A stretch of DNA of 64,000 nt, taken from contig JBBDXT010000004.1 of assembly GCA_040902225.1 (NCBI GenBank), positions 578,965 through 642,964 of the forward strand, given 5' to 3'. Both the position numbers and the translations under genes were made by a program. Shown in pieces: positions 1-64,000 of the stretch. Position 1 is the first letter of the stretch, and every line of letters begins with the position of its first letter. Under the pieces are notes generated by a model. It had not been told where the DNA came from and did not search any database. It worked only from the letters and a program-made list of their open reading frames with translations. This stretch comes from Chloroflexota bacterium. GTDB taxonomy: Bacteria; Chloroflexota; Limnocylindria; QHBO01.

Positions 1-2
1 TT

Positions 3-860
3 CGACCCGAGGTTCGCATCGCCGAGCGCGCCGGCTTCTGCTATGGCGTACGCCTGGCGATCGACAAGGCGAAGCACGCCCGCGACGAGGGCAAGGAGGT
101 CACCACACTCGGACAGCTGGTGCACAACCCCGGCATAAAGGCCGATCTGTCGGACCGCGGAATCCGCACCGCCGATCTGGCCGACCAGGTCGAGGGCGGG
201 ACGCTCGTCATTCGCGCTCACGGCGTCCCGGCGACGGAGCTGGAGCAGGTGCGTGGCAAGCCGGACCTGGAGGTGATCGATGCCACCTGCACCTGGGTCC
301 TGCAATCGCAGAAGGCGGCCCGCGAGCTCGCTGAGGCGGGCTACACCGTGTGCATCATCGGCCACGAGGACCATCCCGAGGTGAAGGGCGTGCGCTCCTA
401 CGCCGGTGAGCGCCACGTCGTCGTCGACGACATGGACCGCTCCACCTGGGAGCGGGTGCCGCACACGAAGAAGATCGGCGTCCTGTCGCAGTCGACCATC
501 CTGCCCTTCAAGCTCGAGGAGTTCGCCGCTTTCTGCCTGCGACGGTGTCACGACCTTCGCGTGGTCAACACCGTCTGTCCGGTGACGCTGACGCGCCAGG
601 CCGATTCGGTGGTGCTGGCCGGCGAGGTCGACGCGATGATCGTGGTCGGCGGCAAGAACAGCAGCAACACCAAGGAGCTGGCCGTCAAGTGCGCGGAGGT
701 CTGCGCCGATACGGTCCACGTCGCCGACGCCGATGAGCTCGAGGCCGAGCACCGCGACTGGGTAAGCGGCAAGGCGCGGATCGGGATCACCGGCGGGACT
801 TCGACTCCGGAGGTGGACCTCGAGGAGGTCCGCGACCGGATCTACGCCCTGACCGGATAA
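3..860 (+). CDS. ispH: 4-hydroxy-3-methylbut-2-enyl diphosphate reductase, 5' partial
   Basis: Last enzyme of the MEP isoprenoid pathway; a cytosolic [4Fe-4S] enzyme that makes IPP and DMAPP from HMBPP. The reading frame is open from the left edge of the window and the start codon lies outside it; 285 residues are visible. Three conserved cluster cysteines are present in AGFCYG, DATCTW and NTVCPVT, together with the HGV motif (IRAHGV) and the SQST motif. The family is usually about 300 residues, so only a few N-terminal residues are missing. No operon partner is visible; a 133-bp gap separates it from the convergent XRE gene. Confidence 0.93.
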   Translation, partial: RPEVRIAERAGFCYGVRLAIDKAKHARDEGKEVTTLGQLVHNPGIKADLSDRGIRTADLADQVEGGTLVIRAHGVPATELEQVRGKPDLEVIDATCTWVLQSQKAARELAEAGYTVCIIGHEDHPEVKGVRSYAGERHVVVDDMDRSTWERVPHTKKIGVLSQSTILPFKLEEFAAFCLRRCHDLRVVNTVCPVTLTRQADSVVLAGEVDAMIVVGGKNSSNTKELAVKCAEVCADTVHVADADELEAEHRDWVSGKARIGITGGTSTPEVDLEEVRDRIYALTG

Positions 861-896
861 CGGCAGTTCCTTCGCAATGACCTCCCGGTAATCACA

Positions 897-913
897 ACGA
901 CCTGATCGGTCGT
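897..913. terminator. small hairpin after ispH
   Basis: The inverted repeat ACGACC-TGATC-GGTCGT (6-bp stem, 5-nt loop) lies 37 nt after the ispH stop, in the gap to the convergent XRE gene. There is no T-tract, so it could equally be a protein-binding site. Confidence 0.25.
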
Positions 914-993
914 CGATCGCGTTGCTTTGATGACGGCAGGCTCATGGTTTGACGTGTTTGGCGCGTTACCTCGTCTCCTTCATTACCCTGGGG

Positions 994-1692
994 TCATATG
1001 TGCGGCGGCTGACGTGGCCTCGGTGGGAGCAGCAGCAAGCCATCCCCGTCGAGCGGCATCCCGGTTCGGATCGAGCGCCACACCGCGGCGGATGACCTCT
1101 GCAGTACGGGTGCGATTGCCGGGCGGATGGTGGCCAGGACGGACCGCGAGCGGCGCGTCCCCGGCACCGCCAGAACGAGCCTCACCTGCCTGCCGAACTG
1201 CTGCGCAAGCGCCGCGCGCTTGAGCTGAGCGGCTCGGAGTTGTGCCTGGAGGTCAACCAGCCCACCCTCCACTTCGATGTGCAGGATCTCGTCGCGTCCC
1301 ACCAGGACGAGATCGGCGGCACGTCGATCTCCACCGGCGACCGGGTGCTCCATGCGCACGCGCCAGGATCCATCTGTCTGCGCCACGATTGCCTGGACCG
1401 CGCCGAGCTGGCCGCGATCTCGCAGCGGGACTCCATCGGCCGGGAATAGCCGGAGGCTCAGATCGTGTCCAGCCGCGGCGGCGAGGGCGCACGCGGTGGG
1501 CCAACTTGGCCGCTGCCGCCCATGCTCCACGCGGCTGACCAAGCTCTGGCTGACCCCTGCGAGCTCCGCGAGGCGTCGTTGCGAAAGGCCCCCGGCGGTA
1601 CGCGCCAATCGCAGTTCCATGCCGAACCGCCTGGCCAGCGACTCGCTTCGCGCACGGCCAGCCCTGGCGTGCCGTGTTGACCGAGGGCGCAT
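994..1692 (-). CDS. XRE-family helix-turn-helix regulator
   Basis: Predicted DNA-binding protein of 232 residues. A Cro/C1-type HTH occupies about residues 20-85, with the typical LSQRRLAELAGVSQSLVSR recognition region. The remaining ~140 residues (starting LSLRLFPADG) form a basic/hydrophobic C-terminal domain that I do not recognise; it contains an ILHIEVEGG stretch and ends in a proline-rich tail. The ATG at 1692 is the only reasonable start before the HTH. The gene stands alone, convergent to ispH and co-oriented with the glycosyltransferase upstream of it. Target genes cannot be inferred. Confidence 0.75.
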   Translation of the reverse strand: MRPRSTRHARAGRARSESLARRFGMELRLARTAGGLSQRRLAELAGVSQSLVSRVEHGRQRPSWPTACALAAAAGHDLSLRLFPADGVPLRDRGQLGAVQAIVAQTDGSWRVRMEHPVAGGDRRAADLVLVGRDEILHIEVEGGLVDLQAQLRAAQLKRAALAQQFGRQVRLVLAVPGTRRSRSVLATIRPAIAPVLQRSSAAVWRSIRTGMPLDGDGLLLLPPRPRQPPHI

Positions 1693-1708
1693 CGGCCGAG
1701 CATGCGAC

Positions 1709-1741
1709 GGGCCGCTTACGGGCCGCTTACGGACCGCTTAC
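1709..1741. repeat. three tandem 11-bp repeats
   Basis: Three adjacent units GGGCCGCTTAC, GGGCCGCTTAC and GGACCGCTTAC. The third contains the minus-strand stop codon of the glycosyltransferase, so every unit brings a TAA on that strand. This looks like slippage duplication at the gene end. Confidence 0.8.
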
Positions 1742-3018
1742 GAGCCGATTCGCCGGGCCTCCTCCGCAGCGGCAGGCGGGGCCGGCTCGAGCAGGCGCCG
1801 CAGGCGGCGTCGCAGCAGCTTGTAGGACAGGTGGCGCTGCGCGATCTCGAAGTTGCGACGGGCGATGCGGCGCTGACGAGCCGGATTGGCGAGCACGGCG
1901 CGCACCGTCGCGACGGTCTCATCGGTGATGGCGCCGTCGATCTCGATCAGCTCCATGCCGAGCGGCGCGATATCCGCCACGTAGACCGGGTATCGGTTCA
2001 CGAGCACCGGCTTGCCGTGGAAGACGGCCTCGATCAATGCGTTGCCGAACCCCTCGTACAGGCTCGGATAGGAGATCAGGTCCGCCGCGACATACGCGTC
2101 GCCCAGGGTGTGGGCCGGGCCGATCGGGATCCCCTCATGGTCGGGCTCGAACCGATCTGCGGCGTACTGCAGGCGGACGCCGGCACGTGCCGCCTGGAGC
2201 TCGAGCTGTACGAGGTACTCGAGTCCCTCGTCGCCGGCCGGGCTGGTGATCAGCAGCACCGAGTCGCGGTCGCCGAGTCGTCCGACGAGGTCGATTGCCA
2301 GCTCGATCCCCTTGCGTGGAACGACGCGGGTGGGCTGCACCACGAGCAGTCCGGAGTCTCCCATCCCCAGCTCGCGTCGCATTCGGTTGCGCACCTGCCG
2401 GCGGTGGGGCGGCAGCGGCTGGTTGAAGTCGAACACGTTCGGGATGACGAGCGACTCCAGGCCCCGTCGTCTTCGAAGCTGCGCCCCGGCAAGGCTGTTG
2501 ATGCTGACGTGGCGGACGTTGGGAAGATCCGGAGGAAACGCGCTCTCCAGGATCTCGGGTACGACCGACCCCGCGAACCGATCGCGCTCCCACCAGTAGT
2601 CGTGGTGGTGGCCGATGGTCGGGATGCCGATCTGCTCAACCAGCCGGCGCAATGCGACCCCCAGCGGAAGGTGCATCGGGATTGCCCAGGCGTTCTCGAT
2701 GATGAGCGCCTCGAGCCGGTGGGCGGCGAGCCAATCGCGCAGGGGCGGCAGGAGCTGGCCTGCGAGCCGCTCGATCTCGCCCAGCACGGAGTCCGGGTCG
2801 CTGGCGGGGTCGAATGCCGCCGCCGTGACGCGTGCGGCCGGCGGGTAGGCGAAGTGCATGGCGGGGATGAGGCGCGCGTTCGAGCGGAGGGCATCCAGCT
2901 CGCCGGCGCACAGGCGCACCTCGTGTCCCAGGCCGAGGAGAACGGTCTCCCACTTGGCGGCTTCGAAGGTGACCCCATCCACCCCGGCCAGCCGGGTTCC
3001 AACGATCCCGATCCGCAT
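1738..3018 (-). CDS. GT4-type glycosyltransferase
   Basis: Family 4 (GT-B fold) glycosyltransferase, 426 residues, which would transfer a sugar from an activated donor onto an unknown acceptor (glycan, lipid or metabolite). The N-terminal Rossmann start RIGIVGTRLAGVDGV contains the donor/acceptor-binding glycine-rich turn. The C-terminal half has the donor-site block SLYEGFGNALIEA with the conserved E-x-GFGN-x-x-x-EA pattern. Two starts are possible, 3027 and 3018. I chose ATG 3018 because a TAGCAT -10 box (3031-3026) ends 7 nt before it, the same geometry as other leaderless genes here. The gene is divergent from der; acceptor and pathway are unknown. Confidence 0.82.
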   Translation of the reverse strand: MRIGIVGTRLAGVDGVTFEAAKWETVLLGLGHEVRLCAGELDALRSNARLIPAMHFAYPPAARVTAAAFDPASDPDSVLGEIERLAGQLLPPLRDWLAAHRLEALIIENAWAIPMHLPLGVALRRLVEQIGIPTIGHHHDYWWERDRFAGSVVPEILESAFPPDLPNVRHVSINSLAGAQLRRRRGLESLVIPNVFDFNQPLPPHRRQVRNRMRRELGMGDSGLLVVQPTRVVPRKGIELAIDLVGRLGDRDSVLLITSPAGDEGLEYLVQLELQAARAGVRLQYAADRFEPDHEGIPIGPAHTLGDAYVAADLISYPSLYEGFGNALIEAVFHGKPVLVNRYPVYVADIAPLGMELIEIDGAITDETVATVRAVLANPARQRRIARRNFEIAQRHLSYKLLRRRLRRLLEPAPPAAAEEARRIGS

Positions 3019-3025
3019 CCCGGCC

Positions 3026-3041
3026 ATGCTACCCGTACACT
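3026..3041. promoter_or_regulatory. divergent leaderless promoters, glycosyltransferase/der
   Basis: The minus strand carries TAGCAT (3031-3026), 7 nt before ATG 3018. The plus strand carries TACACT (3036-3041), 7 nt before ATG 3049. Both -10-like boxes lie within 16 bp, so the two transcripts would start at or next to their start codons. Confidence 0.5.
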
Positions 3042-3048
3042 CGGGGAC

Positions 3049-4491
3049 ATGTCCCTTCCCGTGGTCGCCATCGTCGGCCGCCCCAATGTCGGCAAATCGA
3101 CCCTCTTCAACCGGCTGGTGGGGGAGCGGGTGGCGATCGTGGAGGACATCCCGGGCACCACGCGCGACCGGGTCTACGGCGTCGGCGAGTGGAATGGGCG
3201 CCGCTTCACCGTCGTGGACACGGGCGGGCTGGAACTGGACCCAGGCACCCACATCGAGGAGCGGGTCCAGGACCAGGCCCGGGTGGCGATCGAGGAGTCC
3301 GACCTGGTCCTGTTCGTGGTGGATGCGGCGGCCGGCATCGCCCCGCTCGACCACGAGGTGGCCGATCGCCTCCGGCGCGCCGGCAAGCCGACCATCCTGG
3401 TCGTGAACAAGGCCGACAACCCTCGACGCGAACACGAAGGCGCGGAGTTCTACGCCCTCGGGTTCGAGCCGACCATCGCCGTCAGCGCGCAGCACGGCCG
3501 CAGCACCGGCGACCTCCTCGACCTGGTGGTGGACGCCATCCCCCCGGCGGAGCCCGGCGAGGCGACGCCGGAGGCATCGGTGTATGACGAGGCGGGCCTG
3601 GCCGAGGGCGACCTGGCCGAGCTGGCCGAGACTGAGATGGGGCCGCCCCGGGTGGCCATCGTGGGCCGCCCCAACACCGGCAAGTCAACGTTCATCAATC
3701 GCGTGCTGGGCGAGGAGCGGATGATCGTCTCCGACCTGCCCGGGACCACCCGTGACCCGGTCGACTCTGCAGTGCTGGTCGACGGCGAGCCGATGATCCT
3801 GGTCGACACCGCCGGCATCCGGCGCCGTGGCTCAGTCGATCGTGGCATTGAGCGGTACTCGGTCCTGCGCGCCATGAAGGCGATCGAGCGGGCCGATGTC
3901 GCGGTCGTCATGGTCGACGCCACCGAGGGGTACACGGCCCAGGATGCCCATGTCGTCGGCCACGTGCTCGAGGCGAGCAAGGGGATCGTGCTGGTCCTGA
4001 ACAAGTGGGACGCCCTGGAGAAGGATGGCCACACCGCCGATGAATGGCTGAAGACCCTCCGCCGCGAGGCACCCTACCTCGCCTGGGCCGACATCGTCTT
4101 CGCCTCCGCCCAGACCGGTCAGCGGGTCGAGCGTATCCTGCACGAAGCGCGTCGGGTGGCCGAGGAGCGCTTCCGTCGCATTCCGACCGGGGAGCTGAAC
4201 CGCCTGGTGACCGATGCGGTCCGTGCTCACCCTCCGGCGCACGTCCGCAATCGGCAGCCGAAGATCCTGTATGCCACGCAGGTGGCGATCGGTCCGCCGA
4301 CCTTCGTCGTGTTCGTCAACGATCCGGAACTGATCCACTTCAGCTACCGACGCTACCTCGAGAACCGGATCCGGGCCGAATACGGCTTCCTCGGCACGCC
4401 GATCAAGCTGATCTTCCGGCAGCGCGTCTCCGAGGATGCCGCGCGACGCTCCGCTCGCCCCCGCCGGGTCGTCCGTTCCAGCCGACGCTGA
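3049..4491 (+). CDS. der: ribosome biogenesis GTPase Der
   Basis: Essential double-GTPase for 50S subunit maturation, 480 residues. There are two tandem G domains: the first starts AIVGRPNVGKST (P-loop, residues ~5-16), with DTGG (G3) and NKAD (G4); the second starts AIVGRPNTGKST (about residue 203), with DTAG and NKWD. The C-terminal KH-like domain includes FVNDPELIHFSYRRYLENR. ATG 3049 gives the canonical MSLPVVAIVGRPN start, and the TACACT box 7 nt upstream supports it. The frame stays open far upstream but only as antisense of the glycosyltransferase. The arsA-like gene begins 2 nt after the stop. Confidence 0.96.
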   Translation: MSLPVVAIVGRPNVGKSTLFNRLVGERVAIVEDIPGTTRDRVYGVGEWNGRRFTVVDTGGLELDPGTHIEERVQDQARVAIEESDLVLFVVDAAAGIAPLDHEVADRLRRAGKPTILVVNKADNPRREHEGAEFYALGFEPTIAVSAQHGRSTGDLLDLVVDAIPPAEPGEATPEASVYDEAGLAEGDLAELAETEMGPPRVAIVGRPNTGKSTFINRVLGEERMIVSDLPGTTRDPVDSAVLVDGEPMILVDTAGIRRRGSVDRGIERYSVLRAMKAIERADVAVVMVDATEGYTAQDAHVVGHVLEASKGIVLVLNKWDALEKDGHTADEWLKTLRREAPYLAWADIVFASAQTGQRVERILHEARRVAEERFRRIPTGELNRLVTDAVRAHPPAHVRNRQPKILYATQVAIGPPTFVVFVNDPELIHFSYRRYLENRIRAEYGFLGTPIKLIFRQRVSEDAARRSARPRRVVRSSRR

Positions 4492-4493
4492 GC

Positions 4494-5708
4494 ATGAAGC
4501 CCCGGATCCTCCTCTATACCGGGAAGGGTGGCGTCGGAAAGACGAGCGTGGCCGCGGCGACCGCCCTGGCCTGTGCGAAGCGCGGCTATCGCACCATCGT
4601 CCTGTCGACCGACATCGCGCACAGCCTGGGCGACGTCTTCGGGGTCGAGCTCGGGCCGCAGCCGAGGGAGATCTCGCCGAACCTGTGGGGCCAGGAATCG
4701 GACGTCTACTTCAACGTCGATCGCTACTGGGGACGCATCCAGGAGTACGCCGCCAGCGTCTTGCGCTGGCGTGGCCTCGACGAGGTGCTCGCCGAGGAGA
4801 TGACCGTGCTGCCAGGCATGGACGAGGTCGGCAGCCTGCTGTGGATCGCCGAGCACCACGACTCGGGCGACTACGACGTGATCGTGGTCGACGCTGCGCC
4901 GACCGGTGAGACGCTGCGCCTCCTCTCCCTTCCCGAGGCGGGAAAGTGGTGGATGGAGAAGATCGAGCCGATCGGGAGGCGGATCACCAAGCTGACCGGA
5001 CCGTTCATCCAGCGGGTGGTCGGGATGCCGATGCCCGGGGATGAGGTCTTCAATGCGGGCGAGGAGCTCTTCCGCCGACTGGAGCACATGCACGACCTCC
5101 TGATCGACCCGGATCTGACATCGGTGCGCGTCGTCCTGACGCTGGAGCAGGTCGTGATCAAGGAGGCGCAGCGCTCCTTCACCTACTTCCACCTCTATGG
5201 CTACCCGACGGACCTGGTCATCGCCAATCGGGTCCTGCCCGATGAAGTGGGATGGAAATACTTCCGGGGGTGGTACGAGCGGCAGCAGCGATACGGCCCT
5301 ATGGTCGAGGAGGCTTTCGCGCCGATCCCGATCCTGCGTGCCCCGTTCCTGGATCGGGAGGTGATCGGGTTGCCGGTGCTCACCGAGCTGGGCGAACAGC
5401 TCTACGGCGACGCCGATCCGACGATGCAGTTCTACGTCGGTCGCCCGTATTCGGTGGCGCGCCAGGACGGCGAGTTCATCCTGTCGGTTGAGCTGCCGTT
5501 CGCGACAAAGGAGCAGATTGCGCTGTCGCGGCACGCGGATGAACTGGTGATCGACGTCGGTACCTGGCGGCGCAACCTGGTCCTGCCGCGCATCCTTGTC
5601 GAAGCGACCACACTGGGCGCCAAGTTCGACGACCATATTCTCAAGATTCGCTTCGCCGCCCCGCAGCGAAGCACGAATGGAGGTGGAAAGCGTGGCAGAA
5701 ACGGATAA
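4494..5708 (+). CDS. ArsA/GET3-family ATPase with HSP20-like tail
   Basis: Anion-transporting-ATPase-like (SIMIBI) P-loop protein, 404 residues. The deviant Walker A GKGGVGKTS lies near the N-terminus and STDIAHSLGD supplies the switch aspartate; DVIVVDAAPTGETLR is the Walker B/switch II block. The final ~90 residues (RQDGEFILSVELPFATKEQI onward) resemble the ArsA_HSP20 C-terminal domain of bacterial single-domain ArsA proteins. Only one ATPase half is present, unlike E. coli ArsA, so a homodimer is expected. The metal-binding cysteines of arsenite pumps are not evident and no ars genes are nearby; a GET3-like or chaperone role is as likely as metal efflux. It starts 2 nt after der. Confidence 0.82.
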   Translation: MKPRILLYTGKGGVGKTSVAAATALACAKRGYRTIVLSTDIAHSLGDVFGVELGPQPREISPNLWGQESDVYFNVDRYWGRIQEYAASVLRWRGLDEVLAEEMTVLPGMDEVGSLLWIAEHHDSGDYDVIVVDAAPTGETLRLLSLPEAGKWWMEKIEPIGRRITKLTGPFIQRVVGMPMPGDEVFNAGEELFRRLEHMHDLLIDPDLTSVRVVLTLEQVVIKEAQRSFTYFHLYGYPTDLVIANRVLPDEVGWKYFRGWYERQQRYGPMVEEAFAPIPILRAPFLDREVIGLPVLTELGEQLYGDADPTMQFYVGRPYSVARQDGEFILSVELPFATKEQIALSRHADELVIDVGTWRRNLVLPRILVEATTLGAKFDDHILKIRFAAPQRSTNGGGKRGRNG

Positions 5709-5970
5709 CGCGTTGAATGCCGACCTCGAGGCGCGCATCGCCGACCTCGAGCGCCGCATGCCGCGCGGCGAGCGTCGCGAGAGCCTGGAGACGGCCTTCT
5801 GGGCAGTGATGCGCAACGTCTTTCCGAGCGAGACGCGCAGCCACATGAAGGCCGCCGGCCGCGAGCAGCTACTCGCCGCCCGGAGCTACCTCGATCACTG
5901 GATTGCCAAGATGGAGGCAGCGCACGAAGAGGAGAAGCCGGCGGCGCGCGAGAGCATCGAGGTCGAATGA
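5692..5970 (+). CDS. small acidic hypothetical protein
   Basis: A 92-residue charged protein with no recognised domain; helix-rich, with LEARIADLERRMPRGERRESLE and LDHWIAKMEAAHEEE heptad-like stretches. The GTG at 5692 is preferred because a good Shine-Dalgarno GGAGGT (5679-5684) precedes it by 7 nt. An in-frame ATG at 5677 would place that site inside the gene. It overlaps the end of the ArsA-like gene by 17 nt and gpsA by 4 nt (ATGA), so all three are co-transcribed. It is possibly a partner of the ATPase; that is context only. Confidence 0.7.
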   Translation: MAETDNALNADLEARIADLERRMPRGERRESLETAFWAVMRNVFPSETRSHMKAAGREQLLAARSYLDHWIAKMEAAHEEEKPAARESIEVE

Positions 5971-6977
5971 CCGACCAGGTGGGGGTGGTTGGCGCCGGCG
6001 CCTGGGGCACCACGCTCGCCATCAAGCTCGCCGCCGCCGAGCGACCAGTCACGCTCTGGGCGCACACCGCCGAAGCGGGTGAGGAGCTCGCCTCCCTCCG
6101 CGAGAACCGCCGCTACCTGCCGGGGGTCGTCTTTCCGCCGAACCTGCGGGTGGCGACCGACGATGCGTACCTGGCCGAGCCGCATCGCTCGTTCGTGCTG
6201 GCCGTCCCCTCCGCGCACCTGCGTGAAACGTTGCAGCGCCTGCGCCCCGCACTCTTCGCCGAGGCGTCCCTGCTGAGCGTGGTCAAGGGGATCGAGCAGG
6301 GGACGCACCTGCGCATGAGCGAGGTCGTCGAGGAGGAGCTGCCCGGCCGTCGGGTGGCGGCGCTCTCCGGACCGAACCTGGCGCAGGAGATCGCGGCCGG
6401 CCTCCCGGCGGTGAGCGTGGTTGCCTCGCCCAATGCCGAGCTGGCGGCGGAGTTCGCCAGGCTCCTGGGGAGTGACCGCTTCCGCCTCTACACCAATCCG
6501 GACATCGTTGGCGTCGAGCTCTGCGGAGCCCTGAAGAACGTCGTCGCCCTCGCCGCGGGATTTGTCGATGGGCTCGGCTTCGGCGACAGTGCCAAGGCGG
6601 GCATCATCACCCGCGGGCTGGCCGAGATGACGCGGCTGGGGGTCGCGGCCGGCGGGCAGCAGCTCACCTTCGCGGGCCTGGCCGGGGTGGGCGACCTGAT
6701 CGCGACCTGCATGAGCCCGCTGTCGCGGAATCGGCGCGCGGGCGAGCTGATGGCGTCCGGTATGTCATGGGCCGATGCCGCGGGACATCTGAACGGCGTG
6801 GCGGAAGGGGTCGACACGGTTCGCGGCGCGCTCCAGCTGGCGGTCGAGTGGGGCGTCGAGATGCCGATCGCGGAGCAGGTCGCCGCGGTCGTTCACGAGG
6901 GGCGTCCGCCGATGGACGCCGTCACGGAGCTGATGTCGCGGGTTCAGAAGGATGAGCTGAGCGGCCTCCGGGCATAG
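5967..6977 (+). CDS. gpsA: NAD(P)-dependent glycerol-3-phosphate dehydrogenase
   Basis: Reduces dihydroxyacetone phosphate to sn-glycerol-3-phosphate for phospholipid synthesis; cytosolic, 336 residues. The Rossmann motif GAGAWGTTLA is at residues ~8-17. SVVKGIE and ALSGPNLAQEI are the conserved substrate-site blocks. The catalytic lysine sits in CGALKNVVALAAG and the C-terminal NRRAGELM signature is present. Length is typical of the family. ATG 5967 overlaps the preceding stop as ATGA, indicating translational coupling with the small protein and the ArsA-like gene. Confidence 0.95.
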   Translation: MTDQVGVVGAGAWGTTLAIKLAAAERPVTLWAHTAEAGEELASLRENRRYLPGVVFPPNLRVATDDAYLAEPHRSFVLAVPSAHLRETLQRLRPALFAEASLLSVVKGIEQGTHLRMSEVVEEELPGRRVAALSGPNLAQEIAAGLPAVSVVASPNAELAAEFARLLGSDRFRLYTNPDIVGVELCGALKNVVALAAGFVDGLGFGDSAKAGIITRGLAEMTRLGVAAGGQQLTFAGLAGVGDLIATCMSPLSRNRRAGELMASGMSWADAAGHLNGVAEGVDTVRGALQLAVEWGVEMPIAEQVAAVVHEGRPPMDAVTELMSRVQKDELSGLRA

Positions 6978-6986
6978 GTCGCGGGG

Positions 6987-6992
6987 TAGACT
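6987..6992 (+). promoter_or_regulatory. -10 box of a leaderless gene
   Basis: TAGACT ends 6 nt before the GTG start of the agmatinase-family gene and gives that gene its own promoter after gpsA. No clear -35 box was seen. Confidence 0.4.
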
Positions 6993-6998
6993 CCGTCC

Positions 6999-7949
6999 GT
7001 GGCGCCGCGCTATGTCCCCGAGGACTCACTGCAGAGTCCGCGCTTCACCGGTCCCTCTACCTTTGCGCGGCTGCCGCACGTCAGGACAGTCGAGGACGTC
7101 GACGTGGCTATTGTCGGCGTCCCGTTCGACACCGGCGTGACGTATCGGGTCGGCGGTCGCTTCGGCCCGAATGCCGTCCGCGCGGCGAGCGTGATGCTTC
7201 GGCCATATAACGCGAACCTGGACGTGAAGCCGTTCGAGGTTCTCTCGTGCGTGGACTACGGCGACGTGGCGATCGTACCCGGCTACACGCAGCGCAGCTA
7301 TCAGCTGATCGAGGAGGCGGTTGCGCCGATCGTCAAGGCGGGAGTCGTCCCGCTCCTGATCGGCGGCGATCACGCCTGCACCCTGCCGCATCTGCGCGCC
7401 ACGCGATCCCTGGGTCCCGTGGCCGTCATCGATTTCGATGCGCACACCGACGCCTGGGACGGCTACTTCGGCGAGAAGTACAACCACGGCACCTGGATGC
7501 GACGGGCGATCGAGGAGGGACTGGTCGACGCCGCCCATTCGATCGAGGTCGGCCTGCGCGGGTCGCTCTACGGCGCCGAGGACTGGACCGGCCTGCGCAC
7601 CGAGCTGGGGCTGGAATACCTGACGACCGAGGACGTCTTCGCGCTGGGTCCGATGGTGGTCGCCTCCCGCATCCGGGAGCGTGTCGGCGATCGGCGGGCC
7701 TTCATCACCTTCGACATTGACGTGGTGGACCCGGGGTTCGCCCCCGGCACCGGCACGCCCGAGGCGGGCGGACCATCGGCGCATGACATGCTGGCCGTCC
7801 TGCGCGGGCTGACCGGGATCGACTTCGTCGGCTTCGACGTGGTGGAGGTGATTCCGGCCTACGATCCTGCCGCACAGACCGCGACGTTGGCGGCCAACCT
7901 CGCCTACGAGATGCTCTCCCTGGTCGCGCTCCGACGCGCTGGCGCCTGA
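6999..7949 (+). CDS. speB: agmatinase-family ureohydrolase
   Basis: Binuclear-manganese ureohydrolase, 316 residues. All metal-ligand blocks are visible: GGDHACTLP, DFDAHTDAWD and TFDIDVVDPGFAPGTGTPEAGG. The substrate-side EVGLRG segment is present. The overall pattern fits agmatinase (agmatine to putrescine plus urea) better than arginase, but guanidino-acid hydrolases share it, so the substrate is inferred. The GTG start at 6999 follows TAGACT at leaderless spacing. Downstream lies a deacetylase stub rather than polyamine genes. Confidence 0.82.
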   Translation: MAPRYVPEDSLQSPRFTGPSTFARLPHVRTVEDVDVAIVGVPFDTGVTYRVGGRFGPNAVRAASVMLRPYNANLDVKPFEVLSCVDYGDVAIVPGYTQRSYQLIEEAVAPIVKAGVVPLLIGGDHACTLPHLRATRSLGPVAVIDFDAHTDAWDGYFGEKYNHGTWMRRAIEEGLVDAAHSIEVGLRGSLYGAEDWTGLRTELGLEYLTTEDVFALGPMVVASRIRERVGDRRAFITFDIDVVDPGFAPGTGTPEAGGPSAHDMLAVLRGLTGIDFVGFDVVEVIPAYDPAAQTATLAANLAYEMLSLVALRRAGA

Positions 7950-7987
7950 GGCCGTGCCGGAGGACCCCAGGCTCGAGGCGCAGACCG

Positions 7988-8059
7988 ATGCCACCGGGCT
8001 TTGCGTGGCCACAGGGCAAACGAGCGGCCGCCTGCTTCACCTTCGACGTCGACGCGGAA
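7988..8059 (+). pseudogene. polysaccharide deacetylase N-terminal stub
   Basis: The 24 codons from ATG 7988 read FAWPQGKRAAACFTFDVDAE near the end. This matches the N-terminal strand of NodB-type polysaccharide deacetylases, including the first metal-binding Asp region (TFDVDAE). After about codon 24 the similarity stops and the rest of the frame is arginine/serine-rich nonsense, so only a truncated remnant is left. Confidence 0.45.
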
Positions 8060-8268
8060 GGCGCGCGTTGCGAACGACAAGGTCCATCGTCACCCGCCCT
8101 CCGGAGGTCGCGCCAGCGATGCGACGCGACGCTGCATGATGGCGCCCCTGCGACGCCCGGCGCACGCTCTTTTCGCACGAGAGCGGCTCTGGCACCCAGC
8201 TGCGCTCGGCCCGTCCGAGGTTATGGTCGGGCGGACTTGGGATGGCCGTCTGGACGGTCGAGGTGGGC

Positions 8269-8345
8269 GAAATATGCAGCCAGTGGACTCAGCCTGACCG
8301 GTTTCCACCCGAATCACGTCACTGCTAGTCCGCCCTGACATGACG
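8269..8345 (+). repeat. 77-bp dispersed intergenic element, copy 1
   Basis: Begins GAAATATGC and ends CATGACG. It aligns without a gap to 16146-16222 with 54 of 77 identical bases. The conserved blocks are the AT-rich GAAATATGC, a central TGACC, and TGCTAGTCCGC followed by CATGACG. TGAC and GTCA half-sites give inverted-repeat potential. It lies 90 bp before tRNA-Pro. Confidence 0.6.
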
Positions 8346-8412
8346 GTGTCTCCGCCAGGCGGCACCCCGGCGCCTCGTCCCGGCCCGTGGCTCGATCCCA
8401 ACGGACGCATCC

Positions 8413-8418
8413 TATACT
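8413..8418 (+). promoter_or_regulatory. -10 box of tRNA-Pro
   Basis: TATACT lies 16 nt before the mature 5' end of tRNA-Pro. No clear -35 box was recognised. Confidence 0.5.
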
Positions 8419-8434
8419 GGGGCGGCGTGGTCGT

Positions 8435-8511
<77 letters not shown>

Positions 8512-8524
8512 TCAACCCTGGCTC

Positions 8525-8764
8525 TCAGCTTGGTGCGTCGGCGAGGAACACGCGCACGAGGCCGTGAAGGCCGTGCTGCTCAAGGACGGAACGTTCGCGA
8601 GCCTTGGCGCGACGCACGACGCGGCGCCTGATCACCTCCGCATACTCGGTCGTCGCAGCGATGAGAGCGGCCATGGAGAGCAGCCTGGCGAGCATCACGG
8701 TGTCCGCGGTCATGCTTGAAACGATCCGACCTGGGCCAGGCGCCCTCAAGAGGACGATGGTCAT
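8525..8764 (-). CDS. doubtful small hypothetical protein
   Basis: Up to 79 codons on the minus strand with a short hydrophobic segment (MLARLLSMAALIAA) followed by a basic region. No family is recognised and no ribosome-binding site stands out; an internal ATG would give 62 residues. It sits between tRNA-Pro and the convergently oriented end of the next minus gene. It is listed because it is the only reading frame of note in this 270-bp gap. Confidence 0.22.
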   Translation of the reverse strand: MTIVLLRAPGPGRIVSSMTADTVMLARLLSMAALIAATTEYAEVIRRRVVRRAKARERSVLEQHGLHGLVRVFLADAPS

Positions 8765-8780
8765 GGCCCGGTGAGCGGCC

Positions 8781-9140
8781 CTAGCTCACGTCCCACATGA
8801 CGGCGTCAATCAGGGGACGATAGACCGAGTAGCTGAATTCAGCGCCGATGGGGAGATCCATAAACTTGGTCACTTCCCGGTTCAATCGGCCCCATTCGCT
8901 CTTCTCGTCGCGGGCTCCTTCGTGCATGGCATCGAAGGTGGCAAACGAGTCGAGCCGCAAGAGCACGCGGTACTCGCCGGCGTGCTTCTCCGAGGACATG
9001 GACACGACGTAGGTGCCGAGATACTCAATCCCGGGAGGTACGCTCTTCTTGAGGGCAGCGTCGTTATCGGTGATCCATTTCTGGAACGCTTCCTCCTTGC
9101 CGCGCTTGATGTTGAAGCCCTGCTCAGAAATCAACGACAT
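8781..9140 (-). CDS. conserved-looking 119-residue hypothetical protein
   Basis: A small soluble protein, MSLISEQGFNIKRGKEEAFQ at the start, with a balanced amino-acid composition and no signal peptide. The alternation of strands and helices (GFNIKRGKEEAFQKWI, YRVLLRLDSFATFDAMHE, FSYSVYRP) suggests a ferredoxin-like dimeric alpha/beta-barrel fold such as NIPSNAP or antibiotic-biosynthesis-monooxygenase relatives; this is inference. AAGGAG is positioned 7 nt before the ATG. No functional partner is nearby. Confidence 0.7.
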   Translation of the reverse strand: MSLISEQGFNIKRGKEEAFQKWITDNDAALKKSVPPGIEYLGTYVVSMSSEKHAGEYRVLLRLDSFATFDAMHEGARDEKSEWGRLNREVTKFMDLPIGAEFSYSVYRPLIDAVMWDVS

Positions 9141-9233
9141 TTGAGAACTCCTTGCTGCCAGGGGGGCACGCGCATCGGTGAAGTATGCGCTCGCGAGCCG
9201 CCTTATCCTTCGGGCGGGAGGAGATAGAGGGGA

Positions 9234-9610
9234 ATGCTCAGCATCTCATTCGGCAACCCAGTCGCGGGCCGAATTCGTCCACCCGGCTCGCCGTTCATCG
9301 TCGGCATGTTTCGCGTGACCGCGAAGTTCGAGCAGATCGACGACGACCACCCGACACCGCACCAGGGCGTCGACATCGGCGACGGCAGGCCCGGCGGCGA
9401 ACCGCGAGCCCGGTCCGGGTCGACAACCGCAAGGGTCTGGTGCTTCTCGACCGCACCCGATTCCGGTCCTCCCCGTTCATCGAGGCGGCCAACATCATCG
9501 TCGAATTCGCGAAGGATACCGAGGTCGCTCCCGACTTCATCGTGAACGGTGGCTTGGCAAGTGGTTCGGCAAAGTGGTACGGCGCCTGGGGCAAGACGCC
9601 GAACGCACGC
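9234..9610 (+). pseudogene. frameshifted M23-peptidase-like relic
   Basis: The frame from ATG 9234 encodes PVAGRI and MFRVTAKF leading to PHQGVDIGDG, the pattern of the M23/LytM zinc site (H-x-G-x-D). That frame then turns into low-complexity Arg/Ser sequence. The reading continues sensibly one frame over from about 9400, with KGLVLLDRTRF and IIVEFAKDTEV up to AKWYGAWGKTPN. The break near 9385-9415 implies an indel, and the second catalytic H-x-H was not found. The relic extends to about 9610, just before the csp terminator. Confidence 0.4.
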
Positions 9611-9630
9611 CAATCGTCCGGACAGCAAGA

Positions 9631-9654
9631 CGCCCGGCCCATGCGGGCCGGGCG
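9631..9654. terminator. GC-rich hairpin after csp
   Basis: A perfect 10-bp stem CGCCCGGCCC / GGGCCGGGCG with loop ATGC, 48 nt after the csp stop on the minus strand. It is followed by TTT on the plus strand, so it may act in both directions. Confidence 0.7.
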
Positions 9655-9702
9655 TTTGCGAATCGCTACCGAGACGCTCGCGCGCCCCGGTGGGGATCGG
9701 TG

Positions 9703-9906
9703 CTAGGCGGCAGAGACCTTGCCGGCGCGGGGACCGCGCGGGCTGGACTCGACCTCGAAGTTGACCTTCTCGCCACCGACGAGACGATCGAACTCAAGGG
9801 AGCGATCGAGCCCGTCACGGTGGAAGAAGTACTCCTTGCCGTCATCGGCCGCAATAAAGCCGAAGCCGCGGTCGGAGACGACCTTCTTGATGGTACCTGC
9901 GGTCAT
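9703..9906 (-). CDS. csp: cold-shock domain protein
   Basis: A CspA-type single-stranded nucleic-acid chaperone of 67 residues, one OB-fold. RNP1 (RGFGFIA) and RNP2 (YFFHRD) are intact. GAGG sits upstream of the ATG. A TAGACT box on the minus strand at 10014-10009 implies a leader of about 95 nt, in keeping with the long regulated 5' leaders known for cold-shock mRNAs. The gene is followed by a strong hairpin terminator at 9654-9631. Confidence 0.93.
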   Translation of the reverse strand: MTAGTIKKVVSDRGFGFIAADDGKEYFFHRDGLDRSLEFDRLVGGEKVNFEVESSPRGPRAGKVSAA

Positions 9907-10008
9907 GTGGACCTCGTTCTCTTCTCGAAGTGAGCCGACGACGCACGGCCGGCTCGAGAAGGAACCTGACGACCACGCGGGAGACTCCCAAGGGGGGAGA
10001 GTGCCTCC

Positions 10009-10014
10009 AGTCTA
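10009..10014 (-). promoter_or_regulatory. probable csp -10 box
   Basis: TAGACT on the minus strand, about 102 nt upstream of the csp start; it would leave a long 5' leader. Confidence 0.35.
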
Positions 10015-10038
10015 CCGTGGATCGCCGATTTGTGCTCA

Positions 10039-10066
10039 GCGACCGCCCAGCGCGGTCGCGTAGGAT
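10039..10066 (+). promoter_or_regulatory. inverted repeat and -10 before SemiSWEET
   Basis: GCGACCG (10039-10045) and CGGTCGC (10053-10059) form a perfect 7-bp inverted repeat, directly followed by TAGGAT (10061-10066), 11 nt before the ATG. The repeat covers the -35 region, so it may be an operator. Confidence 0.35.
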
Positions 10067-10077
10067 GGCTGGACCCG

Positions 10078-10350
10078 ATGACAGACGCACTCGGCATTAC
10101 TGCCGCCACCTACGGCGTCCTGATGGCGGTTTCGCCCCTGCTGCAGATCCGCCGCATGCTCGAGACGCGCTCCTCAGCCGACGTCTCGCTCGGCTACCTG
10201 TGGGTGATCGAGATCGGCTTTGGGCTGTGGATCGCCTATGGGCTGTCGCTGCCCAACCTGGCGATCGTGATCCCCAACTCGGTTGCGCTCACCGTTGGCC
10301 TGGCCACGATCCTCGTGGCACGCCACTTTCGTGGATCGGGGCCGATGTAG
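10078..10350 (+). CDS. SemiSWEET sugar transporter
   Basis: Bacterial PQ-loop/MtN3-type sugar transporter, 90 residues with three membrane helices, which works as a homodimer. The PQ-loop-like SPLLQIRRMLETRSSADVS follows the first helix and the conserved helix-3 proline-asparagine region (IVIPNSVAL) is present. ATG 10078 matches the family start; an upstream ATG in the same frame at 10030 adds only a soluble extension across the promoter. The next gene, guanine deaminase, begins 10 nt downstream. Confidence 0.82.
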   Translation: MTDALGITAATYGVLMAVSPLLQIRRMLETRSSADVSLGYLWVIEIGFGLWIAYGLSLPNLAIVIPNSVALTVGLATILVARHFRGSGPM

Positions 10351-10359
10351 CATCCCGCG

Positions 10360-11688
10360 GTGGATCCAGCGCTCGCCCTGCCCTCCGGTCCGCCCTACTC
10401 CCTCCGCGCTCGACTGCTGACGACGCTGGCCAGTGGTGGCCTGCGCTACGAGCCCGATGCCAGGATCGAGGTGGATGGCGGGGGACGGCTCGCGAAGGTC
10501 GAGCGCTGGCATGACGATGCGGACGCTGGGTCGGCGCTGGACCTGCGGCCATGGGTCCTGCTGCCCGGCCTGATCGACCTGCATGCCCATCTCCCGCAGC
10601 TGCCCAACGCGGGAGTCGGTGCCGGGCTGGACCTCCTGACCTGGCTCGAGCGATACATCTTCCCGCTCGAACGCGACTTCGACGTCCCGACGGCTGAGCT
10701 GATCGCACCCGCTGCCTTTCGCGCCTTCGCGCGGGCCGGCACCACCACCGTGGTCGCCTACGGGGCCCTGTGGGTCGAGAGCCTGGACGCCTGCTTCGAC
10801 GCTGCTGAGGCGCACGGCATCCGGGCGGTGATCGGCAAGGTGATGATGGATCGGCTCAGCTACGACACCGATCGGGATCCGTCCGAGGTGCTCGAGCTGT
10901 CGATGCGGCAGTCCACCGAGCTGTGCGCGAAGTGGCATGGGCGTGACGATGGGCGGCTGATGTACGCCTTCACGCCTCGCTTCGCGGTCAGCTGCTCGGC
11001 CGAGATGCTGCGTCGCTCCGCCCTGGCCGCCAGCGAGGCCGGCGCCTACTGGCAGACCCATCTCGCGGAGGACCGCCAGGAGATCGCGGAGGTGGGACGG
11101 CTCTTTTCCGAGGCCACCGACTACACCGATGTCTACGACCGGGCCGGCGGACTCACGCCCCGCGCGATTCTGGCGCACGGGATCCACCTGTCCGATCGAG
11201 AGGTGGCTCGGCTGGCCGAAAGCGGCGCCGTGATCGCCCATTGCCCCAGCTCGAACCTGTTCCTGGCCAGCGGCGCGATGCCGCTGGCACGCTATCTCGC
11301 CGGCGGCGTCCGCGTCGGACTGGGCTCCGACGTCGCAGCGGGACCCGATGCGTCCCTCTTCAGCGTGATGCGCGCCGGGGCATACACCCAGAACGCCCTG
11401 CGGGCCGCCGGTCTGAGCGACGCGGCAGCGCTGAGCCCTGGCGACTGGCTCCGCCTCGGAACCCTGAGTGGCGCCGAGGCGCTCGGCCTCGAGGACCGCA
11501 TCGGCTCCGTCGAGGTGGGAAAGGAAGCGGACCTGATCGTGGTCGACCCCTCGGTGACGCTCCCGCTCGAGGGCGTTGGCGCTCGTGACGAGGAACTACC
11601 GGACGAGATGCTCAGCCGGCTCATCTTCCGGGCGCATCCGTCCATGGTCCGCGGAGCCTGGGTGCGTGGGCGTCTGCTGGCCGCCTGA
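10360..11688 (+). CDS. guaD: guanine deaminase-like amidohydrolase
   Basis: Zinc amidohydrolase of 442 residues that probably deaminates guanine to xanthine (purine salvage/catabolism). The first metal site is PGLIDLHAHLPQ, with the H-x-H pair. The TPRFAVSCS block and Q-T-H-L-A-E (WQTHLAEDRQE) are typical of guanine deaminase. AHGIHL and the final GLGSDVAAGPD supply the remaining metal and catalytic residues. GTG 10360 is the start, 10 nt after the SemiSWEET stop. Other amidohydrolases (chlorohydrolase type) are related, but TPRFAVSCS with AHCPSSNLFL favours GuaD. Confidence 0.83.
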   Translation: MDPALALPSGPPYSLRARLLTTLASGGLRYEPDARIEVDGGGRLAKVERWHDDADAGSALDLRPWVLLPGLIDLHAHLPQLPNAGVGAGLDLLTWLERYIFPLERDFDVPTAELIAPAAFRAFARAGTTTVVAYGALWVESLDACFDAAEAHGIRAVIGKVMMDRLSYDTDRDPSEVLELSMRQSTELCAKWHGRDDGRLMYAFTPRFAVSCSAEMLRRSALAASEAGAYWQTHLAEDRQEIAEVGRLFSEATDYTDVYDRAGGLTPRAILAHGIHLSDREVARLAESGAVIAHCPSSNLFLASGAMPLARYLAGGVRVGLGSDVAAGPDASLFSVMRAGAYTQNALRAAGLSDAAALSPGDWLRLGTLSGAEALGLEDRIGSVEVGKEADLIVVDPSVTLPLEGVGARDEELPDEMLSRLIFRAHPSMVRGAWVRGRLLAA

Positions 11689-11704
11689 TCCGGCTCGCAT
11701 CGGC

Positions 11705-11710
11705 TAGGCT
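11705..11710 (+). promoter_or_regulatory. -10 box of a leaderless gene
   Basis: TAGGCT ends 7 nt before ATG 11718. Confidence 0.4.
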
Positions 11711-11717
11711 AGCGGCC

Positions 11718-12101
11718 ATGAGCATGGACCGAGTCCTCCAGATCCTCATCAACGCGGGGGCGCTGTACGCGGCCGTCTTCGTGGTGGGTGGGATCGAATT
11801 CGTCGGCGAGTGGTGGAAGCTGCTGCTGGTGGCGCTCGCCTTCAGCCTGCTGAACACCTATGTCCGCCCGATCCTCCGCATCCTGACCCTCCCGATCAGC
11901 GTCATCACGCTGGGCATCTTCCTGCTGGTCATCAACGCGGCGATGCTGCTGGTCACCAGCGCCATCAGCGACCAGCTGACCCTTGGATTCCACGTCGCTG
12001 ACTTCGGAGCCGCCTTCCTTGGGGCCATCGTGGTCGCGATCGTGGGCTGGATCCTGTCGATGGTGATCGGCGCCGCCCGGATGCCCACCAGGGCCCTCTG
12101 A
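11718..12101 (+). CDS. phage holin family 4-like membrane protein
   Basis: A 127-residue protein with four predicted membrane helices. It has the pattern of the Phage_holin_4_2 (superfamily IV) chromosomal proteins: helix 1 after MDRVLQILI, then LNTYVRPILRILTLPISVITLG, which is the family signature. These proteins are widespread in bacterial chromosomes without any phage, and no phage genes are nearby; the function is unknown. It ends in a CTGA junction with the next gene. Confidence 0.78.
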   Translation: MSMDRVLQILINAGALYAAVFVVGGIEFVGEWWKLLLVALAFSLLNTYVRPILRILTLPISVITLGIFLLVINAAMLLVTSAISDQLTLGFHVADFGAAFLGAIVVAIVGWILSMVIGAARMPTRAL

Positions 12102-12757
12102 CGAGCAGGGCCTCAGGGGGGATCGGCTTCGCTTTCGTCCTGGCGGCCGCGCTGGCGATCGTGCTGACCGGGCCGCTCCTCCTCTTCAACCCGTGGCTGG
12201 TCAGCGCCGAGCAGGCGCGCCACGGCGTTCCCCAGTCGCTTGGCACGGATCAGGCCAACGTCGACCGGGTGACGGTGGCCATGCTGCGCGACCTGTTCGT
12301 GGACGGAGACTTCGCCGCGAGCCTGGATGGAGACGCCCCGATCCTGGATAACTCCGAGCGCAGCCACATGTCCGATGTGGGGGCCATGGTCCGAATCCTG
12401 GCCGGCCTCGAGGTCGCAGCGATCTTCGTCCTCGTGATCACCGCATGGTGGCTGCGCGGCGAGCCGGCGCGCCGCGGCCGGCTCCTCCTCAGGGCGGCGC
12501 TTGCCGTCGGCGCCGTCGCACTGGCGCTTGGGCTCTTCTTCGCTGTCGCCTTTGACACGGCCTTTGCGGCCTTCCACGCGCTCTTCTTCCGCGAGGGGAC
12601 GTGGCAGTTCGGCCCCGAGTCGAACCTGATTCGCCTCTTTCCGGAGCCCTTCTGGTTCGAGACATCGCTGCTGGCCGGTCTCGCGATCGTGCTCGGATCT
12701 GGGCTGGCTGCCTGGCTGGCTCGTGGTGGGATGAGGTCAGGCTCGGCCCGGCGCTGA
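12098..12757 (+). CDS. DUF1461 (TIGR01906-type) integral membrane protein
   Basis: Membrane protein of 219 residues with four hydrophobic segments and the family block NSERSHMSDVGAM, followed by a long membrane helix pair and GTWQFGPESNLIRLFPEPFW. The first membrane helix (GFAFVLAAALAIVLTGPLLL) lies upstream of the only conventional start, GTG 12161, which would cut it. No ATG, GTG or TTG exists further upstream in frame after the previous coding end. I therefore place the start at CTG 12098, overlapping the previous stop as CTGA; GTG 12161 is the fallback. Function is unknown. Confidence 0.68.
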   Translation: MTSRASGGIGFAFVLAAALAIVLTGPLLLFNPWLVSAEQARHGVPQSLGTDQANVDRVTVAMLRDLFVDGDFAASLDGDAPILDNSERSHMSDVGAMVRILAGLEVAAIFVLVITAWWLRGEPARRGRLLLRAALAVGAVALALGLFFAVAFDTAFAAFHALFFREGTWQFGPESNLIRLFPEPFWFETSLLAGLAIVLGSGLAAWLARGGMRSGSARR

Positions 12758-12765
12758 GGCTCGGC

Positions 12766-12771
12766 TACACT
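12766..12771 (+). promoter_or_regulatory. -10 box of a leaderless gene
   Basis: TACACT ends 7 nt before ATG 12779 of the M50 protease. Confidence 0.45.
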
Positions 12772-12778
12772 CGCGCGC

Positions 12779-13906
12779 ATGGGCCCGTCGATTCGCATCG
12801 GCCGTATCTTTGGCGTCCAGATTGGCCTGCACCCCTCGTGGTTCGTGATCGCCCTGCTGTTGACCTACACCATCGCGGAGGGCCAGCTGCCGGCCGTATA
12901 CCCGAATTGGGACGGAGTGCTGTACTGGGTCGTCGGCGCGGTGATCTCCCTCCTTTTCTTCGGGTCGGTGCTTGCCCACGAGCTGAGTCACGCCCTGGTG
13001 GCGCGCCGTTTCGGTCTCAAGGTCAAGGACATCACACTCTTCATCTTCGGTGGCGCGGCGAGCCTTGAGGGAGAGACGAAGCGGCCGCGCGATGAGGCGC
13101 TGATCGCGGCGGCCGGCCCATTGACGAGCCTGGCCATCGGCGCCATCCTGTTCGCCATCGGCCTGGCGATTCGCCAGCCGCAGCTGGGGGCGATCGTGGG
13201 ATGGCTCGGCTTCATCAACGTCACGCTCGGCATCTTCAACCTGATCCCCGGCTTCCCGATGGACGGCGGGCGGATCCTGCGCGCGATCCTCTGGAAGCTG
13301 CGCGGCGACCGAAGCGCCGCGACGCGCAACGCCGCCGGTGTCGGGCGCCTGTTCGGATACCTGCTCATCGCGGGCGGGGTGTTCTTGATCTTCCAGGGGG
13401 GAGACGTGCTGTTCACCGGCGTCTGGTTCGCGTTGATCGGCTGGTTCCTCTCGAACGCGGCCGAATCGACCATCGCCCAGGTGAGCGTCGAGCATGCGCT
13501 GCGCGGGATCAAGGTTCGCGAGGTGATGGAGAGCGATCCTCCCTCGATCGCGCCCAACGAATCGGTCGCCGACCTCGTCAACGAGCGTCTCATCCGTGGC
13601 GAGCATCGGTCGTTCCTGGTGCGTCATGACGATGGGGGACTGGCCGGCATCGTCACCCTCTCGGACGTGCGCCGCATGCCCCGCGAGAACTGGGAGGCGG
13701 CCAGGGTGACCGACATCATGACCCGCTACGCCGACCTAGCTACCATCGGCCCCGACGCCGAGCTGGAGGCAGCCCTCAAGCTGCTCCAGGAGCGGGAGGT
13801 GAACCAGCTGCCGGTGGTCACCGATGAGGGTCGCACCGTGGTCGGGCTGCTGACCCGGGCGGGCATCCTGCGACTGATCGAGGCACGGATGCGCCTGGGT
13901 GTCTGA
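12779..13906 (+). CDS. site-2-type M50 metalloprotease with CBS pair
   Basis: Intramembrane zinc protease of 375 residues. The active-site HELSH is at residues 67-71 and the third zinc ligand is in NLIPGFPMDGG (154-164). About six membrane helices are followed by two cytosolic CBS domains (from ~245 to the end), which usually bind adenine nucleotides and may gate activity. This layout matches the SpoIVFB/Rip3-like CBS subgroup. The substrate (membrane-bound sigma or anti-sigma factor) cannot be inferred. A TACACT box at leaderless spacing supports ATG 12779. moeA overlaps its end by 8 nt. Confidence 0.92.
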   Translation: MGPSIRIGRIFGVQIGLHPSWFVIALLLTYTIAEGQLPAVYPNWDGVLYWVVGAVISLLFFGSVLAHELSHALVARRFGLKVKDITLFIFGGAASLEGETKRPRDEALIAAAGPLTSLAIGAILFAIGLAIRQPQLGAIVGWLGFINVTLGIFNLIPGFPMDGGRILRAILWKLRGDRSAATRNAAGVGRLFGYLLIAGGVFLIFQGGDVLFTGVWFALIGWFLSNAAESTIAQVSVEHALRGIKVREVMESDPPSIAPNESVADLVNERLIRGEHRSFLVRHDDGGLAGIVTLSDVRRMPRENWEAARVTDIMTRYADLATIGPDAELEAALKLLQEREVNQLPVVTDEGRTVVGLLTRAGILRLIEARMRLGV

Positions 13907-15107
13907 CCCGATGCTCTCCGTCGAGGAGGCGCGCACCCGGATCCTGTCCCGCGTCCGATTGACCGAGCCGGAGTCGATCCCGCTCCGCGAGGCCCTCGGT
14001 CGCGTGCCGGCCGTAGCGAGCGTCACCGCCGCGGTTGACGTGCCGCCCTTCGCAAACTCGTCGATGGACGGCTTCGCCCTGCACGTCGCCGATGCCCCGG
14101 GTGAGTTGGCGCTTGCCGGCGAGGTCGCAGCCGGGGCGAGCTCGCTGCCGGCGCTGCAGCCGGGCACGACCGTCCGGATCATGACCGGCGCGCCGATCCC
14201 GCCGGGCGCCGATGCGGTCGTCCCCCTGGAAGAGGCGGAGATGGTCGGCGAGGATCGCGTCCGCCTGCCGATGATGGAGGCAGGCACCTACGTGCGCGCC
14301 CGCGGGCACGACACGCGCCGCGGCGAGCACGTGGAGCTCGCACTCGAGCCGCTCTCCCCGGCGACGATCGGGGTCCTGGCTTCGCTGGGGATGGGGCAGA
14401 TCGCCGTCCGGCGGCGTCCACTGGTCGCCATCCTCTCCACCGGCGACGAGCTCGTGGCGCCCGGGGGGACACTCGGCCCCGGCCAGATCCACGATGCCAA
14501 TACCGTGTCGCTGGCCGCCGCCGTGGTCGAGGCAGGCGGTGAGCCGATCATCCTGCCCCGCGTCGTCGACGAGCGCGGAGCGATCGAGGCGGCGCTCCAG
14601 GAGGGAGCAGCGGGCGCGGACCTGCTGGTCGTCAGCGGCGGCGTCAGCGTGGGCCGCCACGACCATGTCCGGGCCGGGATCGAGCGACTCGGCCATCTGG
14701 CCTTCTGGCGGATCGCGGTCCAGCCCGGGAAGCCACTCGCCTTCGGGTCGATCGGGGATCGACCGGTGATCGGCCTGCCGGGCAACCCCGTGAGCGCACT
14801 CGTGACGTTCGAGCTCTTCGTGCGGATCCTGCTGCGCGGAATGCTCGGACTGCCCGGCGACGGACGGCTGCACGTCACCGCGCGTCTCGACGCGACCGTG
14901 CCCAAGGACCGTGAGCGCCGGGCGTACCTGCGTGTCGTCCTTCGACCGGACACTGATGGCTGGCTGGCCAGCCCGGCCGGCGGGCAGGGGTCGGCGCAGC
15001 TTCGCTCGCTCGCCGCTGCGGATGCCCTGCTGGTGGTCCCGGAGGGGGAGGCGGCGGGAGAGGCCGGCGCTCGCTACGATGCCGTCCTGCTGCGAGGAGT
15101 CTCGTGA
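13899..15107 (+). CDS. moeA: molybdopterin molybdenumtransferase
   Basis: Inserts molybdenum into adenylated molybdopterin to give Moco; 402 residues. Signatures: NSSMDGFAL; MTGAPIPPGADAVVPLEE; STGDEL; LVVSGGVSVGRHD; GLPGNPVSALVTFELFV. Domain IV follows with its C-terminal beta-barrel. GTG 13899 overlaps the M50 gene by 8 nt; ATG 13911 is an alternative. The stop overlaps the moaC-mogA fusion gene by 4 nt, so the two cofactor genes are coupled. Confidence 0.94.
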   Translation: MSDPMLSVEEARTRILSRVRLTEPESIPLREALGRVPAVASVTAAVDVPPFANSSMDGFALHVADAPGELALAGEVAAGASSLPALQPGTTVRIMTGAPIPPGADAVVPLEEAEMVGEDRVRLPMMEAGTYVRARGHDTRRGEHVELALEPLSPATIGVLASLGMGQIAVRRRPLVAILSTGDELVAPGGTLGPGQIHDANTVSLAAAVVEAGGEPIILPRVVDERGAIEAALQEGAAGADLLVVSGGVSVGRHDHVRAGIERLGHLAFWRIAVQPGKPLAFGSIGDRPVIGLPGNPVSALVTFELFVRILLRGMLGLPGDGRLHVTARLDATVPKDRERRAYLRVVLRPDTDGWLASPAGGQGSAQLRSLAAADALLVVPEGEAAGEAGARYDAVLLRGVS

Positions 15108-16084
15108 ATCCATCTCACCTGGGCCCGGGCGGCGCGCCACGGATGGTCGACGTCGGGGGCAAGCCGGTCACCGCCCGCCGCGCGGTCGCGACGGCCAGCG
15201 TGCGGATGCGGCCGGAGGTGCTGGGCACGCTGCTGGATGCCGGCGGCCCGAAGGGGGATGCCTTCGTCGTCGCCCGGCTGGCCGGGATAGCTGCGGCCAA
15301 GCGCACCTCGCAGCTGATTCCGCTGTGTCACCCGATCGCGCTCGACCGGGTCGACGTGGAGCTGACTGCCGAGCGCGATGCCGGAGTCGTCACCGTCCGG
15401 GCCGAGGCACGCGCCACCGCACGCACCGGTGTCGAGATGGAGGCGCTGACCGCGGTGAGCGTGGCGGCGCTGACGCTGTACGACATGGCCAAGGCGTTGC
15501 AGCGCGACATCGTGATCGAGCACATCGAGCTGATCGCCAAGGAGGGCGGTCGGAGCGGGGCGTGGTCGAGGGAATTGGACGACGCTGCCCCAATCGCGGC
15601 CACCGCTGAGCACCAGGCCAAGGTCATCACCTGCTCGACCCGCGCCGCGGCGGGGGAGCGCACGGACGAATCCGGCCCGGCGATCGTCTCCGCGCTGCGC
15701 GAGGCGGGCTTCGACGTTGCGCCCGAGCCGATCCTGCTCGCGGACGACGAGGACCTGATCGCCTCGACGCTGGCCCGACTGGCCGATGCCGGGGCGCGGC
15801 TGATCGTCACCAGCGGGGGCACCGGGCTGACGCCGGGTGACCGCACCCCTTCTGCAACGCTCCGCGTCGTGGACCGCGAGATCCCCGGCCTGGCCGAGCT
15901 GATGCGTGCCGCCGGCATCGCATCCACACCGATGGCCTCGCTGTCGCGGGGCGTGGTCGGGGCCCGCGGGACGACGCTGATCGTCAACCTTCCAGGGTCG
16001 CCGCGGGGCGCGATCGAGTCGCTGCAGGCGGTCATGCCGGTCCTGCGGCATGCGCTCGAGCAGCTCGCCGGGGGAGATCACTAG
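15104..16084 (+). CDS. moaC: MoaC-MogA/MoaB fusion, molybdenum cofactor synthesis
   Basis: Bifunctional 326-residue protein. Residues ~10-160 are MoaC, which forms cyclic pyranopterin monophosphate: KRTSQLIPLCHPI and TGVEMEALTAVSVAALTLYDMAK carry its catalytic residues. Residues ~165-326 are a MogA/MoaB-type adenylyltransferase, with SGGTGLTPGDRTPSAT and NLPGSPRGAIESL. GTG 15104 overlaps the moeA stop. Together with MoeA this covers an early and both late steps of Moco synthesis; moaA, moaD and moaE are not in the window. Confidence 0.92.
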   Translation: MNPSHLGPGGAPRMVDVGGKPVTARRAVATASVRMRPEVLGTLLDAGGPKGDAFVVARLAGIAAAKRTSQLIPLCHPIALDRVDVELTAERDAGVVTVRAEARATARTGVEMEALTAVSVAALTLYDMAKALQRDIVIEHIELIAKEGGRSGAWSRELDDAAPIAATAEHQAKVITCSTRAAAGERTDESGPAIVSALREAGFDVAPEPILLADDEDLIASTLARLADAGARLIVTSGGTGLTPGDRTPSATLRVVDREIPGLAELMRAAGIASTPMASLSRGVVGARGTTLIVNLPGSPRGAIESLQAVMPVLRHALEQLAGGDH

Positions 16085-16145
16085 CGCGGCTTGGGCCGAA
16101 TGCCGATAGGGACCAGGAACGACCGCATTTCCCTCGGCTCGTGTC

Positions 16146-16222
16146 GAAATATGCCGCCCGCGGCATCCGAATGACCTGCCTCGACACCTCACTGGTCATT
16201 GCTAGTCCGCGCGGGCATGACG
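16146..16222 (+). repeat. 77-bp dispersed intergenic element, copy 2
   Basis: Gapless partner of 8269-8345 (54 of 77 identical). In this copy AATGACC (from 16170) and GGTCATT (to 16200) form a perfect 7-bp inverted repeat, and GTCAT/ATGAC forms a second around TGCTAGTCCGC. It ends 22 bp before the -10 box of the Fe-S oxidoreductase gene. Confidence 0.6.
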
Positions 16223-16230
16223 CCGGGGGA

Positions 16231-16250
16231 GCCGGGTAGCCGGGTAGCAT
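16231..16250 (+). promoter_or_regulatory. duplicated GCCGGGTAG with -10 box
   Basis: GCCGGGTAG occurs twice in tandem (overlapping by one G), and the second copy forms TAGCAT (16245-16250), 7 nt before ATG 16258. This decides the start of the downstream gene. Confidence 0.45.
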
Positions 16251-16257
16251 GGCCGGC

Positions 16258-18435
16258 ATGGAGGTCGGGATCCCGTTCTACCCCCTGATCGTGCTGCCGG
16301 CCACCGTCGCCATCGCGCTCTTCTGGCGCCGCGCCGGCCGCCACCTGGCCGTGCTGCGCGCCGGGCGGCCGATTGACCGACTCGACCAGCCCCTGCGCCG
16401 AATCTGGGGCGTGATCGTCTACGTCATCGCCCAGCGGCGGCTCCTCAACGAGCTGGGCCCGGGGCTGATGCACGCCTTCATCTTCTGGGGATTCCTGGTC
16501 CTGCTGGTGACGACCGGGAACTACTTCACCAACGGGCTGGTGGAGACGATCCTGCGCTGGCCGCTCGGCGGCATCGGCTGGATGGCCGCGGTCGCCATCG
16601 CCAACCTGTTCATCGGCCTGGTGCTGGGCGCCCTGGTGTATGCCACCTGGCGGCGGGTGGTGCAGCGGCCCGCCCGCCTGGCCCTGAGCCGGGACGCCTT
16701 CATCATCCTGGCCATGATCCTGGGGGTCGTCGTCAGCGAGGTGGCCGGCGACGCCCTGCGCTTCGTGGCCCAACCGGACGATCCGGCGCGCGTGGCGGCG
16801 ATCCTGGCTGGCCCGGTCTCCCTGGCCCTCGAGCCGATCGGGCCCGATGCCGCCGCGACCGGCTTCGGCATCTTCGCCTGGCTGCACATCGGCTTTGTGA
16901 TGGCCTTCGGCACGTACCTGCCGTACAGCAAGCACCTGCACATCGTGACCAGTGAGCCGAATGTCTACCTGCGCAACCTCGAGCCGCGCGGTGCCCTACG
17001 CAAGATGGACCTGGAGGCCGAACCGGCGCCGGGCGAGGAGCTGGTGTTCGGCGCCAAGGGCCTGAAAGACCTCACCTGGCGGCACCTGCTCGACGGGCTG
17101 TCGTGCACCGAGTGCGGCCGCTGCATGGAGTTCTGCCCGGCCTCGATGACCGGGAAGACGCTCTCCCCCAAGCACTTCATGGAGGGCCTGCGCGACCAGA
17201 TCGTTGCCGCCGAGACCGCCCTGGCGGCGGCGGCCGGTGCGCAGCGCGCGGCGAAGGGCGGCGCATCCGGGGGAGTGGAGGCGTCCGAGAGCGCGCTGAG
17301 CCTGGCTCGCGAGCGAGCAGTTGACGCGCTTGCGCTGCCCCTGGTCGACCACGCCATTCCGGAGGAGGCGGTCTGGCAGTGCACCACCTGCGGCTGGTGC
17401 GTGGAGGGCTGCCCGGTCCTGATCGAGCACGTCGACAGCATCGTCGAGATCAGGCGCAACCTAGTGCTGGAGGAGAGCCGCTTCCCCAAGGAGCTGAACG
17501 CTGCGTTCCGAAACATGGAGACTGCCGGCAACCCGTGGGGACAGCCGCCCAGCGCTCGACTCGACTGGGCGAAGGGGATGGACGTGCCGGTGCTCGGGGC
17601 GGACGCCAGCTCGCCGGAGGCCGGTGCCGCCGCCCATCGCGGGGTCCTGTACTGGGTCGGCTGTGCCGGTGCCTTCGACGATCGAAACCGCAAGGTGGTG
17701 CGAGCGATGGCCGCCCTCCTCAAACAGGCCGATGTCCCGTTCGCCGTGCTCGGGCCACGCGAGACGTGCACTGGTGACCCGGCGCGCCGGGCCGGCAACG
17801 AATACCTGTTCCAGATGCTGGCCGAGGAGAACGTCGCCACGCTGACGATGGCCCACGACGAGCACAGCGTCCGAACCATCGTGGCCAGCTGCCCCCACTG
17901 CTTCAACACGATCCGGAATGAGTACCCGCAGTTCGGCCTGTCTGGCGTGGAGGTCGTTCACCACACCCAGCTGCTGGACACCCTGATCGCCGATGGCAGG
18001 CTCCGGCCCGATCGCAGCAACGAGGCGGTGGTCGCCTATCACGACGCGTGCTACCTGGGCCGCTACAACGAGGTATACGACGAGGGTCGGCGCGTGGTGG
18101 AGGCGGTCCCCGGCCAGTCGGTGGTCGAGATGGAGCAGCATCATCGCAAGGGGCTGTGCTGCGGCGCCGGCGGCGCGCGGATGTGGATGGAGGAGCGTGA
18201 GGGCCAGCGGATCAACCATCGCCGCACCGAGCAGGCGCTGGCAACCTCGCCGTCGGCGATCGCCACCGCCTGTCCCTTCTGCCTGGTCATGCTCCGCGAC
18301 GGCGTGACTGACCTTGACCGCGCTGATGTCGCGGTCCGCGACGTCGCGGAGCTGCTCGCGGACGCGACCGACGCCTGGTCGCTGGAGGTTCGCGATCAGT
18401 CGTTGAGCCGCGGATTCCGCAGGATCTGGCCGTAG
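16258..18435 (+). CDS. membrane Fe-S oxidoreductase, ETF:menaquinone type
   Basis: A 725-residue membrane protein with an N-terminal cytochrome-b/NarI-like region of about six helices (to ~residue 235). Next come two ferredoxin-type cluster motifs, CTECGRCMEFCP and CTTCGWCVEGCP, and then HdrB-like CCG domains (VGCAGAFDDRN, CPHCFNT, HDACYLGRY, CCGAGGARMW, ACPFC). This is the layout of the HdrFE-like proteins proposed to pass electrons from EtfAB to menaquinone. The acyl-CoA dehydrogenase and etfBA genes 2.5-5.5 kb downstream support that role. ATG 16258 is chosen over 16249 because TAGCAT lies 7 nt before it. Confidence 0.85.
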   Translation: MEVGIPFYPLIVLPATVAIALFWRRAGRHLAVLRAGRPIDRLDQPLRRIWGVIVYVIAQRRLLNELGPGLMHAFIFWGFLVLLVTTGNYFTNGLVETILRWPLGGIGWMAAVAIANLFIGLVLGALVYATWRRVVQRPARLALSRDAFIILAMILGVVVSEVAGDALRFVAQPDDPARVAAILAGPVSLALEPIGPDAAATGFGIFAWLHIGFVMAFGTYLPYSKHLHIVTSEPNVYLRNLEPRGALRKMDLEAEPAPGEELVFGAKGLKDLTWRHLLDGLSCTECGRCMEFCPASMTGKTLSPKHFMEGLRDQIVAAETALAAAAGAQRAAKGGASGGVEASESALSLARERAVDALALPLVDHAIPEEAVWQCTTCGWCVEGCPVLIEHVDSIVEIRRNLVLEESRFPKELNAAFRNMETAGNPWGQPPSARLDWAKGMDVPVLGADASSPEAGAAAHRGVLYWVGCAGAFDDRNRKVVRAMAALLKQADVPFAVLGPRETCTGDPARRAGNEYLFQMLAEENVATLTMAHDEHSVRTIVASCPHCFNTIRNEYPQFGLSGVEVVHHTQLLDTLIADGRLRPDRSNEAVVAYHDACYLGRYNEVYDEGRRVVEAVPGQSVVEMEQHHRKGLCCGAGGARMWMEEREGQRINHRRTEQALATSPSAIATACPFCLVMLRDGVTDLDRADVAVRDVAELLADATDAWSLEVRDQSLSRGFRRIWP

Positions 18436-18446
18436 GCACCGCCGCG

Positions 18447-18466
18447 GGCGGCCCGGCCCGGCCGCC
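18447..18466. terminator. GC hairpin after the Fe-S oxidoreductase gene
   Basis: GGCGGCC-CGGCCC-GGCCGCC, a 7-bp perfect stem 11 nt after the stop; no T-tract. TAGCAT at 18474-18479 then serves the aminotransferase gene. Confidence 0.45.
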
Positions 18467-18503
18467 AATCGGCTAGCATCGGAGGCTCAGAAGGGAGGGA
18501 CAG

Positions 18504-19934
18504 GTGGCCGTCGTCGAACGCCGAGAGGTAGATCGCGCCCGGGTCAAGGCGATCGTGGAGCGCGAGGAGGCAGCGTATCGCGCGCGCACGCCGCGCAGCG
18601 CCGAGCTCCACAAGCGTGCGCTCGAGTCGATGCCGCTCGGTGTCGCCAGCTCGTTCCAGACCTACGACCCGTATCCGCTCTTCATCACCGAGGGCCACGG
18701 CTCACGCATGTGGGACGCCGATGGAAACGAGTACCTCGACTTCGACATGGCCCTTGGCGTGCTCGCGGCTGGCCACTCGCATCCCGCCTTCGTGGAGGCG
18801 ATCCAGCGACGAGCGGCGATCGGCACCGCCTTCACCTTCCCGATCGAGGAGCAGGTGCTGGTTGCCGAAGAGCTGAAGCGACGCTTCCGCGCCGACCTGG
18901 TCCGCTTCAGTAACTCGGGCACCGAGGCGACCATGGACGCCATCCGGGTGGCGCGCGGATTCACCGGTCGCGAGAAGATCATCAAGTTCGAGGGCGGCTA
19001 TCACGGCCACCACGACGATGTTCTGATCAGCATCCAGCCGCCGCGCGACATGATCGGCGACGTGGATGCCCCCAACAGCGTCCCGACCAGCGCCGGGATC
19101 CCACGCAGCCGGATCGCGGAGACGGTCGTCGCGCCATTCAACCAGCCCGAGATCGTGGAGAGCATCCTGGAGCGCCACCGCGGGGAGATCGCCGCGATCA
19201 TCGTCGAGGCGGTCCAGTTCAATATCGGTGTCGTGCCGCCCGAGCCGGGCTTCCTGGAGCGGCTGCGGGAGCTGGCGACCGCCCACGGCAGCGTTCTCAT
19301 CTTCGACGAGGTGAAGACCGGGGTCGTGATCGCATACGGCGGCGCGACGGAGTATTTCAACGTCCTGCCTGACCTCTTCTGCCTGGCCAAGAGCATCGGC
19401 GGCGGGACGCCGATCGGTGCCTTCGGCGGCCGCGAGGAGGTGATGCGCGTGATCGAGGGTGGTGCCAAGGCGCCGCTGATCGAGACCGAGCTGGCGCACT
19501 CGTCGTTCGGCGGCACCTCCCGGGTCGCCCACATGGGCACGATGAACGGCTCGCCGCTGGTGATGGCGGCGGCACTGGCGGTGCTGACCAAGGTGCTGAC
19601 GCCCGATGTCTACCCACGCCTGCAGGCGATGGGCGATCGGTTGACGGCCGGAAGCCAGGAGATCGTCGACACGTACGGGCTGCCGGGCTACGCCATCAAC
19701 GTCGGGCCGAAGGGGATCGTGATGTTCGCGCCGCAGCGGGTCACCGGCTATCGCGACTTCATCGGCCTGGATGACGAGCTGTGGGCATCCTCGTTCTGGT
19801 TCCTCGCCAACCGCGGCATCCTCATCCCGCCCGCCCCCGACGACCAGTGGACGCTCTCGGTGCAGCACACCGACGACGAGATCGACCGCTACCTGGCGGT
19901 CTTCCGCGAATGGGCGATCGAGGTGGCCGGCTGA
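18504..19934 (+). CDS. class III aminotransferase, glutamate-1-semialdehyde aminomutase-like
   Basis: A PLP-dependent fold-type I enzyme, 476 residues. It follows HemL over most of its length: WDADGNEYLDFDM, FSNSGTEATMDAIRVARGFTGREKIIKFEGGYHGHHDD and LIFDEVKTG. The PLP-lysine is in DLFCLAKSIGGGTPIGAFGG. It is ~45 residues longer than HemL, and the DEVKTGVVIAYGG and LAKSIGGGTPIG segments differ from the HemL consensus (DEVMTGFR, GK-IGGG-PVG), so it may act on another amino acid or keto acid. The GTG start has a purine-rich AGGGAGGGA just upstream, and TAGCAT gives a short leader. Confidence 0.75.
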   Translation: MAVVERREVDRARVKAIVEREEAAYRARTPRSAELHKRALESMPLGVASSFQTYDPYPLFITEGHGSRMWDADGNEYLDFDMALGVLAAGHSHPAFVEAIQRRAAIGTAFTFPIEEQVLVAEELKRRFRADLVRFSNSGTEATMDAIRVARGFTGREKIIKFEGGYHGHHDDVLISIQPPRDMIGDVDAPNSVPTSAGIPRSRIAETVVAPFNQPEIVESILERHRGEIAAIIVEAVQFNIGVVPPEPGFLERLRELATAHGSVLIFDEVKTGVVIAYGGATEYFNVLPDLFCLAKSIGGGTPIGAFGGREEVMRVIEGGAKAPLIETELAHSSFGGTSRVAHMGTMNGSPLVMAAALAVLTKVLTPDVYPRLQAMGDRLTAGSQEIVDTYGLPGYAINVGPKGIVMFAPQRVTGYRDFIGLDDELWASSFWFLANRGILIPPAPDDQWTLSVQHTDDEIDRYLAVFREWAIEVAG

Positions 19935-19974
19935 CGAGTCGTGAGGCGTATCGGCTCGCGTAGGGAGCATCGGG

Positions 19975-20838
19975 ATGCTTGAGCGATGGGCGAGGCCCTG
20001 GGCGCGTCTGTGGAACGGCACCGCGGGGGTGATAGACGCCATCTACCGCCGCCTCGGACGCACCGGGAAGCTGCTCCAGGACTTCCTGAACGGATCCTGG
20101 CTCGGCCACTCGCTGCACCCGGTGCTGGTCGACGTGGTGGTGGGCGGCTGGACGGCGTTGGTCCTGCTCCAGGTGCTGAGCTGGCTCGGCGTGGGCGACA
20201 TGCGGGTCGCGATCCTCTGGGTCCTGGGGCTCACCTGGTTGACGGGCCTGTCGGCGATCGTCACGGGGCTGACCGACTTCAAGGACACCGCCACCGGGGA
20301 CGAGCGCCACGTGGTGGGCCTCCACGGCCTGATCAACATCACCGCGACCGCGGTCCTGACTGGCGGGTTCGTGGCGCTGCTGGGCGAAGCGGACGCGATC
20401 GCCGGCTGGCTGATCGTGGCGGGTTTCGGGGTGCTCAGCGTCGGCGCCTTCATCGGCGGCCACGTCGTTTTCAAGTACGGTTACATGGTCAACCACAATG
20501 CCTTCTCGGGAGGCAAGAAGGCGAAGGAATTCACCCCCATCCTGCCCGCGGCGGACCTCGCCGAGGCGACCCTTACCAAGGCGATGCTCGGCCCCACCGC
20601 GCTCGTCGTGGTGCGGCGCGGCGACCTCGTCTTCGCCCTCAAGGAGACCTGCTCGCACGCGGGCGGGCCGCTCTCGCAGGGCACGCTGGCTGGGTACACG
20701 ATCGTCTGCCCCTGGCACGCATCCGCGTTCCGCATCAGTGACGGCGCAGTGCGGCACGGTCCCGCCGCCACCCGCCAGGTCGCCTATCGCGCTCGGATCA
20801 GCGGCGACCAGGTGGAGGTCCAGGGACCGATCACCTAA
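19975..20838 (+). CDS. DUF2231 membrane domain fused to Rieske ferredoxin
   Basis: A 287-residue fusion. Residues ~35-180 hold about four membrane helices with GHSLHPVLVDV, the hallmark of DUF2231. Residues ~190-287 are a Rieske [2Fe-2S] domain with both ligand boxes, CSHAGGPL and CPWHASAF (C-x-H and C-x-x-H). It probably carries electrons at the membrane; donor and acceptor are unknown. The flanking Fe-S oxidoreductase and acyl-CoA dehydrogenase genes make a role in quinone-linked electron transfer plausible. ATG 19975 is 40 nt after the aminotransferase. Confidence 0.85.
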   Translation: MLERWARPWARLWNGTAGVIDAIYRRLGRTGKLLQDFLNGSWLGHSLHPVLVDVVVGGWTALVLLQVLSWLGVGDMRVAILWVLGLTWLTGLSAIVTGLTDFKDTATGDERHVVGLHGLINITATAVLTGGFVALLGEADAIAGWLIVAGFGVLSVGAFIGGHVVFKYGYMVNHNAFSGGKKAKEFTPILPAADLAEATLTKAMLGPTALVVVRRGDLVFALKETCSHAGGPLSQGTLAGYTIVCPWHASAFRISDGAVRHGPAATRQVAYRARISGDQVEVQGPIT

Positions 20839-20938
20839 GCAGCCGGTCAATTCGTGCCCGCCGGATACGGGCCCGACGGCCCTGATTCGGTATCCTGCTG
20901 ACGCTGTCTCCGCACACCCGTCCGGTGAAAGGACCCGC

Positions 20939-22108
20939 GTGACCTACCGCCCCACCGCTGATCACGATGAGCTGCGCGCCGTGGTGCGCGAGCTCGCTGA
21001 CAAACGCGTGGCGCCGCGCGCCGCCGAGATCGACGCCACGTCGGAGTTTCCGTGGGACCTCAAGGAGCTGCTCGCCAAGCAGGACCTGCTGGGCATCTCC
21101 TTTCCGGCGCGATTCGGGGGGACGGAGCTCGACAACATCTCGCAGGCCATCGTGGTCGAGGAGATCGCGCGGGCGGATGCCACCACCAGCCTCATCGTCC
21201 TGGTGCAGAAATTGGGCTCCCTGCCGATTATGGTTGCCGGCACCGAGGAGCAGCAGGCGCGCTACTTCCCGCGCCTGGCCAGCGGGGAGTGGCTGGCTGC
21301 GTTCGGCCTGACCGAGGCCGGCGCGGGGAGCGATGTTGCCGGCATTCGGATGCGTGCGCGGCTCGACGGCGACGACTACCTGCTCAACGGCAGCAAGCGC
21401 TTCATCACCCATGGCTCGATCGCCAACCTGGTCACCATCTTTGCCGTGACCGATCCCGAGGCCGGCGGGCGCAACGGGCTGAGCGCCTTCATCGTCGAGA
21501 CCGACAGCCCGGGCTTCTCAGCGCCGCGCCTCGAGCACAAGATGGGGATCCGGGGCTCACCCACCGCCGAGCTGCACCTCGACGACGTCCGGGTCCCGGT
21601 CGGCAACCGGCTCGGGGCAGAGGGAGAGGGGTTCGCAGTGGCGATGGCCACCCTCGACCGATCGCGCCTATCAATCGCGGCCCAGGCGGTCGGCATCGCC
21701 CAGGGCGCGCTCGATTTCGCGGTTGGCTACGCGGCACAGCGCGAGCAGTTCGGCGCACGGATCGCCGACCTGCAGGGAATTCAGTTCATGCTCGCCGACA
21801 TGGCCAGCGGCGTCGAGGCGGCCAGGCAGCTGACCTATGCCGCCGCGGCCGCGGTGGACGCGAATGCCCCCGACCTGGCGTATTGGACGAGCTCCGCAAA
21901 GCTGATCGCGGGCGATATGGCCATGCGCGTGACCACCGATGCGGTGCAGGTCCTGGGCGGTTATGGCTATGTGAGCGAGTACCCTGTCGAACGCATGATG
22001 CGCGACGCAAAGATCACTCAGCTGTACGAGGGAACACAGCAGGTTCAGCGAATGATCGTGGCGCGCCAGCTCCTGCGACGGGCGGGCGTGCCCCGGCCAT
22101 CCGGGTAG
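20939..22108 (+). CDS. acyl-CoA dehydrogenase
   Basis: FAD enzyme of 389 residues catalysing alpha,beta-dehydrogenation of acyl-CoA and handing electrons to EtfAB. Family signatures: AAFGLTEAGAGSDVAG (signature 1), DYLLNGSKRFITHGSIA, QREQFGARIADLQGIQFMLADM, and QVLGGYGYVSEYPVERMMRDAKITQLYEGTQQVQR, where the glutamate of YEGT is the catalytic base. It is similar to short-chain/butyryl-CoA dehydrogenases; chain length is not predictable. GTG 20939 gives the family start; the frame upstream is antisense or out-of-frame with the Rieske gene. etfB begins 22 nt downstream. Confidence 0.93.
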   Translation: MTYRPTADHDELRAVVRELADKRVAPRAAEIDATSEFPWDLKELLAKQDLLGISFPARFGGTELDNISQAIVVEEIARADATTSLIVLVQKLGSLPIMVAGTEEQQARYFPRLASGEWLAAFGLTEAGAGSDVAGIRMRARLDGDDYLLNGSKRFITHGSIANLVTIFAVTDPEAGGRNGLSAFIVETDSPGFSAPRLEHKMGIRGSPTAELHLDDVRVPVGNRLGAEGEGFAVAMATLDRSRLSIAAQAVGIAQGALDFAVGYAAQREQFGARIADLQGIQFMLADMASGVEAARQLTYAAAAAVDANAPDLAYWTSSAKLIAGDMAMRVTTDAVQVLGGYGYVSEYPVERMMRDAKITQLYEGTQQVQRMIVARQLLRRAGVPRPSG

Positions 22109-22130
22109 TAGGGGAGTTCGGACCATCAGC

Positions 22131-22913
22131 CTGAAGATCGTGGTCTGCATCAAGCAGGTGCCCGCGACCACCGCCGAGAAGCGCTACACCGCCGACTTGC
22201 GGCTGGACCGAGCCGCCGCAGAGGCGGTGATCAATCCGCTGGACGAGTACGCCATCGAGCAGGCGCTGCGACTGCAGGAGTCCGGCGCGGTCGAGTCGGT
22301 CGGCTTCCTGTCGATGGGCCCCGAGCAGGCTGCCGAGGCCCTGCGCCGTGCGCTGGCCATGGGCGGCGACGACGCCACCCTGGTCACCGATCCGGTCCTC
22401 GCCGGGGCCGATGCATGGGCAACCGCACGGGTCCTGGCAGCCGCGCTCGACAAGCTGGCTCCGGACGTGGCCCTCATGGGGATGGCGTCCGATGACGCAC
22501 GGGGCTCACTCGTCCCCGGCGCGGTGGCTGCCCTTCGCGGTATGCCGCTCCTCTCCTATGGCTCGGAGCTGCGCATCGAAGGCTCGTCCGCTCGCGTCCG
22601 TCGCCTGACGGCTGACGGGTTCGACATCGTCGAGGCGCCACTTCCCGTGGTCGCCAGCGTGACCGACCAGGTCGGCGAGCCGCGCTACGCATCCCTGAAG
22701 GGGATCATGGCCGCCAAGCGCAAGCCGATGGAGACCTGGGGCCTCGCCGACATCGGCCTCTCGCCCGATGAGCTCCACGGTGCGGCGCTGACCCGGGTGG
22801 TGGAGGCGCGCAAGCCGGAGGCCAAGTCGCCGACCGAGCGCGTCGAGGACGTGAGCGCCGACGAGGCCGTGACACGGATCGCAGATTGGCTCGCCGCCAG
22901 GAAGCTCATCTGA
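22131..22913 (+). CDS. etfB: electron transfer flavoprotein beta subunit
   Basis: Small ETF subunit of 260 residues, which binds AMP and pairs with EtfA to carry electrons from acyl-CoA dehydrogenases. INPLDEYAIEQALRL and GMASDDARGSLVPGAVAALRG are conserved EtfB blocks. The canonical N-terminus MKIVVCIKQVP is reproduced exactly only if translation starts at CTG 22131 (LKIVVCIKQVP). The nearest conventional start is GTG 22140, which drops the first strand residues. A GGGGAG lies 14 nt before the CTG. It overlaps etfA as TGATG. Confidence 0.93.
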   Translation: MKIVVCIKQVPATTAEKRYTADLRLDRAAAEAVINPLDEYAIEQALRLQESGAVESVGFLSMGPEQAAEALRRALAMGGDDATLVTDPVLAGADAWATARVLAAALDKLAPDVALMGMASDDARGSLVPGAVAALRGMPLLSYGSELRIEGSSARVRRLTADGFDIVEAPLPVVASVTDQVGEPRYASLKGIMAAKRKPMETWGLADIGLSPDELHGAALTRVVEARKPEAKSPTERVEDVSADEAVTRIADWLAARKLI

Positions 22914-23893
22914 TGAGCAATGACGTCGCCTTTCTCGCCGAATTCAGCGGAGGCTCGCCGACGCACGCGGCGCTCGAGCTGGCTGCGGGCGCTGCAGACC
23001 TGGCGGAAGGGAGCAAGGGCGCGGCGGTGGCCCTCGCCTACGGTCCCGGTGCGGCCGATGCAGGGGCGCTCGGCGCCGCCGGGGCGTCCCGCGTCCTCGT
23101 CCTGGGCGATGAGCCATCGCCCGCCATCACGCACGCCGCTGCGGCCGCTGCCGTCGTTCGTGATCTCAACCCGCTTCTTCTCCTTGCGCCTGCGACACCA
23201 AACGGCCGCGACTTGGCAGCCGCCCTGGTGGGCCTGGTGGCGCTCCCGGCATTCGGGCCGGTTCGCGCGGTGCGCATCGAGGCGGGCCGCGTGCGGACCG
23301 AGCAGGCCACCCTTCAGGGGACGGTTATCACCGTCAGCGAGCCGACCGACGACGCCGGCCAACCGGCGATCGTGCTCGTCCTGCCGAGCACCTTCACGCC
23401 GCGCGAAGGCGGAAGCGGCGCAGCGAAGGTCGAGCCCGCCGCAGCGTCCGAGGCGGGGCCGCTCGGCGCGGCGCGCATCGTCGAGTCACACCCCGCCGAG
23501 GCCGCGGTCGCCAACCTCGAGGAGGCGAGCGTCATCGTGGCCGGGGGACGCGGTGTCGGCAGCGCCGACGGCTTCGCGCCGCTGCACGAGCTGGCGGCTG
23601 CGCTGGGTGGTGCGGTCGGCGCCAGCCGTGCCGCGGCCGACGCGGGCTGGGTCCCGTACCAGCTCCAGATCGGGCAGACCGGCAAGGTCGTCAAGCCGGC
23701 GCTGTACGTCGGGTGTGGGATCAGTGGCGCGATCCAGCATCGGGTTGGGATGCAGACCGCCGAGAACGTGCTGGCCATCAACAAGGATCCCGACGCGCCG
23801 ATCGGCGAATTCGCCGACCTGTTCGTGGTGGGAGACCTGTTCACCATCGTCCCGAAGCTCACCGCCGAGATTCGGCGCCGAAAGGGACGCTGA
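22913..23893 (+). CDS. etfA: electron transfer flavoprotein alpha subunit
   Basis: Large FAD-binding ETF subunit, 326 residues. The C-terminal FAD domain shows AGGRGVGSADGF, GASRAAADAGWVPYQLQIGQTGKVVKPALYVGCGISGAIQHRVGMQ (conserved R, S/T and H contacts), AINKDPDAPIGEFADLFVVGD and the terminal IVPKLTAEI. The N-terminal domain is alanine-rich and less conserved. ATG 22913 overlaps the etfB stop. With the upstream dehydrogenase and the membrane Fe-S protein it completes a path from acyl-CoA to quinone. Confidence 0.95.
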   Translation: MSNDVAFLAEFSGGSPTHAALELAAGAADLAEGSKGAAVALAYGPGAADAGALGAAGASRVLVLGDEPSPAITHAAAAAAVVRDLNPLLLLAPATPNGRDLAAALVGLVALPAFGPVRAVRIEAGRVRTEQATLQGTVITVSEPTDDAGQPAIVLVLPSTFTPREGGSGAAKVEPAAASEAGPLGAARIVESHPAEAAVANLEEASVIVAGGRGVGSADGFAPLHELAAALGGAVGASRAAADAGWVPYQLQIGQTGKVVKPALYVGCGISGAIQHRVGMQTAENVLAINKDPDAPIGEFADLFVVGDLFTIVPKLTAEIRRRKGR

Positions 23894-23898
23894 CCACC

Positions 23899-24405
23899 AT
23901 GGGACTGCTCGGCAGACGCCGGCCAAAGCGCGTGCACGGCCGGGAGCTGCAGGCATATCGGCGCGACCTCGCCGAGCTGACCACCATGATCGACCTGGAG
24001 CTGACCACGCTCGGTGACCTGGTCGACGCGTTGCGCCGCCGCGATGCCGATCCTGACGAGGCCGTGGTCGACCTGCAGGCCGGCGAGGAGAAGCTCGACC
24101 TCGCCGCCGAATCCCTGCGCGAGATGCTTGCGCCCATGGAGCTGCATGGGCTTCACGCCGAATACGAGGGGAGCCTGGAGCGCGCGTTGCGCGGGATCGT
24201 CACCGCGGAGCGCGGCTGCGGGATCACCCGGCTGCCCTACCGGCGACTCGACGATGAGGAGCCGCTCATCTATTGGAAGCGCGGCCATCTGAACATCCTC
24301 CATGCTCGCCTTCGGATGCAGGAGGTCGTTGCCACGCTGCTGACCTGGGAGCCGGGGATGCCGGCCGAGGCCACCGTCGCGGCACGCCTCGGCCGCGCCC
24401 GCTAG
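23899..24405 (+). CDS. hypothetical protein after etfA
   Basis: A 168-residue soluble, mostly helical protein with no recognised family. Notable stretches are ELTTMIDLELTTLGDLVDALRRR and ERGCGITRLPYRRLDDEEPLIYWKRGHLNILHARLRMQ. It starts 5 nt after etfA at ATG 23899 and is probably co-transcribed. It is followed by the hairpin GCCCG-CGGAAA-CGGGC (24415-24430). Confidence 0.7.
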   Translation: MGLLGRRRPKRVHGRELQAYRRDLAELTTMIDLELTTLGDLVDALRRRDADPDEAVVDLQAGEEKLDLAAESLREMLAPMELHGLHAEYEGSLERALRGIVTAERGCGITRLPYRRLDDEEPLIYWKRGHLNILHARLRMQEVVATLLTWEPGMPAEATVAARLGRAR

Positions 24406-24414
24406 GTCAGAATC

Positions 24415-24430
24415 GCCCGCGGAAACGGGC
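24415..24430. terminator. hairpin at end of the etf operon
   Basis: GCCCG, loop CGGAAA, CGGGC; a 5-bp stem 9 nt after the stop, upstream of nrdR. It is weak and has no T-tract. Confidence 0.3.
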
Positions 24431-24451
24431 AGATCAGGGCACATGTTGTGG

Positions 24452-24457
24452 TATGCT
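24452..24457 (+). promoter_or_regulatory. probable nrdR -10 box
   Basis: TATGCT, 44 nt before ATG 24502, would leave a leader of about 38 nt. No recognisable NrdR box pair was found in the leader. Confidence 0.3.
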
Positions 24458-24501
24458 CCCTGCCGGTACCACCACTGGTGTAGTCCGCACGGGGAGCCTG
24501 C

Positions 24502-24972
24502 ATGCTCTGTCCACGCTGCAACGAGTCGGGCACGCGGGTCATCGACTCGCGCGACCTCGAAGGGGGAAGCACGATCCGCCGCCGGCGGGAATGCGAGCAG
24601 TGCTCGTATCGGTTCACCACCTACGAGCGGCCCGAAGGGGCCCGCCTCACCGTCCTCAAGCGCGAGGGGAGCCGCCAGGAATTCGACCGGGGCAAGCTCC
24701 AGGCGGGGCTGATGCGGGCGCTTGAGAAGCGTCCGGTGACCCTCGCGCGGGTGGAGCAGGCGGTCGACGACATCGAGAGCGGCCTCCGCGCGCGCGGCGA
24801 GCCCGAGGTCACCAGCAAGGAGATCGGTCGCCTGGCGACCGAGGCGCTGCGCGACATCGACCAGCTCGCATACATCCGCTTTGCATCGGTCTATCACAGC
24901 TACGAGGACATCTCGACCCTCAAGCGCGAGGTCGACCGGCTGATGAAGCAGCGCACGCCCGCGGACGGCTAG
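24502..24972 (+). CDS. nrdR: transcriptional repressor NrdR
   Basis: ATP/dATP-sensing repressor of ribonucleotide reductase genes, 156 residues. The N-terminal zinc ribbon has C3, C6, C31 and C34 (CPRC and CEQC). The ATP-cone follows, with [20 protein letters not shown] and [29 protein letters not shown]. Length and motifs are canonical. The stop overlaps the dcd start as TAGTG, linking two genes of deoxynucleotide supply. No nrd structural gene is in the window. Confidence 0.96.
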
Positions 24973-25553
24973 TGGTCCTCTCCGACCGAGACATCCGGGC
25001 CGAGATCGCCGCCGGCCGGATCGTGATCGATCCGTTCATCTCCGAGGCCGTGCAGCCGTCGAGCGTTGACCTGCACCTCGACCGACGCTTTCGCGTCTTC
25101 CGCAACAGCCGCTACCCGTTCATCGACGTGCGAGCCGATCAGCCCGAGCTGACGGAGCTGGTCGAGATCGGTGGCGATGACCCATTCATCCTGCACCCCG
25201 GCGAGTTCGTGCTGGGGTCAACCCTCGAGCGGGTCGCGCTGCCGAACGACCTCGTCGCCCGATTAGAGGGGAAGTCGAGTTTAGGGCGGCTGGGCCTCCT
25301 CATTCACTCCACGGCCGGCTACGTCGACCCCGGCTGGGAGGGGAACCTGACCCTCGAGCTCTCGAACGTGGCCAACCTTCCGATCACCCTGTATGACGGG
25401 ATGAAGATCGGCCAGATCAGCTTCCAGCGCCTCTCGAGCCCGGCCGAGGTCGGTTACGGCGACGCGAGCATCGGGAGCAAGTACCGCGGACAGCGGGACC
25501 CGACGGCCAGCCTGTACCATCGGGACTTCGAGCGAGGCCGCATCAAGCGCTGA
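24972..25553 (+). CDS. dcd: dCTP deaminase
   Basis: Converts dCTP to dUTP (and in bifunctional members on to dUMP); trimeric cytosolic enzyme, 193 residues. Conserved blocks: [56 protein letters not shown] (catalytic Glu) and [11 protein letters not shown]-terminal [13 protein letters not shown] completes the site. The GTG start is coupled to nrdR. Whether it also hydrolyses dUTP is not decided by these motifs. Confidence 0.95.
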
Positions 25554-25725
25554 GCCCGGCTGATATCCGGAGTTCGACGTAACCGAGCCACTCTTCGCCA
25601 TCACGCCTGCCCGCCAGGCACGCATCTACGCCGGCGACGTCCGCGTTCGCGTCCTGCGCGCGGGCTGGTTTCGGCCCGATGCCGGCGGTTTCTTTGGCGT
25701 CGTCCCGCGACCGCTCTGGTCACGA

Positions 25726-26472
25726 ATGGTCGAGGCGGATGAGCGTGGCCGGATCCTGTGCCGGCTCAACCTGCTGCTGGTGGAGGCGGGCGGCAAGCGC
25801 GTCCTGATCGAGACCGGCACCGGCGTCCGCATGACCGACAAGGACCGCGACATCAAGGGGGTCGAAGGGGGCGATCCGGCGGCAGCCCTGCGGGCCGTGA
25901 ACGTCGATCCGGCGAGCATCGACTTCGTGGTGGTCAGCCACCTGCACTACGACCACGCCGGCGGCATGGTCGACGTCGACGGTCACCCGAACTTCCCCGA
26001 AGCGCGGTATGTGGTGCAGCGCGACGAGTCGGAGGCGGCCCACGGCGACGAGCTGCGCCTGGCGGGGATCATGGAGCGCGACCAGCTCGACCTCGTGCGC
26101 GCGGCCGGCCAGCTGGCGGAGGTGTCCGGCGAGGTGGAGCTTGTCTCCGGCGTGAGCGTGCTGCCGACCGGCGGCCACACCCGCGGCTCGCAGGCGGTGC
26201 TGTTGGGAGTCCGCAGCGAGGGACGCGAGGAGGATCTCGGTGAGCATGCGATCTTCTGGGGCGATCTGATCCCCACCCGCTGGCAGATCCCGGTACGCTG
26301 GACGAGCGCCTTCGATGACTACCCGATCCAGGCGATCGAGGTTCGAAACGAGCTCGTGACGCGCGCCGCCGCGGAGGGCTGGTGGTGCTACTTCACCCAT
26401 GACCCCGGTGAGCTGCCAATCCAGATCGAGGCGACCGCCAGGGGATTCCAGGTCAGGAGTGAACCTTCGTGA
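25726..26472 (+). CDS. metallo-beta-lactamase-fold hydrolase
   Basis: MBL-fold zinc hydrolase, 248 residues from the ATG, with the metal motif SHLHYDHAGG, distal GGHTRGSQ, the bridging aspartate in FWGDLIPT and the last histidine in YFTHDPGE. It belongs to the lactonase-like MBL group; the substrate is unknown. The fold clearly continues upstream of this ATG: the same frame from about 25621 reads VRVRVLRAGWF and GGFFGVVPRPLW, a typical first-strand region. There is no ATG, GTG or TTG between that and the in-frame TGA at 25561; CTG 25654 is the only near-cognate. The true start is unresolved. Confidence 0.82.
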   Translation: MVEADERGRILCRLNLLLVEAGGKRVLIETGTGVRMTDKDRDIKGVEGGDPAAALRAVNVDPASIDFVVVSHLHYDHAGGMVDVDGHPNFPEARYVVQRDESEAAHGDELRLAGIMERDQLDLVRAAGQLAEVSGEVELVSGVSVLPTGGHTRGSQAVLLGVRSEGREEDLGEHAIFWGDLIPTRWQIPVRWTSAFDDYPIQAIEVRNELVTRAAAEGWWCYFTHDPGELPIQIEATARGFQVRSEPS

Positions 26473-26882
26473 AGACCCGTGTCAGCATCCTCCTTTCTCT
26501 GGCCCTGACGTTGGCGGGTTGCGGCTCGGGCTCCACCGAATGGACGCCGCTCCCCTCCGGAGCCGAGCCACCTGCGGCCTGTGCTCGGGCCGATGCCGAC
26601 GGCGTGATCGCGATCTCCGCCGATCAGCTCCGCTTCAGCGCCCCCTGCATGGTCGCCCCAGCCGGCGTCGCGTTCATGATCCGCTTCACGAACGATGAGT
26701 CGGACGTGCACAACGTGGCGATCTACGCGGACCGCTCCAAAGCGGCCGCAGTCATTGTCGGCGACACGATCAGCGGGCCGAACAAGACGATCGACTATCC
26801 GGTCGAGGTGCTGGCCGCGGGCGAGTACTACTTCGATTGCACGATCCATCCCGCGATGAACGGCGCCCTGTACGTGCGCTAG
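26469..26882 (+). CDS. cupredoxin-like lipoprotein
   Basis: A 137-residue secreted lipoprotein: signal peptide with lipobox LAGC (Cys at about 18), then a cupredoxin domain. Type 1 copper ligands appear complete: the His in DVHNVAIYA and the C-terminal YYFDCTIHPAMNG with Cys, His and Met. It resembles plastocyanin/azurin-like or cytochrome-oxidase-II-like electron carriers on the outer face of the membrane. It overlaps the MBL gene by 4 nt. Its stop shares the CTAG at 26879-26882 with the convergent tlpA-like gene. Confidence 0.85.
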   Translation: MKTRVSILLSLALTLAGCGSGSTEWTPLPSGAEPPAACARADADGVIAISADQLRFSAPCMVAPAGVAFMIRFTNDESDVHNVAIYADRSKAAAVIVGDTISGPNKTIDYPVEVLAAGEYYFDCTIHPAMNGALYVR

Positions 26883-27430
26883 GCGGGTCCCAGCAGCTCC
26901 TCGATCATCTCCAGCATGCGCGCCGGAGCCAACGGCCCGATCACCTCGCGCACCACCGTCCCGTCACCGTCGACGAAGTAGTGCCGCGGCAGGCCGGCCC
27001 GCGGCGACCAGCGGTAGAAGTTGTCGAGGCTCGGGTCGAGCAGGATGGGGTAGTCGATGGCGTAGCGCTCAACGAAGTCAGCCACTGAGGCGCTTGACTC
27101 TCCCCAGTCCACGCCCAGGACCAGCAGCCGGTCGCCGTAGGCATCGGCGAGGCGCTGCATGGCCGGCATCTCGGTGCGGCACGGCTCGCAGTTCGTGGCC
27201 CAGAAGTTGACCCAGGTGATGCGGCCCGCTCCCTCGGCGAGCGTCCAGTGGCGGCCATCGAGGTCGTCAGCCGAGATCGACGGAGCAGGGCGGCCGACGA
27301 GCGTCCCCTGCGTCCCGGCATCGTCGTCTCGCAGCAGGGGAATCGCCGCGAGGACGGCGAGAGTGACGGCCACGAAGCCGATCGCGATCACCCATAGCAG
27401 GGAACCTCGGCGCGCCCGTAGAAAGCCCAC
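26879..27430 (-). CDS. TlpA/ResA-like thiol-disulfide oxidoreductase
   Basis: Membrane-anchored thioredoxin-fold protein, 183 residues. The N-terminal helix (LLWVIAIGFVAVTLAVLAAI) acts as anchor. The extracytoplasmic domain has WVNFWATNCEPCRTEMP, with redox motif C-E-P-C, and cis-Pro in GLPRHYF. It probably keeps apocytochrome or metallochaperone thiols reduced, with electrons from the CcdA protein encoded 2 kb away. It starts 3 nt after the glutaredoxin-like gene, so the two form an operon. Confidence 0.9.
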   Translation of the reverse strand: MGFLRARRGSLLWVIAIGFVAVTLAVLAAIPLLRDDDAGTQGTLVGRPAPSISADDLDGRHWTLAEGAGRITWVNFWATNCEPCRTEMPAMQRLADAYGDRLLVLGVDWGESSASVADFVERYAIDYPILLDPSLDNFYRWSPRAGLPRHYFVDGDGTVVREVIGPLAPARMLEMIEELLGPA

Positions 27431-27433
27431 CGA

Positions 27434-27682
27434 TCAGGCACCCAGCTCCGCAAGGAGCGCATGGAGGTCAGGAGCGGTGATCGGCGCTTCGAGGCGGTCG
27501 ATCCCGTCAACGCCGATGACCGGGACGCGGAAGCCGTAGCGCAGCACGAGTGCGTCATCGGCCTCGATGTCGATCCGTGCATACCCTTCGCTTCCCAGCA
27601 TCTCGTCGAGCAGGACGCGGGACTCGTCGCAAAGGTGGCAACCGTCGCGCTCGTAGAGGGTCACCCGCAACGGTCCTGCCAT
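27434..27682 (-). CDS. glutaredoxin-like protein
   Basis: An 82-residue DUF836/glutaredoxin-like thioredoxin-fold protein. It begins RVTLYERDGCHLCDE with redox pair C-H-L-C and has the cis-Pro block FRVPVIGVDG. It is cytosolic and probably a thiol reductase. It is the first gene of a two-gene operon with the TlpA-like protein. Confidence 0.87.
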   Translation of the reverse strand: MAGPLRVTLYERDGCHLCDESRVLLDEMLGSEGYARIDIEADDALVLRYGFRVPVIGVDGIDRLEAPITAPDLHALLAELGA

Positions 27683-27692
27683 GGCCCGATGA

Positions 27693-27698
27693 TAGGAT
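27693..27698 (+). promoter_or_regulatory. -10 box of tRNA-Arg
   Basis: TAGGAT, 12 nt before the mature tRNA 5' end. Confidence 0.4.
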
Positions 27699-27710
27699 CT
27701 CCGAGGCGCC

Positions 27711-27783
27711 GCCCCCGTAGCTCAGCGGATAGAGCGAGGCCGTCCTAAGGCCTGCGTCGGGGGTTCGATTCCCTCCGGGGGCG
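27711..27783 (+). tRNA. tRNA-Arg(CCT), CCA not encoded
   Basis: Acceptor GCCCCCG/CGGGGGC, anticodon stem AGGCC/GGCCT with loop GTCCTAA (anticodon CCT), T-arm GGGGGTTCGATTCCCTC. The base after the discriminator reads CTT, so the 3' CCA is missing, unlike the other two intact tRNAs here. Its last 20 bp (27765-27784) recur at 28446-28465, where CCA is present. Confidence 0.93.
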
Positions 27784-27841
27784 CTTCCAAGTAAGGCCGA
27801 GCCGAAGAACGGGCGGACCGGAGCGGCCCCACACGATTTGC

Positions 27842-27847
27842 TACCCT
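27842..27847 (+). promoter_or_regulatory. -10 box of a leaderless gene
   Basis: TACCCT ends 6 nt before ATG 27854. Confidence 0.35.
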
Positions 27848-27853
27848 CCGCCG

Positions 27854-28273
27854 ATGAAGCACTTATCGCTGTTCCTGGTGGCTCTTCTTCTGGTCGGTTG
27901 TCGCTTGGCTGGCGCGCCTGGGGCGTCCACCTCGCCCGAGGCGTCGACACCGTTTGTGGGGCCTGTCTCCCCAACCCCCGGGCCGCCTGCCTCACCCGAG
28001 TCGAACACGCGGTCGTTCACGCCCATGATCGAGTCGCCCGAGATCGGGGTGGACTACGACGTCTACCTGTCTCTCCACTGCGGATACGCGAACGTCCAGC
28101 AGGTCGGGTTCGGGGGGACGGAGTGGAGTTTCACGGAGAACGGATCCGCCGATTCGATCTTCGTGGAGGGAACCCTCCGGCTGGTTTCTGCCGACTCAGC
28201 TACGCTGACGGTGGATGGGGTTGCTCATCCCTTGGTCCCAGCGACCGATGACGGGGGGCCCATCTGCATCTGA
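27854..28273 (+). CDS. small lipoprotein of unknown function
   Basis: A 139-residue exported lipoprotein with signal peptide and lipobox LLVGC (Cys at 16). A Pro/Ser/Thr linker follows, then a ~75-residue domain (VDYDVYLSLHCGYANVQQV, TLTVDGVAHPLV) with two cysteines and no recognised family. It is the only gene between tRNA-Arg and its displaced 3' copy, so it may be cargo of an integrated element. A TACCCT box lies 6 nt before its ATG. Confidence 0.72.
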   Translation: MKHLSLFLVALLLVGCRLAGAPGASTSPEASTPFVGPVSPTPGPPASPESNTRSFTPMIESPEIGVDYDVYLSLHCGYANVQQVGFGGTEWSFTENGSADSIFVEGTLRLVSADSATLTVDGVAHPLVPATDDGGPICI

Positions 28274-28598
28274 CCTAACCGCCGCGGGGGCGTGAGTCGC
28301 GACCGTTCGACCAGGCATGCGGCTCCGACACCCGCAACACGCAGGCGCCTCGCCACGCTGCCCGCGTCCGGCGGCTCCGCCGTGGTCTTCCTACGGTGAC
28401 GGGCTGGCGTACCAATCGAGGGGGTCGGCTTTACTTAGTGAGCCCTCGATTCCCTCCGGGGGCGCCATCACCGACTGTTTCCCCCGCGGCATGAGCGACT
28501 CCACGCGTGATACGCGCCTGCAACGTTCTCCACCGCACCATCGGACAGTCTCGGGTGGGTCGCCATGGCTCGCCCGTTTGTTGGAGGAGATAGAGCCC
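28274..28598. other. intergenic stretch with tRNA-Arg 3' scar
   Basis: 325 bp without a convincing gene. It contains the tRNA-Arg 3' fragment (28446-28467) and an inverted repeat AATCGAGGG (28414-28422) / CCCTCGATT (28443-28451) whose right arm runs into that fragment. Confidence 0.7.
28446..28467 (+). pseudogene. 3' fragment of tRNA-Arg with CCA
   Basis: TCGATTCCCTCCGGGGGCGC is identical to 27765-27784 of tRNA-Arg(CCT) and is followed by CA, completing the CCA end that the intact gene lacks. There is no 5' half. This is the expected trace of integration at a tRNA 3' end. Confidence 0.7.
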
Positions 28599-28802
28599 AT
28601 GAGTCAGACCAATGTGAACGTCCCGGGCAGCAACTCGGACGGAATGGGGGCCGGCATGATCGTCGGCCTGATCCTGGGAGTGATCGTCGTCGCTTTCCTC
28701 ATCTGGTGGTTCCTGCTCAACGGCGGAGGCGGGGGAACGCCGGCGGATAGCAGTGCGCCGCTGCAGAGCGTCGTGGAGAGCATCCTGCCGACCGGCAGCT
28801 GA
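28599..28802 (+). CDS. small single-span membrane protein
   Basis: A 67-residue protein with a hydrophilic Asn/Gly-rich N-terminus, one membrane helix (MIVGLILGVIVVAFLIWWFLL), a GGGGG turn and a short polar tail. A strong Shine-Dalgarno (GGAGGAG about 10 nt upstream) supports ATG 28599; the frame upstream of it is not gene-like. Function is unknown. Confidence 0.65.
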   Translation: MSQTNVNVPGSNSDGMGAGMIVGLILGVIVVAFLIWWFLLNGGGGGTPADSSAPLQSVVESILPTGS

Positions 28803-28821
28803 GCAGGCTCCCATATTCGGG

Positions 28822-28859
28822 GTGGGTACCGCGTCCTACTGGGCGGTCGCGGTACCCAC
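28822..28859. terminator. 12-bp hairpin between convergent genes
   Basis: GTGGGTACCGCG (28822-28833) and CGCGGTACCCAC (28848-28859) form a perfect 12-bp stem with a 14-nt loop. The loop holds the stop codon of the SMR gene. It probably terminates transcription from both sides. Confidence 0.6.
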
Positions 28860-29168
28860 TCCGTTCAGCATCACGACCCCGGTGATGATCAGGCCGATGC
28901 CGACCACCTTCACTGTGTCGAGCGTCTCGCGGAACAGGAAGAAGCCGATCACCACGATCGCGGCCGTCCCGACACCGGACCAGATCGCGTAGACCACACC
29001 CAGGGGGATGGTTCGCAGGCTCATCGACAGCGCGTAGAAGCTGAGCGCATAGCCGGCAACCACCACCACCACCGGAATCGGCCTGGTGAATCCGTCCGAC
29101 AGCTTGAGCGAGACCGTGGCGATGATCTCGGAGCCGATCGCGATGGCGAGCCACAGCGCGGGATGCAT
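28836..29168 (-). CDS. SMR-family small multidrug/guanidinium transporter
   Basis: A 110-residue EmrE-like protein with four membrane helices. The conserved membrane glutamate is in AIAIGSEIIATVSLKLSDGF. PLGVVYAIWSGVGTAAIVVIGFFLFRE is the family signature, and LDTVKVVGIGLIITGVVML is helix 4. SMR members export cationic drugs, guanidinium or polyamines; the subtype is not decided. It is the last gene of a four-gene minus-strand operon, 12 nt after ccdA. Confidence 0.9.
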   Translation of the reverse strand: MHPALWLAIAIGSEIIATVSLKLSDGFTRPIPVVVVVAGYALSFYALSMSLRTIPLGVVYAIWSGVGTAAIVVIGFFLFRETLDTVKVVGIGLIITGVVMLNGVGTATAQ

Positions 29169-29180
29169 CGGTCTACCTCG

Positions 29181-29888
29181 TCAGATGAAGGTGAACAGCC
29201 CCGCCATGCGGGCGAAGGCATTGGTCAGGATCAGCACCCCCATCGCCATGATGAAGAGGCCGGAGGCGACCTGTACCCAGCGACTGTGGCGTCGGAGGGC
29301 GTTGAGCAGCGGCCGCATGCGAGGCAATGCCACCGCCGCGGCAAGGAACGGGACCGCCAGACCGGCCGAATAGGCGACCAGCAGCAAGGCCGCCACCCAG
29401 GCGTCCTGGCTCGAGGCGCCCATCGTCAGGATGACACCGAGAACGGGGCCGATGCAGGGCGTCCAGCCGATGCCTACCAGTGCACCCAGCGCGAGGGCCC
29501 GCGCCGAACGGGCGGCGGGGAGGATGTCGGCACGTACGCCCACGCGCATGAAGCGGTCCAGCACGGGACCGAAGATGCCCGTCGTGACCAGCCCGATCCC
29601 GATCACCGCCACCCCGGCCAGTTCGCGGACCCCCTCGATCCGGAAAAGGACGCTTCCGAACAGGCCGACCGAGGTGCCGAGCAGGACGAAGAGGATGCTG
29701 AAGCCGGCGACGAACAGGAGCGCCTGGCCGAATACCGGGCCGCGCCAGGTGTGCGCCGCCGAGCCGGATCCGGCGACCGTCGCCGTTTCGCCGAGGAATG
29801 CGAGGTAGACCGGGACGAGCGCAAGCACGCACGGAGAGACGAAGCTCAGGATGCCGGCGACGAAGGCGAGGGCCAGGCTGACTTCCAT
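29181..29888 (-). CDS. ccdA: cytochrome c biogenesis protein CcdA
   Basis: A 235-residue, six-helix membrane protein that passes reducing equivalents from cytosolic thioredoxin to extracytoplasmic thiol proteins. Both redox cysteine regions are visible: SFVSPCVLALVPVYLAF and GIGWTPCIGPVLGVIL. Probable clients are the TlpA-like protein at 26.9 kb and cysteine-containing proteins encoded upstream. The start overlaps the stop of the preceding gene (TGATG). Confidence 0.93.
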   Translation of the reverse strand: MEVSLALAFVAGILSFVSPCVLALVPVYLAFLGETATVAGSGSAAHTWRGPVFGQALLFVAGFSILFVLLGTSVGLFGSVLFRIEGVRELAGVAVIGIGLVTTGIFGPVLDRFMRVGVRADILPAARSARALALGALVGIGWTPCIGPVLGVILTMGASSQDAWVAALLLVAYSAGLAVPFLAAAVALPRMRPLLNALRRHSRWVQVASGLFIMAMGVLILTNAFARMAGLFTFI

Positions 29889-31417
29889 CAGCGGACCAGG
29901 AAGGCAGCCGGGTTGGCCCCCGGCTCCAGGGTGATCGGCTGGGCGATGATCCAGAGGCTCAGCACGGTGTAGCCGATCATGAGCAGGACCAGGGGCAGCC
30001 CGGCCAGGATCGGGCGGCGTGCCGAATCTTGCAGGGCGCGGCGATGTGCGAGCACCACCGCGGCGACATGCCCCAGCACGATGGCGCCAACGGACAGGTA
30101 CCAGACCGCGCTGATCGGCAACCAGTCGAGCGGCGGCGCGACCGTCGAGAGGGGATCGGAGATGAGGATTGGAATCCAGACCGCGCCCTGGATGACCAGA
30201 GTCAGGTAGTGGGCGATCAGATAGCCACCGGCGATCGGCAGCAGCGTGGCCGCATAGGCGCCGACGACGCTTCCGAGCGCTGACGGTTGCCGGTCGGCGT
30301 CATGCATGCGAAGGGTCACCCACGAGGCCAGGATGAAGATTCCCAGGAATGCGAGCCAGACGACCAGCAGGAGGATCGTCTGCACCGCCAGCACGGTGTT
30401 CAGCGCCCCGATCACCGGAAGCAGGGAGGTAAACAGCAGGTTCATGGCCGATCCGAACGGCGCCGTCTCCTGCAGGCCGTCGTAGGTCACCGCCGAGAGG
30501 ACCAGCACGATGAAGGCCGCCTCTGACCAACCCGCCCTGCCTACCTCGGTCAGCCCCGCAAACCATGGGCGCAGCTCCGGACGGCGCTCTCCGGGCTCGG
30601 CGGCGACAGCGCACTCTGTGCAGTCCACACAGTGAGCGGGATCACATTCCTCGGAGCATCCCTCGCAGGTCTGTGGTACTACCACGCGCCGCCCGATCGG
30701 CCCGACGCGGCCGAACCAACCCAGGTACAGCTCAAACAGCTCCGCGTTGTGCAGCCAGGCGACGCGGCCGAAGAGGACCATACCCAGCAGCGTGAGGACG
30801 GTATATCCACCGAGCAGGACCGCGATCGTGGTTGGCGCTGTGCGATCCGGGAGGATGAGCTCCGCCCAGATGGCGAAGCTGAGAAGGAAGACCGCCGGCC
30901 AGCGACCCAGGGCGGCGGGGTAGCCCAGTCCGGCGTCCAGGTGGTCGAAGCCGATCAGCCTGGACAACCGCTCCAGGCCCGTGAACAGCGTGCGGAACGG
31001 GCTCATGGCGGGCCAGGGATTGCCGATCAGCACGCCGATGATGGGCAGCCCCACCCACATCCCGATCCAGAAGAGAACCGCCGGGAACGGAGAGATCGGA
31101 TCCACCACGAGGCCGAGCGCGATCGTGCCGAACCACCAGGCCAGCCCGACCACTTGCAACGCGACCAGCGACCTGCTCGCCAAGGCCGGGCTCAATGGGC
31201 GGGTTGGGTATGCCGCCACCCGCCCAGCGGGACGCACGACCAGAACTGCCACCACGAAGGAGAGGGCGACGGTTGCCCCCGCCGCGGTCAGGTACAGGCC
31301 AAGGGGGACCGGGAGCGTGAAGACTCCGCCGAGCGCGTGCGCCGCCACCGGGAGTGGGGCCAGCGCCAAGAGCGCGGCGGCGATCAGTGGCGCGCTGGCG
31401 AGTCGCCTACCCCTCAT
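29888..31417 (-). CDS. polytopic membrane protein with Cys-rich loop
   Basis: A 509-residue protein with about a dozen membrane helices and an N-terminal signal-like segment ending AAHALGG. It resembles a family of actinobacterial membrane proteins sometimes labelled fenitrothion hydrolase, a name this sequence cannot support. Between helices near the middle lies CEGCSEECDPAHCVDCTEC (six Cys and one His), a likely metal or cluster site not typical of transporters. ATG 31417 is chosen because it overlaps the upstream lipoprotein by 11 nt, as expected in an operon; 31453 is possible. Co-transcription with CcdA suggests thiol or metal handling. Confidence 0.7.
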   Translation of the reverse strand: MRGRRLASAPLIAAALLALAPLPVAAHALGGVFTLPVPLGLYLTAAGATVALSFVVAVLVVRPAGRVAAYPTRPLSPALASRSLVALQVVGLAWWFGTIALGLVVDPISPFPAVLFWIGMWVGLPIIGVLIGNPWPAMSPFRTLFTGLERLSRLIGFDHLDAGLGYPAALGRWPAVFLLSFAIWAELILPDRTAPTTIAVLLGGYTVLTLLGMVLFGRVAWLHNAELFELYLGWFGRVGPIGRRVVVPQTCEGCSEECDPAHCVDCTECAVAAEPGERRPELRPWFAGLTEVGRAGWSEAAFIVLVLSAVTYDGLQETAPFGSAMNLLFTSLLPVIGALNTVLAVQTILLLVVWLAFLGIFILASWVTLRMHDADRQPSALGSVVGAYAATLLPIAGGYLIAHYLTLVIQGAVWIPILISDPLSTVAPPLDWLPISAVWYLSVGAIVLGHVAAVVLAHRRALQDSARRPILAGLPLVLLMIGYTVLSLWIIAQPITLEPGANPAAFLVR

Positions 31418-31766
31418 GGACGGTGAGCAGTCCGACCTCGACCTCCGAATCATCGGCAGAGTGCAGCTCGATCACGAATTGGCCAGCCCGGTTGGCGGTG
31501 AAGGTAAAGGTCGCCGTGCCCCCCGCCTCGACCGTGACCTCGTCGTCGTAGCCATGGAGGTGAAGCTCTCCGCCGCGCTCGGAGGCGATCTCGATCGTCA
31601 CTTCCTGGCCCTTGCAGACGTCGATCGATTCCGGGTCGAGCCGCTCGCCGCTCAGTGAGGTCTCGCGCTGCACCGCGCTCGCGTCGCAGTCGTCGGGCAG
31701 GTGAGCCTGCTCCACACAGCCAACGATGACCGCCGCGAGCAGGAGCAGGGCGATGGCGGTCCTCAT
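31407..31766 (-). CDS. small lipoprotein, cupredoxin-like beta domain
   Basis: A 119-residue lipoprotein (lipobox VIVGC, Cys at 17) with a beta-sandwich-like domain. ESIDVCKGQEVTIEIASERGGELHLHGYDDEVTVEAGGTATFTFTANRAGQFVIELH follows the cupredoxin rhythm, with histidines in ELHLHGY and VIELH but no typical C-terminal Cys-His-Met loop. It may bind copper weakly or be a structural relative. It is the first gene of the operon with the Cys-rich membrane protein, CcdA and the SMR protein. Confidence 0.72.
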   Translation of the reverse strand: MRTAIALLLLAAVIVGCVEQAHLPDDCDASAVQRETSLSGERLDPESIDVCKGQEVTIEIASERGGELHLHGYDDEVTVEAGGTATFTFTANRAGQFVIELHSADDSEVEVGLLTVHEG

Positions 31767-31875
31767 CGCGCGACGTCCGTCCAGGTGGCGAGCAGGTCGT
31801 TCGCTGGTCCATCAGTGGTCATTCACGGAGAGCGTAATCGAGAACCCCGTATGCGGGTTGCGTCACTGCCCGCCT

Positions 31876-32412
31876 TCATTCCTCGGCGAAGAAGGGATCG
31901 TCGCCGAACAGCTCCAACCAGCGTCGCCGCATCTGGCGCACGGTTGCCACCACGGCGGCGTCGGAGGTGCCCGGCGGCAGCAGGCTGACGATCGCCGCCT
32001 GCACCGGTTCGCTGCCCTCCATCCCGAGCAGAGCGAGGTAATCGCGCACCCGCTGTGCCGGGGTCTTGCCGTGAGCGCGCGTGCGTACCAGCACATCGGC
32101 CTCGTGATCGAGGGCGCCCTCGTACTCGACCTCGCTCCGCTCGATCTCGGCGAGCAGCGCGGGGACGTGGTCGAGCCGAGGGTCCGAGTACGCCCAGCGC
32201 ACGAACGAGTCGATCGCCGCTGGCTGGCGGTCGTGATGGCGCGCGTGGAAGGCCTGGAGATACTGCTGCCGCTCGGTCTCCGAGCGCGTCAGTGCGATCT
32301 GCGCCACCTGCCGCATCTCGGGTGTCCATCGGCGTAGAGACTCGACGAACTGTCGGAGGGTGAGGCTCCCCGCTGGCTGCGGCCGAAAGCGGTGATCATG
32401 GGTCGGCTGCAC
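31876..32412 (-). CDS. hypothetical helical protein
   Basis: A 178-residue soluble, helix-rich protein with no family I recognise. Segments such as LRQFVESLRRWTPEMRQVAQIALTRSETERQQYLQAFHARH and VRQMRRRWLELFGDDPFFAEE suggest a helical bundle. Several starts are possible. GTG 32412 is preferred because TAGTAT (32426-32421) lies 8 nt upstream, mirrored by the promoter of the divergent gene. ATG 32436 would overlap the divergent start codon. It has no operon partner. Confidence 0.62.
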   Translation of the reverse strand: MQPTHDHRFRPQPAGSLTLRQFVESLRRWTPEMRQVAQIALTRSETERQQYLQAFHARHHDRQPAAIDSFVRWAYSDPRLDHVPALLAEIERSEVEYEGALDHEADVLVRTRAHGKTPAQRVRDYLALLGMEGSEPVQAAIVSLLPPGTSDAAVVATVRQMRRRWLELFGDDPFFAEE

Positions 32413-32419
32413 GGGCCCG

Positions 32420-32426
32420 TATACTA
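32420..32426. promoter_or_regulatory. bidirectional -10 element
   Basis: The 7 bp TATACTA read TATACT on the plus strand, 9 nt before ATG 32435. They read TAGTAT on the minus strand, 8 nt before GTG 32412. One element could start two divergent leaderless mRNAs. Confidence 0.45.
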
Positions 32427-32434
32427 GCCCCCGC

Positions 32435-34009
32435 ATGCGCCGCCTGACCTCGCGGGGCCGGCTGCCGCGCCTTGTCGCAGGCTTCGCAGCCATCCTCCTG
32501 GCCTTCACTTCGTCGCTGCCGGCGCATCCCGCCTCCGCAGCCGGTCCGGCATTGCGCTATGTCGGTGGCGAGCCCGCCACGCTCGATCCAGCCTTCATCG
32601 GCAGCGCCGGCGATGTGCAGTTTCTGCTTCAGCTGTACGCCGGCCTGACACGCCTCGACGAGGACGGCAAGCCATACGCCTCGCTCGCCGAATCGTGGTC
32701 GATGAGCGACGACGGTCGCACGTACACGTTCCGCATGCGATCCGGGCTGACCTTCAGCGATGGCAGTCCGCTCGATGCCACCGACGTGCGTCGCTCCTGG
32801 CTCCGGATCCTGGACCCCGCCACGGGGTCGAGTGCGCCGGACGTGCTCAGCGTCATCGAGGGTGCTGTCGAGCGACTTGCCGGCGGCTCGGAGGATGGCG
32901 TGGCCGTCGAAGCATCCGACGCACGGACGCTGACCGTCCGGCTCAAGCACGCCGCCGCCTACTTCACCGCGATTGCAGCGACTCCCACGGCGTTCGTCGT
33001 CCCACGCACAGCGACCGGGACCGACGACAGCTGGCAGTCGATCGACAACTCCATCGGCTCCGGGCCGTACGTCGCCCGCGGGACCGATGGCGCCGATCTG
33101 GTCCTGCGGGCCAACGATCGGTACGTCGCCGGCCCACCGCCGATCACCGAGATCCGCTGGGTTACCGATCTGACCGGGGACTCAGCCACCGCCTTTGCTG
33201 ACGATGAGGTCGATCTGGCCAGCGTCGGGTCGTTCGATGCGGGATGGCTCGCCTACGACCGCGATCTCGGGCCGTTGCTGCACCGCTCGGCGGCGCTCGG
33301 CATCCAGTATTTCGGCTTTGACACCACCCGGCCTCCGTTCGACGACGCGAGGGTGCGCCGAGCGTTCGCCCTCGCCCTGGATCGGCCGCGCCTGGTGACA
33401 AACGCCGAGGGGAGCAGCGGCACGCCGGCCTCGAGCGTGGTGCCGCCGGCGCTGTGGCCGGACGGGCTCGAGGACGACCACGTGACCGATCTCGACGAGG
33501 CGCGCCGCCTCCTCGATGCGGCTGGATACGAGGATCGGACCCGCCTCGGCACGATCACGGTGAACGGCTCCGGCCTGGGTGTCGGACCGGCCGTGGCGAT
33601 CTGGGAGCAGGAGCTGGGCGTGCAGTTCGCGGTTGAGACGATGGAGTTCAACGACTACCTGAAGGCGTTGGTCGTCGATGCAACGCAGGTCTTCACCATC
33701 AACTGGATCGCCGACTATCCGTCCCCGTACGCGCTCTACAGCCTCCTCCTGCTGCCCGATGCAACGAGCAACTACGGCCACTGGGACGATGCCGAATTCG
33801 TGCGGCTGCTGGAGGCGGCATCCGGCGCCGAGAGCGAGGCAGACCAGGCGATCGCCTACCGCGCGGTCGACGACCGGGTCGACAGCGAGGTACCCGTCAT
33901 TCCATGGGCCTATGGCGCCGGCTGGTGGCTGGTGCGGCCGGGCCTGCGCGGGCTGGGCAACCTGACCACTGGCCTCCTCGACCTTGGGAGGGTGTCGTGG
34001 GAGCCGTAA
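32435..34009 (+). CDS. peptide-type ABC transporter substrate-binding protein
   Basis: Family 5 (OppA/DppA-like) solute-binding protein, 524 residues, exported by a Sec signal peptide ending near HPASAAG. Typical segments: LRYVGGEPATLDPAF; LAESWSMSDDGRTYTFRMRSGLTFSDGSPLDATDV; IGSGPYVA; FDDARVRRAFALALDR; WIADYPSPYALYSLL. No permease or ATPase genes are adjacent; instead a protease-like gene follows with a 1-nt overlap (TAATG). The ligand is probably a peptide but not known. ATG 32435 has a TATACT box 9 nt upstream. Confidence 0.88.
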   Translation: MRRLTSRGRLPRLVAGFAAILLAFTSSLPAHPASAAGPALRYVGGEPATLDPAFIGSAGDVQFLLQLYAGLTRLDEDGKPYASLAESWSMSDDGRTYTFRMRSGLTFSDGSPLDATDVRRSWLRILDPATGSSAPDVLSVIEGAVERLAGGSEDGVAVEASDARTLTVRLKHAAAYFTAIAATPTAFVVPRTATGTDDSWQSIDNSIGSGPYVARGTDGADLVLRANDRYVAGPPPITEIRWVTDLTGDSATAFADDEVDLASVGSFDAGWLAYDRDLGPLLHRSAALGIQYFGFDTTRPPFDDARVRRAFALALDRPRLVTNAEGSSGTPASSVVPPALWPDGLEDDHVTDLDEARRLLDAAGYEDRTRLGTITVNGSGLGVGPAVAIWEQELGVQFAVETMEFNDYLKALVVDATQVFTINWIADYPSPYALYSLLLLPDATSNYGHWDDAEFVRLLEAASGAESEADQAIAYRAVDDRVDSEVPVIPWAYGAGWWLVRPGLRGLGNLTTGLLDLGRVSWEP

Positions 34010-35310
34010 TGCGACGCGGCGCCCGGCTGGCGACGATCTTGCTGGCTCTGACGATCGCCCTGCCGCTTCCGACTGCCGCATTCAGTGGCTTCGGCTCCAT
34101 GACCGCGAGCGCGACCTACGGGGGGCAGATGCGCTTCGCCGTTCAGCTGCCCGGTGGCCCGCCCGACCAGCTCGAGCTGCTGCTGCGCTTCGCAGGCTCC
34201 GACTCCACGGTCGTCGCCCCGGTGGACCCGGGCCCGTCGAGCGCGGAATATGTGTGGGATACCGGCACCCGGCACATCACGCCGAACACGTCGATCGCAT
34301 ATCGATGGCGGGCGACGACCGGCGAGCAGGTGAGCCTCAGCCCCGAGAAGACCCTCCTCCATGACGATGACCGGCCGGGACTCGACTGGCATGCGGTGCG
34401 GATCGGAGCCGCCACGGTGCACTGGTACGGCGGGGCCGAGACGCTGGCTCGCCATTTCGGCTCTGTCTCGGCGGACGCTGCCGCGACGGCGGAGACGCTC
34501 CTCGCTCACGACCTGGCTGGCCCGATCGACATCTTCGTCTACGACTCGCGCGACGACTTCTTTGGCGCCCTGGGATCCGGTGCCCACGAATGGACCGGCG
34601 CGGCGACGTTTCCGGCCCTGCGCACGATCTTCATGTGGCGGCGGGGTGGGTCGAACAGCTATCTCGAGACGACGATGACCCATGAGGTGACGCACGTTGT
34701 CTTCCAGGACGCCACCACCAACCCATTCCACGAGCCGGCCAAGTGGTTCAATGAGGGCCTGGCGGTGTGGTCCGAGGACCAATCGGCCAGCGGACATGAG
34801 GGTGCCGTCCGATCGGCCGCCGATGCGGGTGCTCTCCTGGCCTTCGACGGCATCACTGAGTCCTTCCCGATCGGCGATCAGGCGGCGCGCCTCGCGTACG
34901 ACCAGGGGGCCACGATGGTGGAGATGATCATCGACACCCACGGCCGGCAGGCGATCGCCGCCATCGCCGCCGCATGGCGGGATGGTGCGGGCGACGACGA
35001 GGCGCTCGAAGCGGGGACCGGAGTCCCTGTCGACGAGCTGTATGACGCCTACTTCGCGTCGTTCGGTGTCCCGGCGCCGACCGCAGTGCAGCCCGCACCG
35101 ATCCTGCCGTCGAACGTCGACAAGCCGCCTCAGCCGGAAGTCCCCGCCCCTGCCGGCGAGAGCGCCGCTCCCTCAGTCTCCCCCGTGCAGGAGCCCGTGG
35201 ATTCGAGTGGCGATGTGGGCTGGATCCCGGCCGTGGCCCTCATCGGGTTAGGGGTGGGGGTCGCCGTGGCCCTCGTCGCAAGTCGGCGGCGACTCCACGC
35301 ACAGCCATGA
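34009..35310 (+). CDS. peptidase MA-like exported metalloprotease
   Basis: A 433-residue envelope protein. Signal peptide LATILLALTIALPLPTAAF; a beta-rich region; then a gluzincin-like zinc site MTHEVTHVVFQ with the downstream glutamate in NEGLAVWSE, as in peptidase MA family proteins. A Pro-rich linker and a C-terminal membrane helix (WIPAVALIGLGVGVAVALVA) with an RRR tail anchor it to the membrane, so the catalytic domain faces outside. ATG 34009 overlaps the SBP stop (TAATG); GTG 33997 is an alternative. The pairing with a peptide-binding protein suggests peptide processing, by context only. Confidence 0.8.
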   Translation: MRRGARLATILLALTIALPLPTAAFSGFGSMTASATYGGQMRFAVQLPGGPPDQLELLLRFAGSDSTVVAPVDPGPSSAEYVWDTGTRHITPNTSIAYRWRATTGEQVSLSPEKTLLHDDDRPGLDWHAVRIGAATVHWYGGAETLARHFGSVSADAAATAETLLAHDLAGPIDIFVYDSRDDFFGALGSGAHEWTGAATFPALRTIFMWRRGGSNSYLETTMTHEVTHVVFQDATTNPFHEPAKWFNEGLAVWSEDQSASGHEGAVRSAADAGALLAFDGITESFPIGDQAARLAYDQGATMVEMIIDTHGRQAIAAIAAAWRDGAGDDEALEAGTGVPVDELYDAYFASFGVPAPTAVQPAPILPSNVDKPPQPEVPAPAGESAAPSVSPVQEPVDSSGDVGWIPAVALIGLGVGVAVALVASRRRLHAQP

Positions 35311-36059
35311 GCATCCGTCGCAGGCGACTGCTGGTCAGCCCGCAATGGGCGGTCAGCATCGCCGGGGCGCTGGCGGTGATCGGCTTCGTCGGGTACGCCC
35401 AGTGGAACGGGTCGCCGGAGAGGGCCCAGTTCACCACCTCGGTCCAGCAGGTGCTCGCGGACCAGGTCTCGCAGCTCGAGGAAGAGCAGGCGGAGCTTCG
35501 TGGCCAGCTCGCCGCGGCAGAGGCGCAGGTGCTGGAGTTCCAGAAGGCTTCCACGACCTCGACATCGGCCCTGGCGGAGGTGAATCGGCGCCTGGAGGAT
35601 GCGCGTCTGGCGGTCGGTCTGACGCCCTTGCGAGGGCCCGGGGTGGTGATCGAGATCGCCGACTCCAACCGCGTGATCCCCGACGGCGAGAATCCCGCCA
35701 ACTACATCGTGCTGGTCGACGACCTGCGCGACATCGTGGTCGCGCTCTGGGCATCGGGCGCCGAGGCGATCGCGATCAACGGCGAACGGCTGGTGGCGAC
35801 CTCGTCAATCTATGGGGTGGGAGCATCGGTGCTCGTCAACACCGCATTTCTTTCGCCCCCGTTCCGGATCCAGGCGATCGGTGCCGAGGGCCTGCTCGAC
35901 CGGTTCGCTACGAACCCAACCTTCCTGGGTCGCGTGGCTCAGCGCATCGAGGTGTTCGGGCTGGAGTTCGCGAGCCAGACGGCGGATGCCATTGAACTGC
36001 GAGCCTTCGTCGGCAACACCCGATTCCGCTGGGCTGTCCCGGCCGAAGAGCCGCCCTGA
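35307..36059 (+). CDS. DUF881 protein, first copy
   Basis: A 250-residue membrane-anchored protein: N-terminal helix (WAVSIAGALAVIGFVGYA), a coiled coil (~residues 48-98, VSQLEEEQAELRGQLAAAEAQVLEFQ), then the DUF881 domain with LRGPGVVIEIADSN, NYIVLVDDLRDIVVALWASGAEAIAINGERL and INTAF-like VLVNTAFLSPPFRIQAIG. The family is found near division or cell-envelope genes in Gram-positive bacteria and Chloroflexota; its role is unknown. It overlaps its neighbours by 4 nt and 1 nt. Confidence 0.85.
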   Translation: MSIRRRRLLVSPQWAVSIAGALAVIGFVGYAQWNGSPERAQFTTSVQQVLADQVSQLEEEQAELRGQLAAAEAQVLEFQKASTTSTSALAEVNRRLEDARLAVGLTPLRGPGVVIEIADSNRVIPDGENPANYIVLVDDLRDIVVALWASGAEAIAINGERLVATSSIYGVGASVLVNTAFLSPPFRIQAIGAEGLLDRFATNPTFLGRVAQRIEVFGLEFASQTADAIELRAFVGNTRFRWAVPAEEPP

Positions 36060-36730
36060 TGAAGAGTCGCGTTGCGCAGGCGACCCTCTTTGCAGTGGCC
36101 ATGCTGATCGGGCTGCTTGGGGTTGGCCAGCTGAATTCCCAGGCGCGCCCGATCGAGATCAGCCGTCTGTCGGCGCCCGAGCTGTCGACCCTGATCGAGA
36201 CGCTCACCGCGCGCAACCGCGAGCTGCGCTCCGGCCTGGCCGACATCCGGGAGCAGCTGCGCCAGTACGAAGTGTCCGGTCCGCAGGGCGAGAGCGCCCT
36301 CCAGGTCAGCCGGGAGGATCTCCGACGCATCACCGCCTTCGGCGGACTGGCGGCGGTTGACGGGCAGGGGATCGTGATCGATGTGGACGGCAACCTCGAT
36401 GCGATCGCGCTCAATGACCTGGTCAACGAGCTTCGCAACGCGGGCGCGGAGGCGATCGCGGTCGATGACGTACGGATCACGGCTCGCTCGGTGGCGACGG
36501 AGGGTCCGCGCGCGCTCGAGCTCGACGGGGTCGAGATTGGGGAGCGGTTCTCGCTGCGCGCGATCGGGTCGCCGGACGGGCTGCTTGGCGCGATCGAGCG
36601 CCCTGGGGGGATCATTTCGCAGCTGGAGCTGTTCATCAAGGCAACCATCCAGATACGGCAGGCGGAGTCGTTGGAGCTGCCGGCGACCGCCCTCTCGTTG
36701 CAGCCGGTGGTCGGCAAGCCGGTCGAATGA
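36059..36730 (+). CDS. DUF881 protein, second copy
   Basis: A 223-residue paralogue of the preceding protein with an N-terminal helix (ATLFAVAMLIGLLGVGQL), a coiled coil (RNRELRSGLADIREQLRQ) and the DUF881 core (VDGQGIVIDVDGN, LNDLVNELRNAGAEAIAVDDVRITA, FSLRAIGSPDGLLGAIERPGG). The two copies diverge but keep the same domain order, suggesting an old duplication and perhaps a heteromeric complex. It begins at the stop of the first copy (TGATG); tldD starts 7 nt downstream. Confidence 0.85.
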   Translation: MKSRVAQATLFAVAMLIGLLGVGQLNSQARPIEISRLSAPELSTLIETLTARNRELRSGLADIREQLRQYEVSGPQGESALQVSREDLRRITAFGGLAAVDGQGIVIDVDGNLDAIALNDLVNELRNAGAEAIAVDDVRITARSVATEGPRALELDGVEIGERFSLRAIGSPDGLLGAIERPGGIISQLELFIKATIQIRQAESLELPATALSLQPVVGKPVE

Positions 36731-36737
36731 GGAGACG

Positions 36738-38186
36738 ATGCAAGAGCTGATCGACCTGGCCCTCGACGTTGCGCGAAGCGCGGGCGCGGGGTATGCCGAC
36801 ATTCGCATCGTTGAACGGGGGACCGAGTCGCTGACCGTCAAGAACGGGAATCTCGCCGAGGCGAGCTCCAACCGGTCAGCCGGATTCGGTGTCCGGGTCC
36901 TGGTCGACGGGGCGTGGGGATTCGCCGGCAGCTCGCGGATGGAGCGGGCCGAGGTGGAACGCACGGCCCGCGAGGCGGTGGACATCGCGCGGGCAAGCGG
37001 CCTGGCCTTGCGGGAGCCGATCGTGCTCGACGACTCGCCGGCGGCCGTGGCGGTATACCGCACCCCGTATCGCGAGGACCCCTTCGAGGTGCCCCTGGAC
37101 GAGAAGCTGCGTCTGATGTTCGAGGCCGATGCGGTCATGGGCAAGGTCGCGGGCGTCACCCTGCGGACAAGCAGCATGGATTTCGGTCGGGAGCGCAAGA
37201 CCTTCGCGTCGAGCGAGGGCGCCCGCATCGAGCAGGAGATCGTTGATTCCGGGGCCGGGATCGAGGCGATGGCCTTCAACGAGCACGAGGTCCAGCGCCG
37301 CAGCTACCCCCAATCAGCGGGGGGTCAGCACGTCACCGGCGGCTTCGAGGCGATCCGCGACCTGCACCTGGATGACAACGCCCAGCGCATCGCCGAAGAG
37401 GCGGTCGCACTGCTGGATGCGCCGCAATGCCCGTCGGGCGAGATGACGCTGATCGTCGACTCACCGCAGCTGGCGCTCCAGGTGCACGAGTCCTGCGGCC
37501 ATCCGATCGAGCTGGATCGCGTGCTGGGTATGGAAGCGAGCTTCGCGGGGACGAGTTTCCTGACCATCGACAAGCTCGACAAGCTGCAATACGGCAGCGA
37601 GATCGTGAACATTGAGGCCGATGCGACCGCGCCCGGGGGGCTCGGCACCTTCGGCTTCGACGACGAAGGAGTGGCCGCCCAGAAGGTCCCGATCGTGACC
37701 GCCGGGCGCCTCGTTGGCTATCTCACCAGTCGCGAGACCGCCCCGATCATCGGTCGCCGCAGCATGGGCAGCAGCCGCGCCTCCGGCTGGAACGTGATTC
37801 CGCTGATCCGCATGACCAACGTCAACCTGCTGCCCGGCGTAGCCGGCACGCTCGACGACCTCATCGCGGACACGTCCGAGGGTCTCTTCGTCAGCACCAA
37901 TCATGCGTGGAGCATCGATGACCGACGCCTCAACTTCCAGTTCGGGACGGAGGTCGGCTGGCTGATCAAGAACGGTCGGCTGACGCAGATGGTCAAGAAC
38001 CCCACCTATACGGGGATCACGCCGCGCTTCTGGGGCAGCTGCGATGCGATCTGCAGCCCGTCTGAGTGGACCCTGTGGGGCGTCCCGAATTGCGGCAAGG
38101 GGGAGCCGATGCAGACCCACGGTGTCGGCCACGGCGCCGCCCCCGCCCGTTTCCGTGGGGTGGAGGTCGGGGTCGGGCGATGGTAG
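36738..38186 (+). CDS. tldD: TldD metalloprotease subunit
   Basis: Catalytic half of the TldD/TldE protease, which degrades unfolded peptides and processes modified peptides such as microcins; cytosolic, 482 residues. The zinc motif is HESCGHPIELDR (H-E-x-x-x-H form). FLTIDKLDKLQYGSEIVNIEADATAPGGLGTFGFDDEGV and SSRASGWNVIPLIRMTNVNLLPG are family blocks. ATG 36738 is preceded by AGGAGA. It overlaps tldE by 7 nt. Confidence 0.93.
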   Translation: MQELIDLALDVARSAGAGYADIRIVERGTESLTVKNGNLAEASSNRSAGFGVRVLVDGAWGFAGSSRMERAEVERTAREAVDIARASGLALREPIVLDDSPAAVAVYRTPYREDPFEVPLDEKLRLMFEADAVMGKVAGVTLRTSSMDFGRERKTFASSEGARIEQEIVDSGAGIEAMAFNEHEVQRRSYPQSAGGQHVTGGFEAIRDLHLDDNAQRIAEEAVALLDAPQCPSGEMTLIVDSPQLALQVHESCGHPIELDRVLGMEASFAGTSFLTIDKLDKLQYGSEIVNIEADATAPGGLGTFGFDDEGVAAQKVPIVTAGRLVGYLTSRETAPIIGRRSMGSSRASGWNVIPLIRMTNVNLLPGVAGTLDDLIADTSEGLFVSTNHAWSIDDRRLNFQFGTEVGWLIKNGRLTQMVKNPTYTGITPRFWGSCDAICSPSEWTLWGVPNCGKGEPMQTHGVGHGAAPARFRGVEVGVGRW

Positions 38187-39553
38187 AGCCGGGCGGCCGG
38201 GATCCGGCGGCGCTCGAGTCGCTGCTGACCCACGTGCTCTCCCTGGCGACCGACGCCGAGGCGGAGGCGATCTTCACCGAGCGGAATGCGGCACTGACCC
38301 GCTTCGCCAACTCGCGAATCCACCAGAACGTGGCCGAGCGTGATGCGACCCTGCGCATCCGGTTGGTGCGCGACGCTCGCACCGGGGTGGCCAGCACCAA
38401 CCGACTCGACAATGATGGGCTGCAGGAGGCGGTGGAGCGCGCTTCGGCGACGTTGGCGCTTGCAACCCCGAACCCGCATGGTGCACCGCTGGCCGACCCC
38501 ATTCCGTCCACTGCCGATGCTGAGCTGGGCTTCGTGGCCGCCACCGCTCGGGCCGATCCAGAGCTGCGTGCCGCGGGCGCCCGCGCTGTGATCGCCGCCG
38601 GCGATGCGGCGCACCTCGAATCCAGCGGAGCCTTCTCGACCGAGACGGCCACCCTCGCCGTTGCCAACTCGCGCGGCATGCGGAACACGCACTCGGTCAC
38701 ACAGGCCAAGCTGCTGACGGTGATGATGGACGGCAACGGCGCGTCGGGCTACGCCCAGGCGACCGGCCCGGATGTTCGCGCCTTCGACCCGGCGGCGGTG
38801 GGCGAGGAGGCAGCGGACAAGGCATCCCGGAGCACCGATGCAGTTGAGCTCGAGCCCGGCGAGTACCCGGTCATCCTCGAGGAGTACGCGGTCGCGACGA
38901 TCCTCGAATACCTCTCCTGGATGGGTTTCTCCGCCCTGGCCGTGGAGGAGGGGCGCTCGTTCATGGACCTCGGCCAACGGATCATGGGGCCGAACGTCTC
39001 GATCTGGGACGACGGCCTGGATCCGCTCGGGCTGCCGACCGCGATTGACTACGAGGGCGTCCCCAAGCAGCGGGTCGACCTGATCAGCGACGGCGTGGCG
39101 CACGCGGTGGTCCACGATACCGCGACGGCGGCTCGCGCAGGGGTCGCCTCGACCGGGCATGGTCTGCCCGCACCGAATGCCTTTGGCCCGATGGCTTGGA
39201 ACCTGTTCATGTCCCCAGGCTCGAGCGCCAAGGAGGTGATGCTGTCAGGCATCGAGCGCGGCGTGTGGGTCACGCGTTTCCACTACGTCAACATCATCCA
39301 CGCCAAGCGGGGCATCCTGACGGGCATGACCAAGGACGGCACCTTCCTGATCGAGGACGGCCGGATCACGCGCCCGATTCGCAACCTGCGATTCACCCAG
39401 TCGATCCCCGAGGCGTTCAGCGCCATCGAGGCCATCGGCTCCGAGACCCGCCTCGTCGCGGCGGAGTACTCCGGCATCAACGCGCGGGTGCCGGCCCTGC
39501 GGCTCGCGAAGTTCGCCTTCACCGGAGCCACCGGCGCCGAGGCTCAGGGCTAG
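38180..39553 (+). CDS. pmbA: TldE/PmbA protein
   Basis: Non-catalytic partner of TldD, 457 residues, which forms the heterodimer that threads extended peptides to the active site. It lacks the H-E-x-x-x-H motif, as expected. Family blocks: RIHQNVAERDATLRIRL, GYAQATGPDVRAFDPA, NAFGPMAWNLFMSPGSS and GVWVTRFHYVNIIHAKRGILTGMTKDGTFLIEDGRI. ATG 38180 overlaps the tldD stop by 7 nt. Confidence 0.92.
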   Translation: MVEPGGRDPAALESLLTHVLSLATDAEAEAIFTERNAALTRFANSRIHQNVAERDATLRIRLVRDARTGVASTNRLDNDGLQEAVERASATLALATPNPHGAPLADPIPSTADAELGFVAATARADPELRAAGARAVIAAGDAAHLESSGAFSTETATLAVANSRGMRNTHSVTQAKLLTVMMDGNGASGYAQATGPDVRAFDPAAVGEEAADKASRSTDAVELEPGEYPVILEEYAVATILEYLSWMGFSALAVEEGRSFMDLGQRIMGPNVSIWDDGLDPLGLPTAIDYEGVPKQRVDLISDGVAHAVVHDTATAARAGVASTGHGLPAPNAFGPMAWNLFMSPGSSAKEVMLSGIERGVWVTRFHYVNIIHAKRGILTGMTKDGTFLIEDGRITRPIRNLRFTQSIPEAFSAIEAIGSETRLVAAEYSGINARVPALRLAKFAFTGATGAEAQG

Positions 39554-39555
39554 TT

Positions 39556-39762
39556 GTGGCCGCGGTCGACCTGCGCATCGGCGACCGGATCGCGCTGCGC
39601 AAGGCCCACCCGTGCGGCGCCCGGGAGTGGCGCGTGACCCGCATCGGGGCGGACATCGGGCTGGTCTGCGAGGGCTGTGGCCATCGGATCCTGATGGACC
39701 GGCTCGACGTCGAGCGCCGCTTCACCGCGCACCTCGAGCGCGGCCCGCGGACGGAGGACTGA
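39556..39762 (+). CDS. DUF951 protein
   Basis: A 68-residue DUF951 protein. RIGDRIALRKAHPCGAREWRVTRIGADIGLVCEGCGHRILMDRL carries the conserved KxHPCG and C-x-x-C (CEGC) residues, so it may bind zinc. In other genomes the family often lies near chromosome-segregation or mechanosensitive-channel genes; function unknown. The GTG start is 3 nt after the tldE stop, and the MFS gene follows after 3 nt. Confidence 0.88.
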   Translation: MAAVDLRIGDRIALRKAHPCGAREWRVTRIGADIGLVCEGCGHRILMDRLDVERRFTAHLERGPRTED

Positions 39763-39765
39763 CCG

Positions 39766-41172
39766 ATGGCCCACATCGAGCTGCCTCCACACGTTGAGCT
39801 GCCGGCCGATCTGCCGGTCTCCGAGCCTTCCGGCTCGGTATTTGCGAATCGCTCGTTCGTCCTGTTGTGGGTGGCCCAGGTGCTCAGCCAGCTGGCCAGC
39901 AACATGGTGCTGGCCGGACTCATGGCCACGGTGGTGCTGGCAACCAGGTCGAACACGGCCAACGCCGTCCTGATCCTCACCTTCCTGGTGCCGGCGGTCG
40001 CCTTCAGCGCCATCGCCGGGGTCCTCGTCGAACGCAGCGATGCACGCCTGATCATGCTTGCCTCGAACCTTCTGCGCGGTGGCGGGATCGTCCTCTTCCT
40101 GCTGGTCGGCAGCAACGTCGGGCTGATCTTCGTCATCAACCTCCTGGTCGCGACGGTGACCGCCTTCTTCGTGCCGGCCGAGCTGACGGCGATCCCGCGC
40201 CTCGTCGATCGACGGCAGCTGATGGCTGCCAACTCGACCTTTGTGCTGACCATCAACGCAACCTTCGCCATCGGCTTTGGCTTCCTGGGCCCGCTGCTGC
40301 TGACGACCGCAGGAGTGGAGGCCCTGTTCATCGTGGTGGCGGTCATGTTCGGCCTCGCTGCGCTCGCGATCGTGCCGCTGCCGGCCGTCCCACCCGAGAA
40401 GCACGCGGAGATCGGAGTGAGGGAGACCGGGCAGGCGCTCACCGTGGTCTTCGACCAGCTGAAGGAGGGCATCGCCTTCGTGCGCGGCCATCGAGCGATC
40501 GCCTGGTCGCTGGCCTATCTCGGGATCGCTGCCAGCCTGATCGCGGTGATGGGTGCCATCGGGCCTGGCTTCGCAACGGACATCCTGCTGCTGCGGCCCC
40601 AGGACTTCTTCTTTGTGATGGGTCCGGCGGGCATGGGCGCCGTGCTTGGAATCCTCCTGCTGAACGCATACGGCGGCAAGATCCCGAGACGGCTCCTCAT
40701 CGACTGCGGTCTGGTGGCAATGGGCGTGACCCTGATCGCCCTTGCGCTGGTGAAGCCGATCACCGTTCTCGTGTCGCCTGCCCTGGAGCCGATCGAAAAC
40801 AACCTGCCGGCCGCCCTCAGCCCGCTCCTGTCGCTGATCGCTCTCGTCGTGGTGATCGCGATCACGGCCGGTGTGGAGTACGCGTTTGTCGCCATCCCGG
40901 CTCAGACCGCCCTGCAGGAGGACCTGCCGGTGGAGGTCCGTGGCCGGATCTTCGGCATCCTCAATACCCTGCTGTCGGTTGCATCCTTCCTGCCGGTTCT
41001 GGTCGCGCCAGCTGCAGCCGACCTGGTGAACATCGCCTTCAAGGGCGCTGGGATCCCGGTCGTGATGGCCATCCTGGGACTCGTCACGCTGGGGCTGGGA
41101 ATCGCCTCATGGCGCCGGAACAGGGCCGCGGGGTTGCACCGCGCCGACCCGGCAGGCCCCGCCGCGGCATGA
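39766..41172 (+). CDS. MFS transporter
   Basis: Major facilitator superfamily permease of 468 residues with about 12 membrane helices after a soluble ~28-residue N-terminus. The helix 2-3 loop has GVLVERSDARLIM, in the position of the MFS signature. The central loop (PPEKHAEIGVRETGQALTVVFDQLKEGIAFVRGH) matches the macrolide-exporter/enterobactin-exporter-like MFS_3 group. The substrate is unknown. It overlaps the glycosyltransferase downstream as ATGA. Confidence 0.87.
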   Translation: MAHIELPPHVELPADLPVSEPSGSVFANRSFVLLWVAQVLSQLASNMVLAGLMATVVLATRSNTANAVLILTFLVPAVAFSAIAGVLVERSDARLIMLASNLLRGGGIVLFLLVGSNVGLIFVINLLVATVTAFFVPAELTAIPRLVDRRQLMAANSTFVLTINATFAIGFGFLGPLLLTTAGVEALFIVVAVMFGLAALAIVPLPAVPPEKHAEIGVRETGQALTVVFDQLKEGIAFVRGHRAIAWSLAYLGIAASLIAVMGAIGPGFATDILLLRPQDFFFVMGPAGMGAVLGILLLNAYGGKIPRRLLIDCGLVAMGVTLIALALVKPITVLVSPALEPIENNLPAALSPLLSLIALVVVIAITAGVEYAFVAIPAQTALQEDLPVEVRGRIFGILNTLLSVASFLPVLVAPAAADLVNIAFKGAGIPVVMAILGLVTLGLGIASWRRNRAAGLHRADPAGPAAA

Positions 41173-42479
41173 CGACGCGGGTCCTCGCCGCATCCATCCT
41201 GGTCGCTTCGGCCGTCATCGCCTGGATGGCGATCACGTTCGCCGTCGTGGCGCGCGCTCTGCAGGCGGCGATCGCCATCTCCCTGGTGTACGTCGCCTAT
41301 CTCGCGCTGCGCGGCTACGGGGCGATGCGTGACGCGCATCGTGCGACGGCTACTCCGGGCGATCAGCCATGGGTCACGCTCCTGGTCGCCGCCCGCAACG
41401 AGGCACCGGTGATCGCCGCCACGCTCGCTTCGCTGGCGGCACAGGACTACGCACAAGCCGGGGAACGCCGCTTCGACATCGTCGTCGTGGACGATGGCTC
41501 GACCGATGAGACCGGGGCGCTGGCCCGCCATGCGGCCAGCACGCAGCCGGATCGGATCCAGGTCATGCGCCGCGAGCCCGGGGTCGGGCCCAGGACGAAG
41601 GCGGCGGCGCTGGCCTTCGCCCACGCGCACACGCGAGGCGCGGTGATCGGGGTGCTGGACGCCGACGCAGGCGTGTCCCCCGAGTTCGTGACCCGGGTCA
41701 TGCGCGCCTGGCAGGCCGATCCGGGTGCGGCCGCCATCCAGGCCCAGCGCCGGGTCCACAACCGCGGCCACGGCTGGTTCGCCGCGGCACAGGACGAGGA
41801 GCTCCTGATGGACATGGCCAGCCAGTGTGGCCGGCGTGCCACCGACGGCACCGCCGAGCTCCGCGGCAACGGCATGTTCGTGCGGCGCGATGCGTTGGAG
41901 CGGCTCGGCGGCTGGAACCCGACCGCGCTGACCGAGGACCTTGAACTCTCGACCCGCCTCGTTGCGGCGGGGGAGCGGATCGCCCTGGCTCCGCAGGTGG
42001 AGGTCGGAGAAGAGGCGGTGACGACGCTCCCTGGCCTCTGGCGGCAGCGGCTGCGCTGGGCGGAGGGGAGCATCCGGCGCCTGATCGAGCTCGGGCCTGG
42101 CCTGCTGCGTGCAGAGCACGTGCCGCTCAGCCGGAAGCTCGATTTCCTGGCATTCACCGGCGAGTTCGTGATTCCTCCGCTCTTCGTGACGACGATCATC
42201 GCCAGCCTGCTGACCATCCCGCTGCCACGCGCCGCCGACTGGACCGTCCCGGCGTCCCTCTTCCTGGGGTACGGGATCGGGTCGTTCCTGCTTGCTCTCG
42301 CCGGGCTGGCGGCGCAGGGAGAGCGGGGGCCTGGGCTCATTGGACGAGCCGGCAGGGGCTCACTCTTCCTGTCGCACTGGCTGCTGGTGGTGCCCGCCGC
42401 CCTGCTGCGGATCGCGGCCGGCCGGCATGCGACGAGCTTTGTCCAGACGCGCCGCACCGGGCACCAGCCAAACAGATAA
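41169..42479 (+). CDS. membrane GT2 glycosyltransferase
   Basis: Processive-type family 2 glycosyltransferase, 436 residues. Two N-terminal helices are followed by a GT-A domain with VTLLVAARNEAPVIAATL, VVDDGSTDETG (UDP site), LDADAGVSPEF (D-x-D), ALTEDLELS (TED catalytic base) and RQRLRWAEGS (Q-x-x-RW). C-terminal helices presumably form a channel or anchor. Similar to N-acetylglucosaminyl/cellulose-synthase-like enzymes; the product is unknown. Translationally coupled to the MFS gene, perhaps for glycolipid or exopolysaccharide export. Confidence 0.88.
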   Translation: MTTRVLAASILVASAVIAWMAITFAVVARALQAAIAISLVYVAYLALRGYGAMRDAHRATATPGDQPWVTLLVAARNEAPVIAATLASLAAQDYAQAGERRFDIVVVDDGSTDETGALARHAASTQPDRIQVMRREPGVGPRTKAAALAFAHAHTRGAVIGVLDADAGVSPEFVTRVMRAWQADPGAAAIQAQRRVHNRGHGWFAAAQDEELLMDMASQCGRRATDGTAELRGNGMFVRRDALERLGGWNPTALTEDLELSTRLVAAGERIALAPQVEVGEEAVTTLPGLWRQRLRWAEGSIRRLIELGPGLLRAEHVPLSRKLDFLAFTGEFVIPPLFVTTIIASLLTIPLPRAADWTVPASLFLGYGIGSFLLALAGLAAQGERGPGLIGRAGRGSLFLSHWLLVVPAALLRIAAGRHATSFVQTRRTGHQPNR

Positions 42480-42572
42480 GCGGCCACGCATGAACGTGAT
42501 GCAGGGTCGCATGGCGGAGCGTAGGATCGCGGCACGCGCTCGCCCGATGGCGAACGGATGGAGGCGATTGGC

Positions 42573-42845
42573 ATGGCGGAGCACCCCGACGACCCACAGG
42601 CGTTTCACGTCGACGAGGATCCTCTGCAGCCCGTAGGCCCTGGACTGGATACGCCGCTGGCTGCGTCGTTCGATCCCACGCGGCTGGACTTCGGCCACTA
42701 CGCCGGCAGGACGCTGCAGGAGCTTGCCAGCGTCGACCCGGACTACCTGCGCTGGCTGGTGCGCCATCCTTCGGGGGTGCGGTACCGGGCCGAGATCCAT
42801 CGGGTGCTCGGGGTCGCGCCGTATTCCACCGACTGGAATCGCTGA
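42573..42845 (+). CDS. small protein with exodeoxyribonuclease-X-like tail motif
   Basis: A 90-residue protein with segment RLDFGHYAGRTLQELASVDPDYLRWLVRHPSG. This matches the short F-G-x-Y-x-G-x-x-L-x-x-x-x-x-x-D-P-x-Y-L-x-W motif found in DUF3820 and in C-terminal tails of exonuclease-type proteins. The rest is polar. ATG 42573 is preferred to 42558 because GGAGG lies about 9 nt before it. Function is unknown. Confidence 0.68.
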   Translation: MAEHPDDPQAFHVDEDPLQPVGPGLDTPLAASFDPTRLDFGHYAGRTLQELASVDPDYLRWLVRHPSGVRYRAEIHRVLGVAPYSTDWNR

Positions 42846-42862
42846 GCGCCGCCGAGGCAGGC

Positions 42863-43195
42863 ATGGCCGGCATCGAGCGACGGAGCTTCAACGAGCCCGA
42901 CGAGGTCTATCCAACCGATGACGGGAGCCGCGCCGAGCTGATCCAGATCGGCGACAACATGGTCATGCGCTCGGTGATGCAGCCCGGCTGGAGCTGGGAG
43001 CAGTACGTCAAGCCGATGGGCGACGATCCCTCCTGCCCAATGGAGCATCGAGAAGTGATCCTGTCCGGTCGCATCCGCTACCTGATGGACGATGGGACCG
43101 AGGTGATCGGCCGGGCGGGGGACTACCTCGAGATCTCGCCGGGTCACCTCGCCTGGGTGCTCGGCGACGAGCCCTGCGTCACGATCGACTGGTAA
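42863..43195 (+). CDS. cupin-domain protein
   Basis: A 110-residue single-cupin beta-barrel protein. Motif 1 region: MQPGWSWEQYVKPMGDDPSCPMEHREVILSGRI. Motif 2: RAGDYLEISPGHLAWVLGDEPCVTIDW. The usual metal-binding His/Glu set is only partly conserved (His and Glu in MEHREV, His in GHLAW). It may be a small-molecule-binding or stress protein. It lies 17 nt after the preceding gene. Confidence 0.77.
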   Translation: MAGIERRSFNEPDEVYPTDDGSRAELIQIGDNMVMRSVMQPGWSWEQYVKPMGDDPSCPMEHREVILSGRIRYLMDDGTEVIGRAGDYLEISPGHLAWVLGDEPCVTIDW

Positions 43196-43201
43196 GCCCA
43201 G

Positions 43202-43408
43202 ATGTCCTGGACGGTTCGCTCGGTGATCGCAATGGTGCTCTGGGTGATTGCCGGCCTGCTGACCCTCTTCTTCATCTTCTCGGGCTGGTGGATCTTCGCG
43301 CCGTTCGCCTTCGCCAGCGGAACCGGCGGCAACGTGCTCATCCTGCTGTTGACGATCGCTGGCCTGGCGCTCGCCGCACATCTGATCGGGCGCCGCGCGC
43401 GCAGCTGA
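43202..43408 (+). CDS. two-helix membrane protein
   Basis: A 68-residue protein with two membrane helices (VIAMVLWVIAGLLTLFFIF and GNVLILLLTIAGLALAAHLI) and a basic C-terminus. No family is recognised. It starts 6 nt after the cupin gene, and its stop overlaps the proposed CTG start of the next gene. Confidence 0.6.
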   Translation: MSWTVRSVIAMVLWVIAGLLTLFFIFSGWWIFAPFAFASGTGGNVLILLLTIAGLALAAHLIGRRARS

Positions 43409-44718
43409 TCCAAGCGCGCGGTGGACCCATCCGACTGACGGCGGCTTTCCACTGCGCCGACTACTTCGCCCATTTCGCGCCGGATGCGACGTTCGTGTTC
43501 TATACGACCGCGGCCTTCCTCGGCGCGCGCGCCGAGTACGAGGCCGAGTTCGACCGCTGGGAGGCGGACGGCTTCCGGGTCTTGTCGTGCGACTCGAGCG
43601 ACCAGCGCGTCCAGGTGGCCGGCGATGCCGCGGTCTTCACCCATCGCGTTGCCACCCGCGCCATCATCGGCGGCGAGGAGGTCGCCTCCGACGAGCGCGA
43701 GACCATCGTCTTCCGGCGCGAGCCGGACGGTCGCTGGCTGGCGATCCACGAACACCTGTCCGCGACCCCCGCCGCGTCCTGCCCGTCGATGGCTCGCGCG
43801 ATCGGCGTCGTCGGCGTCCAAGTCGCGCCGCGCCCGTACGACGTTGAGGTAACCTTGGACAAGTTCAGCCACGAGGTCCGCCGCCTGGCAGCGGCCTTCC
43901 CGGCCCTCGACCTGTATGTCTTCCCGGAGCTCTATCTATCGGCTCTCGGCTCCTACGGTGACGATCCGCCCGCGGGGTACGCGGCGAGCGTCGCCGAGCT
44001 AATCCCAGGACCGCTCGCAGAGCGAGTGGCGGACTTGGCGAGACAAGTCGGCAAGTGGATCGCGGCCGGCTCGGTCTACGAGCGGGCCGGCGACCGGATC
44101 CACAACACGGCCCTCGTCGTTTCGCCCGCCGGCGAGCTCGTTTCGACGTACCGAAAGCTATTCCCGTGGATGCCTTACGAGGAGACCGACCCGGGTGATG
44201 CGTACGCGGTCTTCGACATCTCGGGGGTGGGTCGGTTCGGGCTCGCGATCTGCTACGACGGGTGGGTGCCAGAGATCCCACGTACGCTGGCCTGGCTCGG
44301 CGCCGAGGTCATCCTCCAGCCGACCGCCACGCGGACTGTCGACCGGGAGCAGGAACTCGTCCTCGCCCGGGCGAATGCGATCGTCAACCAGGTCTTCGTC
44401 GTCTCCCCCAACAACGGCGGGATGTTCGGCGGCGGGCGCTCGGTCATCGTCGATCCAGAGGGGCGGCTGATGGTGGTCGGTGGGTCTGGCGAGGAGTTCC
44501 TGACCCAGGTCCTCGACCTCGACGCGGTCACCACGACGCGCGAGTACGGGACGGCCGGCCTGAAGCGGCTCTGGAAGCAGCTCCGCGACGCTCCGCCGCC
44601 ACTCGCCGGCCCTTACCGCCATGGCTTCGCCGCAGGGCTGGTCATGGACAGGCTCGGACCGCTGTCGGGTCCCGGCTCAGGAAGTGCGACTCGCCGCGAC
44701 GACGCGGGATCAGGCTAA
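43405..44718 (+). CDS. SnoaL-like domain fused to nitrilase-family hydrolase
   Basis: A 437-residue fusion. Residues ~10-130 are an NTF2/SnoaL-like fold (YFAHFAPDATFVFYTTAAFLG, WLAIHEHLSATP). From about residue 129 a carbon-nitrogen hydrolase domain starts (ARAIGVVGVQVAP). Its catalytic triad is visible: Glu in YVFPELYLSALG, Lys in YRKLFPWMPYE, Cys in AICYDGWVPE. It should hydrolyse an amide or nitrile; the substrate is unknown. No ATG/GTG/TTG start precedes the SnoaL domain without running deep into the previous gene; CTG 43405 gives a CTGA overlap. ATG 43789 would give the nitrilase alone. Confidence 0.75.
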   Translation: MIQARGGPIRLTAAFHCADYFAHFAPDATFVFYTTAAFLGARAEYEAEFDRWEADGFRVLSCDSSDQRVQVAGDAAVFTHRVATRAIIGGEEVASDERETIVFRREPDGRWLAIHEHLSATPAASCPSMARAIGVVGVQVAPRPYDVEVTLDKFSHEVRRLAAAFPALDLYVFPELYLSALGSYGDDPPAGYAASVAELIPGPLAERVADLARQVGKWIAAGSVYERAGDRIHNTALVVSPAGELVSTYRKLFPWMPYEETDPGDAYAVFDISGVGRFGLAICYDGWVPEIPRTLAWLGAEVILQPTATRTVDREQELVLARANAIVNQVFVVSPNNGGMFGGGRSVIVDPEGRLMVVGGSGEEFLTQVLDLDAVTTTREYGTAGLKRLWKQLRDAPPPLAGPYRHGFAAGLVMDRLGPLSGPGSGSATRRDDAGSG

Positions 44719-44825
44719 GCACCGGCGGATGGTTCCGGCGTATCGGCCGCGTCTCCCGGCGGGGATCGACGAGCTCCATTGATGATTCGTCCGACTCAAC
44801 TGAGCACGAGACTGGACGAATCGGT

Positions 44826-44865
44826 TGGCGGCTAACTCGGCTGTTTCGAGCAGTGGCTTGATGTG
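44826..44865 (+). pseudogene. degenerate tRNA-Val 5' half
   Basis: GGCGGCTAACTCGGCTG and CTTGATGTGC align to the first 40 nt of tRNA-Val(GAC) with about 80 percent identity and no gap. Upstream TGAGCACGA and ATCGGT also match the tRNA-Val 5' flank. There is no 3' half. Confidence 0.55.
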
Positions 44866-44941
44866 CTGTAATACGAATCGGCTCGGCTGAAATAACAACA
44901 ATGTCTTACAGGCATGAGTTCATCCTGAGCACGATATCGGC

Positions 44942-44983
44942 GGGCGGCTAGCTCAGCTGGTTAGAGCACTTGCTTGACATGCA
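44942..44983 (+). pseudogene. exact 5' fragment of tRNA-Val(GAC)
   Basis: 42 nt identical to positions 1-42 of the intact tRNA at 49911, ending right after the anticodon stem-loop core TGCTTGACATGCA. The flank GTTCATCCTGAGCACGA upstream is also duplicated. Beyond 44983 the sequence is unrelated. Confidence 0.85.
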
Positions 44984-45242
44984 TCCGCCGCCGAGCGCTG
45001 TGCTTCGAGCGTAGGAACGGGACCGTGATCGGCATAATTATGTGTTCATCGTCGAACACGCCCGAGCCGCTGTAACGGCTCAGGAGCCTCCCAAGACTCT
45101 TCGGAAGGTCAGAAGACCTCCACGATGCCCAGACTCGGGCCGCCGCGCGGCCTGCCGGACCGCTCACCGAGTACGCGTGGACCTAGTCCCGCTCATGTGT
45201 GAACTTCGACACTGCGGTCAGGCGATCGCGCGCCGCGACCGA

Positions 45243-45920
45243 TCAGCGCCGCTGAATGCGAGGCAGCCACCGTCCCGTCCTTTCGTGGTAGGCGGCATAG
45301 GTTGGCCCGTGGCGCCCGGCCAGTTCGCGTTCCTCGTCACGCACCCACGTGGACGGCAGCACCGGTCCGTCGAGCGTCAGGTACGCGAGGAGGACCACGA
45401 GCATGACGGGGTTGAGCGTCAGGAGCAGCATGCCGATGGGCAGGAGGAAGAAGTGAAGGTAGAACGGGTGACGGATGGACGCATAGATCCCGCTCTGCAA
45501 CAGCTCACGCTCATCGGTCGCCATTCGGTACACGTTGACCGCAAGGATCCGACCCACCCAGAACAGGATCACCAACCCGGCTGCGGCGCAGGCGACGCCC
45601 AGGATCTGGAGTGGGAGCGCAAGGGGGCCGCCGTAGGTAAGCGACGGTGCGTACAGGAGACCGAGCGGAACACCGAACCCATCGACGACGAACAGGGTCG
45701 GGACCAGGACGAGCCCCGTGCGCGCACCGATTTCCCAGGCCCGCCAGGCGAATGGGCGCGCACCGCGGCAGGCCCGGGCCTCCCGCTCAGCCTCGAGCTC
45801 GCGGCGCCTCGCCTCCGTGTGCTTGGTGTTCTCCCACCGACTGACCAGGATCCAGCCGGCCAACCAGGCAGCCGAGATGACAAGCACGAGGACCGCGACG
45901 GCGTCGTTCGGCAGCATCAC
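45243..45920 (-). CDS. isoprenylcysteine methyltransferase-like membrane protein
   Basis: A 225-residue protein with about five membrane helices and the ICMT/PEMT-family SAM site GIYASIRHPFYLHFFLLPIGM followed by EERELAGRHGPTYAAYHERTGRWLP. This family methylates carboxyl, amine or thiol groups of lipophilic substrates, or is of unknown role in bacteria. It is the first protein gene inside the proposed tRNA-Val island; neighbours do not clarify its substrate. Confidence 0.83.
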   Translation of the reverse strand: MMLPNDAVAVLVLVISAAWLAGWILVSRWENTKHTEARRRELEAEREARACRGARPFAWRAWEIGARTGLVLVPTLFVVDGFGVPLGLLYAPSLTYGGPLALPLQILGVACAAAGLVILFWVGRILAVNVYRMATDERELLQSGIYASIRHPFYLHFFLLPIGMLLLTLNPVMLVVLLAYLTLDGPVLPSTWVRDEERELAGRHGPTYAAYHERTGRWLPRIQRR

Positions 45921-46073
45921 GCATCACTCCTCGTGGCATTCACCTTGCGCATGAGCGCCGGGAAATCTTCGGGAGCAGTTGTCGCCCCACGCACCAGCCC
46001 GGAGCGCGGACTGGATCCCGCGGCTGCCGTCGCGGTCTGACGCGCTCATTCCCGATCAAGTCGCTGGCAGCGG

Positions 46074-46727
46074 TCACGGCAGTTCCCCCGATCGCGCCTG
46101 CGGATGTGCCCACATCACATACGCCAGGGGCCAAAGCGCCAGGATGCCGGCCGCGGCGATGACGTAGGGCGCCGCGCTGAGAGGGGCGAAGCGCGCGGCA
46201 GCCATCACGACCAGCGCGCCAACGACGAGCCAAGTCGCCGGCCTGCTCGTGACCCCGCTGCGAGCAATCGCCATCCCGAAGCCAAGTGCCCCAACGGCGA
46301 AGCTAATCCCGCCGGTCAACAGAATGGGCACGAACCATGGAATCAGCGCGGCTTGGATCGCCGCGCCGTCGGCTCCAGTTTCGGCAGCAGCGAGTGGGGC
46401 GAATTCCATTCCCGGCAGGACGGCGAAGAGGGTGCTGCCCAGGACGATGAACGGGAGCGCCGTGGCGCTCCAGCGCTCCTCGCCCGCCTCGCGGAGGTAG
46501 CTCCGGATGGCGATGAAGGCGAGCATCGCAAGCCCGTAGCCAACGGCGACGGCGAGGTGTGCGATGCCCCAGCGCGTCGTGTCGGCCGCCGCCGCTGCGG
46601 CGATCGTCATCGGGTCCGTCGGGTGGTGCAGAAAGGGGTGGTATGCGAATCCGGCCAACAGCACCGCGGGAGCAACGGCAACGATGGCCGCTCGCCATCG
46701 CGCTCTCGTCGTATCGATCTGGCCCAT
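46074..46727 (-). CDS. integral membrane protein of unknown function
   Basis: A 217-residue protein with about six predicted membrane helices (WRAAIVAVAPAVLLAGFAY, GIAHLAVAVGYGLAMLAFIAI, TALPFIVLGSTLFAVLPGM and others). HHPTDP after the first helix contains paired histidines. No family is recognised. ATG 46727 is preferred over an upstream TTG at 46766. Same strand as its neighbours. Confidence 0.68.
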   Translation of the reverse strand: MGQIDTTRARWRAAIVAVAPAVLLAGFAYHPFLHHPTDPMTIAAAAAADTTRWGIAHLAVAVGYGLAMLAFIAIRSYLREAGEERWSATALPFIVLGSTLFAVLPGMEFAPLAAAETGADGAAIQAALIPWFVPILLTGGISFAVGALGFGMAIARSGVTSRPATWLVVGALVVMAAARFAPLSAAPYVIAAAGILALWPLAYVMWAHPQARSGELP

Positions 46728-46774
46728 GGCGTTCCTGCTTTCTCCCGCGGTCGCGGGTACCTCCAAAGCTGGGT

Positions 46775-47944
46775 TCAGCCCCTTTCGGCTCTGATTGACC
46801 GAGCGGACGGCCGGCGGACCGGTTCGTCGGCGCGAGCCGCGATGGCTGCGACGACGTGCTCGGCGTCCCTTCCCACCCCCGGCAGGAATCCGGACGACAT
46901 CGCGTACTGGAAGAACAGGCCGACGAAGTAGAGGCCGGGCTCGTCGCCGACGATCCCGCGGTAGTGCCGCGGCTCATGCCCTGCCGCATCGATCACGGGG
47001 AGGTCGATCCACGAGAACGCCGGGCGGTATCCCGTGCACCAGATGACGTTCGCCACCTCGAGGCTGCGCCCGTCTTCCAGGACCGGCAGCCCGTCGCGGA
47101 CGCCCACCACCCTGCCGACGCGTTCGACTCCGGCGGCGGCCAGGTCGGATGGCTTGACCCGGACGAGCGGCTGGCCGTGCGAGAGCAGCTTTGGGCGCAT
47201 TCTCCGGCCGAGCGGGGTGTCGACGGTTAGCAGGTGGTGCGCGATGAATCGGAACAGCAGCGGCAACACGACGCGCCGCGCGATGAGGCTGTCGATGCGG
47301 AAGGGGACGACACCGACCTCCTTCCCCGCCAGCGAGGTCGCGTGCCGGGCCGCGACCTCCACCGCAATCTCGCCGCCAGAGTTGCCGACCCCCACCACCA
47401 GCACATTGCCCTCTCGGAGCTGAGATGGATTGCGATACTCCGCCGCGTGCAGCTGGACGATGCCAGGATCCAGCTCGCCGGCAAACGGAGGAACGAACGG
47501 CACCTGGTGGCTGCCCATGGCCACGACGACGTTGTCGGCCGCGAACCGCATGGTGCCCGCTGTCAGCTCGAATCGGTCGCCGCGCCTTCGCAGGCGGTCG
47601 ACCCTGACTCGCGTCCGAACGGGGAGCTCGAACCGGGCGGCATACGCCCCGAGGTAGTCGGCCATCTCATCCTTGGTGGGGAATGAGTCGGCTCGCCCGG
47701 GGAAGGGCATCCCCGGCAAGGCGTCGTAGCGAGCCGCGCTGAATAAGCGGAGCGAGTCCCACCGTGTACGCCACGCGTCACCGATCCGCGCATGGGCATC
47801 CAGGATCACAAACGGCAGGCCGCGCCGCGCCAGGGAATGGCCGACCGCCAGGCCTGCCTGACCGCCGCCGATGACCACGGTCTGGACGTGCACCACGTCG
47901 TTCGGCTGACCCTGGGTCATCTCGTTGCGGCCGGCGATGTCCAT
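46775..47944 (-). CDS. flavin-dependent oxidoreductase, CzcO/FMO-like
   Basis: FAD- and NADPH-binding protein of 389 residues. It has two Rossmann motifs, VVIGGGQAGLAVGHSL near the N-terminus and VLVVGVGNSGGEIAVEVA at mid-length, plus WCTGYRPAFSWIDLP near the C-terminus. The pattern matches CzcO-like putative flavoprotein monooxygenases related to YUCCA and Baeyer-Villiger enzymes. The substrate is unknown. ATG 47944 is 10 nt after the HD-LuxR stop; ATG 47920 is an alternative. Confidence 0.87.
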   Translation of the reverse strand: MDIAGRNEMTQGQPNDVVHVQTVVIGGGQAGLAVGHSLARRGLPFVILDAHARIGDAWRTRWDSLRLFSAARYDALPGMPFPGRADSFPTKDEMADYLGAYAARFELPVRTRVRVDRLRRRGDRFELTAGTMRFAADNVVVAMGSHQVPFVPPFAGELDPGIVQLHAAEYRNPSQLREGNVLVVGVGNSGGEIAVEVAARHATSLAGKEVGVVPFRIDSLIARRVVLPLLFRFIAHHLLTVDTPLGRRMRPKLLSHGQPLVRVKPSDLAAAGVERVGRVVGVRDGLPVLEDGRSLEVANVIWCTGYRPAFSWIDLPVIDAAGHEPRHYRGIVGDEPGLYFVGLFFQYAMSSGFLPGVGRDAEHVVAAIAARADEPVRRPSARSIRAERG

Positions 47945-47954
47945 GCCGGGGAGG

Positions 47955-49607
47955 CTATTGGGGAGCGGAGGTCCTGAGAATCGGGAGTTCTCCCCACGTG
48001 ACGAGGCCATGCTCCATCGCAAACAGCGCTGCGGCGGCCCGACTCGAGAACCCGATCTTGGCGTACGCGTTCTGCACGTGGCGATCGGCCGTCTTGACCG
48101 AGATCCCGAGCGCCGCGGCCACCTGCTTCGTCTGGTAGCCGCGCGCCAGCAGCCCGATGACCTGGGCCTCGCGCCCGGTTAGCCCGGCCGGCCGCTCTAG
48201 CTGCGGGACGGGTTGGCCAGACGCCTCGATCACCGCAGCCACCGCCTCTGCGTCCAGCCGGCCTGCGCGCACTTCCTGGCTGAGGGCCACGGCCGCCTCC
48301 TCCAGCGACAGCGCTTGGCGGTACGGCCGCAGCTCCGTCATGGCGTGATGGACATCGGCGGCGGCGAGCAGGCGCGCGGGCCGGTTGATGCCCGCCGCCG
48401 CCGCCCCCCTGTGATAGCCGGAGCCATCGAGCCGCTCGTGATGGAAGCTGGCCACCGGAGCCAGGGCGGCAAGAAACGGGGAACGGGTGAGCACGCGTTC
48501 GGTGTGATAGGCATGCAACCTGACCGCCTCCCATTCGTCCGGCGTCAGCGGCCCGGGCTTCTGCCAGACCTTGACCGGGACGGCGACCCGCCCCACGTCG
48601 TGGACCAGGGCGCCGCGCCGAAGTGCGACAACCCCGCTTGCGTCCAGACCGAACAGGTGGCCGGCATTCGTGCACAGCCTCGCCACGCCTCCCGAATGAC
48701 CGACCAGGAACGGCGAGGCGAGGTCGGCGAAGTCGCCCACGGCGGTGAGCGCCCGATCGATGGCGTCGCCGCTGAGGGTGACCTGCGGGGTCGGCTCGCA
48801 CCCCAGCGTCTCGACCCAGGCGGACCCGTCGTCATCGGCCGCGAGCAGGCCGGCGGCCCCATCTGCAAGTGTCGCGGCAACTACTGGATCGAAGGCCCTG
48901 CCGGCTCGTCGGCGGATGACGCTGGCCGCGTACTCCGGGCCGCCCAGCATGCGTTGGAAGGCGGCATCCCGAGCGACCTGGGCGATCCGCACCGCGAGCG
49001 GAATCCCGTCGCCCCTGGCATGATTCGGGTCTCCCTTCCCATCCCATCGCTCGTCGATATACAGGAACATCGCTCCGATCTCCGCGGGAAGGCCCAGCCG
49101 GTCGGTGAGCATCTGGGCCACTTCGCATAGCGCGGCTACCTGACCCGGGAAAAGGCGAGCCAGCTTCGGAAGCCCGTAGGCGAGCTGCCGCACTCGCAGG
49201 AGTGGGGTTCCGGTCGGCGGAGCCACCGCGCGCATCAGGCCGGCGACGCGCTCAGCGGGCGCGCCGAATCGGACCGGAGCGCCGTAGGTCGTGAGCGAGT
49301 TGTGATGGCCGAAGATCTCGGCGGCGATGTCGGCATTCGCCGTGCAGCCGACGTAGAACAGCAGGCAGGTGTAATACGTCTGCGACGCAGTCTTCGCATC
49401 CACGCCAAGCCGCTCGCCCAGTCGCATCGCGATGAGTGTGCTCTGCAGCCCATGCTCGAGCGGGACGCCGATTCCGAGGTCCGTCGCCAGGGACAGCGCT
49501 GCGATCACCTCGGCAGCACGGATCTGTTCGCCGGGATTCGGTGCGTCCGGTGTCACGTTCTGATCGCCTTTAGGGTGAACGCTCAGCTTGACGGCTATGT
49601 CTATCAC
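47955..49607 (-). CDS. HD-domain phosphohydrolase with LuxR-type HTH
   Basis: A 550-residue protein. An N-terminal region (LATDLGIGVPLEHGLQSTLIAMRLGERLG, CTANADIAAEIFG) looks like a degenerate HD-type domain. A second HD-GYP-like domain has LVHDVGRVAVPVKVWQKPGPLTPDEWEAVRLHAYHTERVL and HHERLDGSGYHRG. The C-terminal ~65 residues are a LuxR HTH (LTGREAQVIGLLARGYQTKQVAAALGISVKTADRHVQNAY). The GTG at 49607 is the longest start; GTG 49556 is possible. It may couple a nucleotide signal to transcription, perhaps of the adjacent oxidoreductase. Confidence 0.83.
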   Translation of the reverse strand: MIDIAVKLSVHPKGDQNVTPDAPNPGEQIRAAEVIAALSLATDLGIGVPLEHGLQSTLIAMRLGERLGVDAKTASQTYYTCLLFYVGCTANADIAAEIFGHHNSLTTYGAPVRFGAPAERVAGLMRAVAPPTGTPLLRVRQLAYGLPKLARLFPGQVAALCEVAQMLTDRLGLPAEIGAMFLYIDERWDGKGDPNHARGDGIPLAVRIAQVARDAAFQRMLGGPEYAASVIRRRAGRAFDPVVAATLADGAAGLLAADDDGSAWVETLGCEPTPQVTLSGDAIDRALTAVGDFADLASPFLVGHSGGVARLCTNAGHLFGLDASGVVALRRGALVHDVGRVAVPVKVWQKPGPLTPDEWEAVRLHAYHTERVLTRSPFLAALAPVASFHHERLDGSGYHRGAAAAGINRPARLLAAADVHHAMTELRPYRQALSLEEAAVALSQEVRAGRLDAEAVAAVIEASGQPVPQLERPAGLTGREAQVIGLLARGYQTKQVAAALGISVKTADRHVQNAYAKIGFSSRAAAALFAMEHGLVTWGELPILRTSAPQ

Positions 49608-49910
49608 GCTCGGCCTAACTTATTCGTTCGAGAGAACGCAAGCCAGAGGAAGCCCAGGTGCGTCGGGTGGACGACCACATACCGGCTCGCGGAGCCGCCC
49701 TCGACCGGCTTGAATTGAGTGTGGGTCGTTTGCGGGTGTGCCAGCGATGACCCGGTTAGACGCCATCGCGCCCGGAAATCGTACAAGCAAGAGTTCATCG
49801 AGCGCTGTGGTCAGGAAATCGCGCTTAGTTATGAGTTCTGATACGATCTCGGTCCGCTCGATGAACGTCTTGTCGGATAGGCAAGTGTTCATCCTGAGCA
49901 CGAATTCGGT
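49608..49910. other. gap before tRNA-Val
   Basis: About 300 bp without a gene. TACGAT near 49842 and GTTCATCCTGAGCACGA just before the tRNA are shared with the upstream tRNA-Val fragment, so this includes a duplicated tRNA promoter region. Confidence 0.5.
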
Positions 49911-49987
49911 GGGCGGCTAGCTCAGCTGGTTAGAGCACTTGCTTGACATGCAAGAGGTCACTGGTTCGAGTCCAGTGTCGCCCACCA
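49911..49987 (+). tRNA. tRNA-Val(GAC)
   Basis: A 77-nt cloverleaf: acceptor GGGCGGC/GTCGCCC (one G-U pair), D-arm AGCTCAGCTGGTTAGAGC, anticodon stem CTTGC/GCAAG with loop TTGACAT (anticodon GAC), T-arm CTGGTTCGAGTCCAG, encoded CCA. It is the only complete copy among four tRNA-Val-like sequences in the window. Confidence 0.96.
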
Positions 49988-50211
49988 AAATCATCAATCT
50001 ACGCACGACATGACCGCCATAACGGGGTCGAGCATCGAGGCGGTGCCACCCGCAGGGAAATCTGTGAGCGCCTACGAAAGAGCCTGCGGCGGGCATCTGG
50101 GCCATCCCTTCGCCGACGGTCCGCGGCCGACGGGATTGCGCTACTGAATCAACTCAGCCGCGCTGAAGCTGGAGCCGACGTCCCAGGGATGGCGCCGACC
50201 GCCGCCTCGTC

Positions 50212-51777
50212 CTAGCGTGCCACCTTCTCCGTCACGTCGACCTGGGTGTAGATGTGCACCTTGTCGACGAAGGTCCAGTTGCGGTCGGGGAGGAGCGGCA
50301 GGTCCATGCCGAAGTACGCGTGGAAGATGGCGCGGAACTGGTTGACCGGCGTGATCGAGTCGTACAGTCCGGCCTCCTGGGGCGTCTTGCCGGGCAGGTA
50401 GTAGGCACTCAGGATCCCGAACTTCTCCTCCAACTCCGCCCGGGTGGCCTTCGTCCAGTCCAAGCCACCCTCGGCGATGGAGCGCGCCGGTCGGGGCCCT
50501 TCGTCGGCCTGGATAATCACGATCGGCCGCTCGGAGGCGGGCACGGCAAGGAGCGAGCCGAGCCAGTCGAGCACTTGTGAGTTGGCGAACTGCACCTGGT
50601 CCGCGTAGTTGACATTGCGGGTGCGCGCGTTCTCTTCCTCCGCCGCCACGAAACTGCCGTCGGCGTGGAAGATGTACGGATCATGGGGCAGGACGAAGTG
50701 AGCGTGCACGAACTTTGGCCCGCCGAGCGTCGAGGCGTGGTTCAGGCGGGCCCACTCGTAGCGGATCTGGTTCCATCGGTTCCGGCGCCAGTCGATTGGA
50801 GCCTCGGGGCCGAGCCCTTCGAAGGCGCGCAGGATCGTTGAACGTTCGAGCACATCGAGGAACTCGGACGCCAGCTGGTCGTACACGTAGCTGATCTCGG
50901 CCGACGGGTGGCGTGCTGTGGGTCCCCATGTGCTGCCCAGGTACAAGAACCGATACCCGGCGCTGCCGAGGTAATGCTCCACCTGGAAGGGAGCCGAGAG
51001 GTCCGAGTAGACCGGTCCCCAGTCGTGGTCGGCCGTGGCCCGCTCGCGAAGCGAGGCGAAGTCCAGGTAGTCCATGCTGCGTGACGAAACCATGCTCAGG
51101 GCGGTGACGATGTAGTTGGCGGTGGCGTGCTCAGCGACGTAGAAGCCGCGTGCCCGCAGGTCATCGAGGAACGGCGAGTTGTCGTAGTCGTAGTACTTGT
51201 CGATGACGTTGCCTGACCCGTATCGGTCCAGGATGACCCAGTACACATCCGGCAGCTCCTGCCCGGGGCTGGGTGCCGGGCTCATCGTCAGCCCAGGACC
51301 GGTCACCACCCCGCCGGGGCGCACGTTCAGGGAGAAGGCGGCGATGAGCAGCAGGTTGAAGCACACGAGCAAGGCTCCGATGACATTGAGTGGCACCACA
51401 ACGCGCCTGGCGAGGCCCTCGAAGCGCCAGATCATCGAGATGCCGATAACAGCCACCAGCGCCCACGCGCTGACCAGCACCCAATGCCCGAGCAGCATCT
51501 TCCCGATCCAGTCCCAGGCCATCCCGTAGGTGAAGAAGAGGACCACCAGGAGCGTGCTCATCAGCGCGGCTGATGGCCAGCTGCGGGTGAGTGCCCAGAA
51601 GACGAGGAGCGCGCCGAGGGTGATGCCGAGCGAAACGCCCAGCGGCAGCACGACTTCGTACGGCGCGATTGCCTCGTGCACGTTCTGCGCGTAGAGGAAG
51701 ACGACCGGGTAGGCGGCGGCCAGGATCGGGTAGACCGGTACGGCGGTCGCGCGGAGGAGTCGGCCCGATTTGGTCAT
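50212..51777 (-). CDS. membrane protein with sulfatase-like extracellular domain
   Basis: A 521-residue protein. About six N-terminal membrane helices (to ~residue 165) are followed by an alkaline-phosphatase/sulfatase-superfamily domain: DVYWVILDRYGSGNVIDKYYDYDNSPFLDDLRARGFYVAEHA, FVHAHFVLPHDPYIF and PIVIIQADEGPRP. Such proteins often transfer phospho-alcohol groups to glycans or are of unknown role. The usual catalytic Thr/Cys position cannot be assigned with certainty. ATG 51777 is chosen since the upstream frame is a translation of tRNA-like sequence. It lies between the intact tRNA-Val and its 3' copy. Confidence 0.8.
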   Translation of the reverse strand: MTKSGRLLRATAVPVYPILAAAYPVVFLYAQNVHEAIAPYEVVLPLGVSLGITLGALLVFWALTRSWPSAALMSTLLVVLFFTYGMAWDWIGKMLLGHWVLVSAWALVAVIGISMIWRFEGLARRVVVPLNVIGALLVCFNLLLIAAFSLNVRPGGVVTGPGLTMSPAPSPGQELPDVYWVILDRYGSGNVIDKYYDYDNSPFLDDLRARGFYVAEHATANYIVTALSMVSSRSMDYLDFASLRERATADHDWGPVYSDLSAPFQVEHYLGSAGYRFLYLGSTWGPTARHPSAEISYVYDQLASEFLDVLERSTILRAFEGLGPEAPIDWRRNRWNQIRYEWARLNHASTLGGPKFVHAHFVLPHDPYIFHADGSFVAAEEENARTRNVNYADQVQFANSQVLDWLGSLLAVPASERPIVIIQADEGPRPARSIAEGGLDWTKATRAELEEKFGILSAYYLPGKTPQEAGLYDSITPVNQFRAIFHAYFGMDLPLLPDRNWTFVDKVHIYTQVDVTEKVAR

Positions 51778-52161
51778 GAGCGCCGATTCTCGCACGACGG
51801 GGGGTGATGGCGGCAGCTCGCGGAGGTCCCCGGCGTGGCCACAACCCGCGTCCGGGGACGTTCCGTGACCGTCATGACGAACCCTGATGCCGAGTGCCGC
51901 CACCCTCACGGCCACTGCATAGGCCGCGATGCTTGACATGCAAGAGGTCACTGGTTCGAGTCCAGTGTCGCCCACCATGAACCCTGGCTGACCAGCCGCT
52001 CTCCTGCGCTGGCGACTGTCGCGCGTACAGCCGGGAGTACTCTCCGGGTACTGCATCAGACCGCACTCGCCGAATTTAGTGCCGTCGCTGACGCGTCATC
52101 GATCTGCCGGAAGTACTACTTCGTCATGGTCCTTCCGTCGCGGAGTCGCCATCCTCTGGGC
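51778..52161. other. gap with tRNA-Val 3' fragment
   Basis: 384 bp. Holds the tRNA-Val 3' copy (51930-51977) and AGTACT-TCTCCGG-type inverted repeats near 52035; no gene seen. Confidence 0.6.
51930..51977 (+). pseudogene. exact 3' fragment of tRNA-Val(GAC)
   Basis: 48 nt identical to 49940-49987 (anticodon loop to CCA), starting TGCTTGACATGCA. The preceding bases differ from the tRNA, so only the 3' half exists: the expected att-like junction of an insertion into tRNA-Val. Confidence 0.85.
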
Positions 52162-53373
52162 ATGTCCAAGCCGATCGCGTCCACACAGGATCGCCTTTCC
52201 GCTCGCGGTCTCCGCGGGCCGGCCGCCGCCGCCGGGGCTGCGGTGATCAGCCTTTCGCTGCTCCTGTCCGTCGGTCCGGCGCTCGGCGCCGGCAACAGCA
52301 ACGGTAATGGCGCCAACGGAAACGGCTCCAGTGGCGGCGGAACTGGGACGTCGGGCAACGTGAAGGTCCACGATGCCGCGACCGGCGTGGAAACGTCAGG
52401 CGGCGACAACGAACCGCATGTGTGTGACTTCTGGCTTGGTTTCACCCTCGACGCCCCGTTCGAGGCCGGCACCTGGGTCGTGGTGAGCTGGGCGCCGACG
52501 GGCGATGGGTCGACCGTGGTCTCGGGCGTATACGACACGGCTGGCGATGGAATCGACAGTTCGAGCGTCATCGAGGTGCCGGCTGGGCACTATCGAGTTG
52601 AGTGGGCTGCCACCGGCGCTACGGTCAGCAAGAAAAAGACCTTCTGGGTCGATGCCGGATGCGATGAGTCGGAGACGCCCGCGGATGAGCCTCCCGTCGA
52701 GGAAGCGGCATCGCCGGTCGAGGAGTCCCCAGCAGAGGAACCCGCGCCACCCGCGGACGAGTCCGTCCCTCCGAGTGATGAGTCTCCGGCCGAGGAACTG
52801 GTCTCGCCGGTCGAGGAGTCCGAAGTGGAGCAGTCCTCAGGCGACGATCCTCCTGGAGATGAGTCTCCGGTCGAGGAACTGGTCTCCGCAGCTGAGGACA
52901 CGCCAGTCGAGGAAGTCGCTTCGCCGGTCGACGAGCCGCTCCCTCCCGTGGATGAGCAGCGAGGTCCGGCCGATGAGTCCGGCGTCGAGGAGCCTGCCAC
53001 GCCCGGCGACCAGACTGTCGCCGAAGGCGATGGCGCGCCCTCTGATGAGCTTCCTGCGACTCCCGGCGACGAGACAGTCGCTGACGGTGACGGCGCGCCG
53101 GCGGATGAGCCTCTGGCCACCCTCGGCGATGCGTCGGTCGAAGAGGCACCCGCCCAGGCGGTCGATCCGGGCTCGACCGACCCGGGAACTCCTCCCACGC
53201 AGGACCAGCTCGACGGCACCGCCACCTCAACGGAACCGACGATGTCGGACACCGCAATCCAGACCCTCCCCGTGTCGAGCGGTCTCGTGACAACCTTCCT
53301 GGTGCTGCTGCTGCTGCTGATCGTCGTTCACGCCACCGCCCGTCGCGGGAAGCGCGGCGGTATCCACGCATGA
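52162..53373 (+). CDS. secreted Pro/Glu-rich surface protein with C-terminal anchor
   Basis: A 403-residue exported protein. A signal peptide (AAAAGAAVISLSLLLSVGPALGAG) is followed by a Gly/Asn-rich stretch and a ~100-residue beta-rich domain (HVCDFWLGFTLDAPFEAGTWVVV, ending DAGCDE). Then come about 180 residues of acidic repeats built from P-V-E-E-x-x-S-P-V-E-E and P-A-T-P-G-D-x-T-V-A units. The C-terminus has LPVSSG, a membrane helix (LVTTFLVLLLLLIVVHA) and RRGKRGG, resembling a sortase sorting signal with a variant LPxTG box. No sortase gene is in the window. An in-frame ATG at 52126 is an alternative start. Confidence 0.78.
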   Translation: MSKPIASTQDRLSARGLRGPAAAAGAAVISLSLLLSVGPALGAGNSNGNGANGNGSSGGGTGTSGNVKVHDAATGVETSGGDNEPHVCDFWLGFTLDAPFEAGTWVVVSWAPTGDGSTVVSGVYDTAGDGIDSSSVIEVPAGHYRVEWAATGATVSKKKTFWVDAGCDESETPADEPPVEEAASPVEESPAEEPAPPADESVPPSDESPAEELVSPVEESEVEQSSGDDPPGDESPVEELVSAAEDTPVEEVASPVDEPLPPVDEQRGPADESGVEEPATPGDQTVAEGDGAPSDELPATPGDETVADGDGAPADEPLATLGDASVEEAPAQAVDPGSTDPGTPPTQDQLDGTATSTEPTMSDTAIQTLPVSSGLVTTFLVLLLLLIVVHATARRGKRGGIHA

Positions 53374-53441
53374 CTGACGGCGTTCTGTGGTCCGGATCCA
53401 GCTACCCTAACGCGGGCTTTTCTTCCCGCTCGAGGTGAACC

Positions 53442-54020
53442 GTGAGCTTCCTGTCGAAGGGCCGCCGCGGCAAGGAATCGGAAGAGCCGCCGACGGATGA
53501 ACCGACGGCCACGCAGCTTGCGGTGGTGGAATTCTGGGCCGCGGGCCAACGCACGCTGGCCGGCATGGATCTCAGCCAGGGTCGCCTGACAGACCTCATC
53601 AATCGCCAGGACATCCTGCCCGTGGTGCTTCTCGACGAGCGGCCGGAGGACCTCTCGCAGCCAATCGAGAAGCGCGCCGATCAGCAATGGACACATTTTC
53701 TGATCTGGGACGCGCTTCTCATCGTGCCTCCGCCGCGAGCGACCGATCCATCACGGAGGCTGCATCGCCCGAAACAGCCGGTCGAGCTCGTCATCGGCCC
53801 ATTCGTCGTTTCCGGCATGGTGCACATCCCGCCCGGCGCCCAGGCGGCTGGCTTCCTGCTTCGTCAGAACCTCAGGTTCGCCCCCCTGACGCGGGCCGTG
53901 GTGCAGGACAGCGGGCGCGAGGGGTTCGAGCAGCGCGCTGAGGTGATCCTGGTCAACATGCGGCGGGTCGAGACGATGCGGGATATCGGTGTCGAGGAGC
54001 CAGAGGGACCGTCTAGTTAG
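53442..54020 (+). CDS. hypothetical protein
   Basis: A 192-residue soluble protein with no recognised domain. A charged N-terminus (SKGRRGKESEEPPTDEP) is followed by a compact region containing LINRQDILPVVLLDERP, DALLIVPPPRATDPSRRLHRP and VELVIGPFVVSGMVHIPPGAQAAGFLLRQ. GTG 53442 has GAGG upstream, with TACCCT further up. The gene ends 33 bp before the convergent HD-GYP gene. Confidence 0.68.
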   Translation: MSFLSKGRRGKESEEPPTDEPTATQLAVVEFWAAGQRTLAGMDLSQGRLTDLINRQDILPVVLLDERPEDLSQPIEKRADQQWTHFLIWDALLIVPPPRATDPSRRLHRPKQPVELVIGPFVVSGMVHIPPGAQAAGFLLRQNLRFAPLTRAVVQDSGREGFEQRAEVILVNMRRVETMRDIGVEEPEGPSS

Positions 54021-54052
54021 AGAGGGTGTCGCGCCAATCGACTGACGGGCTA

Positions 54053-54799
54053 TCAGGCAGCCCCGGACAACATCAGCGCATTGCGGATGCGCTCGGCATC
54101 CTCCACATCGGCGAGGCGTGCCAACCAGTTGGGCTCCAGGTCCCGGACGACCGAATCGAGGTCTTCTGCCTCGAGCTCGCGAAGGAGCCCATTGGCACAC
54201 AGGGTCAACAGGACCGATGCGATCTGTGGGTCGTACCAGGTGCCGGAGCGGGCATGGATGGTCGTGGCGGCCGCCTGCGCACCCTCCTGCGCGACCGCAA
54301 TCTCGAGACCGTCGGTGAGGGTCACGATGCGAGCGAAGAGTGGGATCGCCTCGCCGGTCAGCCCCATCGGCAGGCCGCGGCCGTCCCAGTGCTCGTGGAG
54401 CGCCATCACCGTGACGGCGACCTCCGGACCGAATCCCGCTCTCGTTGCGAACTGCGCTCCGCGGCGAACCCGCCGGTGCTCGGCCGCGATGCGTTCCTCG
54501 TCCGTGCCGCGGGCGACCGGCATCAGGCGACGCATCATGGCCGGGCGCGCCGAGCCAGGGTCAACGTCGGAGACGCTGCCGGCATCGTGCATCAGGGCGG
54601 CGTAGAAGAGCCCAAGCCGATCTCGATCGGCGATGCCCATCGCCTCGGCCAGGCGCATCGACAGGTGGCAGGTGCGCACGGCGTGGCCCGGCTCGTGTCC
54701 GGCCAGTTCGTCCAGCGTGGGTGCCATCTCCAGCAGGAGGTCGGCCACGCGTACGGCGTGCCGCGGATACGCGTTGTGTGCCGTTGCTTCGGCTCTCAT
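54053..54799 (-). CDS. HD-GYP-type phosphohydrolase
   Basis: A 248-residue stand-alone HD-GYP-like domain: GHAVRTCHLSMRLAEAMG, LFYAALMHDAGSVSD (HD), MALHEHWDGRGLPMGLTGEAIPLFARIVTLTDGLEI (HExxDGxGxP-type block). The family hydrolyses cyclic di-GMP or related signals; residues after the HD pair diverge from the strict GYP form, so activity is inferred. The frame upstream of ATG 54799 is not gene-like. Divergent from the HAD gene, with a palindrome in between. Confidence 0.84.
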   Translation of the reverse strand: MRAEATAHNAYPRHAVRVADLLLEMAPTLDELAGHEPGHAVRTCHLSMRLAEAMGIADRDRLGLFYAALMHDAGSVSDVDPGSARPAMMRRLMPVARGTDEERIAAEHRRVRRGAQFATRAGFGPEVAVTVMALHEHWDGRGLPMGLTGEAIPLFARIVTLTDGLEIAVAQEGAQAAATTIHARSGTWYDPQIASVLLTLCANGLLRELEAEDLDSVVRDLEPNWLARLADVEDAERIRNALMLSGAA

Positions 54800-54844
54800 G
54801 CGGGCCAGTGTCGGGCGCCCGGCGCTGAGCGGGAATGGCCCCAA

Positions 54845-54860
54845 GGTACCCCCGGGTACC
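54845..54860. promoter_or_regulatory. palindrome between divergent HD-GYP and HAD genes
   Basis: GGTACCC-CC-GGGTACC, 7-bp arms with a 2-nt spacer, 17 bp upstream of the TATCGT box (54877-54882) of the HAD gene. Placement suits an operator; the binding protein is unknown. Confidence 0.4.
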
Positions 54861-54888
54861 GCCCTCACGCACGGGCTATCGTAGACCG

Positions 54889-55554
54889 ATGTCCGAGCCC
54901 CTCCGCCCCGCGCCACCGCCTGCCGCGGTCATCTTCGACCTGGACGGGACACTGGTCGACACGGTCGAGTCGCGGATCAAGGCGTGGCTTGCCGTCTTCC
55001 GGGAGGAGGGGATCCCCGCTGAGCGCAGCCATGTTGCCGCCCTGATCGGGACGGATGGAAAGCGCCTGCCCCGCGAAGTGGCCACCGTCGCTGGAATCAC
55101 GCTGGAGGCCGGACGACAGGAGCGCATCGACGCCCGTTGCGGCGCCATCTTCGCCCGGTTGAATCGCCAGCCGCAGCCGCTGCCCGGCGTCCATGACCTG
55201 CTCCGGCGCCTCGAGGTCGCCGGCGTGCCATGGGCGATCGCCACCTCCAGCCGGCGCGAGCAGGTGGCTGCCTCGGTCGACGCCCTGGACCTGGACCGTC
55301 CGCCCCTCGTCGTCGATGGCACGCACGTCGAGCGTGCCAAGCCCGCCCCGGACCTGCTGCTGCGTGCCGCCGACGAGCTGCACGCCGAGGCGGCGCGCTG
55401 TTGGTACGTCGGCGATGCGACCTGGGACATGCTGGCAGCCTCGGCCGCCGGCATGATCGCGGTCGGAGTCACCAGCGGGGCGGTCGATGCCGCAACGCTG
55501 CTCAACGCCGGCGCCCGCCACGTGGTCGCCTCCCTTTCCGAACTCCGGGTCTGA
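54889..55554 (+). CDS. HAD-superfamily hydrolase
   Basis: A 221-residue phosphatase/phosphomutase-type HAD. Motif I is IFDLDGTLVDT (nucleophile and acid/base Asp); motif II is AIATSSRRE; the lysine is in VERAKPAPDLL; motif IV is YVGDATWDMLAA. The alpha-helical C1 cap is of the phosphoglycolate phosphatase/beta-phosphoglucomutase class. The substrate is unknown. TATCGT lies 6 nt before the ATG. ligD starts 4 nt after its stop, suggesting co-expression. Confidence 0.88.
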   Translation: MSEPLRPAPPPAAVIFDLDGTLVDTVESRIKAWLAVFREEGIPAERSHVAALIGTDGKRLPREVATVAGITLEAGRQERIDARCGAIFARLNRQPQPLPGVHDLLRRLEVAGVPWAIATSSRREQVAASVDALDLDRPPLVVDGTHVERAKPAPDLLLRAADELHAEAARCWYVGDATWDMLAASAAGMIAVGVTSGAVDAATLLNAGARHVVASLSELRV

Positions 55555-55558
55555 CGCG

Positions 55559-58213
55559 GTGCCGCTCGAGACATATCGGTCCAAGCGCGACTTTTCGCGG
55601 ACGCCCGAGCCCGAGCCGGGAGCGATCGGGCAGGGGAGCGGGCGTTTCGTCGTGCAGCGCCATCGGGCCAGCCGCCTGCATTACGACCTCCGTCTGGAGG
55701 TTGGCGGCGTGCTCGTCAGCTGGGCCGTCCCGCGCGGCCCGACCCTGGACCCCGATCAGCGCCGCATGGCGATGCGCACCGAGGACCACCCGATCGAATA
55801 TCTCGACTTCGAGGCGACGATCCCGTCCGGCCAGTACGGCGCGGGCGACATGATCGTGTGGGACTGGGGCACCTTCAGTCCCGAGGAGACCGACGATCCG
55901 GCCGCGGCACTGGTCGCCGGTGAGCTCAAATTTCGGCTGAACGGCCAGCGCTTGCGTGGCCGCTACACGATCATCCAGACGGGCGGGAAGCGGGATGCCT
56001 TCGGCCGGAAGTCTGAGCCGGGCCAGTGGCTGCTGATCCACAAGCGAGACGATGACGCGGTGGCAGGTTGGGATGCGGAGGAGCATCTCACCAGCGTGAA
56101 GTCCGGCCGAACCAATGACGAAGTGGCTGCGGGGATCGCGCCCCATGTGCTTGCGCCGCCGCCCAGCGTGGAGCCGGAGCCGGATCTCGCCGCCGCGCGC
56201 CCCGCCGCGCTTCCTGACTTCGTGAAGCCGATGCTCGCCACCCTGACCGAGGGCGCATTCGACGATCCGGACTGGCTGTACGAGATCAAGTGGGATGGAT
56301 ATCGGGTCGAGGCGGTGGTACAGGGGAAGGGGGTTCGGATCTGGACCCGCAACCGCATCGACGCCGCGGTCTATTTCCCCGACCTGGCCGGCCCGCCCGA
56401 CTGGATCGTGGCGCGCGAGGCGGTGGTGGATGGCGAGGTCGTGGCCCTCGACCCCGATGGCCGTCCCGATTTCTCGCTCCTCCAGGATCGGACCGGGCTG
56501 CGCGGCCTGGAGGCGGCCACCGGACGGCGCTCGCCGGATTCGCCTCGGCTCAGCGCAGACGAACGGAAGGCGATCCCGCTCGCCTACATGGTCTTCGACC
56601 TGCTCCACCTCGACGGCAGCTCCCTGCTCGACGTGCCGCTCGAGGAGCGGAAGCGTCTCCTCCATCGGGTGATCCGGCCGCATCCGCTGGTTCGCTACGC
56701 GGCCCACGTGGTCGGGGAGGGGGAGGCCTTCGTTCGCGCTGCCGCGGGTCGGGGCCTGGAGGGGGTCGTCGCCAAGCGACGCGCCAGCCGCTACGAACCG
56801 GGCAAGCGATCAGGGGACTGGCTCAAGATCAAGCTGCGCCGCGAGCAGGAGCTGGTGGTCGCGGGATGGCTGCCCGGGAAGGGGAGCCACGCCGACCTCG
56901 GATCGCTGATCGTCGCCGTCAATGCCGATGGTCGCCTCCGGCATGCGGGCCAGGTCGGCAGCGGCATCTCTGCCACCATGCGCCGGCAACTCCTCAAGGC
57001 CTTTGAGCCGCTGCAGCGCGAGGACTCGCCGCTGGATCCCGTGCCGCGCCTGCCGGCTGCGCGATGGGTCGAGCCACGCATCGTGATCCGCGCGGAATTT
57101 GCAGAATGGACGTCTGATGGTCTGTTGCGACAGGCGGCCTTCAAGGGGATCGAGGTGGGGAAGGAGCCTGCCGCGGTGGTTCGCGAAGAGGCACCGCCCG
57201 CCGCGCGGGTCGCGGCCCGCGCGCCTGCCGCAGCGCGCAACAGGAGATCAGATCACCTGAACACCACAGTGGTGGAGGCGACCGCTGCGGAGCTCTCGGC
57301 CCTCGACGCCATGGATCGCGACGGCACCTGGCAGGTTGCGGGCCACGAGGTGCGCGTGACGAACCTCGGCAAGGTGCTCTTCCCCTCCGCGGATGGGCAT
57401 CCGGCGCTTACGAAGCGTGACCTCATTCGGCATTACGTGTCGGTGGGACCGATCCTCGTGCCGCACCTGGCGGGTCGCGGCCTCAACCTCCAGCGCTTCC
57501 CCGATGGAATCGGAAAGCCCGGCTTCTGGCAGAAGGATCTGCCCGGCCATGCGCCGAGCTGGATCGCGCGCTGGTCCTACACGGGAAGCGAGGGGGCCAA
57601 GGATTACGTGGTCGTCGATCGCGTCGCGACGCTCGCATGGCTGGCGCAGGAGGGCGCGATTGAGCTGCACCCGTGGACATCTCGCACGGAGGCTCCGGAC
57701 CGGCCAACCTTCGCGCTGATCGACATCGACCCGGGAACCGAGACGACGTTCGATGAGATCCTCGTTCTGGCACGGCTGTATCGGACCGCGCTCGAGCATC
57801 TGGGGGTGATCGGCCTTCCGAAGGTGAGCGGCAAGCGCGGCGTCCAGATCTGGCTGCCGATCGAGCCCACCTCCACCTTCGAGCAGACCCGTGACTGGGT
57901 CGAGGCGCTCTCGAAGGCGGTGGGCCAGATGGTCCCCGAGCTCGTCAGCTGGGAGTGGTCGAAGCGCGACCGCGCCGGCCGAGCTCGGCTCGACTTCACC
58001 CAGAACGCGATTAACCGGACGCTGGTGGCACCCTATTCGGCTCGACCATCAGCAGGAGCCCCCGTCTCGGCGCCGATCACGTGGGACGAGCTCGACGATC
58101 CCGAGCTCGCACCCGACCGTTGGACGATCAGCTCCCTGCCCGATCGGGTCGCGGCCTTGGGCGACCTCTTCGCGCCTGCCCTGAGCCTGGCCCAGAAGCT
58201 GCCACCCCTGTGA
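55559..58213 (+). CDS. ligD: multifunctional ATP-dependent DNA ligase LigD
   Basis: Bacterial non-homologous end-joining enzyme, 884 residues, domain order PE-LIG-POL as in Pseudomonas. PE (3'-phosphoesterase, ~1-160): RFVVQRHRASRLHYDLRLE and RTEDHPIEYLDFE hold the metal/catalytic histidines. LIG (~220-530): nucleotidyl lysine K244 in EIKWDGYRVE, then GEVVALD and LEGVVAKR. POL primase/polymerase (~600-884): NLQRFPDG, the D-I-D catalytic pair at 722-724 (IDIDPG) and SGKRGVQIWLPI. The GTG start gives MPLETYRSKRDF. No ku gene lies in the window. Confidence 0.95.
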   Translation: MPLETYRSKRDFSRTPEPEPGAIGQGSGRFVVQRHRASRLHYDLRLEVGGVLVSWAVPRGPTLDPDQRRMAMRTEDHPIEYLDFEATIPSGQYGAGDMIVWDWGTFSPEETDDPAAALVAGELKFRLNGQRLRGRYTIIQTGGKRDAFGRKSEPGQWLLIHKRDDDAVAGWDAEEHLTSVKSGRTNDEVAAGIAPHVLAPPPSVEPEPDLAAARPAALPDFVKPMLATLTEGAFDDPDWLYEIKWDGYRVEAVVQGKGVRIWTRNRIDAAVYFPDLAGPPDWIVAREAVVDGEVVALDPDGRPDFSLLQDRTGLRGLEAATGRRSPDSPRLSADERKAIPLAYMVFDLLHLDGSSLLDVPLEERKRLLHRVIRPHPLVRYAAHVVGEGEAFVRAAAGRGLEGVVAKRRASRYEPGKRSGDWLKIKLRREQELVVAGWLPGKGSHADLGSLIVAVNADGRLRHAGQVGSGISATMRRQLLKAFEPLQREDSPLDPVPRLPAARWVEPRIVIRAEFAEWTSDGLLRQAAFKGIEVGKEPAAVVREEAPPAARVAARAPAAARNRRSDHLNTTVVEATAAELSALDAMDRDGTWQVAGHEVRVTNLGKVLFPSADGHPALTKRDLIRHYVSVGPILVPHLAGRGLNLQRFPDGIGKPGFWQKDLPGHAPSWIARWSYTGSEGAKDYVVVDRVATLAWLAQEGAIELHPWTSRTEAPDRPTFALIDIDPGTETTFDEILVLARLYRTALEHLGVIGLPKVSGKRGVQIWLPIEPTSTFEQTRDWVEALSKAVGQMVPELVSWEWSKRDRAGRARLDFTQNAINRTLVAPYSARPSAGAPVSAPITWDELDDPELAPDRWTISSLPDRVAALGDLFAPALSLAQKLPPL

Positions 58214-58523
58214 GCGGCAAACGAAAGGCCGCGGGTGGAGCGCCGATCCTGGGAGTCACAGGAACGGAGCCGCCCGCGGCGAATTGCGAACGGTAAGGGG
58301 GCGACGGATCTAGCTGGGCCAGCCGCCGCCGGTGTGTGCGCTGCGCATTCCCGTCTCCCTCTCAAGGCAGCCGCCTCGCATGAGACGTGACCGCACACAG
58401 ACATTCGTACCCGGAGGTCGCCCCTTCAATCACCCATCCGTACCTGCGTGGCGAGGGCCGGGCAGTACTTCCGGGGGACGCACTGGTCAAATGGGACTTG
58501 CCAAGCCCCGTATACTCCCGTCA
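58214..58523. other. gap between ligD and the XRE-TPR gene
   Basis: 310 bp without a convincing gene. It contains the inverted repeat GCCGCGGG (58228-58235) / CCCGCGGC (58273-58280), possibly ending ligD transcription, and the promoter of the next gene at its right end. Confidence 0.6.
58511..58516 (+). promoter_or_regulatory. -10 box of a leaderless gene
   Basis: TATACT ends 7 nt before ATG 58524. No convincing -35 at standard spacing. Confidence 0.5.
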
Positions 58524-59822
58524 ATGCCGCGTACCCGCCTGCCGCTACAGAGCACTGCGCACGACAGCGCACTCGCCCAGCAGATCGGCGCGCGCCTCCG
58601 GGACGCACGCAAGCGGAGCGGGCTGACACAGCAGCAATTGGCGGGCGATCGGTACACGAAGGCGTACGTCAGCGCGCTCGAGACCGGGATCGCGCGCCCG
58701 TCGATGGTCGCGCTCAGCTACCTGGCCGAGCGGCTTTCGCTCCCACCCAGCCATTTCCTGGACGAGCAGAATCCCACGTGGAGCCGCTTGGCGGTCGACA
58801 TGACGCTGGCCTCCGGAGATTGGCAGGCCGCCGCCGATGGCTACGCGTCACTCCTCGACATCCCTCTCGATGACCTTGGTCGCGCCGAGGTCCTCCGTGG
58901 TCGCGCCGAGGCGCTGGCACGCCTGGACAAGGGGAAGGACGCGGTCACCGCCGCGGCGGAGGCGGCCCGCCTCTTCAGCTCGCTTGGACGCGTCTCGGAC
59001 GAGGCGCTGGCCCGCTACTGGCTGGCGTACGGGCTCTACCTCTCGGACCAGGAGGCGGATGCGCAGAGCCTCCTCAGCTCGCTCCTCGAACGGGTACGAG
59101 CGGGCCTGAAGGTCGAGCCTGACTTCGAGATGCGCCTCCTGATGGCACTCGCCGCCGTAGCGTCGCGCAGCGGCGACCACGCGCGGTCGCTGACACATCT
59201 CGAGACCGCCCGCGGCCTGGCCGAGGACCTCGACGACCGGCGACGCGCGATGTTCCTCTTCAACCTGGCCATCAGCTACCAGGAGACCGGGGATCTGGAG
59301 GCAGCGATCCGGACGGGGACGCAGGGGCTGGCTCTGCTTCGCTCCGCGGGTGCGGTCTTCGAATCGGCGCAGATCGAGAACACGCTGGCGCTGGCGTATC
59401 TGTCCAGCGGCAATGTCGAGCGTGCGGCAGAACTCGCCGACGAAGCTCGCGCCGCGTTTGAGGAGGTTGGCGACGACCGCTTCCTGTGCGCCGTGCTTGA
59501 TACCGATGCGCAGGTCGCACTGGCCCAGGGTCGCCTCGATGACTCGGCGGCTATAGCCCGCCGGGCGATCGAGATGGCACGGGCCACCGGGAATCGCGGG
59601 GTCGAGCTGACTGCGATGCTCACCGAAGCTCGCGCGCTGCGCGCGAACGACGACGCGGAGGGGGCAGAGGCGCGCTACGACGAGGCGGCGATCCTCGCCC
59701 GAGCGGGGCACTCAGCCGGACGGACGCGCGAGGTGCTGCGGGAGTGGGCCGAGCTGCGCGCGACGCTGGGTGATCACCGTGGGGCCTACGAGTTGACCAG
59801 GGAGGCGCTCGCGGTCAAATAA
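58524..59822 (+). CDS. XRE regulator with TPR sensor domain
   Basis: A 432-residue protein. The HTH at ~18-72 (LRDARKRSGLTQQQLAGDRYTKAYVSALETGIARPSM) is followed by about seven TPR-like helical pairs (LFNLAISYQETGDLEAAIRTGTQGLALLRS, NTLALAYLSSGNVERAAELADEARAAFEEVGD and others). The layout resembles peptide- or partner-sensing regulators with C-terminal TPR repeats. Its target is unknown; the downstream cobalamin-like leader lies close to its end. ATG 58524 is fixed by the TATACT box. Confidence 0.88.
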   Translation: MPRTRLPLQSTAHDSALAQQIGARLRDARKRSGLTQQQLAGDRYTKAYVSALETGIARPSMVALSYLAERLSLPPSHFLDEQNPTWSRLAVDMTLASGDWQAAADGYASLLDIPLDDLGRAEVLRGRAEALARLDKGKDAVTAAAEAARLFSSLGRVSDEALARYWLAYGLYLSDQEADAQSLLSSLLERVRAGLKVEPDFEMRLLMALAAVASRSGDHARSLTHLETARGLAEDLDDRRRAMFLFNLAISYQETGDLEAAIRTGTQGLALLRSAGAVFESAQIENTLALAYLSSGNVERAAELADEARAAFEEVGDDRFLCAVLDTDAQVALAQGRLDDSAAIARRAIEMARATGNRGVELTAMLTEARALRANDDAEGAEARYDEAAILARAGHSAGRTREVLREWAELRATLGDHRGAYELTREALAVK

Positions 59823-59825
59823 CGG

Positions 59826-59855
59826 TTGACAGGTGCGGTCCGGTGCAGTTACGCT
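59826..59855 (+). promoter_or_regulatory. consensus-like promoter facing right
   Basis: TTGACA (59826-59831), an 18-bp spacer and TACGCT (59850-59855): the best sigma-70-type match noticed in the window. It points into the structured RNA region, not into a coding gene on its strand. Confidence 0.45.
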
Positions 59856-59864
59856 GCCGACAGG

Positions 59865-59985
59865 GAGTTGGTCTGGGTACCCGCCAGGTGCAATGCCGGC
59901 GCGGGGCCAACTCTGAGCCGGGGAATCGGGATCGGAGATCGGGCACAGCTCCGATCCCAATGCCCGGCGAAATCAGGACGCCATC
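59865..59985 (+). promoter_or_regulatory. cobalamin-riboswitch-like RNA, orphan
   Basis: Conserved B12-aptamer-like blocks occur in the right order: GGGTA, GGTGCAATGCC (59887-59897), CAACTCTGAGC and TCAGGACGCC (59973-59982). Predicted stems: GAGTTGG/CCAACTC (59865-59871 with 59907-59913); GCCGGG/CCCGGC (59917-59922 with 59963-59968); inside it a perfect 10-bp stem GGGATCGGAG/CTCCGATCCC (59928-59937 with 59949-59958). The first block departs from the usual GGGAA and CTGTGA reads CTCTGA, so it may be divergent or decaying. No same-strand gene follows for 600 bp. Confidence 0.5.
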
Positions 59986-60569
59986 GGTGTTTCGACCAGC
60001 GTGAAGCGCCCTGCCGCGAATGGTTCGACCGCACCGGGCAGGTAGATTCGCATCGCGTACTCGCCCGGACCCCATGCGTCCAGCAGCGTCGCGCTGAGCA
60101 CTTCGAAGGCAAGGACCCGCGAGGTCGGCACGATGCCCTGCTCACCGTCAGACAGCGACTGCGCGACCGTCTCGGTGCCATCGGCATTGAGCCGGATGAT
60201 CTCGACCAGGACTGTTTCCACCCCCGGTGCGGCCGGCATGCGCACTGAGTAGGCGAAGGGGTCGCCATCCCGGAAGCGATCGGTCGGCTCGACCGCCTCC
60301 CCGCTGACGGGGTCCAGGGCGGTTCCATACGTGATCGGCAGGGGATCAGGCGCACTTGGCGAAGGCGTAGGGGACGGAAGTCCCGCCTCCGAGCCGGCAC
60401 GTCCAACCAGGAAGGCCACGACGCCCACACCCAGCGCAGCCGCTGCCCAGGAAAGCCAGGTCTGCGCCCGGGGGCCCGGTCCTCGGCGCCGCTCGGCCGC
60501 CATGAGCCGTGTCTGCGACGGACGACCGCGCCCAAGGCTGAACCGCGAGCCATTAAAGCGGCTGCCCAT
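59973..60569 (-). CDS. membrane-anchored hypothetical protein
   Basis: A 198-residue protein with a basic cytosolic N-terminus, one membrane helix (TWLSWAAAALGVGVVAFLVG), a Pro/Ser linker and a ~120-residue extracytoplasmic beta-rich domain (FAYSVRMPAAPGVETVLVEIIRLNADGTETVAQ, YAMRIYLPGAVEPFAAGRFTLVE). No family is recognised. The shape suggests an Ig-like or carbohydrate-module-like fold. Its last codons overlap the 3' end of the riboswitch-like RNA on the opposite strand. Confidence 0.7.
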   Translation of the reverse strand: MGSRFNGSRFSLGRGRPSQTRLMAAERRRGPGPRAQTWLSWAAAALGVGVVAFLVGRAGSEAGLPSPTPSPSAPDPLPITYGTALDPVSGEAVEPTDRFRDGDPFAYSVRMPAAPGVETVLVEIIRLNADGTETVAQSLSDGEQGIVPTSRVLAFEVLSATLLDAWGPGEYAMRIYLPGAVEPFAAGRFTLVETPMAS

Positions 60570-60601
60570 GTCGGGCTCAACTCTAGCGAGGCGATTCCAG
60601 A

Positions 60602-60607
60602 TACGAT
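60602..60607 (+). promoter_or_regulatory. -10 box of a leaderless gene
   Basis: TACGAT ends 7 nt before ATG 60615. Confidence 0.45.
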
Positions 60608-60614
60608 TGGCGCG

Positions 60615-61148
60615 ATGGCCCGCCGCGTGTTCGACTTCGACACCCCTGACCGATTCGTTGCCGGCGTGATCGGCGAGCCCGGTGCGAGGACGTTCTACCT
60701 CCAGGCTCGGCAGGGGGGTGCGCTGGTCAGCATCGGGCTGGAGAAGACGCAGGTGGCAGCCCTCGCCGGCCGGATGTCCGAGCTGCTGGACAGCGTCGAG
60801 GGGCTCTCAGGTGAGCTTCCGGCAGCGGTGGCGCGCGATGACAAACCGCTCGACGAACCGACAGTGGAGCTGTTCCGGGTAGGAGCCATGGCGCTGGCCT
60901 GGGATGCCACTGCCGCGCAGATCGTGATCGAGGCACAGCCGCTGGGGGTGGACGCAGCCGCTGGCGAGATGCCTGACCAGGCGCCGGCCAGCCCCGATTT
61001 GTTTCGGGTGCGGGTCGAGCCCGCTCGAGCACGCGATTTCATTCGGCGCGCCGCCGCCCTGCTTGCGGCCGGGCGGCCGGCCTGCCCCTTCTGCGGACAG
61101 GCGCTGGAACCAACGGGCCATTTCTGCCCGAAGACGATCCTGAACTGA
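60615..61148 (+). CDS. DUF3090 protein
   Basis: A 177-residue DUF3090 protein: FDTPDRFVAGVIGEPGARTFYLQARQGGALVSIGLEKTQVAALAGRM at the N-terminus and a C-terminal C-x-x-C zinc-ribbon-like RPACPFCGQALEPTGHFCPK. The family is common in Actinobacteria and Chloroflexota, often beside a phosphatase/phosphoglycerate-mutase gene and a SCO1664-type protein; function unknown. Here a phosphatase gene overlaps its stop (TGATG), in keeping with that context. Confidence 0.92.
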   Translation: MARRVFDFDTPDRFVAGVIGEPGARTFYLQARQGGALVSIGLEKTQVAALAGRMSELLDSVEGLSGELPAAVARDDKPLDEPTVELFRVGAMALAWDATAAQIVIEAQPLGVDAAAGEMPDQAPASPDLFRVRVEPARARDFIRRAAALLAAGRPACPFCGQALEPTGHFCPKTILN

Positions 61149-61750
61149 TGCCCGAGGTGGGGGGCCAGAACGCCGACCACGCAGGATTCGACCCCGAGCT
61201 GCCGATCGCCTGGCTCGAGCCGGGGCAATTGGGCGACACTCTGCCGGGTCGCCTGGGCCTCACCATCCTGCCCGGCAAGCGTGGAACCTCGTTTCGCTAT
61301 CCGGGGCGCACCTACCAGCGCGATCTGGACCACGACTTCGCGCTGCTCAGGGCGGTCGGCGTGGAGCGGCTGATCCTGCTGGTCGAGGACGCGGAGCTGC
61401 GGCACTGGAGCGACCCCGGGATCGTCGAGCGGGGGTATGCCGCCGGTGTCACCGTGCTCCGGCACCCGATCCCGGACGGGCGACCGCCCGACTCCACGGC
61501 CGAGATGCAGGCCATGCTCGACGAGATCCGGGAGGGGCGCGCGGCGGGAAATGTGGCGGTGGCGTGCATGGGCGGCGTCGGACGCACCGGCACGGTCGCG
61601 GCCTGCGCCCTCCTCGAGGGCGGAATGACACCCGATGCTGCCATCGCGACCGTTCGAGCGGTGCGGCATCCGACCGCGGTCGAGAGCGCTGAGCAGGAGC
61701 GGTTTGTGCGCTCGTTTGCGGAGGTCGCTACCGAACGAGAGCGCTCCTAG
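61148..61750 (+). CDS. dual-specificity/tyrosine phosphatase-like protein
   Basis: A 200-residue cysteine phosphatase. The P-loop is VACMGGVGRTGT (C-x5-R with Cys nucleophile and Arg); a general-acid candidate Asp lies in IPDGRPPD. LDHDFALLRAVGVERLILLVED is the preceding strand-helix unit. It is related to PTEN/DSP and cyclin-dependent-kinase-inhibitor-type phosphatases; the substrate may be a phosphoprotein or phosphoinositide. ATG 61148 overlaps the DUF3090 stop, so the two genes are coupled. Its end overlaps the convergent helicase by 23 nt. Confidence 0.83.
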   Translation: MPEVGGQNADHAGFDPELPIAWLEPGQLGDTLPGRLGLTILPGKRGTSFRYPGRTYQRDLDHDFALLRAVGVERLILLVEDAELRHWSDPGIVERGYAAGVTVLRHPIPDGRPPDSTAEMQAMLDEIREGRAAGNVAVACMGGVGRTGTVAACALLEGGMTPDAAIATVRAVRHPTAVESAEQERFVRSFAEVATERERS

Positions 61751-64000
61751 TCGGCCTGGACGGAAGCGTGGCCGGGAGACCGGCGACCTCCACGAACCGG
61801 CATAACGCGTTCGCGAGGCGCATCTGCTGAACGGTCCGCGCGCCTACCCGAGGCAGATCCGGAGAGGCGACCACCATGGCGACGCAACGGGCACGCGACG
61901 TCGCGACGTTGAGCCGATGGCCGCTGTACAGGAAGTCCATTCCCCGCGGCGCTTCCTCGCCGCTCGAGGCGGCCATGGAGTAGATCGAGATCGGCGCCTC
62001 CTGGCCCTGGAACTTGTCGACCGTGCCGACCCGAGCGTGCGGGAGGAGGCGCTGGATGGCGCCCACCTGCGCGTTGTACGGCGTGACGATGACGAGCTCG
62101 TCCCAGCCGATGCGCAGTTCGGCGCCGTGGTGGTCGACCCACGTCGCGCCCTCATCGACCAGCGAGCGTGCCAACGCCGCGATGACTGCGGCCTCCTCCT
62201 CGGACTCGTTGTCATTGCCGCGATGTGAAACGGGGAGCCAGCGAGGCCCGGTGCCCCCAGCGATCCCCGGTACACGGATCGCCTGGCGCTCGAGGTTCGG
62301 CTCCGGCTGGAGGCGGCCGTCGTAGAAGGTCTCCGAGGTGTATCGGCACAGATCCGGGTGAAGCCGCCACGTCGTTGCGAGGAAGAGTCCCTCGGACGAG
62401 GGGATGGTGGCGGCGCCATCGAGGAGATGGGCGAGTGCGGAACGCTCGGCCCCGGGTGGGTGGCTCCCCTGGATCACCTGGTCGAGCTGTTGTGGGTCAC
62501 CGAGCAGCACGATGGACCTGGCAGTGTGCGATGCCGCCATGACGTTCGCGAGAGACATCTGGCCGGCCTCGTCGACGAAGAGGACGTCTACGGCATCGGC
62601 CATGCTGGGGGAAGCCCAGAGCCACACCGTCCCGGCGACCAGGTTTGCTTCGCCGCTCGCAAGCGCAGAGGCGGCATGTGCCGCGTCCTTCGCGAGTGCG
62701 ACCCGTTCGTCGGGATGCTTCTGCTCCTTGTCGGCCTTCTGCAGTGGGCGGACCGGAACCTCGTCCTCCGCGGCAGCGACAAGGACTTCCTTGATCAGGT
62801 TGCCGATCACCTTGTGGCTGTTGGCGGTGATGCCGACTCGCTTCCCGGCCCGCAGGAGCGAGACGATCATGCGCGCGCCGGTGTACGTCTTGCCGGAGCC
62901 CGGTGGTCCTTGAATCGGCAGTGTCGCGTGGTCGAGCTGGAGTGCCAGCCGGCGCGCTGCTGCCAGCTGGCTCTCCGTGGGCTGGCGCAGCTCGTCGCCC
63001 GCGGCCTGGCCGGCGCGCGGTGCGCTTCGGAGCAGCAGATCGCGGGCAGCCCGGTATCGGCCCTCGGCGTCGATCCCATGGTCGGCGACCCACTCGCCGA
63101 TCTCGTACAGACGCAGGCGCTGCTGCACGGTCCCGACGATGCCGAGCGCCACCAGGCTGGCGGGGTGCGGATCAAGAGCCAGTCGCTTGATGTCGATGGT
63201 CCGCGCCGCGTGGTCGATCGCACGCACCAAACCGATCGTCCACTCGCCGAACTTGGCGTTCGGCTTGAGCTGCGCCTTCCCAGGATCGTAGACCGCGTCA
63301 TGAACCGACACCCGGTATTCCTGCGCCGGGAAACGATAGCGCCAGACCTGCCGCCCTTTCGGGTCAGGCTCTTCGAGCGGTTCGACGGGCTCAAGGCCTC
63401 CGATCGGGTCGGTCTCCTCGATCAGCTGGCTCGCATTCAGCGCAAGGAGACGGTAGAACTGCCACCAGGTCGCCTTGTCCTCGCGTCGGTGCCAGCTCAG
63501 CAGCTGGGCGAGCAGCCACGCCGCCTTCTGCTCGGTTGACCGCTCTGCTGGGTCAGCCGGCACGTCGAACGTGAGACGCGCTTCGAGCTTTGCCACTCGA
63601 TCCAGCTCGACGGCCTGCTCCTCAGCCGGGGAGGCGTCGCGCCGCGCCGGCCGACCGACGTCGGCGCCGATGGCCTGGGCGAGCTCCAGCCGTCGGGCCT
63701 CCAACCAGTCGCGGAGCTCCCGCGTGCTGATGACGTCGTCGCGGTTGTAGCGCTCGATCCGCGTCAGATGGTCGGCTGCGGGGCGCTCGCCCTCGCCCAG
63801 CTCGAGCCACTGCTCGAAGGCGACGATGCTCGAGCCCGCGTCGCGGAGATCGACCTCCCGCTCGTAGCCGTACAGCGGCTCCAGCTTCTTCAACCCGTAG
63901 CTCTCGACCGATGCGCGCAGCGCCTGGCGCACGATGCGATGCAGGTCGACCATCACCCCCCCGCGCAGCAGCCGATCGACCTCCATTTCGCGTGTGGCGT
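61728..64000 (-). CDS. RecB-like nuclease/superfamily 1 helicase (TM0106-type), 5' partial
   Basis: The visible ~755 residues are open to the right edge, so the N-terminus lies outside the window. The left part of the protein (EQWLELGEGERPAADHLTRIERYNRDDVISTRELRDWLE) matches the RNase H-like/RecB-like nuclease region of TM0106-type proteins. The C-terminal ~420 residues are a UPF1/DNA2-like SF1B helicase: Walker A IQGPPGSGKTYTGA, Walker B DVLFVDEAGQMS, LLGDPQQLDQV (motif III), VIVTPYNAQVGAIQRLLP, VGTVDKFQGQEA (motif V) and LNVATSRAR (motif VI). It probably processes nucleic acid; a repair or defence role is open. Confidence 0.88.
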   Translation of the reverse strand, partial: ATREMEVDRLLRGGVMVDLHRIVRQALRASVESYGLKKLEPLYGYEREVDLRDAGSSIVAFEQWLELGEGERPAADHLTRIERYNRDDVISTRELRDWLEARRLELAQAIGADVGRPARRDASPAEEQAVELDRVAKLEARLTFDVPADPAERSTEQKAAWLLAQLLSWHRREDKATWWQFYRLLALNASQLIEETDPIGGLEPVEPLEEPDPKGRQVWRYRFPAQEYRVSVHDAVYDPGKAQLKPNAKFGEWTIGLVRAIDHAARTIDIKRLALDPHPASLVALGIVGTVQQRLRLYEIGEWVADHGIDAEGRYRAARDLLLRSAPRAGQAAGDELRQPTESQLAAARRLALQLDHATLPIQGPPGSGKTYTGARMIVSLLRAGKRVGITANSHKVIGNLIKEVLVAAAEDEVPVRPLQKADKEQKHPDERVALAKDAAHAASALASGEANLVAGTVWLWASPSMADAVDVLFVDEAGQMSLANVMAASHTARSIVLLGDPQQLDQVIQGSHPPGAERSALAHLLDGAATIPSSEGLFLATTWRLHPDLCRYTSETFYDGRLQPEPNLERQAIRVPGIAGGTGPRWLPVSHRGNDNESEEEAAVIAALARSLVDEGATWVDHHGAELRIGWDELVIVTPYNAQVGAIQRLLPHARVGTVDKFQGQEAPISIYSMAASSGEEAPRGMDFLYSGHRLNVATSRARCVAMVVASPDLPRVGARTVQQMRLANALCRFVEVAGLPATLPSRPTRSALVR

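Follow-up and report, generated by a model that had tools for sequence, protein, structure and literature searches.

Two integrative elements, one 5'-type and one 3'-type, probably stand back to back at the tRNA-Val(GAC) gene of a soil Chloroflexota bacterium, within a hotspot used serially from both sides of that gene. We put the probability of this reading at about 0.87. It concerns a 64,000-nucleotide stretch of DNA (the window), whose numbering is used throughout. The window is best read as holding a single 5'-type and a single 3'-type element together with what remains of an older 5'-type insertion, or of more than one, and the intact tRNA-Val is best read as a chimera with a 5' half from one element and a 3' half from another, because it has arms on both sides, relatives carry one-sided elements, and the promoter module is mobile. 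Two-sided serial use of one tRNA, promoter replacement included, is unusual. In bacteria, elements that target tRNAs nearly always restore the 3' portion of the gene; the tRNA of this locus would act as a two-sided port.

tRNA-Val fragments and their shared core

The window contains one intact tRNA-Val(GAC), one exact 5' half, one exact 3' half and one decayed 5' relic (Table 1). This is the set described in the first-pass annotation, and ARAGORN, the 100% matches and the shuffled sequences all bear it out. As also proposed there, the exact halves have only the core of the anticodon stem-loop in common, a 13-bp overlap (TGCTTGACATGCA) made up of the anticodon loop and three inner stem pairs, and the placing of the att site in the anticodon loop stands. 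The relic is identical at 32 of 42 positions, whereas 30 shufflings of the window gave no match better than 26, so we take the relic to be real, in agreement with the earlier suggestion that the site was used repeatedly. The region upstream of the relic also contains CTGAGCACGA of the 5'-type promoter module, and similarity among the 5' copies generally continues upstream of the tRNA. E-values, shuffled sequences and the presence of orthologous sites in independent MAGs rule out chance or artefact as the origin of the halves. The Rfam search found no RNA apart from the intact tRNA.

In searches and stretches of the source genome, tRNA-Val(GAC) appears to be single-copy. Two further 3' halves (C4:167295 and C4:823646) lie far from any tRNA-Val, an observation that simple accretion does not predict and that counts against the main reading.

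Table 1. Features of the tRNA-Val locus (window positions)
Feature	Position	Strand	Evidence or remark
Decayed relic of tRNA-Val 5' half, putative older 5'-type insertion	44826..44867	+	
Orphan exact 5' half of tRNA-Val(GAC), outer end of 5'-type element	44942..44983	+	Intact residues 1-42, 100% over 42 nt, E 2.6e-19 (search within window)
att core TGCTTGACATGCA, copy 1	44971..44983	+	
Putative 5'-type integrative element, integrase-less, about 4.9 kb	44984..49910	.	Between 5' half and intact tRNA
P arm (AGCACAGCGCT motif), inverted relative to 3' halves	44991..45044	-	nhmmer E 7.1e-6, model from 3'-half sites only
Cargo: ICMT/PEMT-like methyltransferase	45243..45917	-	PF04140 E 2.6e-9
Cargo: membrane protein	46074..46727	-	No Pfam match
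Cargo: FAD/NAD(P) monooxygenase-like protein	46775..47944	-	PF13738 E 5.5e-28
Cargo: HD-domain and LuxR-type DNA-binding protein	47955..49607	-	PF13487 E 2.2e-35, PF00196 E 1.3e-12
Promoter module of 5'-type element, judged mobile	49781..49910	+	Comparison with relatives
Intact tRNA-Val(GAC), read as chimera of two elements' halves	49911..49987	+	ARAGORN; RF00005 68.5 bits
att core, copy 2, inside intact tRNA	49940..49952	+	
Putative 3'-type integrative element, integrase-less, about 1.9 kb	49988..51929	.	Between intact tRNA and orphan 3' half
P' arm-type site TGACCGCCATAACG (consensus TGACCGYATAACTG)	50011..50024	+	Alignment score 10.5
Cargo: single 521-aa membrane protein	50212..51777	-	Sulfatase/LTA-synthase-like by eye; no Pfam match
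Decayed P arm-type site TGACCGTCATGAC	51866..51878	+	Score 8.5, background fraction 0.0006
Orphan exact 3' half of tRNA-Val(GAC), includes core copy 3	51930..51977	+	Intact residues 30-77, 100% over 48 nt, E 6.8e-23 (search within window)
att core, copy 3, inside orphan 3' half	51930..51942	+	

Arms and cargo of the two putative elements

The 3' halves are accompanied by a conserved arm of about 65 nt. A model of this P arm, built from 27 3'-half sites, matched in inverted orientation beside four of four 5' halves (E = 2e-7, 7e-6, 1e-3 and 0.013). The P' side is mirrored too: the count is 9 matches, whereas shuffled sequences give 0-2 and the wrong strand gives 1. By these sequence matches, element arms lie to either side of the intact tRNA.

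The 5'-type element has its inverted P arm inside the left end and a shared promoter module at the right end. Together with the adjoining 5' half, this module matches G008 at 89% and G010 at 87% (G numbers denote relatives, all of them draft MAGs). It is common to several genera and missing at sites with a native promoter, namely those of the G002 5' half, G003, G013, G015 and G019. Judged by this distribution, the promoter module upstream of the intact tRNA is itself mobile.

Arm-type motifs lie at both ends of the 3'-type element. The score of its P' site was reached by 0 of about 1,730 sampled background stretches; beside the window's 3' half the HMM recognises no full P arm, the sequence being too decayed. 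All genes within the insert lie on the minus strand, as first described. A homologue of the 521-aa protein, 56% identical, is located outside the site in G002.

One-sided elements and arrays in relatives

Each type of element occurs without the other, the 5'-type in G080 and G107 and the 3'-type in G013, G015 and G005. Longer arrays are also seen: the G021 array consists, in order, of a 5' half, an intact tRNA and four 3' halves, and in G005 four 3' halves accompany an intact tRNA. Several integrase-less units hold a single gene, measuring 2 kb in the window, 1.6 and 3.6 kb in G005 and 3.3 kb at a tRNA-Arg (E3). Throughout many genera, from more than one family of the class, every fragment has its break at the same anticodon core, with arms on the non-tRNA side.

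The synteny comparison that the first-pass annotation had proposed bears out an insertion, as a single uninterrupted tRNA lies between the same flanking genes in G007 and G015; in G003 this holds for the left side only. G002 has an orthologous 5' half with the window's left synteny and an orthologous 3' half with its right synteny, although the array order across its contigs is uncertain because the relatives are draft MAGs. A rearrangement of the G002 site is not separable from the limits of MAG assembly.

Integrases

No integrase was found in or near the insert, which upholds the earlier description of an integrase-less island. A tyrosine integrase was likewise missing from the window's elements and from 29 family contigs, except for a relic in G021, and the examined tRNA-Val array contigs of the window's family hold no intact integrase. 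Since the arrays of the family are without one, the catalyst at the window locus must be deduced from relics, from cousins at other tRNAs and from tRNA-Val in another family. In G021 and G082, a relic follows immediately downstream of tRNA-Val or of its 3' half. In the same class, the N-terminus of intact tyrosine integrases lies 32-176 bp from a tRNA; the best 30 matches to one query include about 21 such genes on the 5' side and 5 on the 3' side. Within this sample, insertion on the 5' side prevails in an integrase family of class-wide occurrence. G080 and G107 have an orphan 5' half with an integrase between it and the intact tRNA-Val, and the same layout recurs at other tRNAs in G024 (Lys), G028 (Gly) and G000 (Leu, Arg). 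Both the relics and the integrases beside tRNAs throughout the class are members of a phage-type family; no recombinases are shared by nearly all genomes except ones that resemble Xer proteins.

In an integrase tree without the two short relics, the insertion sides need three changes. With them included, one-clade side labels are rejected, a result of little weight as the relics do not overlap each other. In the search for free forms, exact attP patterns had no match in IMG/VR, plasmids gave none either, and phage matches cover the tRNA part alone; one viral contig has a related integrase at the 5' side of an intact tRNA-Val.

Proposed mechanism and alternatives

We propose that the elements recombine at the tRNA-Val(GAC) anticodon loop through the 13-bp core, by means of a phage-type tyrosine integrase. 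The attP of the circular element would consist of arm P, core, tRNA half and arm P', with the integrase gene, if present, just past P'. The core is almost palindromic and could therefore lie in either direction relative to the arms. An element bearing a 3' half would enter on the 3' side and leave the displaced 3' half at its far end, and one bearing a promoter and 5' half would enter on the 5' side, swap the promoter of this apparently single-copy tRNA and leave the displaced 5' half. Repeated insertion beside the intact tRNA, in the order of events that we infer, would yield arrays on both sides. Neither window element has an integrase now, whether by loss or from the start, and each would depend on one supplied in trans.

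A more specific version, in which one integrase lineage with the same arms and the core in either direction gave rise to integrase-less cassette arrays on both sides, is possible, and we hold it only tentatively. In that version the promoter on one side and the 3' half on the other would be replaced serially, which would make the locus an analogue of the integron that is centred on a tRNA and two-sided.

Among the competing explanations, a resident recombinase capturing one-gene cassettes at the tRNA in the manner of an integron, rather than decayed independent elements, would account for the 1.6-4 kb one-gene units without integrase, each bounded by the same site. It is nevertheless unlikely: the arrays have no conserved resident integrase, the near-universal recombinases look like Xer, and the relics and class-wide integrases belong to a phage-type family beside tRNAs.

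The first-pass annotation favoured a single 7-kb element that interrupted the tRNA in its anticodon loop and brought along a full replacement copy. A mechanism of this kind is known, with a core of about 10 bp (PMC10865867), and the two halves would indeed rebuild one tRNA, share only the 13-bp core and have the intact tRNA in between. This interpretation gives way to the two-element reading, and we consider it distinctly improbable, because the intact tRNA is flanked by element arms on both sides, which favours rebuilding, because 5'-type and 3'-type elements each occur alone in relatives, because the promoter module is mobile, and because the serial 3' halves of G021 and the serial 5' halves at tRNA-Arg would be left unexplained. 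The annotation's own alternative, a 2-kb element plus an independent partial duplication, came closer; what fell was the duplication, the 5' copy being better read as a second element than as a chance event. Ordinary tRNA gene duplication and decay by homologous recombination, with no site-specific integration, is hardly credible: the tRNA-Val sequence is highly conserved in the class and the upstream regions of the copies are alike, but the common break point at the anticodon core with its arms spans many genera and more than one family, and the mirrored arms are not reproduced by shuffles or on the wrong strand.

The two-element reading makes two questions testable, namely whether reversal of the core inside attP suffices to switch the captured side of the tRNA, and how small integrase-less units keep moving. 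Most such arrays would escape island finders that rely on an integrase or look for a 3' fragment.

Comparison with known systems

As in genomic islands, an intact tRNA and a displaced, co-oriented fragment bound each insert. An internal tyrosine integrase is lacking in the window elements; G080 and G107 have one at tRNA-Val. The window elements also resemble cis-mobilizable elements (CIMEs) in their flanking att halves and arms, accretion with related elements, and cargo without recognised recombination or transfer genes. Like integrons, the locus strings together small units with genes, delimited by copies of the same recombination site. Unlike integrons, it has no resident IntI-like integrase (no tyrosine recombinase gene lies beside the window's tRNA, and family contigs have none except the G021 relic), its attP would be double-stranded and lambda-like, and it would grow on both sides of the tRNA. 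Ccr-like recombinases, found in a further system, are of the serine type.

That system, the ssrA islands of Dehalococcoides (PMC3146451), belongs to the same phylum and forms a tandem array downstream of one RNA gene, with over a dozen 3'-end repeats; 15 of its 31 islands lack an integration module and were interpreted as possible cis-mobilizable elements. They differ in using tmRNA, a T-loop site, a Ccr-like recombinase and the 3' side only, without the 5'-side elements and promoter replacement read in the window. In mycobacteriophage tRNA-dependent lysogeny (PMC10865867), as here, a short core lies in a tRNA gene and a functional tRNA must arrive with the element. There the tRNA is complete and separate, with none rebuilt at the junction, whereas here it would be rebuilt from an element-borne half. 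The window's order of 5' half, intact gene and 3' half would fit such lysogeny; the arms on both sides argue for rebuilding. A likeness to the pTN3-like archaeal integrases is described as rare in bacteria (PMC8371274); unlike the system here, those integrases are archaeal and suicidal and have no mirrored 3'-type partner at the same tRNA.

There is also a likeness to Islander islands (PMC4383910), which have intact tDNA and a displaced fragment at their ends, an anticodon-loop sublocation and a tyrosine integrase beside the intact tDNA, the last found here in relatives. A 3' fragment marks 3,760 of the 3,919 Islander islands and a 5' fragment 159; only 4 tandems with three or more members are recorded, and every member must carry its own integrase (PMC4383910). 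Here, in contrast, one tRNA is flanked by both fragment types and the elements are without integrases. Tandem tRNA islands are known, and islands with 5' fragments are known but rare; mirror-image sites, by which integrase-less arrays seem to form on either side of a single tRNA, are a novel variation on this theme.

Results

tRNA-Val copies in the window and its genome

The window carries one intact tRNA-Val(GAC) gene together with exact copies of its 5' and 3' halves which, as the first-pass annotation had claimed, overlap only at the anticodon stem-loop, in TGCTTGACATGCA (the 7-nt anticodon loop plus three inner stem pairs). The degenerate 5' copy that it had placed at 44826 also stands, with 32/42 matches to the 5' half as compared to at most 26 anywhere in shuffled windows (n=30). 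Elsewhere in the window's own genome (G000), further 3' halves at C4:167295 (98%; L002) and C4:823646 (94%; L007) are distant from any tRNA-Val and may reflect secondary-site insertion or rearrangement; the P arm of the putative element attP is retained at the latter (E 5e-12).

Two other features of the window were noted. When the 521-aa gene is started at its first ATG (50212-52056, minus strand), the N-terminus crosses the antisense of the tRNA half, and the resulting spurious 11-residue peptide is likely an annotation trap. The 3'-terminal 20 nt of a tRNA-Arg(CCT) gene (27711-27784) recur unchanged 660 bp downstream of it (28446-28465), possibly as another small integration relic.

Features of the tRNA sites and their elements
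Feature	Location	Details
Intact tRNA-Val(GAC)	window 49911-49987	Rfam 68.5 bits
5' half of tRNA-Val(GAC)	window 44942-44983	exact copy of residues 1-42, E 2.6e-19
3' half of tRNA-Val(GAC)	window 51930-51977	exact copy of residues 30-77, E 6.8e-23
Inverted-arm match, left-arm profile	window 44991-45044	E 7e-6
Inverted-arm match, left-arm profile	G010	E 2e-7
Inverted-arm match, left-arm profile	G021	E 1e-3
Inverted-arm match, left-arm profile	G002	E 0.013
P' motif TGACCGCCATAAC	window 50011	score 10.5, unequalled in about 1,730 background stretches
Motif TGACCGTCATGAC	window 51866	score 8.5, background 0.0006
5'-type insert with integrase	G080 tRNA-Val	4.9 kb; integrase 316 aa
5'-type insert with integrase	G107 tRNA-Val	9.3 kb; integrase 321 aa
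5'-type insert with integrase	G024 tRNA-Lys	11.7 kb
5'-type insert with integrase	G028 tRNA-Gly	10 kb
5'-type insert	G000 tRNA-Leu(TAG), C4:445514-457635 (L225)	12 kb; 315-aa integrase on tRNA 5' side
Tandem 5' array	G000 tRNA-Arg(TCG) (L239)	5' halves C4:346204, 349181, 354885; intact gene 358194
Adenylate-cyclase-like cargo	G008 C302 (L071)	
Adenylate-cyclase-like cargo	G002 C8 7782-10319 (L028)	
Adenylate-cyclase-like cargo	G005 C141 (L065)	
Adenylate-cyclase-like cargo	G000 C4:355059-357959	

The same site in relatives

All genomes compared are drafts, and genes within loci were called with a simple codon-based caller written for this analysis. The uninterrupted tRNA-Val that the first-pass annotation proposed to seek between corresponding flanks was found in G007, with the left-flank gene (a small ORF after MFS) on one side and the right-flank HAD and LigD on the other, and between the same flanks in G015, 12 kb from HAD. 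The entire G021 array lies between GT and HAD/LigD. In G002, of the same genus, C78 carries a 5' half together with the window's left-hand genes (28.5-43.4 kb in the window, at about 77-85% identity); on C8, a 3' half accompanies its right-hand genes (window 53.9-62 kb). Hence these sites are orthologous to those of the window; the DNA between them differs. None of the window's insert genes was found at the tRNA-Val site in relatives; the G002 homologue of the 50212 gene (56%) lies well right of it. Past the 5' half and tRNA, the G002 contigs (L030, L028) carry genes whose orthologues are elsewhere in G000 (C5 near 88 kb, and C4:815-819 kb), possibly through chromosome rearrangement at att sites or MAG assembly error.

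A family-wide search of 22 genomes for tRNA-Val halves revealed tandem 3' halves. In G021 (C17) four of them follow a 5' half and the intact tRNA, all co-directional over 40 kb; G005 (C141) has four beside an intact tRNA, and G010, G008, G013 and G015 have additional ones. All 3' halves start with the same core. Just downstream of the intact G021 tRNA (L063) is a C-terminal fragment resembling a group II intron maturase. Among the cargo, large proteins that begin like a class III adenylate cyclase (SGTVxFLFTDxEGSTRL) recur, and elements at different tRNAs carry similar genes.

Mirrored arms, probable attachment sites

A conserved arm, consensus acCGTGACCGcATAACTGaggCGaTtTcGCTCGGcCtcCCACGCTCgtAGCACAGCGCTCAGGCGGAAA, lies left of the 3'-half core, and accacCcaaTcCacGCTCaatctGaCcGcataactGC lies right of the tRNA end at 3'-type sites (those of elements that insert 3' of the tRNA). 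Since both contain TGACCGYATAACTG, this motif is a direct repeat with one copy on each side of core plus tRNA half, a layout that would be expected for the arm-type sites of a lambda-like attP. The left-arm profile, built from 3'-half sites only, matches an inverted arm just past the core at 4/4 5' halves; beside window 51930, where the sequence is too decayed, it recognised no full P arm. P' is mirrored as well: the sequence upstream of 5'-type tRNAs, once reverse-complemented, matches at the same offset that lying past the tRNA end at 3'-type sites (9 matches; 0-2 in shuffles, n=20; 1 on the wrong strand); one such match, between the window and G005, is exact over 17 nt. Thus both types read, outward from P, as P - core - tRNA half - P', with core strands opposite.

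Probable repeated 5'-type insertion

The module upstream of the window's intact tRNA, which from its position would bear the promoter, is, taken together with the 5' half, 89% identical to that of G008 and 87% to that of G010, and is also present in G007 and G021. It is absent at the G002 5' half and in G003, G013, G015 and G019, where the differing upstream sequence is presumably native. Because the same module lies ahead of the orphan 5' half at 44942, and part of it ahead of the relic, at least two and probably three 5'-type insertions occurred in succession, in keeping with the repeated use of the site suggested earlier.

Five genomes (G080, G107, G024, G028 and G000) have an insert that carries an integrase and ends distally in an orphan 5' half, which independently confirms 5'-type elements; the half of the G000 tRNA-Leu(TAG) island is an exact 42-nt copy at C4:445514. 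The G000 tRNA-Arg(TCG) array comprises three 5'-type elements, with an integrase in the outermost only and, in the innermost, a single 967-aa adenylate-cyclase/ATPase-like gene. One promoter module is common to the two inner halves and the intact gene, the sequence upstream of the outermost half differs and is presumably native, and a similar inverted arm follows each displaced half. A mirror case occurs at tRNA-Gly(TCC) in G061 (C99, L240), with a 3'-side integrase and 3' halves repeated at 9302, 8632 and 4531.

Integrases

As the first-pass annotation stated, no integrase was found in the window's elements, nor, except for one G021 relic, in 29 family contigs (mostly tRNA-Val array or locus contigs). 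That relic is a C-terminal piece that immediately follows a 3' half. G082, from another family of the class, has an N-terminal relic from this integrase family immediately behind the intact tRNA-Val and its P' arm. Full-length cousins adjoin other tRNAs. In the class-wide search, the integrase N-terminus at top loci with a tRNA nearby is 32-176 bp from it, on the 5' side at about 21 loci and the 3' side at 5, a count drawn mostly from best matches to one query and so subject to ascertainment. In a tree of 29 integrases, the side has to change three times, and members of the main clade sit 5' of many different tRNAs. A viral contig (IMGVR_UViG_3300036761_004159; L241) has a 71% identical integrase 5' of an intact tRNA-Val(GAC).

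Discussion

Two elements joined at the tRNA, rather than the single ~7-kb element with a complete replacement tRNA first proposed, account best for the tRNA-Val region: one of 5' type at 44984-49910 with four cargo genes, the other of 3' type at 49988-51929 with one. The intact tRNA would derive its 5' part and promoter from the former and its 3' part from the latter. We infer that recombination occurred at the site, which enzyme carried it out, and that the elements can move in trans.

Mirror-image att sites flanking one tRNA were not described in the literature searched. In Islander, 5'-fragment islands are rare (159/3,919), and there are four tandems of three or more, each member of which needs its own integrase (PMC4383910). 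The Dehalococcoides ssrA gene hosts tandem islands, many without an integrase (PMC3146451). A 5'-half attB with promoter replacement, as described for the pTN3-like archaeal integrases, is said to be seldom met in bacteria (PMC8371274). For the single-element model, the closest precedent is tRNA-dependent lysogeny (PMC10865867).

Follow-up and report, generated by a model that had tools for sequence, protein, structure and literature searches.

The window analysed here, a stretch of 64,000 nucleotides, in all likelihood carries a small-RNA gene that is conserved in one uncultured soil family of Chloroflexota, has not been catalogued before and most likely has a regulatory role. That a real structured RNA gene lies at about 59862-59968 on the plus strand is concluded with high confidence; that its product acts in trans as an sRNA, by pairing, is predicted with moderate confidence. 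Below, the window's own family is denoted as f1, its genus as g1 and its genome as G000. The family is probably QHBO01 of GTDB, a Ca. Limnocylindria lineage; for the Ca. Limnocylindria lineages including QHBO01, soil is the main habitat (PMC13212565, PMC10608941). The features of the locus are as follows.

58524..59822, plus strand: HTH_31 and TPR regulator gene (HTH-TPR gene) by Pfam; the longest ORF runs from 58332, the likely start is ATG 58524
59826..59831, plus strand: -35 box TTGACA, invariant in 21 of 21 homologues (G007 by eye)
59832..59849, plus strand: promoter spacer of 18 nt, its first part GGTGCGGT kept in many genera
59850..59855, plus strand: -10 box TACGCT (TAnnnT), with T, A and the final T invariant
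59862..59968, plus strand: predicted small RNA, matched by covariance model R1 (fold z -4.1); start placed from the -10 box, 3' end from the last stem
59865..59913, plus strand: hairpin P1, arms 59865-59873 with 59905-59913, showing covariation
59875..59880, plus strand: motif copy 1, GGGUAC, in the 5' bulge of P1; position occupied in 21 of 21
59880..59904, plus strand: inner stem P1b, in most genera, absent from g2
59917..59968, plus strand: clamp stem that encloses P2 in g1, arms 59917-59922 with 59963-59968
59928..59958, plus strand: hairpin P2, GGGAUCGGAG-AUCGGGCACAG-CUCCGAUCCC, arms 59928-59937 with 59949-59958
59941..59946, plus strand: motif copy 2, GGGCAC, in the apical loop of P2; invariant in 21 of 21
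59973..60569, minus strand: convergent gene of 198 aa, separate from the RNA
60602..61148, plus strand: DUF3090 gene (PF11290/TIGR03847) with its own -10 box TACGAT (60602-60607), 7 nt before ATG 60615

Homologues were taken from their loci and aligned, and 18 of them served to build the covariance model R1. The model matches the window locus with 114.9 bits. On the whole, it finds one RNA-sense copy per genome, in syntenic position, in 20 of the 22 f1 genomes, covering nine of nine genera and all six f1 genomes with a completeness of at least 90%. The homologues in G007 and G009, left out of the model building, are matched at 62 and 97 bits, respectively. Weak R1 matches are also seen on the opposite strand at the same places as the RNA, because the palindromic P2 is there read backwards. 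In the two remaining genomes, G003 and G014, R1 detects no RNA and the HTH-TPR gene is likewise not found; therefore, both assemblies probably lack the locus. In the rest of the class (177 genomes in all) no convincing R1 match is obtained, G086 showing a 27-nt hairpin match and nothing more, and in a phylum sample of 301 genomes the sole strong match outside f1 is a contig of the MAG G235; the filters are stricter in searches over 40 genomes, so that weak distant relatives could be missed. The contig (L127, G235:C87:5374-5502) is syntenic and f1-like, lies in a partly contaminated MAG of 7.7 Mb from another family, and is probably misbinned. At the DNA level, a search of 101 genomes returns two matched blocks, the promoter and a hairpin at 59919-59958, mostly in f1, while a pattern search of GTDB genomes gives matches almost exclusively in Chloroflexi MAGs. 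Two pattern matches, L115 and L126, have neither promoter nor synteny and are likely chance, a promoter-like partial copy on G001:C250 has no P2, and the P2 pattern has no exact match in viral contigs. A record titled Steroidobacteraceae (L111, JAICUY010000038.1) carries the syntenic locus and is probably mislabelled.

The promoter keeps its arrangement: TTGACA, an 18-nt spacer and TAnnnT are present in 21 of 21 sequences, the spacers of G012 and G021 each having a one-base gap, and in G007 the spacer has diverged in sequence and kept its length. The -10 box matches the consensus at only three of six positions, and this is why a simple scan misses the promoter. No f1 genome contains more than one exact TTGACAGGTGCGGT, and each exact match is the promoter of the small RNA. 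Judged by conservation only, the promoter which the preliminary description placed ahead of the RNA is real, and the RNA thereby has a promoter of its own, as is looked for in a trans-encoded sRNA. The spacer part GGTGCGGT is possibly an operator. It is changed in g3, g5, g6 and g9.

The RNA at 59862-59968 folds with -58.4 kcal/mol (z -4.1), as good as none of 200 shuffles, and six homologues from six genera have fold z-scores from -3.3 to -5.2. In P1, five of the six modelled pairs are changed on both sides with 97.5% of cells paired, in P1b three of six are so changed with 80.6% paired, and in P2 eight of 11 pairs are invariant with 98.7% paired; these values come from an alignment (A5) which is fitted to the model and leans towards structure, and the counts are inflated by relatedness. 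For the whole structure, 0 of 500 shuffles equal the observed values, and slid controls have at most 55% paired. Conservation of the stems in relatives, on which the preliminary description let its case depend, is thus present with covariation, and the pairs of P1 supply the compensatory changes within a conserved structure that are expected of a trans-encoded sRNA. The clamp stem is kept in G002 with changed sequence (GCGGGG/CCCCGC). P2 is a near-perfect palindrome, followed by a U-rich tail in g2, g4 and g7; the U tract is absent in g1. P2 appears terminator-like in many genera, and termination in g1 is uncertain. Since its sequence is conserved beyond the needs of a terminator, P2 may bind something else. 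A coding mini-ORF was also considered and rejected, as the ATG before motif copy 1 is not conserved and the RNA lengths differ by non-multiples of three.

The occurrence of the same motif on two hairpins is the most informative feature with regard to the mechanism. Copy 1 reads GGGCAC in all homologues but G000 and G002, which have GGGUAC, and the GGGUAC of g1 is still able to pair with GUGCCC via G-U. It sits in the 5' bulge in most genera and in an apical loop in g2, where both copies are found in plain hairpin loops, e.g. AUGGGCACG and UGGGGCACG. As a trans-acting sRNA, the product would be a stand-alone, single-copy RNA of about 70-110 nt, forming a new RNA family limited to one Chloroflexota family. 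A sigma-A-type promoter of its own would start it just past the stop codon of the HTH-TPR gene, and it would end at P2, a strong GC hairpin acting as an intrinsic terminator where the U-rich tail follows. P1 and P2 would each expose GGGCAC for recognition, and most likely one or both G-rich loops would pair with GUGCCC-type sites in target mRNAs, these sites being near starts, so that pairing would block or alter translation or stability. From the sequence we infer the transcription, the end at P2, the action in trans and the pairing through GGGCAC. The pairing seed has 6 nt, too short for predicting a target. Hfq is not found in family f1, and any pairing would therefore need another helper or none. 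We suggest only tentatively that the duplicated GGGCAC loops may constitute a new recognition system without Hfq or CsrA, based on RNA pairing or on a new RNA-binding protein, clade-wide and with the adjacent HTH-TPR in control.

The main rival to the trans-acting sRNA is a protein-binding decoy, whose two GGGCAC loops would bind a regulator with affinity for RNA and titrate it, in the way that CsrA is titrated by CsrB-type RNAs. An identical motif present twice in differing stem contexts, together with the sequence-invariant P2, is typical of protein sites. However, CsrA is detected in 0 of 22 f1 genomes while control genomes did give CsrA matches, the motif has two copies only and is not of the CsrA GGA type, and no candidate protein is at hand; we therefore consider the decoy possible and rather doubtful.

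Next in order come the explanations that attach the RNA to a neighbouring gene. Wherever a relative has sequence present there, the HTH-TPR gene precedes the RNA, and it is the only constant neighbour. This constancy, with a promoter spacer conserved in many genera, would suit an RNA that is a 3' product of the HTH-TPR gene or a feedback RNA for it, the protein perhaps controlling the promoter via GGTGCGGT. Such a link is nevertheless unlikely, because an invariant own promoter stands behind the stop codon, the spacer is not conserved in all genera, and no clear GUGCCC site is seen by eye at the HTH-TPR gene start. The window's genome has an HTH-TPR paralogue at G000:C2:225058-226362 (L095), which is 47% identical and does not have the RNA downstream; by eye, the RNA is not seen downstream of this and the paralogues of other f1 members, nor of HTH-TPR relatives in family f3. 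Positions 58440-58523, ahead of the HTH-TPR gene, are conserved across the family and contain CAATGACCCATCGGTAC, AGTACTTTCGG, GCTTGCCA and TGTAnACT, then ATG, which suggests that ATG 58524 is a leaderless start and that a control site lies upstream.

On the other side, the next plus-strand gene across relatives is DUF3090 or a phosphatase. That the RNA is a cis-acting leader or attenuator of this gene is still less likely, even though in g3, g4, g5, g6 and g9 it ends just about 20-70 nt before DUF3090. The DUF3090 gene has a conserved -10 box of its own, as was described at the outset for the window and as relatives with DUF3090 confirm by a TAnnnT a few nt before the gene start; moreover, the gene is absent from g7 and g8, which keep the RNA, and in g1 and g2 the convergent gene lies between. 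A DUF3090 leader was rejected on the first two grounds. The convergent gene itself, for which Pfam and NCBIfam give no match, has no relative between the RNA and DUF3090 in g3, g4, g5, g6 and g9, i.e. in five of the nine RNA-bearing genera, and in g2 its end is situated some 37-45 nt past P2; an antisense action on the 59973-60569 gene, as proposed earlier, is not supported by this. Since five genera lack the convergent gene and two lack DUF3090, the RNA is tied to neither, and its retention in those genera speaks against its being an orphan riboswitch, an antisense RNA or a DUF3090 leader.

A DNA-level element only, that is, a terminator or palindromic protein site without RNA function, would be served by the nearly invariant palindrome of P2, but leaves the promoter, the covarying P1 and the loop motif common to P1 and P2 unexplained, and is very unlikely. 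Least of all do we believe in a cobalamin riboswitch or a degenerate remnant of one, which is practically excluded. The blocks, stems and TTGACA box on which this reading was built are present in the DNA, and in genus g1 the short letter blocks do follow in the right order, a few letters being alike with RF00174. But no cobalamin model, whether RF00174 or another of its clan, is matched at the gathering score or at E<=10, the latter in 59500-60300, RF00174 being absent at E<=10 in 20 homologues too, and the blocks are not conserved in relatives. One of them, GGTGCAATGCC, lies in the arm/loop of P1b and is replaced in other genera (e.g. by UUCG in G009). A second, CAACTC, forms the 3' strand of P1. 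The third, TCAGGACGCC (59974-59983), is located past the end of the RNA, inside the 3' end of the minus-strand gene, and has been lost or altered in L008, a member of the same genus. The final stem of the preliminary description corresponds to the terminator-like P2. As a control, the one true RF00174 match of the same genome (G000:C4:273956-274104, L006 1501-1649) is detected at 48.8 bits, and the B12 reading is therefore rejected. Read from their sequence, the ORFs after that riboswitch resemble a binding protein of the BtuF type and a permease of the BtuC type. At the present locus, a B12-related gene is not directly downstream and the convergent gene intervenes in several genera; nor does a left-over of a lost B12-regulated gene fit, as the relatives have no covariance-model match, conserved B12 core or local B12 gene. 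At gathering scores, Rfam 15 gives tRNAs only in the whole window, and the other families at E<=10 are essentially chance matches below threshold, the majority of them between microRNA-precursor models and the P2 hairpin. Overall, the preliminary description is confirmed in its letters, stems and promoter and supported in its last alternatives, an RNA acting in trans or some other structured RNA, with a real promoter in front, while its cobalamin and antisense readings are not sustained; the result thus corrects a false riboswitch lead.

The RNA looks like a new RNA family of a known kind, without a match in Rfam, and is a candidate new Rfam family. In the literature searched, no small RNA from these abundant soil Chloroflexota is described. 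Being conserved, and having an unchanging promoter, a stem that covaries and a loop motif in two copies, the RNA offers a clear entry point to post-transcriptional control in this group, whose family f1 has no detectable Hfq or CsrA. Among the known systems, CsrB/RsmZ-type RNAs carry a repeated motif in exposed loops, with many GGA copies, and titrate a protein; here there are two GGGCAC and family f1 is without CsrA, for which reason membership in the CsrB type proper was rejected. In ANTAR-target RNAs the loops are hexanucleotides with A1 and G4, and the RNA is linked to a regulated gene (PMC8164766). They resemble the present RNA in having two stem-loops, related loops and a linker between, but here the core is GGGCAC, the loops have 7-11 nt (by eye) and there is no constant downstream gene; the A1/G4 hexaloop is not found, and this class was rejected as well. 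The nearest architecture is that of the 6C RNA in Actinobacteria, which we take to be Rfam RF01066 and which is, as here, a stand-alone RNA of about 100 nt having two stem-loops with the same short motif; its Rfam model gives no match at E<=10 in 59500-60300 and in 20 homologues. The two stem-loops of 6C RNA have C-rich loops, whose function is left unsettled in the paper that describes them (PMC4046766). Unlike the C runs of the 6C loops, the motif here is GGGCAC, in a different phylum, and its copy 1 is placed in a 5' bulge in most genera.
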